In this document: positions 1 through 47,933 of the stretch, piece after piece | Numbering within the stretch: position 1 is the first letter of the stretch | How the letters are laid out: each line of letters begins with the position of its first letter | From: Desulforamulus aquiferis | GTDB lineage: Bacteria > Bacillota > Desulfotomaculia > Desulfotomaculales > Desulfotomaculaceae | DNA length: 47,933 nt | Direction: 5' to 3' | NCBI GenBank assembly: GCA_004143605.1 | Contig: AWVY01000021.1 | Coordinates: forward strand, 76,040-123,972 | The notes under the pieces: generated by a model | Seen by the model: the letters and a program-made list of their open reading frames with translations, nothing else | Told to the model about the DNA's origin: nothing | Databases searched by the model: none | Made by a program: the position numbers and the translations under genes

Positions 1-166
1 CGTGTTTACCTCAGGCTTCGCGGACATCCATGTCCTCTCAACCATTTCGCATCCTCAGCTTCGCGAAGCGCTGTTTCCACTGCTCCGAATGTCGCTGCTC
101 GGGATTATTAAAACCCGGTTGTAGCTTTTTCAACAATCTGCAAACTTCTATAGCAGTTTTAATCTC

Positions 167-595
167 TTAATCTTTAACATTATCCCAATCTGTTGACTTA
201 CAGAAGGGACATTTGGTGTGCCGTCGACAGAAATTCCCCTGCCACTTATACCCACATTCTTTACACTCAAGTTTGGATAAAACTATTCGATAGTTGCCCC
301 CCTCAACCCTTATGGCCAGACCATTTATCAGAGCTTCGGATATCTTTTTTCGTGCGGAAACAATTATCCGGTGAAAGGTTGGCCTGGATACTGCCATTCT
401 CTCCGCACAAACCTCATGATCTAAACTATCTAAATCACAAAGACGAACAGCTTCTAATTCCTCTACCGTAAGAACAACTTCAGATAGTTGACTCATGGGT
501 ATTCCTTGAGGCTTAAAATATGTCACCACAGGAAGTCTCTCTACTTGCCTATACTTGGGAGGCCTAGCCAATGTGCACACGTCCTTTTTTGACAT
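167..595 (-). CDS. DUF134 (UPF0251) HTH / zinc-ribbon protein
   Basis: A 142-residue protein of the DUF134 family, small predicted DNA-binding proteins of anaerobic bacteria and archaea. Residues about 40-85 hold the family's helix-turn-helix region (LTVEELEAVRLCDLDSLDHE, then the RPTFHRIIVSARKKI recognition part). The C-terminus has two Cys pairs (CKEC, CPFC) of a probable zinc ribbon. The start is fixed by a TTGACA/TATAAT promoter about 15 bases upstream, so the leader is only a few bases and the ribosome binding site is weak (AACGG). The box covering the start codon recurs upstream of the mrp/ORP-like operon at 13.8 kb, so this protein may regulate itself and that operon; that is inference. 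Family assignment is firm, biological role unknown. Confidence 0.9.
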   Translation of the reverse strand: MSKKDVCTLARPPKYRQVERLPVVTYFKPQGIPMSQLSEVVLTVEELEAVRLCDLDSLDHEVCAERMAVSRPTFHRIIVSARKKISEALINGLAIRVEGGNYRIVLSKLECKECGYKWQGNFCRRHTKCPFCKSTDWDNVKD

Positions 596-637
596 CCGTT
601 CATAACCATATTATACCTATCTTTGATCCTTTGTCAA
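591..637 (-). promoter_or_regulatory. SigA promoter and shared box of the DUF134 gene
   Basis: On the minus strand TTGACA (632-637) and TATAAT (610-615) are separated by 16 bases. Immediately downstream, over the predicted transcription start and the ATG (593-595), lies a box that on the plus strand reads GACATCCG, then TTCATAACCATATTATA (591-615). The same 25 bases occur with two changes at 13769-13793 before the mrp operon. A repressor bound here would cover both the -10 element and the start codon. Confidence 0.75.
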
Positions 638-701
638 TAATCACCTTAATAAATGCTTTGTATTAACTTTTAATATTTTTATAAATGATTTTAGTATGAT
701 T

Positions 702-726
702 AAAGCCGTAGCAATGCTACGGCTTT
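702..726 (-). terminator. hairpin terminator after Hdr locus A
   Basis: Perfect 11-bp stem AAAGCCGTAGC / GCTACGGCTTT with a 3-base loop, 40 bases past the last hdr stop codon. The trailing T run is only three bases on either strand, so efficiency is uncertain; it may act in both directions between the DUF134 gene and locus A. Confidence 0.6.
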
Positions 727-765
727 ATTACTATGGTTCCATATAGCAAGGGAATGGCTTAGGCT

Positions 766-3136
766 TTAGCATAGGGCAGCTTCGATCATTGAAAGTAATT
801 GTTCCTTTTGGAAACCATGCTGTTGGCTGGCACCATTTGGACAAACGGCTACACACATTCCACAACCGGTACACAATACTTCCCTTACACTAGCTACCCT
901 CTTAAACCTATCCAAATCCCTTGCGCCACTGGGGCAGTGCTTTTCACATAAACCACAGCCCCCGCACAATTCTTCGTCAACCGTGGCAACAATACCAAGG
1001 GATTCAACCTTCTTCCTGTCCAGGAAGTTTGCTGCCTGTATTGATGCAGCATAGCCTTGGCTTATACTTTCTTCTGTTGTTTGAGGTCCTTGGGCTGTTC
1101 CGCATAGATACAAACCATCAACTTTAAAATTTACAACATTAAATTTCTGATCAGCTGGGGCAAAGAAACCATTTTTGTCCAGAGGTATTTTAAAACATTT
1201 ACTTAGTATTTTATTGTCCTTTGCTGGCTCTACTCCAGTGGATAATACCAAGAGGTCAGCTTGCAAATTCAACATTAATTCAGGGTAAGGATTTTTTATC
1301 TGAACATTTATGTTTCCCTGGACATTAGTGACCTGGGGTTTTTTATCAAGTCCCAGCCTTATAAACCTTATTTCTTTCTGCTGTGTTCTAGTATAGTAGT
1401 TTGGGTATGAACTGCAATTAATACTATCCCGGTATAATATATATAAATTAATATCTGGATCTATTTCTTTGATTGCCAGGCATTTCTTAATGCCTCGGTA
1501 CAACAATTTTTACTACAATAGGGCCTTACCTCTTTTAAACCAACACACTGCACCATCACAACAGTTTTGACCCCGGAAAGGAATTCCTGAGAAATTCGTT
1601 GCTCCAACTCTTGCTGTGTAATTACAGCTGGGTGCTGACTATACAAATATTCTTTGGGCTTAACGCTGGATGCCCCTGTTGCAATGATTACCGTGCCGTG
1701 CTCTACATAAGTGGTACCACCATTGCTCTGTGCTATAGTAGTTTTATACCTACCTGGAAAGCCCGCGACATCTTTTATTTTACTTTTAAGAAACACTTGA
1801 ATGTTAGGAGCAGCCAAGACCTTTTCCTTTAGCTCCCCAATAAAACTATCAAGCTCATTATTTTTTTCCACTAAAACTGTTTGATAGCCCTGGTCTGCCA
1901 GTGATAGGGCACTAATCATGCCAGCCACGCCACCACCGATAATGAGACTGGCCTGAATTATATCGGCATGGGTGGTGGAAACTGGTCTAAGCAAGGGGGC
2001 CTTTGCAACAGCCATCTTAACTAAATCCTTCGTTTTCTCGGTGGCTTTCTCCGGCTTATTGCTGTGTACCCAGGAAACCTGCTCCCGAATATTAACATGT
2101 TCATAAAGATATGGGTTAAGTCCTATCTCCCTTAAACCGTCTTTTATTAATGCTTCTAAGACATTAGGTGTGCAGGAGGCAATTACCACCCTATTTAGCG
2201 TATATTTAATAATCATTTCCTTCATTTTAGCAATACTCTCGGGAGAACATAAATGAAGGTATTCACTTACATAGTCAACATTTTTTAGGTTCTTGGCATA
2301 GGATAAAATTTCAGGCATATTGACAACCCTGGCAATGTTATTGCCTCCATTACAAATGAACACACCCACCTTAGGCTTCTCCATATTAACATTACGTTCC
2401 ACCGGATATACTTTATCAATTTTTTTGTTTCGTATCGGTGCTAAAAGCTTAGCAGCTTGGGCGGCAGTGGAACTTGCATCGATGACAGTTTCAGCAACAT
2501 CCTTGGGACCAGAGAAATTACCGCAGGTAAAGATACCCGGGCGTGCTGTATGACCTGGCATGATTAACTTGTTAAGTCCATTTCGGTTACCCTTTAGCCT
2601 TATATCCAAAATTTGTCCTAGTTTGTTGGCATTTCTGCCTGTAAGTATTACTGCATCCATTTCTAACTGAAGCACACGTTCTATTATATTCTCTGGGTGG
2701 TTTTTTTCTTTACAATCCCAGCATAGTTCATTGGAACTAAGGTTATTGTCAGGCTCGGAAACTTTAGCACATGCCCCACAGCCTAATATCCGATTGTAGT
2801 CTACGTTATTAGTTCTTTGCAGGATTTTTGCTCTGAAACTACCAGGCTCTCCTTCAAGATCGATGACTTCTGCTTCAGTAAAAATGTTAATATTCCTATG
2901 ATTAAGTACACTAATTAACAATGGGGATAAAGTACACATGGCACATGGCTTGGCAGAAATGGCACAATTATTCTCCGGCAGGTGTTTATCCCTCTTCGTC
3001 ATAATTGACCCTAGATTATGCCTCTTTTCTGCTAGATACACGAGATAGCCCAATTTAGCTAAGTCAAGGGAAGCTTGCATACCTGAGATACCACCCCCAC
3101 AACCAGCACCGTACCAATGGGTTTATTAACTGTCAT
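766..3136 (-). CDS. degenerate HdrA-like iron-sulfur flavoprotein
   Basis: About 790 residues once two breaks are repaired: one G short in VVGGGISGM near 3103, and one C short near 1487. The start is the ATG at 3136, 26 bases after the stop of the upstream fusion gene, behind a GAGGGG site. HdrA is the flavin subunit of heterodisulfide reductase. Here the FAD fold (GGGISGM, GGGVAGM), the CSKNCC segment and two C-terminal 4Fe-4S motifs (CGGCGLCEKHCP, CTGCGMCVAVCP) are intact. Other HdrA signatures are changed: the usual VCNCGINIG is ICNGGNNIA, the first ferredoxin motif reads LGCGACAKVSEP and lacks Cys, and NDCAMC is expanded to NNCAISAKPCAMC. The N-terminal half is much shorter than in its 38.8-kb paralogue. 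It is probably a diverged partner of the adjacent fusion rather than a complete HdrA. Confidence 0.8.
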
Positions 3137-3162
3137 GGGTTCCCCTCCTCGCCCCTAAACAT

Positions 3163-6100
3163 TTAAAATAGTGCAGCATCAATCATGGCCAGCATTTGTT
3201 CCTTTTCAAAGCCCTTTTGCTGAGTAGCTCCATTTGGGCAAGCAACTGCACAGGCACCACAGCCCTGACAAAGAACTTCCCGCACCAAGGCCACACGTTT
3301 CTTCTCATCGATAACCCTAGCACCATAGGCACAGGCAGCTACACATATGCCACAGCCCTTGCATAATTCTGTATCAACCTGTACCGTAATACCCAGTGAC
3401 TCTAACTTACCCTTTGACAGGAGACTGACGGCCCTAATTGAGGCAGCATTGGCCTGGGCAATTGTACTTCTGATATTTTTAGGACCGTGGGCTAATCCGC
3501 ATAGGTAAAGACCGTCAGCAGCAAAGTCCACAGGTCTCAACTTCATATGAGCCTCAAGGTAAAATCCATCATTATTAATTGGCACTTTAAACATCTGACT
3601 AAGCTCTAAATTATCCTTGCGAGCTTCCATCCCATTAGCCAGGACCAACAAGTCTGCATCAATTTTGATATTCCGCTGCAGAACATGATCCATAGCAGTT
3701 ACAGTTATTTTTTCACCCTCTGACTCCACCTTCGGTTTATTGTCTAGTCCGTAGCGGATAAAGATTACCCCCTTGCGGCGGGCCTCAACATAATATTCCT
3801 CCTTAAAACCGAAGGTACGAATATCACGATATAAAATTACTACCCTGGCATCTTGGTTAAGTTCCTTAATCTTTAAAGCATTTTTTATAGATTGAGTACA
3901 GCAGACCCTACTGCAATAAGGTCTTTCCTGTTCCGGGAGCCTACACAGTTAATCATCACAATGGTATTCGCGTCACCAAGTCCCTGGTAGTACATTCTTT
4001 GCTCCAACTGCACCTGGGTGATAACGGAAGGATTTTCTCCATAAAGATATTCAGTTGGGACAACCGGATTGGCTCCCGTGGCAATGATCACGCCACCATG
4101 TTCGATTTCTGAAGTGCTTTCGTCATTTCTAATGATTTTGGTTTTATAGTTGCCAAGGTAGCCAGCCACATTTTGAACCTGGGATTTCAGCATTACCTCA
4201 ATTAATTCATTGGCTTTAACATCAGCTTTAAGACCGTTTAAAAATCTGGGTAAATCACCGCCATCATAGCTGTAACACAGCTCATTAGCCATACCTCCAA
4301 GGTCCCGGGATTTTTCTACCAATACCGAATGAAACCCCTGCTCTGCCAGGGATAAAGCTGCAGTCATGCCTGCGATTCCTCCACCAACCACAAGAACTTT
4401 AGGATTTACATCAATAAAGGTTGGCTGAACCGGCTTAAGCAGGCGAACCTTAGCCACTGCCATTCTTACTAAATCCTTGGCCTTTTCGGTGGCTTCCTTT
4501 GGAAACTCCCGATGCACCCAGGATGACTGTTCCCGAATATTGGCATGTTCATAGAGGTAGGGATTTAACCCTGCTTCTTTCATACTGCTCTGGAAAAGTG
4601 GTGCATGTGTTCTGGGTGTACAGGAAGCAACCACAACCCGATTTAATTTATGCTCCGAAATACGCTCTTTTATTTTTATAATGTTATCCTGGGAACAGGT
4701 AAATAAAAATTCTTCAGTATGAACAACCCCAGCCAGTTCCGCGGCAAAATCAGCTACCTCTGTTACATTAACCACGCTGCCAATATTAATGCCACAGTTG
4801 CAGACAAAAACTCCTACCCGTGGAAGCTCCCTGCTGACATCCCTTTCCGGTGGGTACTCTTGGACTGCGGTCATGGTCCACGTGCCGGTGCCAATAAGCG
4901 GGAGGCCATGGCAGCTGCCGCACTGGCATCAACCACTGTTTCGGGAATATCCTTTGGTTCTCCAAAGGCCCCGCTGGTAAAAACACCCTGTCTAGAGCTT
5001 TGTCCCGGACTAAAATCTAAGCTCCGGCAAAATCCATAACGGTCAAGCTCAATGCCTACTGCCCGAGCTAATTCTGCTGAGCCTTCGGGGGCGGACAGGC
5101 CAATGGACAGAACCACCATATCAAAGGTTTCGTAATGAATATTGCCCGATTCATCGGCATAACGAATGGCCAGGTCATCACTACCCTTGCTTGTAGGATC
5201 TATACCATATATCCTTGAACGAACGAACTTGATGCCATGTTCATCCTTAGCCCTATTTTGGTACCTTTCAAAGTCTTTGCCGTGGGTGCGCAGATCCATG
5301 TAGAATATTGTTGTATCCAAAGGGTGGTGACTATGTTCCTTAGCTATCATGGCTTGTTTTATTGCATACATACAGCATACCGATGAACAAAAGCCCTGGC
5401 CAATTTTTTCATTTCTTGACCCAACACATTGAATCCAGCAATCTTAGCCGGCTCTTTATGGTCAGAGGCCTGATCATATGACCTGAGAAAGGTCCACTGG
5501 CCGATAAAATCCGTTCAAACTGGATGCTAGTAACAACATTTGGATACCTACCATAACCGTACAAATATAAATCACTGGATCATAGGGTTTAAAACCAGGG
5601 TTAAGTACCAATGCCCCTACTTCATACTCCAGTTCCTGATCTCTCATCTCGTGGTTAATAGCCTTTGGTATGCAGACATCCACGCATTGAAGGCATTCTG
5701 AACATACTGCACAGTTTAGACAGCGCTCAGCCTCAGCACAGGCCTGCTCTTCTGAATAACCCAAGGCCACCTCGTTGAAACCACTGGATCTTATTTCAGG
5801 AGAGATGTATGACTGCTTAATGGCTGGTTCCTTGTTAACTTCACATTTCTTTTGACGTAGGGGGGATATTTCTTCCGGGGATATTAAGAAGGTACGACCT
5901 GCCCTAAGGTCTTCCCCTTGAATATATCGGTGTATACTTTCTGCAGCCCTTTTCCCAGCTCCTACAGCATCAATTAATAGCCTCGGGCCAGTTTGGACAT
6001 CCCCTCCTGCAAAAATCCCCGGTACACTGGTAGCTAAAGTATCCCTGTCTGCAACTAGACGATTACCCTGTTCATTGATAATAGGTTTATCACCAGCAAA

Positions 6101-7600
6101 GGATAAATCTGGCCTTTGGCCAATGGCAATGATCACACCGTCGAAACCATTCCAGTCAGTTAGCTCATCCCCACACATGGGCGAAAAGCATCCTTCATCA
6201 TCAAAAAGCCGTATTACATTGGCAGTAATAAGTCCGCTGACTTTACCATTAACCCCCCTGATTTCCTTTACACTGCCACTGTAGTGGAATTTTACGCCTT
6301 CTTCAATGGCCTCCTGTATTTCCTCAGGATCGGCAGGTAATTGTCCCTGGGCTTCCAGAGTAAGTACATGTACCTCGCACCCAGACGTCTTGATACCCTA
6401 GCAGCATCCATGGCCACATTACCACCGCCGACGACCATAACCTTACTCCCAACCTTTACATCTTCACCTAGTCCAACGCCTCGCAGCATTTCTACGGCTG
6501 TTAAGACTCCCTTTAAATCGTTGCCCGGTACATTAAGCTGCAAGCCCTCTTGTGCTCCAACTCCTAAAAATATTGCTTTATAGCCATCTGCAAATAGCTT
6601 GTCAATAGTAATATCTTTGCCTAATGCCGTATTAAGCCTGATTTCTACCCCCAGTTTTTTGATTAGTTCAATCTCCAAATCCACCCACTTTTTGGGTAAG
6701 CGATACTCTGGAATCCCAACCCGCATCATCCCACCCGTAACGGCAGAGCCTCAAAAACCGTTACTTGATAACCCTGCAGGCTTAAGAAATATGCTGCGGA
6801 TAAGCCTGCAGGCCCAGAACCGATCACAGCAACCTTTTCCTCTCTCTGAAAATCCCTTTCAGGCAGGGGTAAATTGTCTAAATCCCTATAGGCAACGTCT
6901 GCTGCAAATCTCTTTAAATTTTTAATTTGTACTGATTCATCTATGGATGCCCTGTTACAAGCCCCTTGACAAGGGTGAGCACAAATTCGGCCAAGGACCG
7001 CAGGAAATGGCATATCTTGATAAATCATTTTCCATGCATCAACATACTTGCCTGACTTAACCAACTGAATATAGCCCTGAACGTTGACCCCGGAAGGGCA
7101 GGTTGCTTTACATGGAGCCAATCCCCTTTTTTCAATGGCAAAGGCATTAGGTGTTGCCTGGGCATAAAGCTTATAGGTTGCCTTACGGCTATCTAAATTA
7201 CCATTAAAGTTGTTTGGCAATTCAACGGGACAAACCCTGGCACAGTCACCACAACCTGTACATTTTGCTAGATCTATATAACGGGCCCTTTGTTTGACTT
7301 TGACCCGAAAATTTCCTGGTTCACCAGATACATCTGTTATTTTAGCTCCAGTGACAATTTGGATATTCTTATGCCGACCTGTATCCACCAATTTTGGGGA
7401 CATGATACACATGGCACAATCATTAGTTGGAAAAGTTTTGTCCAGGCGAGCCATTGTTCCGCCAATGGCTGGCTTTTCTTCTAAAAGATATACTTTAAAG
7501 CCAGATTCAGCTAAATCTAGGGCTGATTGCATCCCAGAAATACCACCTCCGACTACCATGACTGCTCCAACCAGCTTATTAGCTCCTGTTCCTTATTCAT
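3163..7600 (-). CDS. hdrA: HdrA-GltD-like-HdrA fusion flavoprotein, copy A
   Basis: One gene of about 1,480 residues, read here in six pieces because of single-base losses (for example AA near 7580, G near 6735, C or G runs near 6375, 5540, 5420 and 3880). The start is ATG 7600 behind GGAGGG. Order of domains: HdrA N-terminal Rossmann fold (VVGGGISGM) with the NDCAMC flavin motif; a 4Fe-4S motif CTGCGDCARVCP; an inserted GltD/NfnB-like module with its Cys-rich head (APCKATCPSG, CAHPCQGACNR), FAD motif VIGSGPAGL and nucleotide motif VVGGGNVAMDAAR; a second ferredoxin stretch (CLNCAVCSECLQCVDVC); then a further complete HdrA unit (VCNCGINIG, SCTPRTHAPLF, two C-terminal 4Fe-4S motifs). It is colinear with the gene at 38.9-43.3 kb. 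The nucleotide loop reads TLEAQGQLP instead of the YRRTRGEMP of that copy. Likely an electron-bifurcating subunit accepting NAD(P)H; partners HdrB, HdrC and MvhD are absent from this locus. Confidence 0.85.
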
Positions 7601-7983
7601 CCCATTACCCTCCTCAAATGAACAAGCAGTTCCCTAATTCCGTATGTTTTACGAACAATTCACCTCCAAATTCCTATTATGCTATTTGTATTTTTAATGT
7701 ATCATAGTCTCAGCGTAATTCAAAGATATTTTTTAACTTTTATTAATAATTTTTTGATATTTATTTAAGAAATTTACTGAATTTATTTTAGTTAGTTTAT
7801 AGAACTTTTATTAGTAAATTTATTGAGGTTGAAAATAAATAAACGGTACAACATGTACCGGTTTAATGGGATTAACTATTTGAAAGAATACTTCATTTTC
7901 AAAAAATATTAGACAAAATAAAACATATTCCCTTATACTATAATTAATAACTAACCAGCGGTTAATATAAGGAGGGATCCCGG
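7601..7983. other. divergent intergenic region between locus A and the DUF1294 gene
   Basis: AT-rich spacer with no supported gene. It holds a possible minus-strand promoter for locus A (TTGAAT 7718-7723, TACATT 7696-7701, 16-base spacing), a palindrome CGGTACAACATGTACCG at 7844-7860, and an AAGGAGGG ribosome binding site at about 7970 for the plus-strand gene. Confidence 0.6.
7844..7860. promoter_or_regulatory. candidate operator palindrome
   Basis: CGGTACA-aca-TGTACCG is a perfect 7-bp inverted repeat with a 3-base centre, in the shared upstream region of hdr locus A and the DUF1294 gene. Its symmetry and spacing fit a dimeric regulator site. No T run follows it, so it is not a terminator. 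The regulator is unknown. Confidence 0.4.
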
Positions 7984-8244
7984 ATGGAAGTTTTACTTTG
8001 GTACCTACTGGCAGTCAATGTATTGACTTTCATCATGTTTAATCTGGATAAGTGGTTTGCCTCAACTGGCGGTTGGCGTATCTCAGAAAGAACCCTCTTC
8101 ATTGCCAGCTTAGCGGGCGGTGGTGTAGGAGGTTACCTAGGCATGAAGTTTGCTCATCACAAAACCAGAAAAACCATCTTTTCGGTTGGGTTACCCGTTA
8201 TAGGTGCTGTACAACTGGTTCTATTTCTATGGATTTCCATTTAG
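7984..8244 (+). CDS. DUF1294 small membrane protein
   Basis: An 86-residue protein with three hydrophobic segments (about residues 2-18, 36-55 and 65-84) and the family pattern FNLDKWFA, then WRISERTLF, GGGVGGYLGMKFAHHKTRK. This matches DUF1294, a family of small inner-membrane proteins of unknown function, sometimes found fused to cold-shock domains. An AAGGAGGG site precedes the ATG, and a hairpin terminator follows the stop. It stands alone between hdr locus A (divergent) and the asparaginase. Confidence 0.85.
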   Translation: MEVLLWYLLAVNVLTFIMFNLDKWFASTGGWRISERTLFIASLAGGGVGGYLGMKFAHHKTRKTIFSVGLPVIGAVQLVLFLWISI

Positions 8245-8253
8245 TTTTTCCTG

Positions 8254-8286
8254 AAACCCGCGGTTGAGTGGGTTTTTCTTTTTGTT
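8254..8286 (+). terminator. rho-independent terminator after the DUF1294 gene
   Basis: Stem AAACCCGC / GTGGGTTT (one G-U pair) with a six-base loop, followed by a T-rich tail (TTCTTTTTG). It lies 10 bases after the DUF1294 stop. Confidence 0.75.
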
Positions 8287-8321
8287 TTTAGAGCATCTTA
8301 AATATGTGGAGGTTGGAAAAG

Positions 8322-9323
8322 TTGGCTGACTTACTTGTTAAAGTCACTCGGGGTAGTTTAATAGAATCCCAGCATAGGGGGCACCTGGTGGTTTGCGACA
8401 GAGCTGGAAATACCATCTTTACCCTTGGCAATCCTGAACTGGTCACATACTGGCGTTCCTCCGCCAAGCCTTTTCAGGCTATCCCCCTGATTGAACGGGG
8501 AGGAGCCGAGAGATTCGCCCTAACAGGGTCTGAAATAGCAATACTCACCTCCTCCCACGGTGGTGAGGAGCAGCATGTTATAACCATAGGCAACCTGTTT
8601 AAAAAGATTGGGCTTTCCACAGAGTGTTTGAATTGTGGTCCTTCTGAGCCGATGTATAAGCCTGCAGCTCAAAAAATACTGACCTCCGGTGCTAAATATG
8701 CTGCTTGGAACAATGCCTGTTCCGGGAAACATAGTGGTATGTTGATGTTAGCCTTACTATTAAACGCTCCTTTAGCCAACTACATTGATAAAGACCATCC
8801 AGTTCAACAAGAAATGCTAAAAGTGATTAGCCAGTGCACATCAGTTTCACCAAGGGATATTGTCCTGGGAATAGATGGGTGTGGTGTACCTGTATTTGGC
8901 TTGTCCCTAAGAAATATGGCTATGGCCTATGCAAGACTCTCTTTACCCGAGGGTTATTTTAGCCCAGGAAGAACCAGGGCCATTAACCTCATAAGGAATG
9001 CCATGACCGATAATCCCTACTACGTTGCAGGCACCGGCAGGCTGGATACCATGCTCATGGAGGTAACTAAGGGTAAGGTGGTTGCCAAATTAGGTTCGGA
9101 AGGTGTTTATTGCGTTGGTATAGTAAACAAGGGAATAGGTCTGGCTCTAAAAATCGAGGATGGAAACTACAGGGCTATTGATCCCGTGGTTATTAATGTG
9201 CTTAAGGGCTTAGGTTACCTTAACGATACCGAATTCAGCCAATTGAAGCATCTGTGGCAGCCTCCATTGAAAAACCACCGTGGGGAAATAATAGGTCATA
9301 TAGAAGTTGCCTTTTCTATGTAA
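8322..9323 (+). CDS. asparaginase II family amidohydrolase
   Basis: About 333 residues, unbroken. It matches the asparaginase_II family (PF06089, the Rhizobium etli type), which hydrolyses L-asparagine to aspartate and ammonia and is unrelated in sequence to the E. coli enzymes. Seen in it: VTRGSLIESQHRGH near the N-terminus, YWRSSAKPFQ, the TSSHGGEEQH stretch, CGPSEP, NACSGKHSGML, and GIDGCGVPVF. I prefer the TTG at 8322 because a clear GGAGG lies nine bases upstream; the ATG at 8304 has no Shine-Dalgarno site and itself overlaps that GGAGG. A cytoplasmic enzyme, in a single-gene unit ending at the hairpin at 9325. Confidence 0.9.
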   Translation: MADLLVKVTRGSLIESQHRGHLVVCDRAGNTIFTLGNPELVTYWRSSAKPFQAIPLIERGGAERFALTGSEIAILTSSHGGEEQHVITIGNLFKKIGLSTECLNCGPSEPMYKPAAQKILTSGAKYAAWNNACSGKHSGMLMLALLLNAPLANYIDKDHPVQQEMLKVISQCTSVSPRDIVLGIDGCGVPVFGLSLRNMAMAYARLSLPEGYFSPGRTRAINLIRNAMTDNPYYVAGTGRLDTMLMEVTKGKVVAKLGSEGVYCVGIVNKGIGLALKIEDGNYRAIDPVVINVLKGLGYLNDTEFSQLKHLWQPPLKNHRGEIIGHIEVAFSM

Positions 9324-9324
9324 A

Positions 9325-9362
9325 TCAAGGCCATACTTACTGTTTGATAAGTATGGCCTTGA
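9325..9362. terminator. bidirectional hairpin between convergent genes
   Basis: A perfect 15-bp stem TCAAGGCCATACTTA / TAAGTATGGCCTTGA with an 8-base loop lies between the stop codons of the asparaginase gene (plus) and sleB (minus). It has no strong T run. Position and symmetry fit a shared terminator. Confidence 0.7.
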
Positions 9363-9371
9363 TGTAAAATA

Positions 9372-9994
9372 CTATTTTGCGAAGACATGTCGTCCAATTT
9401 GATCAGTAATCGGGCGGGACCATACCCACTTACTTTTAGCTGTTACAGGATTCCAGAAGTACAATGCACCCTCCGTTGGATCCCAACCGCCAATTGCTTC
9501 CTGGGCAGCCTTTATTGACTCCTCAGTTAAGGGTCTTTTATACTGATTATTCATAACTGACTCAAAGGCTAACCTCTCATATACAACACCAGACAGGGTA
9601 TCGGGAAACTTATTATCTTCAATTCGGTTTAGAATTACTGACCTACAGCCACCTTACCTTTATATGGCTCATCGGCAGCCTCTCCCTCAATAACCATGGC
9701 CAGTAGAATCACTTCGTTTCTGTTAAGGTTTCCCCTTGATATCTGAGGTTCCCTTGTATTACGTGTTTCCATTGGCTCAATTGCTCCAACCTGTATCTCT
9801 ACCTGCTCCTTATTCTCCGCAGCCTTTGTTTCCAGTGAAATTTCTTCTGGCTTTTTCGTTGCCGGACCTGGAGCGGGCATCAAAAAGGTCACCGTCAGGA
9901 TACCTAGCATCGCTGAAATTCCAGCTTTTTTTAATGATACACAATCTGTTATATTATTAACGTAATTTTTTATTCTTTTCAGCATTTGTTTCAC
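9372..9994 (-). CDS. sleB: SleB/CwlJ-type spore cortex-lytic hydrolase
   Basis: About 207 residues after repairing one lost T near 9649 (KVAVG then SVILNRI). Residues about 25-43 form a hydrophobic signal or anchor segment; a low-complexity linker (residues 45-90) leads to the catalytic domain of the Hydrolase_2 family: NEVILLAMVIEGEAADEPY with the active-site Glu, then VAVGSVILNRI and YERLAFESV, ending with GALYFWNP. Family members cut spore cortex peptidoglycan during germination, which implies an endospore former. The N-terminal peptidoglycan-binding domain of classical SleB is absent, so it resembles the shorter CwlJ/SleB-like clostridial forms. An AAAGGAGTG site precedes the ATG. Confidence 0.85.
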
Positions 9995-10168
9995 TCCTTT
10001 TCCATAACTTATCCAGAACCTCTGTTACTGGCCAATTTCATTTTGTTAAGCCTTGGCGTAACAACAAGACTAACATACACAGGCTACAGCGTAAACCCTC
10101 AATTTCTGCTATTTCTGCCAAAATAGTCTGGAATGAAAAATTGGAAAAGGGAGTAGACAGATAAATTA

Positions 10169-10194
10169 GGGGTTGGCTCATATTAGCCAACCCC
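10169..10194 (-). terminator. hairpin after the ORP-like operon
   Basis: Perfect 10-bp stem GGGGTTGGCT / AGCCAACCCC with a six-base loop, about 40 bases after the last stop codon of the operon. Only weak T content follows on the minus strand, so it is a probable rather than certain terminator. Confidence 0.6.
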
Positions 10195-10233
10195 CAATTG
10201 GTTTCAATATAGGCATATAATAGCTACTGCACC

Positions 10234-10581
10234 CTAATGATTTCCACCACAATTACACTGTGTTGGATTGGTTCTCAGAGAACCTGCTGCATAGGCTTCA
10301 GCCACTTCTTCCAGTGGACCTGTGGCCCCATTGAGCACCTTAATGCCCATTTGCTGCAAAGCTTGAATCATATGCCCTCCTATGCCCCCGCAAATGATAG
10401 TATCAATATTTTCATTTTTAAGCATATGGGCCATACCGCCATGGTTATGCTGAAGTCCCTCATTTGAAATAATTTGTTTTCCTCTAACCTTGCCATTTTC
10501 TAACTCAATAAGGGCAAACTCCTGTGTAGTACCGAAATGCTCATTGACCATTCCATTTTTGGCTGGCATTGCAATTTTCAT
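10234..10581 (-). CDS. NifX/NifB-fold (ORP-like) dinitrogenase-cofactor family protein
   Basis: A 115-residue protein of the PF02579 fold (the RNase H-like domain of NifX, NafY, the NifB C-terminus and the orange protein ORP). Seen: KIAMPAKNGMVNEHFGTTQEFALIEL, the HNHGG loop, GGIGGHMIQALQQMGIKV and a Cys-rich tail (CNCGGNH). The ATG at 10581 is preferred because AAAGGAG lies nine bases upstream; it overlaps the upstream zinc-ribbon gene by 41 bases. ORP binds a Mo-Cu-S cluster in Desulfovibrio; metal binding here is inferred from the His/Cys-rich sites only. Last gene of the operon. No nitrogenase gene is nearby, so a nitrogen-fixation role is unlikely. Confidence 0.85.
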   Translation of the reverse strand: MKIAMPAKNGMVNEHFGTTQEFALIELENGKVRGKQIISNEGLQHNHGGMAHMLKNENIDTIICGGIGGHMIQALQQMGIKVLNGATGPLEEVAEAYAAGSLRTNPTQCNCGGNH

Positions 10582-10732
10582 TGTTGAAATCTCCTTTATC
10601 ATTTTTGTTAACCTGCTCACTAATCTTTTCTAAGCATCCCCCGCAGCTACACCTTGGTTGTTCTACACCTTTATTGTAAAGGCGAAGGTATTCCACAATC
10701 TTCCCACACTGGACGCATCGGAATCTTATCAT
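10541..10732 (-). CDS. small zinc-ribbon-like protein
   Basis: A 63-residue protein with a CVQCGK pair near residues 6-9 and CSCGGC near residues 28-33, giving a likely metal-binding knuckle, followed by a charged tail (ISEQVNKNDKGDFNNEN). It starts three bases after the ferredoxin-MinD gene and its end overlaps the next gene, so translation is probably coupled. Short Cys-rich proteins of this type accompany NifX-fold/MinD clusters in anaerobes. No function is assigned. Confidence 0.7.
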   Translation of the reverse strand: MIRFRCVQCGKIVEYLRLYNKGVEQPRCSCGGCLEKISEQVNKNDKGDFNNENCNASQKWNGQ

Positions 10733-10735
10733 AAT

Positions 10736-11593
10736 TTATTCTCCCAGCAATTTGTTAACCTGTTGCCAAAGGTCTCTAATTGCAGAAGTAACCTCATTTT
10801 CCCCTATATCCGTAACTGGTCTGCCCTGTAGCATGGATTGGGAGAGTGACTGGTTATACGGTATTTTACCTATTACCGGAACCTTAAGATTACGTGCGGC
10901 CTTTTCTATTTCACTACACTGTTCTTCATCTAAATCATATTTATTTATACAAACTGCCGCAGTACAGCTAAAGGTTGCCGTGACCCGGAGGATTCTTTCC
11001 ATATCATGCAGGCCAGACATAGTAGGTTCTGTAACGATGAGTGCTACATCCGTGCCCGCTAAAGAAGATATGACAGGACAGCCAATGCCAGGGGGGCCAT
11101 CACTTATAATCAATGGTATCTTTCGCTCTGAAGCAATCTCCCTGGCTTTTTTCCGCACTACATTTACCAGCAGGCCAGAATTTCCTTCAGCTATGCCAAG
11201 TTTAGCATGAACCATCGGTCCCCATTTAGTTTCTGATTTGAACCAGTTACCGGACAAGTGCTCTTTAAGTTTAACTGCTCCAGTGGGGCAGACTAGATGA
11301 CAAAGGCCGCAGCCTTCACAGGCATAAGCATTTACTTGAAATTCTTTAATGGCAGAAAATCTACATAGTTCTTGACAAAGACCACATTTTGAACAAGCAT
11401 TCAGAGATATTTCTGCCTTAATGCCCCCTATAAAGGGTGGGCTTCTTTAACCTCCGGGTTCAATATTAGGTGCAGGTTAGCGGCATCCACGTCACAATCA
11501 CAAATAACGGAACCCTTTGCCAGGGTGGCAAAGCACCCAGTAAACTGGTTTTGCCAGTTCCACCTTTACCACTCACAACTGTAAGCTCCCTCA
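10736..11593 (-). CDS. MinD-type ATPase with inserted 2x[4Fe-4S] ferredoxin domain (second copy)
   Basis: About 286 residues after repair of two T-run losses, near 11534 and 11432. Begins MRELTVVSGKGGTGKTSLL (deviant Walker A), continues CDCDVDAANLHLIL, then two ferredoxin motifs (CSKCGLCQELC, CEGCGLCHLVCP), and the ATPase resumes with IISDGPPGIGCPVISSLAGTD and VTEPTMSGLHDMERI. The ATG overlaps the upstream stop as ATGA, typical of coupled translation. In Desulfovibrio the orange-protein operons carry the same pair of ferredoxin-MinD ATPases, which associate with ORP. The likely role is cofactor or cluster delivery; the substrate is unknown. Confidence 0.88.
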
Positions 11594-12436
11594 TTTGGCC
11601 ACCTCCCTCCGCACCTGCCGGAACAACTCAGCAAATCTTTCCGTCCATGCCGAATCATGTTCCACAAGGGTTATTCCCCTTGAGTAAGAACGAGCAATCT
11701 CCATCTGTAAAGGGATCCTCAGCAATATCCTAATTCCCTTCTCCTGACAATAACGATCGATTATTTCGCTACCTGGAACATCTCTGTTAATTATTACACC
11801 GTATGGAACCTTAAGCACATTAAGCATATCTACAGCTAAAGACAAATCATTAAGTCCAAAGGGAGTGGGCTCAGTTACGAGCAGGCAGTAATCCGTTCCC
11901 TCCACAGCTGCCATTACCGGACAGGAACTGCCGGGAGGACCATCTATAATGGTTATAATTTCCTTTTCAGCAGTATTTCTTACGGCCTTTATTACCGGAG
12001 GACTAGCATGAATACCAAGGTTTAATCTTCCGGTGATAAGTTTTAATTCTCCTGATCGTCCAATATTTACCGTTCCTACTTTTCTTGGAGCAGGTACTAA
12101 AGCACCCGAAGGACAGAAATGCCAGCAAGCACTACAGCTATGACAAACGTCAGGAAAGATTACCAGAGTTTTCTTTAGAAATGCTATAGCTTTAAAGCGA
12201 CATACTTCTGCACATTTGCCACAATATTGACATTTATCATAATCTACTTGTGGAATAGGCAGACTTACATTGGTACTTTTAATAGCATCCTGTCTAATAA
12301 ACAGGTGTGCATTAGGTTCCTCCACATCGCAATCCAGCAGTTGAACAGGCTGATCATTTAATATGGCTAAGGCTAAACTGGTTGCGACCATTGTTTTACC
12401 GGTGCCGCCCTTACCACTGGCCACAGAGATGTTCAT
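11591..12436 (-). CDS. MinD-type ATPase with inserted 2x[4Fe-4S] ferredoxin domain (first copy)
   Basis: An intact 281-residue protein. Deviant Walker A SGKGGTGKTMVATSLA (residues 7-22), LLDCDVEEPNAHLF, ferredoxin motifs CQYCGKCAEVC and CHSCSACWHFCP (about residues 71-112), switch region IIDGPPGSSCPVMAAVEGTD, and VTEPTPFGLNDLSLAVDML. It pairs with the next gene, which has the same layout, so the two may form a heterodimer. The gene starts 12 bases after the NifX-fold gene and ends in an ATGA overlap. Cytoplasmic; inferred to supply energy or electrons for metal-cluster handling by the ORP-like proteins. Confidence 0.9.
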   Translation of the reverse strand: MNISVASGKGGTGKTMVATSLALAILNDQPVQLLDCDVEEPNAHLFIRQDAIKSTNVSLPIPQVDYDKCQYCGKCAEVCRFKAIAFLKKTLVIFPDVCHSCSACWHFCPSGALVPAPRKVGTVNIGRSGELKLITGRLNLGIHASPPVIKAVRNTAEKEIITIIDGPPGSSCPVMAAVEGTDYCLLVTEPTPFGLNDLSLAVDMLNVLKVPYGVIINRDVPGSEIIDRYCQEKGIRILLRIPLQMEIARSYSRGITLVEHDSAWTERFAELFRQVRREVAK

Positions 12437-12448
12437 ATAATCACCGCC

Positions 12449-12808
12449 CTATCTACCATGGGGACCTACATTTGGAGCTGATGCCTCGCTTAGGAGACCC
12501 TTTTGATAGCTTTCCACCACATCTTTAACCTTGCCAGAAACACCAATATATACCTTAATGCCCGCCGCCTCCAATCCTTTATAAGCGTTCGGACCTATAT
12601 TGCCTGTAATTACCGCCTGTACTTGTTGGTCATTCAATAAGGTAGCTGTGGCAATACCCGCCGCCCCCGGAGAAAGTCGACCACTGTTTTCTATGGCTGA
12701 ATACTGACCTGTACCAGTATCATAAAGGACAAAGTACTCACACCTTCCTAAACGGGGATTTACCCCACTATCCTGGTTTTTCCCGAAGGCAGAAATGGCT
12801 ATCATCAT
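12449..12808 (-). CDS. NifX-fold (ORP-like) protein, first copy
   Basis: A 119-residue PF02579-family protein: MIAISAFGKNQDSGVNPRLGRCEYFVLYDT at the N-terminus, a SPGAAGIATATLL loop where the other copy has HNHGG, then VITGNIGPNAYKGLEAAGIKVYIG. It lies 26 bases after mrp and 12 bases before the ATPase pair. The two NifX-fold proteins of this operon are only distantly alike, and the His-rich loop is missing here, so they probably bind different ligands or form a heterodimer. The C-terminal HGR is short and lacks Cys. Confidence 0.87.
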   Translation of the reverse strand: MMIAISAFGKNQDSGVNPRLGRCEYFVLYDTGTGQYSAIENSGRLSPGAAGIATATLLNDQQVQAVITGNIGPNAYKGLEAAGIKVYIGVSGKVKDVVESYQKGLLSEASAPNVGPHGR

Positions 12809-12834
12809 AATACTTCCTCCAATCCTAAAGGATA

Positions 12835-13674
12835 CTAACTTACTTGGCTCTTGACCTTCAGCAAATTAGGTATTTCCTCAAAGGCGTTAATATCTGCCTC
12901 CTCTACCCGGCCATTGTCACATAATTGTGTAAATTTAGGATCGATGGCAAGTACCTCCAAAACCGGCAGAGCATCAAAGGTATCTCCCTTTGTCAAAGCT
13001 TTGCCAAAGATTTCAAGACGGTCTCCACATTTTGGCAGGTAAAGTAGGCCATATTTTGCACATATCCAAAAGGGGAGTCTCCATAATACCTGCCATGCGC
13101 ACAGCCTTCTTGACAACCATGACAGCCAAATCCTGTGGAGATGTTACTACTACAATACCATCTACCGGAATTTGCTGCATTACAGTCAAGGGAACATCCC
13201 CTGTACCTGGCGGCATATCAAGCAGAAGATAATCCAGTTCACCCCAATTAACATCCGTCCAAAACTGCTTCACTGCACCGGCAATAATTGGGCCTCTCCA
13301 GATAACAGGTTCATCCTCACTCTCCAATAACAGGTTTAAAGACATAATTTTAATGCCCTTCTGGCTGATGGCTGGAAGGAGCAGCCCTTGATTGGGGGGA
13401 ACCCTTTTAACTCCAAACATTTTAGGTATACTTGGGCCGGTAATATCTGCATCTAAGATTCCTACCCTATAACCCAATTTTCTTAAATTTACAGCCATAA
13501 GTGAAGTTACTGAAGATTTACCCACACCACCCTTACCGCTCATCACAGCAATAACCCTGGCTATTTTACTTTGGCCACCGGGATAGAGCTTTGGTGGGGC
13601 ACTGCACTTTTCACCCCACAGGTGCCCTCTTTCATTTCCCCACAGCTTGAACACTCATTACTTTGACCACTCAT
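12835..13674 (-). CDS. mrp: Mrp/ApbC (NBP35-type) iron-sulfur carrier ATPase
   Basis: About 280 residues after repair of an A-run loss near 13574 and G and C losses near 13078 and 13052. N-terminal Cys cluster (CSSCGEMKEGTC), deviant Walker A VMSGKGGVGKSS, GILDADITGPSIPKMFG, LLLDMPPGTGDVPLT, TSPQDLAVMVVKKAVRM and, after repair, the TCPKCG motif that bridges a [4Fe-4S] cluster in the Mrp dimer. Mrp proteins carry and transfer Fe-S clusters in the cytoplasm. First gene of the six-gene ORP-like operon, about 107 bases downstream of the promoter at 13788-13814. ORP operons of Desulfovibrio also contain an Mrp homologue. Confidence 0.9.
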
Positions 13675-14087
13675 GATTTTGGCTTCCTCCCTTAAATGTT
13701 ATCTTATTCCAGGCCGAATATTATCTCTTTATTTGTACTATAATCCAGCCTTCACAATTTAAATTATGGACATCCGCTCAAAACCATATTATAGCTATTA
13801 TGAACTAATGTCAATAAAATAATGTAATATTTTTATAAATTTTATTTAGCTATTTAATTTTACACTTATTAGCTTATTACAATTTAAAAACTATATATAA
13901 ATTTAAGCACTCTATAATTTTGCTACGCAATTCCATTTTAGGTATTTTAAATAATAATTTATATATTTTATTTGACTTTGATTTTAATTTAATTCTATAC
14001 TATAAGTAGATTCCTTTACTTAACCAGTTTGTAAAAATTAAGGGCTTCTATGTTGTTTTTGGATAATAGCCACAATGGGGTGGGAAT
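13675..14087. other. AT-rich divergent intergenic region
   Basis: About 410 bases, strongly AT-rich, between mrp (minus) and the RadC-like gene (plus). Apart from the mrp promoter and box, it holds the roughly 107-base untranslated leader of mrp. From 13815 to 14060 I see no gene, repeat or clear hairpin. Confidence 0.6.
13769..13814 (-). promoter_or_regulatory. promoter of the mrp/ORP-like operon with the DUF134-type box
   Basis: Minus-strand TTGACA (13809-13814) and TATAAT (13788-13793) are separated by 15 bases (possibly 16 if one base is missing). Downstream of the -10 the plus strand reads GACATCCG, then CTCAAAACCATATTATA (13769-13793), differing at two of 25 positions from the box over the start of the DUF134 gene. 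There is no -24/-12 (sigma54) element, unlike Desulfovibrio ORP operons. Confidence 0.75.
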
Positions 14088-14826
14088 ATGGATTTAACAA
14101 AATCTGTTCTATGTCTAGAAGAAGTAAAAAAATTGCTTATCTACCTACAGAGCATTTTGTAATTGTTTTTCAGGAACCTCCGGAAATCTCTTTTTATATA
14201 CATCATCAGATGATGACGCTGTATCTGTCCAAGCCCCTTCTATTTCTCAAATGCTAAGCTTAATCCATCAGCATTGCCTTCATAATCCCAGAGCTGTAAT
14301 CATTCATAATCACCCTGCTAAACATGCCCTTACTTGTTTGCCCAGTAATTGTGACGTTATTAGCAGCCAATTACTTCGCTGGCAATTAGCTGCCGTAGGC
14401 ATTGAACTGACTGACGGTATAATCGTGAGCGAAAAAAAATATTGGTCCTTTCGGGACCATAACCTTCTAGACAATCAATGGGTAATTTGCTCAGGTGAGG
14501 ACTTACTAAATTTTATTTTTTGTGTAATAAATCAACTTAGCTTCATATTTCCTAAATACTCAGAGGATATTGAGCACTTTAATGAAGAGATAATCAATCT
14601 TTTGGAGAAACTTGAAGAGAAACCAAAGGGCTGGAAGACAATATTTAGTTTAAAAAAGAGTCCCCTTATCCCGAATATCAACTACAAAACCAATCCTCTC
14701 TTGGAGATACTGGCCAGTAAGATACGTCAACTGGATTTATCTAAAAATCATGTTGTCAAGTATAATCAAGTGCTCTCCTTCGGAAAGAGTATCCAAACCG
14801 AATTGTGCGGCGGCTGCTATCATTAG
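14088..14826 (+). CDS. RadC-like JAB (MPN+) domain protein
   Basis: About 246 residues after repair of two run losses (A run near 14123, T run near 14170). The JAB/MPN signature is clear: AVIIHNHPAKHA followed by LPSNCDV and DGIIVSEKKYWSF, matching the HNHP...S..D metal site and tail of RadC proteins. The helix-hairpin-helix N-terminus of true RadC is missing; the protein starts almost directly with the JAB domain. A C-terminal extension of about 120 residues ends in CGGCYH. RadC-type domains are predicted zinc hydrolases, often on mobile DNA, with no proven repair role. The stop overlaps the convergent permease gene by four bases. Confidence 0.75.
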
Positions 14827-15377
14827 TTGGAAAGCTCCGTTCCAGAACTGCCAATGGATGTCTTGTCAATATCCCTATCACCCTTATTTCTATCAACAAA
14901 TTTCTCCACCATAAAACCAGTTGCAATAATCGTAGGTAGGGTTAGAAATAACCTGGCTAGCGCAAACTTCCAGCCAACAAATCTCACTTCCATCATAATC
15001 ATGGGGATTTTAATGGTAGCCCAGGTACAAAGAAAAATAACCCCATTGGAAAGACGACAACCTTTCTTTAGCATCGCATCCACCACTGGGAAACCAGCAT
15101 AAAGGGGTCCCGCTGCAGCTGAACCAACCAGAATAGAAATAAAAATCCCTTTGATCCCAGAACCCTTACCCACGTTCTTTTCTACTATATGTCTAGGTAC
15201 CCAGACATCTAACAATCCCACCAGGATCATGATTGGAGGAATAAATAGCAGCATTTCTACCAGATAGTCAAAACCCGTCTGAACTGCCATAGCTCCTTTG
15301 TTGGCATCAATTCTATATAGCATTAAATCCAAAATCACTACCATTAGGAATAAGAAATACTTTTTAAAGACAATCAT
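14823..15377 (-). CDS. half-size permease (YraQ/DUF318-like), C-terminal half
   Basis: A 184-residue membrane protein with about four to five hydrophobic helices (FLFLMVVILDLML; MLLFIPPIMILVGLL; IFISILVGSAAAGPLYAGFPVV; a helix around WATIKIPMIMM; LFLTLPTIIATGFM). The pattern AAAGPLYAGFPVVDAMLKKG is typical of the YraQ-type permease family. It starts directly at the stop of the next upstream half-permease (TAA then ATG), so the two are co-translated and probably form one transporter. The C-terminus is charged and soluble. Substrate unknown; the neighbourhood suggests a metal ion or complex. Confidence 0.75.
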   Translation of the reverse strand: MIVFKKYFLFLMVVILDLMLYRIDANKGAMAVQTGFDYLVEMLLFIPPIMILVGLLDVWVPRHIVEKNVGKGSGIKGIFISILVGSAAAGPLYAGFPVVDAMLKKGCRLSNGVIFLCTWATIKIPMIMMEVRFVGWKFALARLFLTLPTIIATGFMVEKFVDRNKGDRDIDKTSIGSSGTELSN

Positions 15378-15862
15378 TTATACCATTACCCCCATCAGAA
15401 GACCAATTATTATGGCGAACCCAAAGCAAGAATATTACGGCTAAGTGTAAAGGATTTGCCAAAATACTTTATTTCCGCCGGTGCTGTAAGGATGCCCACC
15501 ATAAGTAATGTGGTACAAAAGCAGGCAACAGCTGTAACACTGGCACCTGCCTGCAGCAGTGAGCCAGCCAGGGGAAATGCCACAAAGGCAGGCATTAATG
15601 TAATGGACCCCACCAGGGAAACCATGATAAGTCCCAACAGGCTCCGGTCACTAAAGAGGGTTCTTATGGTTTCTGGAGGTAGCACCGCCAGGGAAAATCC
15701 TAAAATTCCAATAATACCTAAAATAGAGGGCAAAAGGTTCATAAAGGACTTTTTGGCAATTTTTAATGCCTTGATAGTCCTTTGCCTATCCTTAATCCAG
15801 GATATAAGCAGGCACATCCCTGTAATTATAAAAAGTCCAGTAATAAAACTCAATAATATCAC
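15378..15862 (-). CDS. half-size permease (YraQ/DUF318-like), N-terminal half
   Basis: About 161 residues after repair of one missing G near 15418, which replaces the apparent ending LALGSP with LALGFAIIIGLLMGVMV. Four or five hydrophobic helices; the segment VGSITLMPAFVAFPLAGSLLQAGAS aligns by pattern with GSAAAGPLYAGFPVVDAML of the following gene, so the pair looks like two homologous halves. A GAGGTGATATT site precedes the ATG. Likely an inner-membrane complex with its partner; substrate unknown. Confidence 0.72.
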
Positions 15863-15994
15863 CTCGATTATTTCAAATCTAGTTTATATATTATTCTTTT
15901 TAATTTTTATAACTCCTTCCTTTTTAGCCATTTTTTATATTCTTATAGCTTACCAAGGTAAAAAAAAAGAACCTGCCCTATTAAGCAGATCCCC

Positions 15995-16620
15995 TTATAT
16001 TTTTCTTATAAGATACCAGTAAAGTAAATACATCCCCATTATAAATGGCAGGAGAACCAGCAGCTTTTTCCTCTGATTTCGCCGGTTATTTTTACTAATA
16101 CCATTATACCACTGGCCCCAATTTCCTCCTGTGGTTATATAGGCGGAGGGCTGAGTCCTAACGATCCATTTCCTAAGGGATTCATTCCCCTCCCTCAGCC
16201 AAAATCCATGGCTGGTTAAGGCCATTAGCTTGAAAAATTCATCTAAGGATTGCGCCATAACCTCCCAGGTTGGGCCGTGAAAAACAGCAATGTTACTAGC
16301 CAGTTCAATTTCTCCCCTGGTTTTCATAATCTCTAAGGTATCCACTAATTCATTGGCGGGAGCCATTCCATTTAACTCAAAAATAATACGATCCACACCT
16401 GGAATCTTAATAAGTTTACGAACTTCTACTAAATTAAAGCCCTTTTCCCAATCCCAGCTCTTAATTTTTACCCTTGGGCCATAATCTGGCAATTCTCTTT
16501 CTCCCCACTCGGATTGAATTACCAGAATGCGTTCATTTGTAAAAACCTCCCTTATTAATATATCTATTAAGGTAGTTTTACCTGAACCAAGAAACCCTTG
16601 GATAACATTAACAGCCTCAT
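15995..16620 (-). CDS. divergent COG0523-like P-loop GTPase with C-terminal membrane anchor
   Basis: About 208 residues after restoring one G near 16591, which yields MRLLMLSKGFLGSGKTTL from an ATG at 16620 preceded by GAGGG. The P-loop (GFLGSGKTT) resembles COG0523/CobW proteins, and FELNGMAPANEL stands where EPTG-type motifs occur. The CxCC metal motif of COG0523 is absent, and there is no CobW C-terminal domain. Instead the protein ends with a hydrophobic helix (LLVLLPFIMGMYLLYWYLI) and RKI, as in a tail-anchored protein. It overlaps the end of the upstream COG0523 gene by about 40 bases. Possibly a membrane-bound partner of that metallochaperone; function unknown. Confidence 0.65.
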
Positions 16621-17600
16621 AGCCTGCACCCTCAAACAAACGGCCCAGCTGTTCTTCCTTCAAACTCACACCTATCACCACTGCTCTGCCAGTAGATTGA
16701 GGGGTGGTTGTGTTAATCTCCCAATCACCACCAACATACTCGAAGTGAAGCCATTCCCCAGTCCCGGCACAATACCTTTAGCCCGCAAAACCTGTCCAAA
16801 CTCTTCATTTTTGCCCAGGTTAGCTAATATTTTTTGCAAGGAGCTGGGATTGAATAACCTGGGGCTTTCCCAGGACCAGCTTTGAAAAACTTCGCCCGCT
16901 GTAAGCTGGTGGCCATGGCAGCGGCAATTTCCTGTTGATGAAAGGAAATTTGACCTGGTAGGGATAATTTGAATGTGGGTAGTGTTTGATTGAGAAAAAC
17001 TTCTGGGGAGACATTTGCCTCCAATATCTGTTTACCACTTATCTCTTTCCAGGGAGAGGTGACCATTCCTGCCCTGGGATTGATTTGCCGAAGAGTATGA
17101 ACTAGCCTTCTCAGACTCTCCCCCTCCATCCCACTGGTCTTACTAATTATTAGTGTTTTGGCATGGCTTACCTGGTCCTTATAAAATTGGCCAAAATTCC
17201 TCAGATAGATATTGGCCTTTTGTGCATCCACCACCGTAATCACATGATCAATTTCCAACGAGTTGTTAAACACACTTTGCTTGAGGATTCCTATTATTTC
17301 TGATAGTTTTCCAACTCCCGTTGGTTCGATAATAATTCTCTGAGGCTTTACCTTATCTAAAGCTTCCAATAACACCTGGGTAAAATCTCCCTTTAGTGAG
17401 CAGCAAATACAACCGGAGTAAATCTCTTTCATCTCCACAGATTGCTTAGCCAGGATCAAGCCATCTATTCCCACCTGGCCAAACTCATTCTCAAGCAGGA
17501 AGATTTTTTGCTCCTGATAACATTCCTTTAATAGCTTATCAATCAAAGTGGTTTTTCCAGCTCCTAGAAAGCCTGAAATTATATCAACCTGTGCTTTCAA
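16578..17600 (-). CDS. COG0523 (CobW/ZigA-type) metallochaperone GTPase
   Basis: About 340 residues after repair of two G losses (near 16893 and 16759). P-loop SGFLGAGKTTLIDKLL, the diagnostic GCICCSL metal-binding motif, and IIEPTGVGKLSEI. After repair the C-terminal CobW_C domain appears: VFQSWSWESPRLF, VLRAKGIVPGLGEWLHFEY and VVIGVSLKEEQLGRLF. Many COG0523 proteins deliver zinc to client enzymes under zinc limitation. I choose the TTG at 17600, nine bases after GGGAGG; an in-frame ATG 18 bases upstream overlaps that site. The flanking TIGR03943/permease pair and the ZnuA-like protein support a role in metal homeostasis. Confidence 0.87.
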
Positions 17601-17626
17601 TTGATAACAACCTCCCATTTAAACAT

Positions 17627-18406
17627 TTAATAGTACTGATAAATATAGGGATCGGGGGGTGGAGCTATCTCTTCAATATTTGTTACCTGAACTACTGGCA
17701 GGCTATGGTCATCCAGCCTTAGAATTTTACCTCGCATTTTTACCCAGGTATTATCGGGATAGGGCGATGTTCCCTCGGCAGTAAACCCTACAATTACTGC
17801 ATCTGCAGCGCAGCAGGCAATGGCATACCGGGACACTAAATATTGGTTTTCCCCCAAAGCGCTATGACTCATTATGAAGCCATCCACTTCGATCTCTTTT
17901 CCTGAATACCTCTCAAGATAATCCATAATATCAACTAGTATCTCCAGATAATTCATTGACGTAATGGTGATAATACTCTCGGCATTTGTATTCTCCGGGA
18001 TAAGATCACGCTCACCACCAAAGTAAGCTGAATAATCCTCTGGCTCAGAAAACTCTTGGGTCAAGTCTGCTGCAGCATTACTTTGTGTCCGTGTGTACAT
18101 CATGCCTTTTTGTTCAGCCATGGAACTATCCAGCATTTTGGGTGGAAAAAGCAGAGGTGTAAGGCAAGCAAGCAATACAACTAAGCTAGCCAGTTTTATT
18201 GAAGGACGATAGCCATTTCTGATGTACAGCTTATAAACTAGCTCCAACGCTATGACTAAACATAACAGCAATAAGAATCCCAGGGAAAATTTTGTTAGGG
18301 AAATGAACCTTGGATTAATATAGTAGGTAATCTGTCCCGTTTTGAGCAGGATGGCAAGACTGTAGCTCAAACTAAGTAAGGCCATCAGCCTAATCAACGA
18401 ATTCAT
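17627..18406 (-). CDS. TIGR03943/DUF1980 (YcgQ-type) membrane protein
   Basis: An intact 259-residue protein. N-terminal helices (about residues 5-22, 36-58 and 74-90), then an extracytoplasmic domain ending in YIYQYY. Family signatures: VDGFIMSHSALGENQYLVSRYAIACCAADA followed by VIVGF and TWVKMRGKI. Such proteins are always coupled to a DUF318 permease, as here, where its ATG overlaps the permease stop by four bases. The domain after the helices resembles an OB-like exported domain with a Cys pair (ACC). The permease-TIGR03943 pair is probably one envelope transporter complex; substrate unproven, metal suggested by the neighbours. Confidence 0.85.
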   Translation of the reverse strand: MNSLIRLMALLSLSYSLAILLKTGQITYYINPRFISLTKFSLGFLLLLCLVIALELVYKLYIRNGYRPSIKLASLVVLLACLTPLLFPPKMLDSSMAEQKGMMYTRTQSNAAADLTQEFSEPEDYSAYFGGERDLIPENTNAESIITITSMNYLEILVDIMDYLERYSGKEIEVDGFIMSHSALGENQYLVSRYAIACCAADAVIVGFTAEGTSPYPDNTWVKMRGKILRLDDHSLPVVQVTNIEEIAPPPDPYIYQYY

Positions 18407-19451
18407 ATTACAATCACCGCCGTTAGATTAATAGCCACCCCAAGACAAAAGGCCAAGGTTGTTACCCAAAGGACCAACCATAACACAAAGCTCCATTTAA
18501 ATGCAGCCAGCATCATTAATACATTTTTCAAATCCACCATAGGGCCAAATACCATAAAAGCCACAACTGAGCCCGGAGTAAAGGTGTTTACAAAGGTACT
18601 GGCCACAAAGGCATCTGCCCCTGAGCAGAGGGATAATAAAAAGGCCACCAGCATCATAACAGCCACAGACCCTGTTTCATGGGAACCAGCACTAGTCAGC
18701 AAGGTTCTGGGCACAAAAACCTGAACTGACGCTGCAAGAAAAGCCCCTATCACCAGATAGTTCATAATACTAAAGAACTCCTCCTGGCTATGGGAAAATA
18801 CACTGAATAACTTATTTCTAAAAGAGTTGTCCCAGCCAGTTCCATGCTGCAAACCACAGCCACATAAATAGGGTGAATAATTTGGATTAAGGGGTATATT
18901 ATCCTGCCACCTGCCTATGAGTAAAAAGCCAACAATTATCGCCAGGAGGTAGCTCCCCCAAGACGCCAAAAAACAAATTCAGGCTGATTCATAAAAGCAA
19001 AATGAGTGGCCAATCCCACCACCGGATTAACCACCGGAGCGGTAAGGAGAAATACTGCAGCCAGTGGTGCCGGGACACCTTTTCCATCAAGCGGCGAACA
19101 ATAGGTACTAGCCACACTCGCAAAAGGGAAATATTAAGCCTAAGGAGCCTGAGACAACAATACCTAAAAACCAGGTTCTTGGCAAAAGCTCCTTATGGTA
19201 TCGGGAGATACAAAAACTTCTAACAGTGTCGAACCAATGACTCCAATGACAATGAAAGGAAGAGCCTCAATGAGAATGCTAAAAAATATAACATGAAGGT
19301 TACCCAAAGGCCCTTGATTTAATTGTGAAAGAAATTGACCCGATGTAAGCTTTAGCTGTGCGCCTATGAGCAATATAATGTTGATAAAAATAAGCAGAAA
19401 TAATATTGAAGAAAAACCTTTTCGCCTGGGAGTTGTCCCTGAATCAAACAT
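18403..19451 (-). CDS. DUF318 (YcgR-type) permease
   Basis: About 350 residues after repair of breaks between 18960 and 19170. Start ATG 19451 behind GGAGAT, giving MFDSGTTPRRKG. Multiple hydrophobic helices; the repaired middle carries the family motif FPLCECGLVPIVRRL, and the C-terminal half carries SLCSGADAFVASTF and FMVFGPMVDLKNVLML-like sequence. A hydrophilic loop holds CGCGLQHGTGW, a possible metal-binding patch. It forms an operon with the TIGR03943 gene. This pair plus COG0523 is a recurrent arrangement around zinc-regulated genes, so metal transport or export of a metal-binding compound is the leading guess. Confidence 0.8.
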
Positions 19452-19475
19452 AAAATCTCCTGCAAATAAATTTTT

Positions 19476-19499
19476 AAAGCGGTGAATTACCACCGCTTT
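19476..19499. terminator. hairpin between the znuA-like gene and the permease operon
   Basis: Stem AAAGCGGTG / CACCGCTTT with a six-base loop, 46 bases after the znuA-like stop and 24 bases before the next start. The T-rich tail is better on the plus strand (CTTTTTATT) than on the minus strand (TTTAAAAATTT), so it may only attenuate transcription into the permease operon. Confidence 0.5.
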
Positions 19500-19544
19500 T
19501 TATTATTTATTCTAAGTTAACCTTTTCTATTACCAGTTCGTGGG

Positions 19545-20606
19545 TTAAATTTTCAAATTGCCATTAAGAGCTTTTTGAAGGTTAATTAGATTCTCCCGCA
19601 TCACCGAAAGATAATCCTTACCTGCGGCCATTTCTTCGTCTGACAGCCCCTCAAGGGGATTAAGCACAAGGATTTCACCCCTAACCTCTTTAGCAATGGC
19701 TTCGGAGACCTTAGGACTTACCAGGGTTTCAAAGAAAATATAGTTTATGTTCTTCTCCCTGGCCAGTTTTACAATGGCAGCCATATCAGCAGGACTAGGC
19801 TCACTCTCGGCATTTAGTCCACGCACTGGTATTTGCTCTAAACCGTAACGCTTTGCCAAATAGCCAAAGGCAGCATGGGAAGTAACAAATTCTTTGATAC
19901 TTGCGCCTTCAAGGCCTTTTAGGAAATCCTCATGCAGGTTATCCAATTCCTTTTTATAGGCTTCTGCATTGGCCCGGTAAACAGAACTGTTTTTTTCATC
20001 TGCCTTTATAAGTCCTTCTAATATATTGTCAACCATGATCTTAGCATTTAATGGGTCAAGCCATACATGGGGGTCGTTACCACTATGGTGATGGTCATGT
20101 CCGTCCCCTGTGACTTCATCTTGGTGTTCATCTTGGTCATGTTGGTGCTCATGCTCCTCATGCTTATCAGAGTGTTCTTCAGGAACGTCTGAATCATGGG
20201 CTTCATTATGGTGATCATGTTCTTCCTCGTCTTCATGTCCCGACCAATCAATCAATGTAATATCTTTACCACCATAAACGACAGTCACCTTACTCTGATC
20301 AATATTGGCCAATACCTTATCTGCCCAGGGTTCCATACCAGTACCGCTAAGGATTAAAACATCCGCCTTTGTCATATCTGCCATATCCTTAGGGCTAGGC
20401 TCCCAAGAATGGGGCTCAGAACCTGACGGGACAATGTTACTGATTAATACATTATCTCCACCAATGTTTTTAGTAAAATCATACAGAGGATAAATACTTG
20501 TCATCACCCTTATACGGTCGTCTTTATCTTCAGCGCTAGTCCCACACCCTGCTATTGTTACAGCTAATAAAAATAAAGCGGCCAGTGTAAGTATTAATCT
20601 TTTCAA
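19545..20606 (-). CDS. znuA: ZnuA-like metal ABC transporter substrate-binding lipoprotein
   Basis: An intact 353-residue protein. Lipoprotein signal MKRLILTLAALFLLAVTIAGC, so acylated at Cys21 and held at the outer face of the membrane. Cluster A-1 substrate-binding fold: SIYPLYDFTKNIGGDN, PSGSEPHSWEPSPKD (first metal His), a very His/Asp/Glu-rich loop (about residues 125-178), DPHVWLDP (second His), SHAAFGYLAKRYGL (third His) and FFETLVSPKVSE. The acidic His loop is typical of zinc-specific ZnuA proteins. The genes for the ATPase and membrane subunit are not adjacent; the downstream permeases belong to another family. Probable zinc capture; manganese is less likely given the His loop. Confidence 0.9.
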   Translation of the reverse strand: MKRLILTLAALFLLAVTIAGCGTSAEDKDDRIRVMTSIYPLYDFTKNIGGDNVLISNIVPSGSEPHSWEPSPKDMADMTKADVLILSGTGMEPWADKVLANIDQSKVTVVYGGKDITLIDWSGHEDEEEHDHHNEAHDSDVPEEHSDKHEEHEHQHDQDEHQDEVTGDGHDHHHSGNDPHVWLDPLNAKIMVDNILEGLIKADEKNSSVYRANAEAYKKELDNLHEDFLKGLEGASIKEFVTSHAAFGYLAKRYGLEQIPVRGLNAESEPSPADMAAIVKLAREKNINYIFFETLVSPKVSEAIAKEVRGEILVLNPLEGLSDEEMAAGKDYLSVMRENLINLQKALNGNLKI

Positions 20607-20850
20607 ATTTAAATCCTCCTTTATACCACCGTATGGCTATAATTTTTCAAAAAAACTCTTTGAAATAATACAGCTACCACCTCCATTAGGAATAATTCTT
20701 ATTTACTAAATATTATTATATAAATGCCCATTATATGTCAATTGTTTTTATATATTTATACAATATTTTCCATTATTTGTAATTATTTTATAATAAAAAG
20801 AGGCCCATTTTATAAGGACCTCTTGGGATAGTACTATAGTGTTTTATTTT
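20607..20850. other. znuA-like upstream region with possible Fur/Zur-type site
   Basis: AT-rich. Around 20691-20703 the sequence AATAA-TTC-TTATT is a short perfect inverted repeat inside an A/T-rich stretch that could be a Fur-family (Zur) half-symmetric site; it is too short to be sure. A TCCTCC-type ribosome binding site for the lipoprotein lies at about 20614. Confidence 0.3.
20794..20824 (-). terminator. rho-independent terminator after the TM1266-type gene
   Basis: On the minus strand AAGAGGTCC pairs with GGGCCTCTT (one mismatch) and is followed by TTTTTATTAT. It lies 27 bases after the stop of the upstream gene. Confidence 0.75.
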
Positions 20851-21129
20851 CTATCTATTCTCGCACAATTGAAAAGACTCAGGCTGGCTGAAGTGAATAC
20901 TCTCCACCGTTACACCTTTAAGGCCCTTCAAATCCTGTTCCATCCTCTGGTAATCTTCCGGGGTGGCCTCCATGGTTAGGGTAATAATTCCCCGTTCCCT
21001 ACTGGGGCTGGGAATGCCATTTCTACAAAGTATCTTATCACCATAGCGGGTGATAACCTGTTGTACATCAGGAGCCTTGGAACCCCGCTCGTCTACCATC
21101 ATACCTACCACATAAATATCCTTATGCAA
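20851..21129 (-). CDS. TM1266-type ferredoxin-fold putative hydrogenase regulator
   Basis: About 92 residues with the TM1266/NikR-C (ACT-like) fold pattern: DIYVVGMMVDERGSKAPDVQQVITRYGDKILCRNGIPSP, then RGIITLTMEATPEDYQRMEQDL and VTVESIHF. The family is annotated as a putative iron-only hydrogenase system regulator because it sits beside hydrogenase maturation genes; none is present here. Start: the TTG at 21129 is six bases after GGGAGGT; an upstream TTG at 21147 would place that site inside the gene. A monocistronic unit with its own terminator. It lacks a DNA-binding domain, so it may act by protein contact or ligand sensing. Confidence 0.8.
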   Translation of the reverse strand: MHKDIYVVGMMVDERGSKAPDVQQVITRYGDKILCRNGIPSPSRERGIITLTMEATPEDYQRMEQDLKGLKGVTVESIHFSQPESFQLCENR

Positions 21130-21277
21130 ATTTGCACCTCCCGTCAATCTTATACCTATATTATGGCAGCCAAACTATTAATTATGCATTTGTTTCAATT
21201 ATTACAAAGCTGATATAAGACGGGAAGCAAACCATTATAATAAAGAATAGCCCGGATTTAATACCAAGCTGTAATTT

Positions 21278-22344
21278 TTAAACTTTATAGTCAATGTATT
21301 CATACTCACATGGGTTACCATAGGCAATTTTCATTATACCGTCCTCTGGAACCATAATGTATGATGCTAGTGTAACCAGCTGACCTGCTTGTGGTTTAGT
21401 ATCATCAATATGACGACAAATGCCAGTTGGTGAAGCCAGATGGTCTGACAATACCTCCATCATTATTTCAGGTGTTATGTTTCCATATATACCTTCCAGA
21501 AGTTGATGCATCCTATCTCTTCTCACAAAACTATCAGGTAAAAAGGCTGGAGCAATATCATCCGCCTTGTACCTTTCGGTACAGTAACAGTTAGTATGGA
21601 ATAACAGATTTTTCTTAGGTATCACTACATCAAATTCATCAAAGTTGCTTTCAATGCCAAACATTTTTCCTTGGGTATCTGCTAAATGGAAGTAACCTAT
21701 CCCTCTAGCGGCTTCCTGTAAAACTTTAAAAGCATCTTCTAAATTATTTTGGCGCATAGCTTTGGTAAATAACAGGCAATTGGAATGTTTAATCTAAAAT
21801 TTTCCATTGATGTAAGTAGTGAATTGGCACACATTCCAAAACCAGCTGAATTTAAGGTGTATTCAACAATACCTCCCAGAGATAAGGATAACTGATTAGG
21901 TCCATTTTCCGGATATATCTTTAGTAAATCAATAGGATATCCTGGCAGCCAATCAATGTTTTGACCCAATAGGGTTTTCCCACCCTGGGTGGACTCGCCA
22001 GTGGCAGCAAAGGATGAGCATAATCCGGTCAATTGGTTATAATACAGAGATAACTCCAGCGTGCATCTAAGGGCAAAAACCTCATCAAAAGTCAAGTCAG
22101 CACCCTCCGCTAAGCCTTTTACAAGCTCAATATATTGTGGGTCAAATTCCTTTACTTTAGGCAAATATTTATTTGCAACAGCAATAACATTGGCTCTCGG
22201 AGTTTTATAACCATTAGCTATGGTACCTATATTAAAGTCGAAGGAATATCTAATATTTTCCCTACATGCCTCACCCCACTGCTGACCAATCTGATAAGAT
22301 GTTCCCTTGCACTCAATAATGCTAAACTTCTTTATATGTTTCAT
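21278..22344 (-). CDS. C45-type linear amide hydrolase / acyltransferase
   Basis: About 355 residues after restoring one C near 21769. Family C45 (acyl-CoA:6-aminopenicillanic acid acyltransferase-like, N-terminal nucleophile hydrolases). Seen: CKGTSYQIGQQWGEACRENI, LVKGLAEGADLTFDEVFALR, then GLCSSFAATGESTQGG with the catalytic Cys (self-cleavage before Cys is expected), LLGQNIDWLPG, HTNCYC, and SPTGICRHID. Start ATG 22344 behind GGAGGT. Substrate unknown; members cleave N-acyl amino acids or peptide amides. It lies 20 bases downstream of a TetR regulator in the same direction, so it is probably the regulator's target. Confidence 0.83.
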
Positions 22345-22363
22345 CAAAGCACCTCCGCAACTT

Positions 22364-22948
22364 TTATTTTCTTGCTTTAACTCCCTGCCAATAATTGTTC
22401 CATATTATTTTAATCTTTTTGGGGTCCATTTCCGGAGTTATCTGATATGAGAGTAACAAACCCTCACGGATACATAGGAAGGAAAGTATCATATCCTCAA
22501 CCTTTTCTTCACGGATAACTCCTTCTTTTATACCTTCAATAAAGATACTTGCTAATTTCCCCTGGAGAACTATTTCCATTTCAAATATAGAAGCAAAAAT
22601 TCTCTCCCTAAACTCAATTGGGGGGAAAAATAGCACTCTATTCCAGAAAGTCGATACTTCAGGGTTTTGGATAAAAAAATTAATATAATTCTCAAAAATG
22701 TATAACAGCTTTTTTTCCACAGTCATCCCACTGGTAGAGTCAATCACTTGTTCAATAAAACCTTTGTATTTGACTATCAAGTCCTCAAATATTGAGAAGA
22801 AAATCTCTTCTTTTCCACCGTAGTGAGCGTATAAAGAGGGTTTTTTAATTCCAACGATGTCTGCAATTTGATTCATTGTTGTTGCTTCATAACCACTTGA
22901 AGCAAAAAGTGATAGTGCACAATTCTTCACTCTTTCTTTTGTAGTCAA
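22364..22948 (-). CDS. TetR/AcrR family transcriptional regulator
   Basis: A 194-residue protein. N-terminal TetR domain: TTKERVKNCALSLFASSGYE, TTMNQIADIVGIKKPSLYAHYGGKEEIFFSIF; the C-terminal ligand domain is helical with many aromatic residues. I choose the TTG at 22948, nine bases behind AAGGGGG, which gives the usual TetR length; upstream extension has no support. The palindrome at 22972-22987 is the probable operator just upstream of its start. It is co-directional with the C45-type gene. Confidence 0.9.
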   Translation of the reverse strand: MTTKERVKNCALSLFASSGYEATTMNQIADIVGIKKPSLYAHYGGKEEIFFSIFEDLIVKYKGFIEQVIDSTSGMTVEKKLLYIFENYINFFIQNPEVSTFWNRVLFFPPIEFRERIFASIFEMEIVLQGKLASIFIEGIKEGVIREEKVEDMILSFLCIREGLLLSYQITPEMDPKKIKIIWNNYWQGVKARK

Positions 22949-22971
22949 ATTAATCCCCCTTGTCACAAACC

Positions 22972-22987
22972 TACCGGACGGTCGGTA
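22972..22987. promoter_or_regulatory. TetR-type operator
   Basis: TACCGGACGGTCGGTA: inverted TACCG / CGGTA arms around a 6-base centre, a form common to TetR-family operators (ACCGACCGTCCGGT type). It ends 23 bases before the TetR start codon, overlapping the expected promoter, so autoregulation is likely. Confidence 0.65.
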
Positions 22988-23055
22988 AATATATAGTATC
23001 ATAAACATATGTAATAGTTCAAGTTCAATATTCAATGTTTCGAACTTATTATTCC

Positions 23056-23097
23056 AAAAGACAAAAACAAGTGGCAAGGGGACGTTTCTCCTGCCAC
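23056..23097 (-). terminator. hairpin with T-rich tail after the leader-distal CRISPR repeat
   Basis: GTGGCAAGG / CCTGCCAC (one bulged A) at 23071-23097; on the minus strand it is followed by TTGTTTTTGTCTTTT. It lies 12 bases beyond the isolated CRISPR repeat, where the terminator of the pre-crRNA transcript would be expected. It could also be one of the GGGGACGT-type palindromic units scattered in Peptococcaceae genomes. Confidence 0.5.
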
Positions 23098-23109
23098 CAA
23101 CTTCTGTTT

Positions 23110-23141
23110 GTTTCAATCCACGCCCCCGTGCAAGGGGCGAC
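23110..23141 (-). CRISPR. isolated CRISPR repeat, identical to the array repeat
   Basis: A single 32-base copy (plus strand starts GTTTCAATCCACG and ends CAAGGGGCGAC) with no difference from the five repeats at 25990-26288. It lies 2.85 kb on the leader-distal side of the array, in the same orientation. The DNA between holds two IS3-type elements and a lipoprotein gene. It is most simply the original last repeat of an array later split by insertion or rearrangement. Confidence 0.85.
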
Positions 23142-23260
23142 GGATGGTGAATAGCATGCGGTTTAACCCCCTATTGTTAGAGCCATCTCCCATAATCTCA
23201 TTTTTTCATTGAATTTCATAACAGCCAGAAAAGGCTAAGTTATACAATGATGGTCCGGCG

Positions 23261-23383
23261 GCTTGACAGCCCTAAGGGCTGCGGAATGATTTAACTACCG
23301 ACGGGCGGCTCCGAAAACATGCATATAGGTACCGTCCCGTCGGTATGATATTGTACCACAGCCCTTTTAACGAGCTGTCAAGC
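23261..23383. repeat. nested three-stem palindromic element
   Basis: Three inverted repeats nest around one centre: GCTTGACAGC (23261-23270) with GCTGTCAAGC (23374-23383); AAGGGCTG (23274-23281) with CAGCCCTT (23359-23366); TACCGACGGG (23296-23305) with CCCGTCGGTA (23336-23345), extended by CGG/CCG across a bulged T. All are perfect and in order, so the 123 bases can fold into one long interrupted hairpin. No coding frame is supported. It is GC-rich in an AT-rich setting and lies just outside the IS3 element, suggesting a structured RNA or a mobile palindromic unit. Confidence 0.7.
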
Positions 23384-23446
23384 TACCCTACGGCGCCTAG
23401 TACTTAAACTAAGTTTTCCTCAGGGTCTCACCAAAAACATATTTAA

Positions 23447-24401
23447 TTAAACTTTGACGATAAAAGGTTTTACTTTACCAAGTGCTAATTGATTTATAAA
23501 TTCCATAGGAGATAAGTCATATAAGCTACCATGCAACCGGCGCTGATTGTAAAACTGAATATAATCGGTAACAGTGCGGTAAGCATCTTGGTAAGTGGCA
23601 AACTCATGTTTGCTCAGACAATCATTCTCCAAAATAGCGTGAAAGGATTCAATATGAGCATTTTTATTAGGGGTTTTAGGTGGAATACGTTCGTGCTCTA
23701 CTCTAAATTCTGTACATGCATTTTCAAAGGCATGACTAATAAACTGTGGGCCATTATCGGTTCTAATTACCGGTTTGGCTGTATCGGTAAATAGCTGACG
23801 TTTCCACAATGCTCGTTGCATTAACTGGACGGCATGTTTTCCTTCACAAGAAAGCCCAAGGTGGTAGTCTATAATAATCCGATCATAGACGTCGATGATA
23901 CACATTAAATAAAAGAATCTATTTTCTCCGGCAATGTATCCGTATTTAATATCTATTTCCATTAGTTGGTTAGATTTTGTTATTACACGATTAATAGCAA
24001 TTTTACGCGGGTGCTTGATATGGACCTGGCGCTGTGGTGCTAGAATATCCAGTTCTTTACAAAGCGATAAACTTTTTTCTTATTTACAACAAGTCCGTAC
24101 TGACGCTGTAAGCAGCGAGTTAATTTACGGTACCCATAAATACTTTCCTCACCGGCAATTAATTCCATTAACCATTCTTTAATTTGTTCATCACTAATTG
24201 GCTTGCCAGTTGAGGTAAGAGAATAACCTGGTATTTTTCTTCCACCCTTATACACACGTTCTTTAACGGGATTTTTTTACTATGGTAATACGTGGATTCG
24301 CTTACGCCGACAATCCGTAGTACAACTGCTGCTGAGTACCCCTGGTCAATCCATATGTCGGCAATTTCTATTCTGTCTGAAAGCCGGGGTTTTTCTTTTT
24401 T
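23447..24401 (-). CDS. IS3-family transposase OrfB (DDE integrase core)
   Basis: About 315 residues, expressed as an OrfAB fusion by -1 frameshifting, plus run losses near 24263 and 24042. N-terminal HTH_21-type region (YSAAVVLRIVGVSESTYY, YGYRKLTRCLQRQYGLVVNKKKVYR), then the rve core with the three acidic residues: MEIDIKYGYI (Asp), VIRTDNGPQFIS (Asp) and NAHIESFHAILEND (Glu). The C-terminus YNQRRLHGSLYDLSPMEF is typical of the family. All catalytic residues are present, so with base-call errors corrected the element may be active. Confidence 0.85.
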
Positions 24402-24693
24402 AATAAATCCCTCAGGATTGCAATTTCGAGGTCTTTTTCACCAAGGATATTTTTTAGCTTGTCATTTTCTTTTTCCAGTTGTTTATATTCTTTATGTGAA
24501 GGTATATAACAGCTGTTTTCTTGGACTCACTGCTTGTTTGCTGCCATGCTTTATGTTTTGATTCGCTAATCCAACGGTATAGGGTTTTGGGGTGAACCTC
24601 GTAGCGTTTAGCTACTTGTCCTACATCGTTGATTTCCAAGGCATCTTTTATTACTTGATCCTTGAACTCTTTAGGATATCTTTTACTTTTCAT
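24368..24693 (-). CDS. IS3-family OrfA (helix-turn-helix)
   Basis: About 108 residues after repair of one break near 24510. MKSKRYPKEFKDQVIKDALE, then VGQVAKRYEVHPKTLYRWISESK is the transposase helix-turn-helix; the rest is a leucine-zipper-like coiled coil (HKEYKQLEKENDKLKNILGEKDLEIAILRDLLKK). The ending holds the slippery heptamer A-AAA-AAG (24395-24401), where -1 shifting enters orfB. An ACGGAGGGG site precedes the ATG. Confidence 0.85.
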
Positions 24694-24759
24694 GTCCTAT
24701 CCCCTCCGTCAATATTATTTTAAATTATTGTGGGACAGGACTCCAATCTCATTTAGGGG

Positions 24760-24969
24760 CTAAATAGTAAGCTCTTTTTGCTCATCACTTCGATTGTCAT
24801 TTTCTTTGAACGAGCCGGTGGACTGACTTTGCTTGACCCACTTGTCCAAGGCTGAGGCGCTTAAATCGTATTCTCTGATTATTTCTACCCTTGGTTTACC
24901 ATTTAGATAAAGTTGAACCATTTGATTTTTAAATTCGTCTGTAAATGCTCTGCGTTCTCGCTTGGTCAT
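24760..24969 (-). pseudogene. truncated OrfA of a second IS3-type element
   Basis: MTKRERRAFTDEFKNQMVQL, then REYDLSASALDKWVKQSQST and DEQKEL: the N-terminal 60-odd residues of an IS3-type OrfA of a different subgroup, cut off at 24760 where the other IS begins. Upstream, TGGACAGTTCTCTTAAGG (minus, about 25014-25031) looks like its terminal inverted repeat. The missing remainder is not found on the far side of the inserted IS, so a deletion accompanied or followed insertion. ATG 24969 has an AGGAG site. Confidence 0.75.
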
Positions 24970-25124
24970 AGCAATCTCCTCGTCTTTCATTATTGGTTTT
25001 TAGTTTACTAGACCTTAAGAGAACTGTCCATTTTAGTGTACCCTATCCAATATGATAGTTAGTGTAAATTGTCGAGAATAGGAGTAGGGATTAATAGCCT
25101 ATCTTATTTAAGATGAATCATTGA

Positions 25125-25690
25125 TTAGTATTTTACTACCTTTACCTTAAACCAATAGGAGATAGTGTTATCACCTTTTCCCCAATCTACTAAAAGATGA
25201 TATAGATACTCACCTTCATCATGTGGTATGGTAATACTATCTTCCTCTATGGTATATGGAATAAGTTTATTGTCGGAGTTAAGTAGCCATACAAAGTATT
25301 TGGGACTATCTAATCCCTTGACGTTATCTGCGTTAAATGATAATACAGTATTAGCTTTTACTTCTGTGGGTTTTATCAATATAGCTTTGCTTTCATCGTA
25401 ACCAAAGTTAGTATTCCCTATGACACCATTTACTTGACCAGTGAAGTTTGCATCTCCACGTACCCAAGGAATATTCTTTGATAAACAACTTATTACTAAA
25501 TTAGGCCAAGTTTCAGGATAGTTAACCTCCATTTTAGTTTCATCCTGGTTTGACACGTTAAGTTTTGTAACTACTTGGGTTTCTACCCTTGACTCCGGGG
25601 GTTGGTTTACAGGAAAATCCTTGTGCTGTCTATTAAAGCAACCTCCTTGTAAGAAGAGTAAAATAATAAAAAAGCATAGGTTAATTTCAT
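25125..25690 (-). CDS. hypothetical lipoprotein
   Basis: About 188 residues after restoring one T near 25665, which reveals the signal MKLTYAFFIILLFLQGGC with a lipobox Cys at residue 18. The mature part is mostly beta-like: PVNQPPESRVETQVVTKL, NVSNQDETKMEV, PETWPNLVISCL, a middle like an Ig or carbohydrate-binding fold (NTVLSFNADNVKG, DSPKYFVWLLNSDNKLIPYT, EEDSITIPHDEGEYLYHLLVDWGKGDNTISYWFKVKVVKY). The DWGKGDNTISYWFKV ending resembles exported domains of Bacilli and Clostridia, but I cannot name a family. It lies inside the stretch that splits the CRISPR array and may be cargo of a mobile region. Confidence 0.65.
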
Positions 25691-25817
25691 AACATCACCA
25701 ACATAAAAATAATTTTTTGTTGAATTATTTTTCTTAATTTTACAACTTTACCATTTTTACTGATTGATTATAGCGTATAGAACTTTATTATACTTATATG
25801 GTTTTTAGTAAAATACC

Positions 25818-25970
25818 TTATTTGGATAAAATATTCAAGTCTAAAAAACAAAAGCCTGTGTTATTATCCCCGGGAACCCATGTAAGCCATTTTCCAGTTA
25901 TCTTACAAGCTCTTTCCGAACCTCGTCCAATAATAAAAATTTTATCTTGATAGATATCATATACCTCCAT
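25818..25970 (-). CDS. short hypothetical ORF beside the CRISPR array
   Basis: Fifty codons starting MEVYDIYQDKIFIIGRGSER and ending FCFLDLNILSK. It begins only 20 bases from the last array repeat; an in-frame stop lies just upstream, and no convincing ribosome binding site is seen. It may be the 3' remnant of a gene brought in with the insertion. Codon use looks plausible, but support is weak. Confidence 0.35.
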   Translation of the reverse strand: MEVYDIYQDKIFIIGRGSERACKITGKWLTWVPGDNNTGFCFLDLNILSK

Positions 25971-25989
25971 TTCATCTTAGGGGTGGAAT

Positions 25990-26288
25990 GTTTCAATCCA
26001 CGCCCCCGTGCAAGGGGCGACCACATCCCCGTTTTCATCTTGTTCAGCCTTGCAGAGTTTCAATCCACGCCCCCGTGCAAGGGGCGACGGTAAGAACCGG
26101 TTATACTGACCAGGAAATACTTGTTTCAATCCACGCCCCCGTGCAAGGGGCGACGAGAGTGGTAGGCCTTAACAGACAATCAATACCGTGTTTCAATCCA
26201 CGCCCCCGTGCAAGGGGCGACCAATCTTACCTTTGATAGTGACACCCCCTCCTTGGGTTTCAATCCACGCCCCCGTGCAAGGGGCGAC
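25990..26288 (-). CRISPR. type I-C CRISPR array, 5 repeats and 4 spacers
   Basis: Five identical 32-base repeats at 25990-26021, 26057-26088, 26123-26154, 26190-26221 and 26257-26288, with spacers of 35, 34, 35 and 35 bases. In the transcribed (minus) direction the repeat starts GTCGCCCCTTGCACGG and ends GTGGATTGAAAC, the usual type I-C form. The leader and cas2 lie on the high-coordinate side, so the newest spacer is 26222-26256. A sixth identical repeat stands alone at 23110. The array is short for a complete system, as if older spacers were lost when the locus was split. Confidence 0.97.
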
Positions 26289-26455
26289 GGCGCTCAATGT
26301 TAGAGCTGATCGTATAAGGCTTAAAAACATGATTTCCGCGAACCTGGGTACAAAGACAAATTTAAGATTGGCTTTATTCAAGACATTCACTTCAAACTTC
26401 CATATACATACCCTGCGATAGTCCCGGAATTTCTTGTTAACTTATGGTTCGCACT
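26289..26455 (-). promoter_or_regulatory. CRISPR leader
   Basis: AT-rich stretch between the cas2 stop and the first repeat, in the expected leader place. It carries an inverted pair GCGAACC (26338-26344) and GGTTCGC (26446-26452) about 100 bases apart, possibly an anchor for the adaptation complex or a transcript stem. Confidence 0.75.
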
Positions 26456-26745
26456 TTAAATAATTATAGTTCCTTCAGGGTTAAAGACACCTTTAGCACC
26501 AACATGCTCAATCTTCCTCTTCCAATTACTGCCAAGATAATAATATCTGAGACTATCTTTATCTTTGTCAATGATATCTTCTAATTTATTTCTCAAAGCA
26601 GCAAACTGGCAGGGTCAAGTAAACATTCAAATACTGAATTTTGAACCCTTTGACCGTGATCTACACATTGTTTTGCCACTCGACGCAATCTTTTCTTACC
26701 TCCTTCAGTCTCAGTATTTACGTCATAGGTTATTAAAACCATCAT
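26456..26745 (-). CDS. cas2: Cas2 adaptation endoribonuclease-fold protein
   Basis: About 96 residues after restoring one A near 26609 ([14 protein letters not shown]). The N-terminus [20 protein letters not shown] has the Cas2 aspartate after strand 1; [14 protein letters not shown] follows, and the end is [16 protein letters not shown]. Cas2 forms the core dimer of the Cas1-Cas2 integrase that inserts new spacers at the leader end. Start ATG 26745 has an AGGAG site; it lies 15 bases after cas1. Confidence 0.93.
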
Positions 26746-26760
26746 GATATTCAAACTCCT

Positions 26761-27790
26761 TTACTTCCAGAGAAATGGCGGGTATTTATCTAGATCTCCC
26801 CTTAAATGTCTAGCAAGTAACAAGGCTTGGGAATATGGCAGCAGTCCGACATGTATTTTCTCTTCCAAAAAGGGTGTGTTATCTCTTCCCTTTTTCTTTT
26901 TTGCCAGGCATCAATTACAGCTTTTCGAGCAGAGTCTTTCATTATAACTCCACCTGATTCTTTCTTTATAAAGTCATTCCCAGTAACTTGCCTTCTATTG
27001 ATAAGACTAAGTGCTAATCTGTCAGCCAAATAGGGTCTAAATTCCTCCATCAGATCTAAGGCCAAGCTGGTCCTTCCAGGACGATCCCGATGTAAGAATC
27101 CAACATATGGATCAAGACCTACCGTTTCCAATGCCGACCTTGTTTCATGAAGAAGTAGACTGTACAAAAATGATAATAAGGCGTTTACATTGTCAAGGGG
27201 TGGTCTACGATTTCTTCCCGCCATATAAAATTGTTCTTTTTGGCAAATGATTAACTGGTTTAATACAGAGAAGTACTTTTGCGCTGATTCTCCTTCAACA
27301 CCTCTAACTTCATTTAATGATAGCCTTTGGGTCAAGCGGAGTGCATTACGACTTATCAATTACATGCTTGTTCAACTTCACTGGTTTGAAATTTACTCCC
27401 ATGATCACTGATATATCGCCTTAGAACCGTTCTACTGTTGGCAAGTTTACCCAGGATAAACATTGAAGCTAGCTTAGCTGATTCAATTTCATTGTCTGCT
27501 AAGCGATATTGTTGTCTTCTTAGGAGGACATTTCCCTTTGGTGCTCCATGAAAGGTTGCCTGATGCCGACCATAAGGGTTTAAAAAGGATATGGTTATAC
27601 CCTTTTCAACACACATTCCCATAAAGGCCGGACTAGCACCCATATATCCAAAGGTAACAATACCTTCCAGGTAATGGATAGGGGTACGAAATACCTCTTC
27701 CTCTTGAACCCTTACCACCAGGTTTTCGCCATCTTTAGCCAGATAGGCCTCCGGGTTAGTTACATATAGCACATTTAGCATTTTCCTCAT
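26761..27790 (-). CDS. cas1: Cas1 spacer integrase
   Basis: About 343 residues after repair of breaks near 27358 and 26860. Type I-C Cas1: [53 protein letters not shown], then the catalytic alpha-helical domain: [59 protein letters not shown], with the Glu of LLHE, the His of LHRD and the Glu/Asp of DLMEEFRP as metal ligands. After repair the C-terminus reads [14 protein letters not shown]. It overlaps the end of cas4 by 35 bases. It joins prespacers to the first repeat. Confidence 0.95.
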
Positions 27791-28485
27791 TACAATGGCT
27801 CCCCTGACCAGTCATTTTTATATCATCAATCAAGCCTTTCAGATATTTATTAGTTCTTTTATTATACTTTGCAACTTCTGGGACACACACATTTATCAAA
27901 GAGCAGTTTTTACATTGCTTACTATATTTTGCTTGTGGGGTTTCTCCCTTTAGGTATAGACTATGCATTTTCTCTGTTAGCTCTCTAACCCGCTTTCTCA
28001 GACAATTGTCAAACTCAACCCTGTGTCTGTGTTTTGTCTGACCATAATATAGATATCCATAATCTATATTAATGGAGAGCATTTCCTCCAGACAAATTGC
28101 CTGGGCACATAATTGGACTTCATCCCTGTCATCCGACTTTGGTTTTCCCCTCTTATATTCAACAATGCTGTATCTAATAGGCGATTCTTCTTCTAGCAAT
28201 TCAGCTACTGCCACGGAATTTAAATGAAGCTCAATTACATCTGCTACTCCGTATAAGCCTAGGCTATGGGATTTAATAGGTACTGACCTTACAATCTTGA
28301 CATTGTTTCGTGTTTCAGAAAAATATGGATCGTCGACCCTTTCATGAAGGATTTTCCCTTCCACTGTGCGCACATTCTCTACCCATTGATTTTCTATATG
28401 GATAATCCCCCATTGTCTTTCGCAATAGGCAAAATGTTGGATCCCAGACAAGGCCAAAAATCTTCTTCCTCATATCTCTTTTCCA
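27756..28485 (-). CDS. cas4: Cas4 exonuclease (Dna2/RecB-like, type I-C)
   Basis: About 243 residues after restoring one T near 28459, giving MEKRYEEEDFLALSGIQHFAYCERQW. Cas4 trims prespacers and checks the PAM. Fe-S cluster Cys residues are seen: YCERQW near residue 22 and the C-terminal CKNCSLINVC. RecB-type nuclease residues: LHERVDD, GVADVIEL (Asp), IVEYKRGKPK (Glu and Lys), DEVQLCAQAICLEE. It lies between cas7 and cas1 as usual in I-C, with a 4-base gap to cas7 and an overlap with cas1. Confidence 0.95.
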
Positions 28486-28489
28486 TATA

Positions 28490-29355
28490 TTACCTTTCAA
28501 TCAGTTTAACTCCATCAGGCAACTCCGTCCTATTCACTGTCACTAGATAATCTGAATAAGCTCTTGGCGGTTTTGTTACATCTTTTCTTGCAACACTAAT
28601 TAAGTCAAATAATTTATGCGCCGGTGAATTGCCTAGTAATGTTTCATGTTCGAAGATAAACAAATTCCTTGAAGACATCTTGCCTCTGGCTGCCGATCTA
28701 TCATGATCAAACATATTTTGCAGTGACTCCCATAATAAATTTAAGTCTTCTATAGAGAAGCCGGTTTTTTCAGCAAGATTGGCAGACACAAAACCTTCTG
28801 CTCTATATAATGCATATGGAACAATATGTTTTCGTCCCATTTCTCTGTCTTTCTTTTCTGCATCCTTTTCTGAAGTTACTGCCATTCTAGTAATGGTAAC
28901 CTCTTGTTGAACGATGGGATCTATACTACGCGCAAAATTAATTTGTACAGGTCCACGCACCTGTCCACAATTAACCTCGGTTGTCATTACAGCACCAAAG
29001 GCCCTGATATCGTAAAAATTCTTACACATAAAGTTTTTTACTTTATAGGCATCCTCTTCATTTTTAGGAAGTTTTTTTGATTCTGGCTTGATACCAGCCG
29101 AGGAATAGGCTTTTCGATGTTGGGTATTTAGCACCGCTCCTTCACGAACGTAAATATCGAAGCCCTCTGCCTGATTTTTTGCTATATCAACATAGTTTCT
29201 TATTTTTCTCTTAAGGCAAACATCAGTCACCAGCCTAATCCTGTTTCGGCATCTATACGGGGCATATTTCCTGCATCGGGGTCACCGTTTGGGTTGCCAT
29301 TTTCAATATCAAAAAACAAGACAAATTCGTATCTGTTTTTAACGTTTTCAGACAT
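28490..29355 (-). CDS. cas7: Cas7c (Csd2) Cascade backbone subunit
   Basis: About 288 residues after restoring one C near 29233 ([19 protein letters not shown]). The Csd2 start [25 protein letters not shown] is characteristic, followed by [36 protein letters not shown] and [14 protein letters not shown]. Several Cas7 copies coat the crRNA in the type I-C effector. It starts three bases after the cas8c stop. Confidence 0.95.
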
Positions 29356-29358
29356 TAA

Positions 29359-31153
29359 TTAACACTCCTTTTTCTCTATCTTTTTAAATAAATCTTGACG
29401 CTGTTGGTAATAGCCAAGTACGAATTGCCCCTGTTCTTCCAGATTAAGATGGGCCGGAAAACTATCAATATAGGAAATAACTTCTTCTATGCGTTTATCA
29501 GTAAATTTTCCATACTCTGCTTTAGCAATATGATGTTGGGCAAGTCTTAGCAGTATCGGAAAAACTGAACCCGGTGAAGCCGAAGCAGATCCAAAGTATC
29601 TGTCCCTTATGGTAGCGTTAATACCCGGATTAGCATCCTCTTGAGCTTTTTCTAGCAAAGAAAAAAGTCTTCCTAACATATAGCCTATGTTGCGGTTCTC
29701 TTTATTTAAGGACATACTAAAACCCACCCCACTCCCCTTATTGTAGTAACGTTGCTCTCTGGCAAGACATGCTTTAATCACTGAAGCCTTATATAATTAA
29801 TTTCCTGATCCGCTCTAATTCTTGATATTATCGAGTTGAAAAGCGATTTGGGATAAGGAGCGCCAGTTAACATAGAACGCATTAAAACGCCCCCTAGATG
29901 CGGAGCAATCCTTTTTGCATCTTTTAAGGGTGCTGTTTCTTTCAATAGCATCCATGTGGAAATATAATCTGGCTCCTTATCGATCTCTTCTCGATAGCTA
30001 AATCCTTATAATGCTGGCCGATTCTCTCTAGGAAAGCACCGAAACTATCCACATGCCAAAACCTAACAGCTAGTCGGCTGGCATTTGGTGATAAGCCTAG
30101 AATATAAAATTTTGTATTTTCATTAATACCTGCTAAACCACCGGAAATGGGTTGTCCATTTTGATTTTTATAAAATATCATGTAACAGTCTGACTGTCTG
30201 CGGATCCCTAATAACTTCAGCATCCTTTTGAAGTTTTTATCCTCATCAGGGCTAGACTCCGATGGTGGAAAAAATAGCATACTTAATATGTCTTCCTCTA
30301 AACCATTGGTAGATTGTTCTGCCCAAAAAACTACAGTTGCATCAGCAATTCTAATCCTATGCTTGGGACTGTTTAAAAGGTAATTCAATGCGGTGGTATA
30401 CTTAAATGTAACGTCTTCTGCCACAGGTGCATTAAAGCTTTGTGATTTTCCGTAAGAGGTAAAGGAGTCTAGATTAAAGGAAATCAAAGATGCCCCACTG
30501 GATTGTGCCCCTGTCACCCCCTTAATGCTGGGGTGCAGCCTCGCTATTCTTGCTTTTTTGCCGGTAACAAGGCACTGCATAATAACTTCTGATTCATTTG
30601 ATTTTTTATGACTGCTCCAAGCATCCCTTACTGCTTCTCTTTCGTGAATGTATCCTTTAAAACCCTCTACTTTAAATACAAGGTTGCTTCCCTCTGTTAG
30701 TCCTTCTAGTTGTGTATTAATCGCTGGATGATTTAGAGCAGAATCAATATTCCAACCACGCAGAAAATGCAACAGGGCTTTGGCAGGTTCGTCAGTTACA
30801 TCTTTGAGAATATTCTCATGCAATTGTAAAAAGTCCTGAAAACATTCCTTGTTCCGTTGTTGCTTTTCTTTCTTGCTGTTTTCTCCCAATCCTAATACAT
30901 AAGTACTATTGTCACACATAAAATTTGCCGCTACACCAGATGTTCTTTTTGCTTGTTCAGGCACCTCAATTTCCCTGGGTACCAATTTGTTCCGTCCATC
31001 TACCCTTAAATCAATAACCTCTAAAAGTTGTCCAGCCATAGATAATAGTAAACAATAACTAACTTTCGCCTTACTATAACCTGGTTGACTAATACCAGAA
31101 TCCGAATCCATCTGGAGGGTGTTATAATAATTGTAAAGGGCATTAATAATCAA
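29359..31153 (-). CDS. cas8c: Cas8c (Csd1) large Cascade subunit
   Basis: About 598 residues after repair of breaks near 29990 and 29790. Csd1 features: MIINALYNYYNTL, YSKAKVSYCLLLSMAGQLLEV, the CDNSTYVLG segment, the CLVTGKKARIARLHPSIKGV motif, GASLISFNLDSFTSYG, and FILGL-like FYILGLSPNASRLAVRFW. The C-terminal part (SVIKACLAREQRYYN to QRQDLFKKIEKKEC) is the helical region that serves as the small subunit in type I-C. It recognises the PAM and starts R-loop formation. Overlaps neither neighbour; three bases separate it from cas5 and cas7. Confidence 0.95.
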
Positions 31154-31156
31154 TCC

Positions 31157-31813
31157 CTACACCCCGCTTTCTATCTTTGGCACATCTATTAAACCGTCCT
31201 TCATGTTTGCCCTAAAGAAAAGTGGGGTCATACCGTCAGCATGATCTATATCCAATAACATCCATCCAAGATCCTTCTCACCTCTGTGAAAGGAGTGAGG
31301 TATTGGTTCATCATCTTCTATTAACCTAAATTTAGCGGCAAATTCCCGACACCCAAAGTAAGGTTGTTGAAAGCACTGTCCCTGTCTAGCCCTTCTCATG
31401 GCGATGGCATAGTGCTTCTCAGGCGTATCCGCCAACCCCGCTTTAATAGTCATCTCAAAATGAGCCTCTATTACATAGGCTACATTTCTCAGTAGTAAGG
31501 TTGCCCTTTGCTGGCGGTCTTCTGAAGCATATTGGCAAAGCAGTACCGGCTCTCCCTTCATAGCAGTTCTAACATTACCTGAGGGAATTTTACTGCTAAC
31601 CTCGTTTCGACGCACATTATCAAACTTGATTTCATTAAGAACATGAATTCTGTCTACAACCCATCTAAAGGCAGGCTTCCAATGTATGGCCTCTAAAATG
31701 CCCCTGGCAGCAGAAGGGGTTATAACGTCATAGCTAACCCTTTCCACCTTCATTTCCGGCCTGGTAAAACAAGCAAACTCTCCCCAAACCATCAGCCGGA
31801 TTCCATAACCCAT
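31157..31813 (-). CDS. cas5: Cas5c (Cas5d) crRNA-processing subunit
   Basis: An intact 218-residue protein. Type I-C Cas5: MGYGIRLMVWGEFACFTRPEMKVERVSYDVITPSAARGILEAIHWKPAFRW is diagnostic. In I-C systems, which lack Cas6, Cas5c itself cuts pre-crRNA at the repeat hairpin and stays bound to the 5' handle. The expected basic and aromatic residues around YDVITPSAARGI and the later CQYASEDRQQRATLLLRNVAYVI are present. An AAGGAGGAAGAC site precedes the ATG; 19 bases separate it from cas3. Confidence 0.95.
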   Translation of the reverse strand: MGYGIRLMVWGEFACFTRPEMKVERVSYDVITPSAARGILEAIHWKPAFRWVVDRIHVLNEIKFDNVRRNEVSSKIPSGNVRTAMKGEPVLLCQYASEDRQQRATLLLRNVAYVIEAHFEMTIKAGLADTPEKHYAIAMRRARQGQCFQQPYFGCREFAAKFRLIEDDEPIPHSFHRGEKDLGWMLLDIDHADGMTPLFFRANMKDGLIDVPKIESGV

Positions 31814-31832
31814 GATGTCTTCCTCCTTTCAA

Positions 31833-34031
31833 CTAAATAATTAACGTATCATTTAGTAACATACTCTCGGTTTTTGGTATAAGGCCCGTTTCCTTACTGT
31901 AATGTCCTTCTAACATCTCCTCCTTCAAAACAAATAGCCTGCCGTTAATACTTTCTAATATGCCAAGTTCATTTAGTTCGATAAATTCCTTTTCAAACAC
32001 TTGAACACTATACCTTTGTAAGCTTCTAAGGTACGAACCGGGAAAAGGACTACTTCTAGCATCCTTTAATATTTTTAGACAGTTATCATCCCAGGGATTA
32101 TAATTGAACAAGTATTGTCCTGTATCAATTTAAACTTTTCTTCAATAGCTCTAAATTGAAAACTCCAATAGGCTTCTAGTTCCCTTATCTCCTTAAGTAT
32201 GTTATTTTTATCCAACTGACTGTCATCAATATCATACAGTGAACTAAAATACTCTTTTACACCTTCTAATCCAAGAGGGTCCTCATGATTTTCAATTATC
32301 CTCTTGCCCAGGGTAGCGGTTCGGTTGAGCCAGCCCCTTGGAATACCATGTTTTTCACCTGGCATAAATACATACACTTTACCTTCTGGTCTCAGACCTT
32401 CCCGATTACAACGGCCAGCTGACTGGGCAATGGAATCAATACCAGCCATACTCCGGTATACTACAGGAAAATCGATGTCAACCCCTGCTTCAATTAATTG
32501 GGTAGAAACAACCCTGCAAGTTATTCCTGCTTTAAGCCGCCCCTTTACTTGTTCTAAAATGTCAGTTCTGTGGGCAGGACACATCCTGGTGCTAAGATGA
32601 TACGCCCCCTCACCATTAATTCTTTCATAAAGCAAACGTGCATGTTTCTTAGAATTTACAATACACAACACCTGCTCCTGTAAAGCTAATTGTTCTTCTA
32701 GCTCATCATCCGAAATAGTACCCAAGTTTTTTACACTTACTCTCTTGAAATCTTGGTAAAGTTCTGCCGGATCGTCGATTATCTCAATGGTTTTTACCCC
32801 TTCAGGTATTAATTTACTAATGTTCGGTTGTGTGGCAGTGCATAATACAATGGTGGATTTATAATTAGTTATTAATTCCATAATTGAGCTGAGGCATGGT
32901 TTTAGAAACTCACTTGGTAACATTTGCGCCTCGTCAATTACGATAACACTATTTACTAAATTATGTAATTTCCTGCAGCGGGAGCTTCTAGCAGCAAAAA
33001 GCGATTCAAAAAATTGCACATTGGTAGTAGCAATGATTGGCATATCCCAGTTCTCGGTAGCGAGTTTTATTATTTGCATAATATCAGTTGCTGACTCAGC
33101 TCTCTCTTCTCGATAATTATCCTGTGGGTAAGAAAAATTACTGTGATGCTCCAGGACGTTTTCATCTCCTAATATTTTCCTAAAAACAGCTGCATTTTGT
33201 TCAATAATACTTGTATAGGGAATTACGTATATAACCCTTTCTTTACCATATTTAACAGCATGTTTTAAGGCAAAGCTTAAGGATGATAAGGTTTTACCCC
33301 CACCGGTAGGAACAGTTAGGGTAAAAAGTCCCGGTAATTCATTTGCCTTCTCATTGCAGTTAAGTAATATGTTCTTTCTTTTCCGGTTGACAAAAGTATC
33401 CTGTGCTCCATTGCAAAGGCGCTCAATATATTGCTCAAGTTTTCTAGACAATGCCTTTAAGCAATATTTTTGTTTCCTTAGGTTAGATTTTTCTGAGTTT
33501 AAAGCTCGTTCTGTATCTAAAAAGTCTGCATCAACTATACAGGAATAAAGGAATCTTATAAAAAACTGTGCACTAAATCCTTTTCCTACAATTGGTACAA
33601 GGGTGGGGAATTTCAATGTATTAGGTGGGGGAAGGATTATTCGCGGGAGTAGGCCTGATAATCATAGACCTTTTTCTCTAGCCTTGCCTTTAGGGAAGAC
33701 TCCTCTTCCGAGGTGCCCCAATCCGGCAGACCACAGTGATGTCCTGCTATAACATAGGCTAGGGGCACAGCAAGTCGTCCGTATCTCTTATTGGCCTCCG
33801 CGCCCCGGATGTAGAATGATCTACATTTATGTTTTGTCCATTAATTCGCTTTTGAAACTCAAATGAGTATTTGCCCAAATCATGCATTAGCCCGGCCACG
33901 TATGCAAAATTGTCAGCCCCAAAGGAACGGGCAAAATTTGCAGCCAGCATACCAGTATCTTCAAGATGATCCTTTAAAATATGCCACTGCTCTTTCCCCT
34001 TCTCAAGATCCGAATGGGCATAAAATTTCAT
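31833..34031 (-). CDS. cas3: Cas3 HD nuclease-helicase
   Basis: About 733 residues after repair of breaks near 33780, 33620 and 32090. HD nuclease domain: MKFYAHSD, WHILKDHLEDTG, YVAGLMHDLGKYSFEFQKR, AYVIAGHHCGLPDW. Superfamily 2 helicase: TVPTGGGKTLSSLSFALKHA (motif I), VIDEAQMLPSEF (motif II, DEAQ), LCTATQPN (motif III), STQLIEAGVDIDFP (motif V), AQSAGRCNREG (motif VI). The end is the Cas3 C-terminal domain with NPWDDNCLKIL. Start ATG 34031 behind GAGGGGTG. First gene of the cas operon; degrades target DNA when recruited by Cascade. Confidence 0.95.
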
Positions 34032-34144
34032 ACCAAGCACCCCTCAAAAATGTCAAATAATTTACCCATTTCTTTCTTCTTGTAACATTTCCCTACATAT
34101 TTTTTAGAATAATTAACGACATATTTCGAGATATATTTTATAAC

Positions 34145-34182
34145 AAAAAGAGAGATTTTTATTTTAAATAAAGAATCTCTCT
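34145..34182 (-). terminator. rho-independent terminator of Hdr locus B
   Basis: AGAGAGATT / AATCTCTCT, continued by TTTATTT / AAATAAA across one bulged base, forms a 16-bp stem; the minus strand continues TTTTTGTTAT. It lies about 60 bases after the last locus B stop codon and separates the operon from cas3. Confidence 0.85.
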
Positions 34183-34242
34183 CCTTGTGGCTCTATTAAA
34201 TTACTAAGCTGCTTAGCTTTTAATCATACAGGTTTTACCTTC

Positions 34243-35358
34243 TTAGTGCTTACCAGTATTAAGTTCTTCCAACTCATGTTCCTTATATACTGTGATGGGT
34301 ATTGCTTCATCCAGGGATCGGCCTGGCTCGTACTCAAAGCGGTCCTGGTTGGGCTGGGCCAGGGCTTGGAATATGAGTCCCACAGGAATATCCATGGGGC
34401 AGGCGTTTTCGCATTGGCCACAGCCAACGCAGGACAGACCCATGTGGTTTACCCTGGTCAGGTGGAATAGTGTGGTGTCGGTGGGCAGCTCGATGGCACC
34501 CTTCCTTCTGGCATATTCCATGTATTTATCGCCGTTGTGGTCAAAGATAGGCCCGGCGGATACACATTCACGGCAGAAGCAGATTGGGCAAGCCTGACGG
34601 CAGTTTTGGCACTTAATACAGGTGGCCAGTACTTCAGCAAGTTTGTCCATACTGTCAAAGGATTTTTTGAATTCGGCAATGGCAGCAGTTTTAGCCGTTC
34701 CCTTTTCTGCTGCAATTTTATCGATAATTTTTGTTCTGGTATCCGGCACGCTTGCAGAATCTAGACCGGCAACACCAGACAGATCTAGCTCATCCTTGGC
34801 TGATACCAGCAGATTACCGCCCATGCCCAGCCAGCCTAAAATAATATCGGCTTTGCTGGCCTCGGGGTAGGCACAGATGCCGCAGGCCCGACGCATGGTC
34901 ATGCCTGTGGGGTTGCTGCCGTCAGCAGCTTTAGCAGCCCATGCCTTGGCGTCAATTTTATTTTCTTTTACCATTTGGGCATAATCCTTGGCAGCAAAGG
35001 TACCGTTGCAATCAACCCCGATAACTACCAGGTTATCCATTTTAGCCTGTTGTAGCTTAGTTAGTTCAAATAATGCCCGAACCTCACAGGAGCGGAGCAC
35101 CACAGCCACCTTTTCAGGTAGATTTCTAGAAAGATTGGCCACCAATCTGGCCACATTTAGTCCATTTACCGGGGCAAAGGGATCAACAGCACCAAGCATT
35201 TCCGGGTCCCTGATCAGGGTGGGAACCACATTGGTTTTTGCTGCTACTTCCTGGGGGGCCAGAACGGCACCCACCACACCGGAAGTCATAAGGGATTTTA
35301 AAAATCCCTGGACGGCACTCAAGGTATCGCCACTTGCTTTTATAGTATAAGTTTTCAT
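34243..35358 (-). CDS. FrhB/FdhB-family iron-sulfur flavoprotein subunit
   Basis: An intact 371-residue protein. The N-terminal part (VAVVLRSCEVRALFELTKLQ, NLVVIGVDCNGTF) and ACGICAYPEASKADIILGWLG match the FrhB/FdhB family, the F420- or NAD(P)H-reactive flavoprotein subunit of hydrogenases, formate dehydrogenases and related complexes. It carries CIKCQNCRQACPICFCREC (about residues 245-263) and a C-terminal 4Fe-4S motif CVGCGQCENACPMDIP. No formate dehydrogenase or hydrogenase catalytic subunit is encoded nearby, so it probably passes electrons between an outside donor and MvhD/HdrA. It is the last gene of locus B, 18 bases after mvhD, with its own GGAGGCG site. Function within the complex is inferred. 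Confidence 0.82.
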   Translation of the reverse strand: MKTYTIKASGDTLSAVQGFLKSLMTSGVVGAVLAPQEVAAKTNVVPTLIRDPEMLGAVDPFAPVNGLNVARLVANLSRNLPEKVAVVLRSCEVRALFELTKLQQAKMDNLVVIGVDCNGTFAAKDYAQMVKENKIDAKAWAAKAADGSNPTGMTMRRACGICAYPEASKADIILGWLGMGGNLLVSAKDELDLSGVAGLDSASVPDTRTKIIDKIAAEKGTAKTAAIAEFKKSFDSMDKLAEVLATCIKCQNCRQACPICFCRECVSAGPIFDHNGDKYMEYARRKGAIELPTDTTLFHLTRVNHMGLSCVGCGQCENACPMDIPVGLIFQALAQPNQDRFEYEPGRSLDEAIPITVYKEHELEELNTGKH

Positions 35359-35376
35359 TTTAAAACGCCTCCCACC

Positions 35377-35823
35377 TTAGATTTCCCAGTTCTTACGCAG
35401 CGGGTTAGGTCCTAAATTTTTCAGTTTGTTCGTCATTTCGGTAATTACTTCACCAAAATATGCACCCTGGGAAGCACTGATAAATCTTAACCATAACCGC
35501 TCCTCTGGTATTCCTAACTGTTGGAGCACGTTTCTGGCGATGGCCACTTTTCTGCGGGCCTTGTAATTGCCACTACCATAGTGGCAGTCACCTTCGTGTC
35601 AGCCACCAACTAGTACTGCATCTCCACCGTCTAGAATTGGTTTAATCATATACAGGGGATCTACCGCTCCACTACACATAACCCTGATAATTCGAACGTT
35701 TGGGGGGTATTGGATGCGGGCTGTACCTGCTAAATCCGCACCGGTATAGGTACACCAGTTACACACGATAGCAATAATCTTAGGTTCGAACTCAGTTTGA
35801 ATTTTTTGCTCGGGAACGCTCAT
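35377..35823 (-). CDS. mvhD: MvhD electron-transfer subunit
   Basis: About 148 residues after repair of one break near 35600 ([21 protein letters not shown]). MvhD pattern: [69 protein letters not shown], with five conserved Cys that hold a [2Fe-2S] cluster in methanogen MvhD. The protein passes electrons to HdrA. Downstream of hdrA with 21 bases between, upstream of the FrhB-like gene. Confidence 0.93.
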
Positions 35824-35844
35824 TACTTTACCCTCCTTTTCAGC

Positions 35845-38800
35845 CTAGTTGTTACATGCATCCAACATGGCCAAGATTTGCTGTTTTTCAAAACCCTTTT
35901 GCTGGGAAGCACCGCTGGGGCAGGCAGCCACACAGGCACCACAGCCCTGGCAAAGTACATCCAGCACATCAGCTACGTTAGTCAATTCATTCATAACCCT
36001 GGCACCGTAGGAGCAGGCCTCTACGCAAAGTCCACAGCCCTTACACCACTTGGGATTTACCATGCCACGTTGCCAAGGGATTCCAGCTTATCCTTAGACA
36101 GCATGGTAACAGCCCTAACAGCTGCCGCATTAGCCTGGGCAATGGATTCCTCAATTAACTTGGGTGAGTGGGCCAAGCCACATAGATATAAGCCATCGGC
36201 GGCAAAGTCCACCGGACGAAGTTTCATATGTGCTTCCAGGAAATAACCGTCGGCGTTTAGGGAAACTTTGAAGGTCTGGCTTAAAGCATCTGTACCTTGT
36301 GCCGGAATAATACCGGTACTTAAGACCAATAGGTCTGTATCTAACTCGAGGGTCTTATTCAATATTGGATCCTTTACAGTTACCTTCAGCTTATCTCCCT
36401 TAGCTTCCACCACAGGCTGATCTTCCAGGGTATACCTAACGAAGACAACTCCCTGTTTTCTGGCTTCAGCATAGTAGGTTTCGTAAAAACCATAGGTTCT
36501 GATGTCCCGGTATAGGATAAATACGTTGGCCCCAGGATTTTGCTCTTTTATCTTAAGGGCATTTTTAACAGCATTGTAACAACAAATCCGGCTGCAGTAG
36601 GGTCTTTCCTCATTTCTAGAACCTACACACTGAATCATGACAATGTTATTGGCGTTTCCAACGCCTGGTCCAGCCAGTTTTTGTTCTAGCTCCCGCTGGG
36701 TTAGAACTGCTCCATGCCGGCCATATAGGAATTCTTTAGTTTCAGCAGGCTCGGCACCTGTGGCCACAATAACTACACCGTGCTCAATTTTCTTATCACC
36801 TGATGGAACTGCCAGTGTTGTCTTGTAGTTACCCAGGTATCCAGCAACATCCTTGATGGTTGATTCAAGATATAGTTCTATATTTGGGTTGCTGTTTACA
36901 TCAGCAATGAGTTTGTCAACCAGTTCTGATGGGTTATTACCTTTCATGGTATACTTGACATCCAAAGCCTGGCCACCCAATTTTCCTGTGCGTTCTACCA
37001 GATAAACCTTAAAACCCTGACCTGCCAAGTTAAGGGCATTAGTCATACCAGCTATGCCGCCACCTATTACAAGGGCCTGACGGTTTATATCCATAAAGGA
37101 GGTGTAAACCGGCTTCAGCAGCTTAACCTTGGCCACAGCCATTTTTACAAGATCCTTGGCCTTTTCGGTGGCTGCATCGGGGTTATCCCTGTGTACCCAG
37201 GAGGAATGCTCCCTAATGTTGGCCTGTTCAAAGAGGTATTGGTTAATGCCCGCCTCTTTAAGGCTACTCATAAATAATGGAGCGTGGGTTCTTGGTGTAC
37301 AAGATGCCACCACAACCCTGTTCAGCTTATGCTCGTTTATGGAAGCTTTAATCTTTTCGATACTATCCTGGGAGCAGCTAAAGAGAAACTCCTCGGTATA
37401 AACTACTCCCGGAATTGTCTTGGCATACTCGGCCACCTCAGGCACCCTGACAACACTGCCAATGTTGATACCGCAGTTGCAGACAAATACACCTACTCGG
37501 GGATCTTCCTGACTTATATCCCTTTCCTCTGGATATTCCTTAATTTTGCTCATGCTACCACGAACTGCACTAAGGAAATTGGAGGCATTGGCTGCCGCAG
37601 CACTGGCGTCCACTACTGTTTCTGGAATATCCTTAGGGGCACAGAAGGCACCTCCGGCAAATACACCGTCACGGGTGGTCTGACCCGGCGCAAACTCTAC
37701 AGTCTTACAGAAGCCGTAGCTATCCAGCTCGATATTGCAGGCCTTTGCTAGGTTAGCATTGCCGGCTGAGGCTTTAGTCCCACCGACAGAATGAGCATAT
37801 CAAATTCTTCTTCAGAAAAACTTCCGTCGGGATTGCGATATTTAACTAGAAGGTTTTTAGTATTGGGATCTTCCTTCACTGAGGAAATCATAGCCTTTTG
37901 ATATTTAACACCGTGCTGAATTTTGGCCCGCTCATAGTACTTTTCAAAATCCTTACCATAGGCCCTGACATCCATGTAGAAGACCTTGGTCTCCAAACCC
38001 GGCTCATGTTCCTGGGCGATAATGGCATGTTTTGTAGCATACATGCAGCAGACCGCGGAGCAATAGTGGTTACCCTTAGCAGCATCCCTTGAACCAACAC
38101 ACTGGACAAAGGCGATCTTCTTAGGTTCCACATGATCTGAAGGGCGGGCCAGGTGTCCCATGGTTGGGCCACTGGCAGAAAGTAACCGCTCAAACTGGAG
38201 GCTGGTCAAAACATTTGGTAGATACCCCAACCAAACTCGCCCCTTAAATCTCCGTCCATGGGATCAAAGCCTGGGCTTAGTACCACAGCTCCAACCTCAA
38301 GTTCTAGGGTGGTATCTGGCATGGAATGATCGATGGCCTCTGCCGGGCAAGCCTTTAGACACTTACCGCAGGCCTTGGGGTTTTTAAGTTTCAAACACTT
38401 AGCCTTATCAACAGCATAAGCATTCGGTGTGGCCTGGGCATAAAGCTTGTAGATAGCTTTACGTTTGCCCAAACCACCATCAAAATCATCATCAACCTTT
38501 ACAGGGCACTCTTCTGCACAAGCACCGCAGCCGATGCACTTTTCCAGGCTTACACAGCGTGCCTGCTGCAAAACTTTAGCCTTAAAATTGCCTGGTTCCC
38601 CTTCCAGGCCAATAAGCTCGGCCCCGGTAATGATTTCTATATTTAGGTGACGACCCACGTCAACCAGCTTGGGGGACATTGTGCACATGGCACAGTCGTT
38701 GGTGGGAAAGGTTTTATCCAGCCGGGCCATGGTACCCCCGATGGCGGGCTTTTTCTCCACCAGATAAACCCGGTAGCCGGACTCGGCCAGATCCAGGGCG

Positions 38801-38865
38801 GACTGCATCCCGGAGATGCCGCCGCCCACAACCAGTACCGCGCCGATTTGCTTTTTATCCGTCAT
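35845..38865 (-). CDS. hdrA: long HdrA, second HdrA of locus B
   Basis: About 1,010 residues after repair of breaks near 38218, 37752, 37630 and 36060. An N-terminal partial HdrA (VVGGGISGM, TFPTNDCAMC, CIGCGACAEECP, CGKCLKACPAEA) is followed by a complete HdrA unit: VGVFVCNCGINIGS, SCTPRTHAPLF, VIGGGIAGM, CSRICCYNAVK, YLCGLAH, and two C-terminal 4Fe-4S motifs (CKGCGLCVEAC, CQGCGACVAACP). It resembles the long HdrA seen with MvhD and methylene-THF reductase in Moorella. There is no GltD-like insertion, unlike its operon neighbour. All Cys that its diverged locus A counterpart lacks are kept. Predicted bifurcating flavin subunit. ATG 38865 lies behind AGGAGG, 15 bases after the fusion gene. 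Confidence 0.9.
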
Positions 38866-38880
38866 AGGTCCTTCAACCTC

Positions 38881-41800
38881 CTATCCCAGAGCCGCATCCA
38901 TCATGGCTAGTAATTGTTCTTTTTCGAAGCCCTTTTGCTGTGTGGCACCACTCGGGCAGGCCGCAACACAGGCTCCACAACCCTGACATAATACTTCCCT
39001 TACCAGAGCTTTTCCGCTGCGTTCGTCGTACACCCTGGCACCGTAAGCACATGCACTAACGCATATACCGCAACCTTTGCAAAGATCTTCATCTAATTCA
39101 GCTGTAATACCCAGCGACTCTAACCTTCCCTTAGAAAGAAGGGTAACGGCACGTATAGAAGCGGCGTTGGCCTGGGCAATAGTTTCAGAAAGGTTCTTTG
39201 GACCATGGGCTAGACCACAGAGATATAAACCATCGGCAGCAAAGTCAACCGGTCTAAGCTTCATATGGGCCTCCAAGAAGAATCCGTCAGCATTTAATGG
39301 TACTTTAAATAATTGGCTCAATTTCTCAGTATCTGGACGTGGCTGAATACCGTTAGCCAGGGCCAGGATATCTGCATCTATTTTAATAGGTTGTTTTAAT
39401 ACATGATCTGTTACCGTTACAGTAACCTTGCTGCCGTTGCCTACTACTATAGGCTTTTCGTCAGCACTATATCTGATAAAGATTACCCCCTTGCGACGGG
39501 CCTCAGTGTAATATTCCTCTTTGAAGCCATAGGTTCTAATGTCACGATAGAGGATAACTACATTGGCATCAGGATCAAGTTCTTTAATCTTTAGGGCATT
39601 CTTGATGGCATGGGTACAACATACCCTGCTGCAATAGGGTTTTTCTGGTTCCCTTGAGCCTACGCAGTTTATCATTACCACTGTCTTAGCGCCACCCAAG
39701 CCCTTATCGGCAAGCTGTTGCTCTAAAGCACTTTGGGTAATAACTGCCCCATTGCTGCCATAAAGGTACTCTGTGGGTTCCATGGGATCTGCACCGGTGG
39801 CAATAATTACTGCTCCATGCTCAACTTCCAGCTTGCTGCCATCATCCTTAGCCAGAATGGTACGATAGTTGCCCAAATATCCTGCTACATCCTCCACCTG
39901 GGCATTTAATACAACATCCACCAGAGGATTATTCTCCACATCTGATTTGAGCTTGGCTATAAAGGCTGGAATGTCTTCTCCCTTCAAGCTGTAACGCATT
40001 TCCGTTGCCCTGCCGCCAAGGCCATCGGTCTTTTCTACAAGGGTTACTGCATAGCCCTGCTCTGCTAAGGAAAGGGCGTTGGTCATCCCTGCGGCCCCAC
40101 CACCAACAACCAGAGTTCTTTGATTCACATCAATAAAGGCAGTTTGCACCGGCTTTAATAGACGCACTTTGGCTACGGCCATCTTAACAAGTTCCTTGGC
40201 CTTTTCGGTGGCTTCTACCGGGTTATCCCTGTGAACCCAGGAAGACTGTTCACGAATATTGGCATGTTCATAAAGATACATATTGAGTCCGGCTTCCTTC
40301 ATACTGCTCTGGAAGAGCGGAGCATGGTCCGGGGGGTACAAGAAGCCACAACAACCCGGTTTAGATCGTGCTCAGCGATACGATCTTTAATTCTGATAAT
40401 GTTATCTTGGGAGCAACTGAATAGGAATTCCTCCGTATGAACTACACCCGGTAGTTTTAGCAAATTCAGCAACTTCTGGAACTTTTACAACACTCCCTAT
40501 GTTAATGCCGCAGTTACAAACAAATACCCCAACCCTAGGAAGTTTATTATTTACATCTTTCTCCGGCGGAAACTCCTGAACGGTAGTCATAGTACCACGG
40601 GCCGGAGCCAATAATCGAGAAACCATGGCTGCTGCAGCACTGGCATCAACTGCTGTTTCAGGAATATCCTTCGGCTCACCGAAGGCACCACTTACGAAGA
40701 TACCGGGTCTAGAACTGCAGCCAGGAGCATATTCATCGGCACGGCAAAAACCGTATTTATCTAGTTGAATATTTGCTGCCTCACCCAGTTCCTTGGCTCC
40801 CTCGGGGGCAGAAAGACCAATGGACAGGACCACCATATCAAAGGTTTCCTCATAAATAGTTCCGTCTTCGTCGGCATAGCGCATGAAAATATCGTCACTG
40901 CCGTCCTTAGCAGGATCTACTCCAAAGATACGAGAACGAACAAACTTAATTCCCTGTTCATCCTTGGCCCGGGTCAGATAACGTTCAAAATCCTTACCTG
41001 GAGTACGCATATCCATATAGAATAGTTTTGCCTCCAAGGGATCATGACTGTGCTCCTTGGCAATTACTGCCTGCTTGATGGCATACATGCAGCATACCGA
41101 AGAGCAGTAACCCTTGCCAATTCTTTCGTTCCGCGAACCAACACACTGGATCCAGGCAATCTTGGTAGGCTCTTTATGATCGGAAGGTCGAACCATGTGT
41201 CCGGCGTAAGGGCCGCTGGCGGATAGAATCCGTTCAAACTGGATGCTGGTCACTACATTGGGCAGTGTACCGTAGCCATATAATTTTAAGTCTTCTGGAT
41301 CGTAGGGTTTGAAGCCAGGGTTCATTACCATGGCACCAACTTCTATTTCCAGTTCCTTATCCTGCATACTGTGGTCAATGGCTTTAGGCAAGCAGGCGTC
41401 AACACATTGCATGCATTCAGAACAAATAGCACAGTTTAGACAACGTTCTGCTTCTGCCTGGGCTTGCTCGGGAGTAAACCCTAAGCATACTTCCTCTGTA
41501 TTGGTTGCCCTTCTCTCAGCCGGTGCGTGACTTTGTTTAACCTTTGGTGTTACAGGGTAAGACTCGGCCTTACGAGGGATAGGGGATATCTTTTCCTTGG
41601 GAATAGCAAATTCACGGCCAGCCTTCATATCTTCGCCTTGTATGTAGCGGTGTATGCTTTCAGCGGCCCTCTTGCCCGCTCCCACTGCATCAATTAATAG
41701 AGCCGGCCCGGTAAATACGTCACCACCGGTGAAAATACCTGGCACGTTGGTGGCTAAGGTTTCGGGGTCTGCCACAATGCGACTGCCCCACTCATTGGCC

Positions 41801-43328
41801 AGGGGCTTATCCCCCACAAAGGATAAGTCGGCGGCCTGACCGATAGCGGAAATTATTGTATCTACATTGGTCCACTCTGTGATGGCATCTCCATATACAG
41901 GAACGGCTTTGCCCTTGGCATCCTTTTCCATTCTGACAACTTCTATTGAGGAGATACCTGTTATCCGGCCCTTTTTACCCTTGATTTCCTTTATCAGTGT
42001 CTTAAAGTGGAACCTTACTCCCTCTTCAATGGCCTCTTCTACTTCTTCCGGTGCTGCGGGCATCTCACCACGGGTACGACGGTACAAAACATGTACCTCA
42101 GCCCCGGCACGACGGGCACTTCTGGCAGCATCCATGGCCACGTTACCGCCACCGACTACCAGCACCTTCTTGCCCACATCTACCTTTTCACCAAGTCCAA
42201 TCCTACGCAGCATGTCAACGGCAGAAATTACACCTTCCATATCTTCGCCAGGTGTTCTCATACTGGTACCCTTCTGGCAGCCAACACCTAGGAAAATTGC
42301 TTTATAGCCATCTTTAAACAGTCCATCAATGGTAATATCCTTGCCTAGGGCAGTATTTACCTTAATTTCAACGCCTAATCTCTGAATAAGGTCAATTTCA
42401 AAATCAACCCACTTCTTAGGTAGGCGGTACTCAGGAATACCTACCCGCATCATACCACCCGTTACAGGTAAGGCTTCAAAGATCGTAACTTTATAGCCTT
42501 TGAGGGCTAGGAAGTGGGCAGCGGACAGACCGGCAGGACCGGAGCCTATAACTGCAACCTTTTCTTGCCTGTCAGCTTCTTTCTCGGGCAGGGGTAGTTG
42601 GTTAATATCCTGTTGATAAGCCGTATCAGCAGCTAATCTCTTCAGGGTTGCTATTTGAATAGGTTCGTCAACCTTAGCACGGTTACAAGCAGTTTGACAG
42701 GGGTGTGCACAAATGCGACCACAGATGGCCGGAAATGGCATTTCCTGGTAAATCATTTTCCAGGCATCAATGAATTTCCCCGATTTAATCAATTGAACAT
42801 AACCCTGTACGTTAATTCCTGCCGGGCAGGTAGCTTTACAGGGGGCAACTCCACGCTTGTCTATGGCAAAGGCGTTGGGGGTAGCTGGGCATAGAGCTTA
42901 TATGTTGCTTTGCGGGTATCTATTTCGCCGTTAAATTCGTTGGGCAGTTCCACCGGACAGGCACTGGCACAGTCACCACAGCCGGTACATTTTTTAATAT
43001 CAACGTAACGGGCCTTTTGAGCTACTTTTACCTTGAAGTTTCCCGGATCGCCAGTTACTTCCTTCACCTTGGCGCCGGTAATAATTTCAATATTCTTATG
43101 GCGTCCGGTGTCAACCAGCTTAGGGGACATAATACACATTGCACAGTCGTTAGTTGGAAAGGTTTTATCCAACCGTGCCATGGTGCCCCCAATTGCAGGC
43201 TTTTCATCCAATAGATAAACCTTAAAACCAGACTCAGCCAAGTCCAAGGCGGATTGCATACCAGATATACCGCCACCCACCACCATGACTGCTCCGGTCA
43301 TTTTTTTATCGGTTTGGACGTTGCTCAT
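38881..43328 (-). CDS. hdrA: HdrA-GltD-like-HdrA fusion flavoprotein, copy B
   Basis: About 1,482 residues after repair of breaks near 42890, 40450 and 40327. Order: Rossmann FAD motif VVGGGISGM (16-24), NDCAMC (60-65), CTGCGDCASACP (114-125); then a GltD/NfnB-like module (about residues 165-600) with CKATCPAG, CAHPCQTACNR, VIGSGPAGL and VVGGGNVAMDAARSARRAGA followed by VHVLYRRTRGEMP; then CLNCAICSECMQCVDACLPKA, CSSVCCMYAIK; then another full HdrA (VCNCGINIGS, VVGGGAAGM, CSRVCCTHAIK, YLCGLAHGPKN) with two terminal 4Fe-4S motifs. The YRRTR loop suggests NADPH binding, as in GltD and NfnB. The complex thus carries its own NAD(P)H site inside HdrA. Start ATG 43328 behind GGAGG, directly after hdrB. 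Confidence 0.88.
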
Positions 43329-43356
43329 CTACGTTAACCTCCATCCCTTTACGAAG

Positions 43357-44204
43357 TTACCCGGCCAGCACGGAATCAAGCAATTTGCTGGAATCCACCA
43401 GGTGCTTGCTGCACCAGTTGCGTACCTCCGGAATCCCAAAGGCTAAGCCCATTAATTCTGTAAAGAAGAATACTGGCATATCTTCACCTTGGGGACGACG
43501 CATTTCTAAGTTTGTCTGGCAAAGGGGGCAAGAGTTAACTACCGCGTCAGCACCTGCCTCACGGGCCTTGGCCAGGATCTTTCCAGATAAGTTGGTAACC
43601 ATCGCCGACTTAGACACCGAGTGACCTGCCCCGCAGCAATCAACCTTATATGACCAGGTTATCGGGGTAGCACCAATGCCTTTATTAATTTATCCATTTG
43701 CATAGGATTCTCGGTGCTATCAATGCCTGTTATCTCTCCCGGACGCACTGACAGGCAACCGTAGTAGCAGGCGATCTTCAAACCCTTTAGGGGCTTTTGT
43801 ACTTTCTTGCTAATATTTGGCAAACCAATTACATCAACCATGGCAGCTAATAGGTCATATACCCTGGGTTTACCATCAAACTTGAAATTTAATAGCTTCT
43901 CTATATCCTGCCTGACTTCAGCATTATGTATCATCTCGTATTCCGCGCTTTTTAGGCGGTTAAAACAGGCGGAACAGGGTACTACACAATCCATATCCAT
44001 TTGCTGGATCTGTTTAACAGTTAAGGCCGGTAATCCCACAGAAAGTCGATGATTGGTTGCGTGGGCTGAGGTAGCACCGCAGCAAGTCCAGTCAGGTATT
44101 TCCACCAGGTCCACATCCAGTGCACCGCAAACAGCTCTAACTGAGCTATCATATTCCTTGGCGGTAGCCTCCAGGGAGCAACCCGGATAGTAGGCCAATT
44201 TCAT
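43357..44204 (-). CDS. hdrB: HdrB, two CCG-domain subunit
   Basis: About 283 residues after restoring one G near 43671, which joins KALGATPITWSYKVDCCGAGHSV. Two CCG cysteine-rich domains: YPGCSLEATAKEY with WTCCGATSAH and CSACFNRL, then CYYGCLSVRP with DCCGAGHS and CPLCQTN. In HdrB these Cys hold the two noncubane [4Fe-4S] clusters that reduce the heterodisulfide; in bacteria the natural acceptor is unknown. Both sites are complete. It lies between hdrC and the fusion hdrA, with a GAGAGGGG ribosome binding site. Confidence 0.93.
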
Positions 44205-44257
44205 CTATTATCCCCTCTCTTCCGCAGTCCTTATAAACCTAAGGATTTACCCTGCTA

Positions 44258-44814
44258 CTATTTCTTGGCCCAGTCAAAGATACGCTTTACTTCTACTTTA
44301 CTGGGAACACTGTGGGGGAACAGGGCTAGCTTCCCTTTAAGGAACATTTTAATACCAACACCCACGTCATCCATCAAATGGCCACTCTTCAGCTTATAGC
44401 GCATAAGCATAGTGCCTTCATGAACTCTTCCGTAGGATTTTGCAGAATTTAAGAAGCAGTCGTGGAAAAGTTTAATATCTTTTTCGCCCGGAGCAACTCC
44501 TTCTTCAATGGCCATTTCTCTTAGGGCATCCATTACTGAAGCAATACGTATTCCATTGGGACAGCGGGCACCACAGGTTTCACAGCCCACACATACCCAA
44601 ATGGCTTTACTTTTTAATAGCTCATCCTTCAAGCCAAACTGGATCATCCGAAGAACTTGGTTTGTATCCATTTCTCCGTATTCAGCAATTGGACATCCGG
44701 AGGCACACTTTTGGCACTGATAGCAGCTTTCAATTTCCTGTCCGCTGCGTTTCTTTATTTCTTTTGTGAAATTTAGTCTAGCGCCTTCGGACCGCCATCG
44801 GTTATAATATACAC
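44258..44814 (-). CDS. hdrC: HdrC iron-sulfur subunit
   Basis: About 186 residues if one G is restored near 44784, giving MYIITDGGPKGARLNFTKE from a GTG at 44814 behind AAAGGGGGTGG. Two 4Fe-4S motifs: CYQCQKCASGCP and CVGCETCGARCPNG, with the HdrC signature DTNQVLRMIQFGLKDELLKSKAIWVCVGC. HdrC conveys electrons from HdrA to HdrB. First gene of locus B; 53 bases precede hdrB. The C-terminal SKVEVKRIFDWAKK is normal for the family. Confidence 0.9.
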
Positions 44815-45264
44815 AGGTCCACCCCCTTTAAATATTACGATTTTACTTTAGTTTAGTTTATCATATGCTATATTTTGAACAAACCTTCGCGAGTATGGAC
44901 TAGACCCAAATGCAAATTTTGGGTTCTAGTTCATTTTTTACTTCCCTTCGCTGACAATCTATTTGTTTCTCGCTTTTACTTTATTTGGCTTAATTAAAAA
45001 TTTTCCATAAACCTCGCAGCCCTTGATTTATAAGGTTTTTTGTTTTTTGCAGACTATCTAAATATTAAAACTTTTTTCGCTTTTGCTTTAATACCCCCTT
45101 GTATTTCGCTAAAACTAATTTCGCTGGCGAATCCTTTTATGTCAGCATTCAGACAAAAGTATTTCTAAGCAAAAGAGAACCAGACACACCACCTTACTAA
45201 ATCAGCTCAGCAGAGTTTAGTCACCAGTTAAAATAAATAATGTATTCAAAATTTTTAAATAACC
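44815..45264. other. intergenic region upstream of Hdr locus B
   Basis: About 450 bases, AT-rich, with the leader and presumed promoter of locus B at the low end (no clean -35/-10 pair recognised) and the hairpin at 44898-44939. From 44950 to 45200 are several TTCGC-containing stretches in T-rich DNA with no supported gene. Confidence 0.5.
44898..44939 (+). terminator. plus-oriented hairpin with T run
   Basis: GACTAGACCCAAA pairs with TTTTGGGTTCTAGTTC (one bulge), followed on the plus strand by ATTTTTTA. It has the form of a rho-independent terminator on the plus strand, but no plus-strand gene ends here. Confidence 0.55.
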
Positions 45265-45300
45265 TAAAAAAGAACCAGCCTGTAAGCACAGTCTGGTTCT
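45265..45300 (-). terminator. rho-independent terminator of the small membrane-protein gene
   Basis: Minus strand: AGAACCAG-a-CTGT-gctt-ACAG-g-CTGGTTCT followed by TTTTTTA, a 12-bp stem with a strong T tail, 50 bases after the stop of the minus-strand gene at 45351. Confidence 0.88.
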
Positions 45301-45350
45301 CTACTTATACCTATATTTTAATGAAGCTAATAGCAACAATAATTTTGCTT

Positions 45351-45488
45351 TTACCCCTTTATTACATATGCCGCCAAAGGGATAACAAAGCCCACACCAG
45401 TTACAAGCAACCAGAAACCAATATTAAAGCTCTGCTGGCTTTCAGTGGCAGCCGACTGAAGATACTGTTCATATTCTCTTCCTATCAT
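45351..45488 (-). CDS. 45-residue single-span membrane protein
   Basis: MIGREYEQYLQSAATESQQS followed by one hydrophobic helix (FNIGFWLLVTGVGFVIPLAAYVI) and KG. Support: a strong AGGAGGG site eight bases before the ATG, a stop, and a strong terminator 50 bases later, all on the minus strand. TACACT upstream (about 45520) may be a -10 element. Polar N-terminus then one helix predicts a small inner-membrane protein; no family recognised. An overlapping plus-strand frame (45240-45605) has no such support. Confidence 0.7.
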   Translation of the reverse strand: MIGREYEQYLQSAATESQQSFNIGFWLLVTGVGFVIPLAAYVIKG

Positions 45489-45738
45489 CTGGCATCCCTC
45501 CTGTATCCTGTATACGTAAAGTGTAGCCCATTTAACATTTTAGGTAAAGCACCTTTTTTCACAAGCCTGGGTTGTAGAAATTCTTGTTCTTTAAATAGGT
45601 ATTAATTACTTGATTTAACATTAGTTATCTTTATTTTTCATGGCATCATTGAAGTCCATTTACTAAGCCACATATTAGGTGTGTCAGTTTTTCGTACATG
45701 TATGCACTGCAATTTTAAGTAATTTTTTTAGAAAACTA
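45489..45738. other. spacer between divergent units
   Basis: About 250 bases upstream of the small membrane-protein gene and of the T-box promoter. AT-rich, no gene or strong hairpin seen. Confidence 0.5.
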
Positions 45739-45767
45739 TTGACTTGTGCTGTTTCTTCTGTTAACTT
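45739..45767 (+). promoter_or_regulatory. promoter of the T-box / symporter unit
   Basis: TTGACT (45739-45744) and TAACTT (45762-45767) with a 17-base spacer, placed just upstream of the T-box leader. The -10 is poor but position and spacing are right. Confidence 0.45.
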
Positions 45768-45779
45768 ATTTATTAATTA

Positions 45780-46057
45780 TTATATTTTAATGTCGAAGAT
45801 GGAGAAAAGTAGGTCGGTCCCAGCCCTCCAGGGAAAAGGAGCCTTGACTGGAAGCTCTTTTAGGGTATGGATGAGCGAAGTTCGCTCCGGAGATGCTGCG
45901 TTGAAATTCTTAGTAGGTGCAGCCGGGAACTCCCCCCGTTACAAGGAAAGGTATCGGACAGTCGAGTCCCGTACCGGTAAAGCGGCTTTAAGCAATTAGG
46001 GTGGTACCGCGAAATCATGCATTTCGTCCCTCAGGGATGAGATGCTTTTTTATTTTA
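45780..46057 (+). ncRNA. T-box riboswitch leader
   Basis: Stem I begins near GAGAAAAGTAGG; the stem II/III region carries CTTAGTAGGTGCAGCCGGGA and CCCCCCGTTACAAGG; the invariant antiterminator bulge TGGTACCGCG is at 46002-46011; and a terminator GCATTTCGTCCC / GGGATGAGATGC followed by TTTTTTATTTT is at 46019-46055. Uncharged tRNA pairing at the TGGTACC box would prevent termination. I could not identify the specifier codon with confidence. The downstream symporter is therefore probably an amino-acid transporter or linked to amino-acid supply. Confidence 0.9.
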
Positions 46058-46110
46058 CCGGTCTGGAATTGATTTTCCCGTATCTATGAGTGGCTTTTTT
46101 ATAGCCAAAT

Positions 46111-46165
46111 TGGGTGGTACCGCGGATCAACTCCGTCCCTGTAAGGGATGGGGTTTTTTATTTTT
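46111..46165 (+). ncRNA. second T-box antiterminator/terminator module without stem I
   Basis: A second TGGTACCGCG (46115-46124) is followed by CTCCGTCCCT / AGGGATGGGG and TTTTTTATTTTT. Only about 50 bases separate it from the first terminator, too few for a stem I, so this is a duplicated expression platform. Both terminators must be read through before the symporter genes. Confidence 0.8.
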
Positions 46166-46184
46166 CTCGAAAGGAGGTAGTTTC

Positions 46185-46292
46185 ATGTTAGGAATTCCCG
46201 ACCCTCAAATTCTATTAGCCTATGTACTTTCCCTTGCGTCTAGTATTTTGTGTGTAATATATGGGGTTAAAAATTGGAACAAAGATATTTAG
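46185..46292 (+). CDS. symporter small accessory membrane protein
   Basis: A 35-residue protein MLGIPDPQILLAYVLSLASS followed by ILCVIYGVKNWNKDI, with one hydrophobic helix (about residues 9-27). AAGGAGGTAG lies eight bases before the ATG; 37 bases separate its stop from the symporter start. Tiny proteins of this form sit directly upstream of SSS-family symporters in many Clostridia and Proteobacteria and are thought to be small subunits. Too short for most gene finders. Confidence 0.8.
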   Translation: MLGIPDPQILLAYVLSLASSILCVIYGVKNWNKDI

Positions 46293-46329
46293 GCTTATTA
46301 TATTATCCTGAATTAGGAGGTATTTATCC

Positions 46330-47907
46330 ATGAAACCTGCCGTTTTGTTATCTGTGTTAGCAATTTACTTAGGAATCACAGTTTTTCTAGCCTTACTTGC
46401 CTATCGGCGGACAAAGTCAGCCAATGACTATATGATCGCCGGCGGGGAAACACACCCCTTTCTTATGGCCATGGCCTATGGCTCAACATTTATTAGCACC
46501 TCGGCAATCGTTGGCTTTGGTGGTTCTGCCGGCATGTTTGGCATGAGCTTGCTGTGGCTTACCTTCTGTAATATTTTCGTTGGGATCTTTATCGCCTTCG
46601 TCGTCTATGGAAAAAGGACCTTGGCAGTAGGCAAGGAATTAGGAGCCCGCACCTTTCCCGAATTGCTATCTTTAAAGTACAACTCTACCTTTATCAGAAA
46701 GTTTAGCGCCCTGGTAATCATCGGTGGCATGCCCCTCTATGCTGCTGCAGTAATGATTGGGCCGGACGCGTTATAGAGCAGCTGCTAAAGATAGACTATA
46801 CCGTAGCCATCATTACCTTCGCAGTAATAGTTGCCGCCTATGTTATGTTTGGCGGGTTAAAGGGAGTCTTTTATAATGATGCCTTCCAAGGCTCAATTAT
46901 GTTTATTGGCATGATCGTATTATTGGTAGTTACCTACAGCAAGCTTGGCGGTGTTACAACGGCCCATCAAGCACTATCAGACCTCACTGCCCTAGTACCA
47001 GAAGGCTTAGCCGCCCAAGGACATGTGGCTGGACCTCAATGCCTACCATGGGCTCGGAATTCTGGTGGGTGGTAGTATCAACTCTGGTTATGGGTGTTGG
47101 CATTGGTGTTCTAGCCCAGCCCCAGCTAGTAGTGCGTTTTCTTACAGTTAAAGGTCCAAAGCAACTTAACCAAGCAGTTCTAATTGGCGGCGTGTTTATT
47201 CTATTTATGACAGGTGTGGCCTTTGTGGTTGGTTCCTTAACAAATGTTTATTTCCATCAGACCCTGGGTAAAATTTCAATTGCTGCAGTTGTGGATGCAG
47301 TTACCAATAGGCCTAATATTGATAACATTATCCCTTTATACGTCGGTATGGCCATGCCCGCTTGGTTTGCCTACTTGTTTATGTTTACTTTAATCGCAGC
47401 TGCCATGTCCACCCTTAGCAGCCAGTTCCACGCCATAGGTACTTCCCTATGCCATGACCTATATAATCAGAGCAGCATCAATAGTAATCGTATGGCAATT
47501 CTTGTGGCCCTTGCCGGTTCGGTTGTTTTATCTCTCAAACTGCCCGGCAGTATTATTGCTGTGGCCACCGCTATTTTCTTTGGTGTTTGTGCCGCCACAT
47601 TTTTGCCCGCTTATACAGCAGCCCTATTCTGGCCCAGAGCAACTAAGACAGGTGCCATAGCCAGTATGGTAGTGGGTCTATCTTCAAGCATTATGCTAAT
47701 GGCCTTCGTTCATGCCAAAGAGGCAACTGCCCTGGGTCTCAGCAACTTGATGTTTGGTAAGCCCACACTGGTTGGTTTCCCCTGGGTAGTTGTAGACCCT
47801 ATTGTTATCAGCTACCCCTTTCCGCCATAACACTGGTGGCGGTGAGCCTGGTGACTTCACAGGCAAGGGAATCTATATTAGTTCCAAAGGCAACCGCACA
47901 TAAATAA
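46330..47907 (+). CDS. sodium:solute symporter (SSS) family protein
   Basis: About 526 residues after repair of breaks near 46762 (G run), 47036 and 47815. Start ATG 46330 behind TTAGGAGG; the stop after KATAHK is at 47905-47907. About 13 hydrophobic helices; family motifs are the SANDYMIAGGETHPFLMAMAYGSTFISTSAIVGFGG start (sodium-site region), GGLKGVFYNDAFQGSIMFIGM, FTLIAAAMSTLSSQFHAIGTS, and ATAIFFGVCAATFLPAYTAALFWPRATKTGA. Substrates of the SSS family include proline, pantothenate and monocarboxylates; the T-box upstream favours an amino acid or an amino-acid-linked substrate. Confidence 0.88.
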
Positions 47908-47933
47908 TACGCTAGCTATGATAAGATTAAAAA

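Follow-up and report, generated by a model that had tools for sequence, protein, structure and literature searches.

A double palindromic promoter element links DUF134 genes to ORP-like operons in Desulforamulus and marks a candidate DUF134 operator

In Desulfovibrio vulgaris, the orp1/orp2 operons (DVU2103-2109) need sigma54, the enhancer-binding protein DVU2106 and IHF (PMC3897727, PMC4641369). The locus described here, from a 3.57-Mb genome of the genus Desulforamulus, resembles these systems in having an ORP-like operon of Mrp/MinD-type ATPases and NifX-like proteins, palindromic sites and a putative dedicated local regulator. It differs in that the D. vulgaris operons are activated by sigma54, DVU2106 and IHF, whereas here we found sigma70-type promoters with proximal candidate operators, and the candidate regulator is a DUF134 protein. 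Two further systems are relevant for comparison. Proteins of the ArsR/SmtB family bind 12-2-12 repeats, for example TGAACA-GA-TGTTCA (PMC8790569), and MrpORP domains bind Fe-S clusters (PMC6345978).

The putative target operon lies on the minus strand of the window, the whole stretch of 47,933 nucleotides that was analysed, and runs in the order Mrp, NifX-like, MinD-like, MinD-like, NifX-like, which is the gene content of ORP-like operons. The first gene, mrp, encodes a NUBPL/ApbC-type P-loop NTPase (12838..13674; PF10609, and tblastn with the intact ortholog of the congener G007). It is followed by a NifX-like (Nitro_FeMo-Co) protein (12449..12808; PF02579), a MinD-like ATPase with 4Fe-4S domains (11591..12436; domain search), a second MinD-like ATPase that is frameshifted in the assembly (10742..11594; domain search and ortholog comparison) and a second NifX-like (Nitro_FeMo-Co) protein (10234..10620; PF02579). 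Mrp and MinD-type ATPases and NifX-like proteins are of the iron-sulfur/metal-cluster carrier kind. The window Mrp and NifX-like proteins match separately the two domains of the MrpORP Fe-S carrier family (NF041136), but here each domain is encoded by its own gene within the operon, and the scores fall short of the equivalog cut-off.

Compared with the intact G007 orthologs, mrp and the second minD of the window are split over two to four frames. HdrA-like ORFs (window about 766-7559) and cell-division-type genes outside the window also look fragmented. The fragmented ORFs are probably indel errors of the draft assembly, which is 72% complete.

The earlier note on this DNA had proposed a regulatory solution unlike the sigma54 control of Desulfovibrio, and this proposal stands. 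No sigma54 -24/-12 site (TGGCAC-N5-TTGCW) with at most two mismatches was found between 11057 and 15446, which includes the mrp promoter. Sigma54 control at this promoter was accordingly rejected; the promoter has consensus sigma70-type hexamers instead.

Architecture of the element at the two promoters

A 25-base box had been reported as shared by the DUF134 and mrp promoters. Direct comparison confirmed that the copies at 591-615 (TATAATATGGTTATGAACGGATGTC) and 13769-13793 (TATAATATGGTTTTGAGCGGATGTC), both on the minus strand, differ at only 2 of 25 positions. A third box at three or fewer mismatches was absent from the window and from 100 shuffles, and the 17-base core, GGTTNTGANCGGATGTC, occurs nowhere else in the genome at 0-1 mismatches. 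Given that the genome holds no third copy and the shuffles none at all, we rejected chance as the origin of the pair. The earlier note had also argued that the similarity runs past the -10 element and so exceeds promoter consensus. The -10 hexamer in fact lies within the box; conservation is symmetric and includes TGAACNNATGTCAA outside the hexamers, on which grounds promoter consensus alone was rejected.

The box is the right half of a larger element of about 48-60 bp with two palindromic sites of the consensus TTATGARCATATGYTCATAA: O1 covers the -35, and O2 lies around the transcription start. Its inverted partner lies in the -35 region of each promoter (TTGACATNNGTTCATAA ... TTATGAACNNATGTCAA). 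Both promoters are directed on the minus strand. At the DUF134 promoter, O2 (TTATGAACGGATGTCAAAAA, 586..605) lies around the expected transcription start, matches TTATGARCATATGYTCATAA at 15/20 positions and is kept in 8/8 congeners. O1 (TTATTGACAAAGGATCAAAG, 621..640), its inverted partner at a centre distance of 35 bp, overlaps the -35 and is the more degenerate of the two. The -35 TTGACA (632..637) is invariant in alignments of the sites, and the -10 TATAAT (610..615) follows at 16 bp; in congeners, the -10 of this promoter reads TANNAT at 17 bp. The spacer of 16 in the window compares with 15 in relatives, and the extra base may be an indel error, since the draft shows probable indel errors elsewhere.

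At the mrp promoter, comparison with the palindrome placed O2 (TTTTGAGCGGATGTCCATAA) at 13764..13783, and O1 (TTATTGACATTAGTTCATAA, 13798..13817) again overlaps the -35 TTGACA (13809..13814). The -10 region TATAAT (13788..13793) is 15 bp from the -35. An alternative -10, TAATAT, is 18 bp from the -35 at DUF134 and 17 bp at mrp. Over 41 sites, TTGACA is followed by a TATAAT-like hexamer at 15-18 bp, and the O1 and O2 centres are 33-36 bp apart. With O1 on the -35 and O2 near the transcription start, palindromic sites overlap core promoter elements, as would be expected for an autoregulatory one-component repressor.

Since the element spans the -35 and -10, it would act as DNA. An RNA leader or riboswitch was rejected, as no Rfam family matches the element; the sole Rfam match in the window is a T-box leader at 45787-46034 (RF00230, 106 bits). 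The Gram-positive LexA/DinR box is CGAAC-N4-GTTCG, and some sites share the core GAACATATGTTC. Many sites, however, read GAGC...GCTC or GACA..., and with 0 matches to CGAACNNNNGTTCG at one mismatch or fewer in the window, identity with this box was rejected.

The DUF134 gene occupies 167..571 on the minus strand and encodes 134 aa (MARPPKYRQV...) from a TTG start; homology set the start, and PF02001 (E 2e-23) and the fold support the assignment. The profile match of 83 bits against a cut-off of 27 places the protein in the family. In every ortholog, homology begins at residue 9 of the ORF, which is the TTG at 571-569 with AAGGA upstream, and the ATG at 595 was rejected as the start. The box therefore lies upstream of the DUF134 start codon, and not over it as had been claimed.

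The protein has a helix-turn-helix (helices 35-46, 51-57 and 62-82) and a C-terminal Cys-x2-Cys ... Cys-x2-Cys (Cys4) knuckle, which is almost unchanged across 32 relatives. Its likeness to sigma70 region 4 consists of weak Sigma70_r4_2 matches (E 0.003 in the window, 5e-5 in the Chloroflexota protein L284) and of Foldseek matches, among them SigR and SigmaE on -35 DNA, with high probability but non-significant E-values (>0.1). Conversely, the DUF134 profile weakly matches real sigma factors. In G000 another match to DUF134 (C62), and in G055 a weak one, were rejected as sigma-factor-like, the latter judged by eye. Unlike sigma70, DUF134 is a stand-alone protein of 134 aa with a Cys4 knuckle, without regions 2 and 3, and its presumed target is a palindrome.

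The element keeps its placement and its neighbouring genes in many genomes and several phyla

A search for the motif in relatives, suggested in the earlier note, found the element at DUF134 and ORP-like promoters across the genus, the order and Chloroflexota. The box is thus not absent from relatives, an outcome that would have refuted the note's hypothesis and that instead leaves it supported. It lies upstream of the DUF134 ortholog in 8/8 other Desulforamulus genomes; the candidate operator at the proposed regulator's own promoter is thus kept throughout the congeners. In six of them (G001, G002, G003, G004, G006 and G008), DUF134 heads the mrp-nifX-minD-minD-nifX operon, so that the two share a single element. 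The window's genome and G007 have DUF134 apart from the mrp operon, with a separate copy of the element before DUF134 and before mrp, while G005 has a full element at DUF134 and a separate mrp gene that retains the -35 half only. A shared regulon predicts that the element is kept on both parts after such a separation. G007 also has a second DUF134 paralog and a second NifX-MinD operon with its own element (L063, L135), and second DUF134 copies are found in G004 and G005.

The same arrangement bears on whether the two boxes are a relic, left when an ancestral DUF134-mrp operon split and its promoter was duplicated, without regulatory meaning. In the majority of Desulforamulus genomes a single element precedes an operon that contains both DUF134 and mrp, so both boxes would descend from one promoter. 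Yet O1 and O2 are symmetric in both copies, and the non-promoter positions are conserved between families whose proteins are about 50% identical, under differing gene orders and also in Chloroflexota, which makes a relic highly improbable.

Genome-wide searches with a sequence-only profile built from 11 genus sites gave matches at these promoters in 9/9 genus genomes and matches in 87 of 113 order genomes. Another profile drew on 34 sites from many families, which match it by construction, and hit 89 of the 113 at E <= 0.001. Strong profile matches occurred on both strands, as an inverted repeat demands. A plain search for GGTTNTGANCGGATGTC in relatives returned mostly unrelated single matches because it used only one half of the element, a problem that the profile solved. 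For the scan of the DUF134 collection a tighter alignment was used, an alignment of 16 diverse DUF134 being too divergent.

NifX, MinD/Mrp, DUF134 or DUF5320 lay within a few kb at 57 of 61 inspected site loci, and at 58 once a DUF134 gene missed by the ORF caller at L154 is included. The neighbours were NifX at 49 loci, MinD/Mrp at 45, DUF134 at 27 and DUF5320 at 24. No other regulator-like cluster was found near more than 6 of the 61 sites; DUF134 is their only recurrent regulator-like neighbour. The small family DUF5320, whose function is unknown, is itself a recurrent putative target (for example L120, L122, L125, L126, L272 and L344), and at L344, a Bacillota locus outside the order, two palindromes precede it.

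The element precedes whichever gene is first, be it DUF134, NifX, mrp, MinD, DUF5320 or a small zinc-ribbon ORF. DUF134 comes first behind it in Desulforamulus, G012 and G021; in Pelotomaculum-like families NifX is first and DUF134 last. In G055 (140 contigs, listed as 100% complete) a strong element stands before NifX-NifX-MinD-MinD and no DUF134 was detected, many DUF134 genes of the order have their own promoter without the element, and in some DUF134-bearing genomes the element was not detected anywhere in the genome.

A single palindrome in Chloroflexota and other phyla

Some DUF134 promoters of Chloroflexota have just one near-perfect palindrome, TTATGARCATATGYTCATAA, in place of the full element, which shows that the two halves of the Desulforamulus element are palindromic sites in their own right. 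This palindrome precedes DUF134 by about 20-40 bp, or else precedes NifX-MinD operons, and in many cases the lone site falls between the -10 and the start codon. A search for the exact 14-mer TGARCATATGYTCA found it once per genome in 6 of 7 Chloroflexota tried, always 20-30 bp before the DUF134 coding region; reversed TGARCATATGYTCA had 0 matches in the seven genomes. Among 400 Chloroflexota genomes, DUF134 was present in 27, TGARCATATGYTCA in 25 and both in 8, so that the 14-mer co-occurs with DUF134 (8/27, against 17/373 genomes without DUF134; Fisher p 7e-5). It stands directly before DUF134 in six of the eight co-occurring genomes and before a NifX-MinD operon in two, and in the 17 genomes without DUF134 it lies mainly in GC-rich, apparently coding context.

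Upstream regions of 17 of 30 Chloroflexota DUF134 genes match the 20-mer at 17/20 positions or better (shuffle means 9-12), and 15 of 80 named DUF134 loci have an upstream match of at least 16/20, where about 0.06 were expected. The autoregulatory position, with the palindrome directly before DUF134, thus recurs in Chloroflexota and in other MAGs. Upstream of two divergent DUF134 genes (L335 and L339), at an equal distance (-33), the palindrome takes a variant form that is TTATTGGCATATGCCAATAA-like. These two cases hint at regulator-operator co-variation and a candidate specificity switch.

Behind the palindrome, Chloroflexota also encode DUF134-NifX (Nitro_FeMo-Co) fusions (L283:1535-2299 and L284:1525-2253), which may be cluster-sensing regulators. 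In some Chloroflexota, DUF134 precedes NifX or the DUF364/DUF4213 'heavy-metal chelation' genes.

Few Bacillota (2/398 genomes) contain the exact 18-mer palindrome. One site precedes DUF5320 at L344; the other (L343, in G853) precedes an ArsR-family gene that stands beside a heavy-metal-associated protein, behind TATGAACATATGTTCATA, whose core is the same as that of the DUF134 palindrome. This raises the question of whether an ArsR/SmtB metal sensor encoded elsewhere uses the element and co-regulates DUF134 and the ORP-like operon, DUF134 having a different role. The core of the element, TGAACA-TA-TGTTCA, resembles the 12-2-12 repeats, with G at the R position in many sites. Like the ArsR/SmtB systems, the element would combine a TGAaCA-N2-TGtTCA type of core, in one or two palindromes close to the -35 or to the transcription start, with autoregulation and a metal link. 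The exact 18-bp match before an ArsR-family gene and the presence of the element without detected DUF134 in G055 would also fit such a sensor. However, DUF134 is not an ArsR protein by Pfam, the consensus TGARCATATGYTCA with its TTAT/ATAA flanks goes with DUF134 rather than with arsR genes, and many sites have G/C where the ArsR examples have A/T (TGAGCATATGCTCA). Apart from L343, no ArsR-type gene was found among the recurrent neighbours of the 61 sites or the tested flanking genes at Chloroflexota sites, and in several phyla DUF134 directly follows a site, as autoregulation would predict. We therefore consider an ArsR/SmtB sensor improbable.

DUF134 as a candidate repressor

The autoregulatory position in several phyla, the neighbour exclusivity, the HTH fold and the specificity variants make DUF134 the putative binder, for which the case is strong but indirect. 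Its identity stays below certainty because of G055, the DUF134 genomes without the element, and the ArsR/SmtB-like core with its ArsR-adjacent 18-mer. Inferring the binder, the sign of regulation, the oligomeric state and the signal from sequence, we suggest that DUF134 is quite probably an autoregulatory repressor of ORP-like operons that acts through a double operator. A DUF134 dimer would most likely bind the palindrome TTATGARCATATGYTCATAA. In Desulforamulus, O1 over the -35 would hold one dimer and O2, from the -10 to about +15, a second, so that RNA polymerase would be excluded and the DUF134 gene and the ORP-like operon both repressed. Repression by occlusion with autoregulation fits the sites that lie over the -35 and over the start region, and also the single Chloroflexota sites between the -10 and start codon. 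The Cys knuckle, the NifX fusion and the operon content suggest that the signal is metal or Fe-S/Mo cluster status, which, sensed by the knuckle or a fused NifX domain, may relieve or enforce repression.

DUF134 could instead bind the element as an activator or dual regulator, for instance as a sigma-region-4 mimic that aids polymerase, and its HTH of sigma-region-4 type and the TTGACA hexamer within O1 would suit this role. We regard this as unlikely, considering that O2 lies at or downstream of the transcription start and O1 over the -35, that the lone Chloroflexota site is often placed as is usual for a repressor, and that a promoter with a consensus -35 and a near-consensus -10 should need no help. 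A more specific form of the repressor reading is tentative, and we hold it to be doubtful rather than likely: DUF134 might be a sigma-region-4-derived repressor family that recognises a TTGACA-containing palindrome and so competes with sigma for the -35 of the ORP-like operon. Its Cys4 knuckle or fused NifX domain would then sense the supply of Fe-S or Mo-Fe-S clusters, as a cluster-status switch of anaerobes in Bacillota, Chloroflexota and other phyla.

We found no study of a DUF134/COG1342/UPF0251 regulator in the literature; subscription papers and regulon databases lay outside the scope of this search, and priority is thus uncertain. For DUF134, a widespread family of unknown function, the finding offers a defined candidate operator and a putative target operon. 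ORP-like/Mrp-NifX operons outside Desulfovibrio would gain a regulatory logic unlike the known sigma54 one. As the palindrome occurs roughly once per genome in DUF134-bearing Chloroflexota, the regulon may be predictable there by a simple pattern search.

Follow-up and report, generated by a model that had tools for sequence, protein, structure and literature searches.

A window of 47,933 nucleotides from Desulforamulus aquiferis contains, at two loci termed A and B, genes for HdrA proteins interrupted by a GltD-like unit. In our preferred reading, to which we assign a probability of about 70%, both proteins are HdrL-type subunits in which the inserted entry unit feeds the flavins of HdrA, with opposite coenzymes in the two copies and an NAD(P)-binding cassette that has been exchanged. 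The architecture, the intact relatives, the cofactor ligands, the binary coenzyme motif and the mosaic history of these proteins are established at the level of sequence.

Fused HdrA genes and the locus B cluster

The genes and modules concerned are the following.

44258..44827, minus strand: hdrC, two 4Fe-4S motifs, N-terminus frame-broken, Pfam matches Fer4_8 and Fer4_17
43357..44204, minus strand: hdrB, two CCG domains with a Pfam match in each piece, one frameshift near 43680
38881..43328, minus strand: HdrA-GltD fusion of locus B (HdrL type), about 1,481 amino acids once frames are joined
41425..42852, minus strand: inserted GltD/NfnB/StnC-like unit of locus B, residues ~160-635, with two [4Fe-4S] clusters and FAD and NAD(P) domains
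38881..40497, minus strand: second HdrA module of the locus B fusion, with N-terminal HdrA part, TrxR-like FAD domain and two C-terminal [4Fe-4S] clusters
35845..38865, minus strand: second long HdrA, frame-broken, 1,007-1,018 amino acids in relatives
35377..35823, minus strand: mvhD, in-frame TGA at 35601, probable selenocysteine
34243..35358, minus strand: FrhB/FdhB-like iron-sulfur protein, PF04432 (E 1.6e-05) and Fer4 domains
3163..7559, minus strand: HdrA-GltD fusion of locus A, frame-broken, with more frameshifts than locus B
766..3122, minus strand: HdrA-like gene immediately downstream of the fusion of locus A, truncated and with its first Fe-S motifs eroded

An earlier note on this DNA had described an HdrA of roughly 1,480 residues with a GltD/NfnB-like module at 38881-43328, and both coordinates and length proved right, although the frames are broken near 42880, 40450 and 40340, with short C runs at two of these breaks. 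The first Fe-S motif of HdrA module 1 (CTGCGDC) is found at residue 114 and the module picks up again past the GltD unit at CSECMQC, residue 636. The proposed insertion after the first 4Fe-4S motif is correct in its position and can be refined: the inserted ferredoxin domain of HdrA has two 4Fe-4S motifs, and the GltD unit separates them. A Pfam domain search, of the kind the note had suggested, detects Fer4_20 (E 9.5e-23) and Pyr_redox_2 (E 4.8e-43) in the insert. Among solved structures, the insert matches chains of NfnABC (E 6.2e-111) and StnC (E 9.2e-107), in accordance with a complete GltD-type unit, and module 1 without the insert matches HdrA chains (E 7.7e-119), values that exclude chance. 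The claimed continuation into a second full HdrA is borne out by the match of module 2 to the HdrA chain 8rvu_a (E 1.2e-130). Because the frame in the window is broken, a homologue from Moorella stamsii (L055) was modelled instead of the window protein. Its model superimposes on HdrA (5odc) with a Z-score of 50.0 and 1.8 Å over 426 residues spread across positions 5-904, the HdrA fold being interrupted by a unit that reaches Z-scores of 47.5 against StnC and 45.4-48.7 against NfnABC.

The many frameshifts of the window and an estimated genome completeness of 72% might suggest that the long frame is an assembly chimera of hdrA and gltD. Unbroken fusion frames of 1,481-1,492 amino acids in all eight same-genus genomes searched, four of them single-contig assemblies, rule this out and leave it with a vanishingly small probability. 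As these orthologues are open throughout, real stops between the modules, the second objection foreseen in the note, do not apply either. The second copy is located at 7559-3163 on the minus strand, so the fusion is indeed present at two loci; relatives contain an intact orthologue of this copy (L022:883-5331, 1,482 amino acids) and a counterpart of the truncated gene next to it (L022:5375-7729, 784 amino acids).

At locus B the genes follow the order hdrC-hdrB-hdrA-hdrA-mvhD-frhB, which confirms the six-gene cluster of fusion, HdrB, HdrC, second long HdrA, MvhD and FrhB-like protein proposed before. The reading frame of hdrC (44827-44261) has an intact orthologue at L021:5386-5958, and in the same locus hdrB is intact with 282 amino acids. 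The in-frame TGA of mvhD is probably a real selenocysteine codon, as judged from its occurrence at the same position in six annotated same-genus clusters, a hairpin following it in all three sequences folded, and a selB match above cut-off in the organism's own genome. The PF04432 match of the FrhB/FdhB-like protein scores 25.3 bits against a cut-off of 23.3, and a dsrA match above cut-off is also found in the genome. The window cluster and the six annotated same-genus clusters contain no metVF, with frhB following mvhD instead, and a complex of the MetVF type (type IV methylene-THF reductase) was thus dismissed for locus B. With respect to a separate FlxA NADH dehydrogenase subunit, as in FlxABCD-HdrABC, the six-gene run shows no additional gene in those relatives whose gene order was read.

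Cofactor ligands and the bifurcation signature

We aligned fusions in 60 rows, which represent 59 distinct genes since L020 and L134 both denote a single one. Rows are missing for L048, L056, L057, L059, L061, L071, L075-L077 and L137, due to a broken or cut frame or a miss by the motif filter, and L132, L149 and L150 were left out of row extraction. Apart from C203 (48/60), every cysteine ligand that we checked, whether in the insert or in the inserted ferredoxin domain, is conserved in 59-60 of the 60 rows. Relative to the reference pair E356/K409 of M. thermolithotrophicus HdrA, the bifurcation-related glutamate of module 1 is kept in 58 rows (two gapped) and the lysine in 59 (one gapped), whereas the pair in module 2 is less constant (E 46/60, K 43/60, 9-10 gapped). 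Locus B contains both pairs (E699/K752 in module 1, E1202/K1242 in module 2), while in locus A we find the lysine in module 1 and both residues in module 2, the glutamate of module 1 being lost in a frame gap. A polypeptide combining an electron-entry site with HdrA flavin modules that may bifurcate, as put forward in the earlier note, is supported by the complete NAD(P)H/FAD/2x[4Fe-4S] unit and the retained Glu/Lys pairs, and locus B, with its full cluster and this signature, stands as a candidate for flavin-based electron bifurcation. The Glu/Lys signature alone is no proof of bifurcation.

Alternatively, the FAD of the GltD unit itself could be the bifurcating flavin, as in NfnB, with the HdrA modules acting as mere relays. 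The unit is homologous to NfnB and an arginine equivalent to NfnB R201 is found in 47 of 60 fusions, including both window copies. The ligand of the proximal cluster, however, is a lysine (K170) in the non-bifurcating StnC and a glutamate in NfnB (PMC10482914), and the equivalent position (Lys230) is a lysine in 56 of 60 fusions, with both window copies lacking the glutamate and carrying lysine. Together with the nearly universal retention of the Glu/Lys pair in the first HdrA module, this residue disfavours NfnB-like bifurcation at the inserted FAD, which we regard as distinctly improbable.

Coenzyme motif and history of the NAD(P)-binding domain

The proposed difference in coenzyme is manifested in three features of the NAD(P)-binding domain.

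42076..42081, minus strand: Arg417-Arg418 at the beta-2 tip of locus B, NADPH-type signature
6353..6358, minus strand: Leu-Glu at the beta-2 tip of locus A, NADH-type signature
41770..42309, minus strand: NAD(P)-binding cassette of locus B, residues ~341-520, marked by dips in identity and conflicting trees

The tip of strand beta-2 is strictly binary in all 60 fusions, with Arg-Arg in 40 and Leu-Glu in 20. Like window copy A, the copies L022, L027_1 and L131_2, each the second fusion of its genome (G008, G006 and G002, respectively), carry Leu-Glu. In the L055 model, strand beta-2 comprises residues 412-416 and the pair equivalent to Arg417-Arg418 is located at 418-419. All five solved NfnB, StnC, NfnA and Xfn chains compared exhibit YRR, and NADP(H) is the coenzyme of NfnB and StnC (PMC10482914). 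Conversely, HdrA of M. thermoacetica carries Leu-Glu, and a glutamate at this position is described in the literature as excluding NADP. We thus infer that copy B is NADPH-like, as NfnB and StnC, and copy A NADH-like, as the Moorella HdrA, the link of Leu-Glu to NADH being drawn from this single characterised protein, in the accounts of which no exclusion of NADPH was found. The GXGXXG/GXGXXA rule, applied in the literature to archaeal type III HdrA, fails as discriminator, as the two window copies have the same GGGN-x-A as M. thermoacetica HdrA, for which NADH oxidation is reported. Among openly accessible article texts, our literature search found no published account of the Arg-Arg/Leu-Glu split. 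The difference between copies A and B had been missed in the earlier note.

It is conceivable that both copies use NADH and that the motif has no effect on the coenzyme. Certain Rossmann enzymes take either coenzyme, and NADH appears in the published proposals for D. reducens, the D. autotrophicum HdrL and Moorella. Considering the Arg-Arg of the solved NADP(H) enzymes, the reported exclusion of NADP by glutamate and the strictly binary motif, we find a shared use of NADH unlikely and favour opposite coenzymes.

Within the window's order, all seven genomes with two copies of the ~1,480 amino acid class, to which this count was restricted, contain one of each type (G000, G002, G006, G008, G043, G045 and G021), although the seven are not independent, as the first four belong to one genus, and the copies of G021 are either frame-broken or fragments at the end of a contig. 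In the wider phylum none of four two-copy genomes combines opposite types, G314 and G331 being Leu-Glu/Leu-Glu and G333 and G106 (with frames of just 877 and 1,121 amino acids) Arg-Arg/Arg-Arg. A general rule of one long fusion per coenzyme type thus failed and is claimed within the order only.

The difference between types extends over the entire domain. In comparison groups picked after the motif was seen, region 341-520 is 19-30 points less identical than the rest of the protein in all 10 chosen Leu-Glu/Arg-Arg pairs, but only 0-6 points in all 10 chosen same-type pairs, and between the cluster copies of G001 and G006 identity falls from 82-94% in the remaining protein to 59% within the cassette. 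Tree tests reject the window family as one clade for the NAD(P) domain (p 0.0002) and Arg-Arg proteins as one clade for the rest of the protein (p 3e-51). Arg-Arg cassettes from two families group together, with unstarred support values of 88/80 and 92/85. The L026 pair appears as sister with 100* support in the 60-row tree but only 75 in a 26-row tree. The 60-row tree implies 9-10 type changes, a rough count because of its long branches, which are mostly outside the window's order. Collectively, these sequence comparisons suggest that residues ~341-520 have a history separate from the remaining protein, with repeated exchange of a coenzyme cassette.

The dimorphism could instead have arisen by repeated point mutation with local co-adaptation. 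As the domain spans just ~105-180 residues, selection might have acted in parallel at many of its sites. An NAD(P) domain that co-evolved as a whole could converge and so resemble an exchanged one. The comparison groups, moreover, were picked once the motif was known, and the support of the Arg-Arg group is unstarred. Still, the drop across the whole region in all chosen unlike pairs and the conflicting clade rejections in the two parts of the protein argue for cassette exchange, and we consider point mutation an unlikely origin.

Proposed working and comparison with known systems

In the proposed mechanism, the first ferredoxin domain of an HdrA-HdrA polypeptide would have received a GltD/StnC-like electron-entry unit, whose FAD would be reduced by hydride from NAD(P)H. 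A bifurcating role of this FAD is improbable, given that the proximal cluster position is a lysine as in StnC and not a glutamate as in NfnB. Electrons would pass one at a time via the two [4Fe-4S] clusters of the unit and the HdrA ferredoxin domain to the HdrA flavins, which retain the Glu/Lys pair of bifurcation. From there, one branch may lead to HdrBC, with a disulfide or, as the organism has dsrA, a DsrC-type protein as acceptor, and the other to a low-potential carrier, for which the second HdrA, MvhD and the FrhB-like protein are possible exits. Operation in reverse would likewise be possible. Copy B appears to be built for NADPH and copy A for NADH, and the NAD(P)-binding domain would have moved between HdrL-type genes as a cassette. 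For the window proteins, coenzyme choice, direction, acceptors and bifurcation itself are all inferred.

More tentatively, the exchangeable cassette might provide some cells of the order with NADPH- and NADH-charged HdrLs, perhaps on the same HdrBC-MvhD-FrhB core, and hence with a possible indirect transhydrogenase in sulfate reduction, a scenario that we consider rather doubtful. If both HdrLs dock on one core, the bifurcating machine could be fed from either nicotinamide pool. The fused HdrA is a known but little-studied route by which nicotinamide coenzymes can pass electrons directly to a flavin-bifurcating Hdr core, and the choice between NADPH and NADH is decisive for the energy balance of sulfate reducers and acetogens. 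The binary, domain-wide signature offers a testable prediction of this choice for every such fusion, with close natural pairs such as the G001/G006 cluster copies being suited for direct experimental comparison. If true, the coenzyme preference of a bifurcating enzyme was switched repeatedly by whole-domain transfer.

Our data support the idea that HdrA has an electron entry of its own, but this is already in print and not new. The contrast drawn in the earlier note with bacterial systems using separate entry subunits is not supported, since the MetFV complex, one of the examples listed there, contains in M. thermoacetica a fused HdrA of this kind with 1,487 amino acids. The name HdrL dates from a 2009 paper on Desulfobacterium autotrophicum HRM2 (PMC2702500), where the fusion is described, similar to the window protein, as an Hdr/glutamate-synthase fusion with an NADH site adjoining mvhD; the same paper lists four mvhD genes as selenocysteine-containing, comparable to the TGA in the window, and places HdrL1 with dsrABC, unlike in the window. 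In 2016, Dred_1327 of Desulfotomaculum reducens MI-1 was published as fusion in a six-gene cluster, Dred_1325-1330, that shares the window order (hdrC-hdrB-large hdrA-hdrA-mvhD-'formate dehydrogenase'), was raised on sulfate and contains a large HdrA proposed to oxidise NADH (PMC4759654).

One of our genomes, G007, which we take to be that of D. reducens MI-1, has one long fused copy of the Leu-Glu type, in contrast to Arg-Arg at locus B. In the MetVF-HdrABC-MvhD complex of M. thermoacetica, NADH oxidation is reported for HdrA (PMC9430772), and NADH-driven methylene-THF reduction by the complex was reportedly not observed. Results of the 2014 Moorella study are given here after PMC9430772, PMC13040438 and PMC5736913. 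We recovered this HdrA with 1,487 amino acids and E696, K750, E1204 and K1246 as published; domain order and E/K pairs are identical in kind to the window fusion, whereas its cluster, as read, has an apparent metV-metF (identified by eye) after mvhD and neither a second HdrA nor frhB. Type III HdrA of methane-metabolising archaea, described in 2025 for nine sequences with NADH as proposed donor, also contains GltD within the inserted ferredoxin domain, but without GltD it most resembles the single-module HdrA1, unlike the two-module window fusion (PMC12054007). In the Stn transhydrogenase of Sporomusa ovata (8oh5), the GltD unit of StnC feeds a separate bifurcating module and shares with locus B the lysine at the proximal cluster and Arg-Arg, its coenzyme being NADPH, although StnC is fused to a NuoG-like part and the window unit to HdrA (PMC10482914). 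With a GltD unit in the HdrA ferredoxin domain and a Moorella-type second HdrA module, the window proteins, as judged from their sequences, fit the HdrL/type III HdrA group.

The fused HdrA, its gene neighbourhood and its distribution

The window contains two copies of an HdrA fused to a GltD-type unit, one residing in a six-gene cluster (locus B) and the other at a separate site (locus A), with the following features and protein segments:

44827-34243, (-): locus B cluster of hdrC, hdrB, giant HdrA, second long HdrA, mvhD and an frhB-like gene, with breaks in several frames
43328-38881, (-): giant HdrA of locus B; frame breaks near 42880, 40450 and 40340; 1,481 residues once joined
Giant HdrA, to residue 159: module 1
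Giant HdrA, residues 160-635: GltD-type unit
Giant HdrA, from residue 636: module 1 resumed at CSECMQC
Giant HdrA, from about residue 945: second HdrA module
7559-3163, (-): fusion copy of locus A, the second in the window
3122-766, (-): shortened HdrA-like gene, immediately following the fusion copy of locus A

The genome containing the window (3.57 Mb) is 72% complete, and two of the three frame breaks of the giant HdrA coincide with short runs of C. The giant fused protein proposed in the earlier note is real, with an open frame of 1,481-1,492 residues devoid of inner stops in all eight same-genus genomes searched, and the order of the six genes is identical in the six annotated ones (G001, G003, G005, G006, G007 and G008). 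The insert, which the same note had placed after the first 4Fe-4S motif, is likewise present, its exact position being within the inserted ferredoxin domain, whose two 4Fe-4S motifs flank it.

Within a sample of the phylum, 51 of 398 genomes, including that of the window, match the fusion query at E ≤ 1e-130. A frame of 1,366-1,544 amino acids spanning the whole query is found in 45 of them, the remaining six comprising the frame-broken window genome, cut or shorter frames in G313 and G106, a relative of about 900 amino acids in G417 and partial matches in G073 and G326. Across named genomes, at least 20 loci show the fused motif order, those listed including Thermincola, Smithella, Moorella stamsii, Acidobacteria, Dehalococcoidia, one spirochaete, Atribacteria, Bathyarchaeota and one euryarchaeote.

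HdrA-GltD fusions also come in a second class, found in other families of the order, whose shorter frames span about 900-916 amino acids and share 38-41% identity with the query (G031:C25, G017:C29, G024:C28, G019:C8 and others). Eight loci from other families of the order (L031-L033, L036, L038, L039, L041 and L042) place a fused HdrA near mvhD and two genes resembling, by eye, metV and metF. The product of the shortened HdrA-like gene of the window has eroded first Fe-S motifs and lacks part of the first flavin module; the gene recurs in a second species of this genus, G008, in the region orthologous to locus A (L022:5375-7729; 784 amino acids). By eye, the genes in a run at about 13654-10237 (-) resemble those for MinD/Mrp-type ATPases bearing Fe-S motifs and for small NifX-like proteins, and genes of this kind also come after the second fused copy in L022. 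A T-box leader is located at 45787-46034 (+; Rfam RF00230, 106.3 bits).

Domain architecture and proposed electron path

Module 1 without the insert and module 2 both match methanogen HdrA (E 7.7e-119 and 1.2e-130), and the insert matches chains of NfnABC (E 6.2e-111) and StnC (E 9.2e-107). The M. stamsii homologue was modelled (930 residues; pLDDT 84.8, pTM 0.78): 426 residues spread over positions 5-904 superimpose on HdrA (5odc) with a Z-score of 50.0 at 1.8 Å, and its insert resembles StnC (Z 47.5) and NfnABC (Z 45.4-48.7) over 472-473 residues. Of the 60 aligned fusions, 59-60 retain the cluster cysteines checked in the insert and inserted ferredoxin domain, except for C203 (48/60), and 46 retain those checked in the C-terminal ferredoxin, with all others but one gapped. 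Module 1 has preserved its Glu/Lys pair in 58 and 59 of the 60 sequences, the remainder being gapped, whereas the counterpart in module 2 is less constant (Glu 46, Lys 43, with 9-10 rows gapped).

In the proposed mechanism, NAD(P)H would donate a hydride to the FAD of the insert, whose two clusters would pass single electrons to the ferredoxin domain of HdrA and on to its flavins, where one part of the electrons would go to HdrBC and the other to a low-potential carrier. At its proximal-cluster position, the insert has a Lys in both window copies; according to PMC10482914, StnC carries a Lys there and its GltD flavin has lost bifurcation, with Glu found in NfnB. The high-potential acceptor is likely a disulfide-type protein such as DsrC; a dsrA match exceeds the family cut-off in the organism's genome, and the D. 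reducens cluster Dred_1325-1330 is described as raised on sulfate in PMC4759654. For the M. thermoacetica homologue, NADH oxidation is reported (PMC9430772), and NADH-driven methylene-THF reduction was not observed with that complex.

The mvhD gene (35823-35377, (-)) contains an in-frame TGA at 35601 (VLVGG-TGA-HEGDCHYG), which probably constitutes a selenocysteine codon with a bacterial SECIS element. TGA occupies the same site in six annotated same-genus clusters, with an equivalent in several other families. In the three folded sequences (window, L021 and L025), a hairpin whose apical loop is short comes after it; of seven sources, the search pattern missed the other four. A selB match above cut-off in the window's genome covers positions 1-232 of 581 and is frame-broken beyond. 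Selenocysteine MvhD is already known from D. autotrophicum (PMC2702500). In several of the metV/metF-type loci, the TGA of mvhD replaces a different Cys (CCHY-TGA-AY).

Two coenzyme signatures and the history of the putative NAD(P) cassette

In the NAD(P) domain, the two residues at the tip of strand β2 (417-418 in locus B, and 418-419 in the model of the homologue, following strand 412-416) are Arg-Arg in 40 and Leu-Glu in 20 of the 60 aligned fusions, without intermediates, a binary signature that seems to be new. Locus B of the window belongs to the former and locus A to the latter type. Among 29 loci read from the phylum search (L151-L179), some of whose genes overlap with the 60, 14 are Arg-Arg and 15 Leu-Glu. 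Five solved NfnB, StnC, NfnA and Xfn chains are all Arg-Arg, and NfnB and StnC are NADP(H) enzymes according to PMC10482914. An acidic residue at this tip has been described to exclude NADP and its replacement to be a prerequisite for NADP use. The NADH-oxidising HdrA of M. thermoacetica is of the Leu-Glu type and, by analogy with this one characterised protein, Leu-Glu fusions may use NADH. Both types coexist in all seven two-copy genomes within the order and in none of four outside. Loci L046 and L047, from two species, show a fused HdrA with an hdrC-hdrB pair on either side and a gene of 940-957 amino acids nearby, and carry opposite signatures.

In a tree of the 60 sequences lacking the NAD(P) domain, the type changes 10 times, at least nine of which are forced by starred branches. 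In a tree of this domain alone, Arg-Arg copies from two families form one group (88/80, unstarred), and Leu-Glu copies form another (96/92, starred). A single clade is rejected for the window's family by the domain (log-likelihood 44.5 lower, p 0.0002) and for the Arg-Arg copies by the remainder of the protein (545.8 lower, p 3e-51); these p-values are optimistic since the groups were named once the motif had been seen. Compared to the mean of other regions, identity in residues 341-520 is 19-30 points lower in 10 of 10 mixed pairs and 0-6 points lower in 10 of 10 same-type pairs, all of them chosen and not every one independent. Across all pairs 80-90% identical elsewhere, the same segment is 80% identical in same-type (39 pairs) and 58% in mixed combinations (16 pairs). 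Convergence of the entire NAD(P) domain could account for this pattern instead of cassette exchange. The cluster HdrA of the same-genus genome G001 looks, from its sequence, like a locus B backbone carrying a locus A-type cassette.

Relation to described proteins

The name HdrL was given to the fusion in D. autotrophicum in 2009 (PMC2702500), the architecture of Moorella HdrA was described in 2022 (PMC9430772) and an archaeal type III HdrA in 2025 (PMC12054007). The M. thermoacetica HdrA recovered here (1,487 amino acids) has E696, K750, E1204 and K1246 at the published positions. The large HdrA of D. reducens Dred_1325-1330 was proposed as NADH-oxidising part in 2016 (PMC4759654), and the gene order described there is identical to that of the window cluster.
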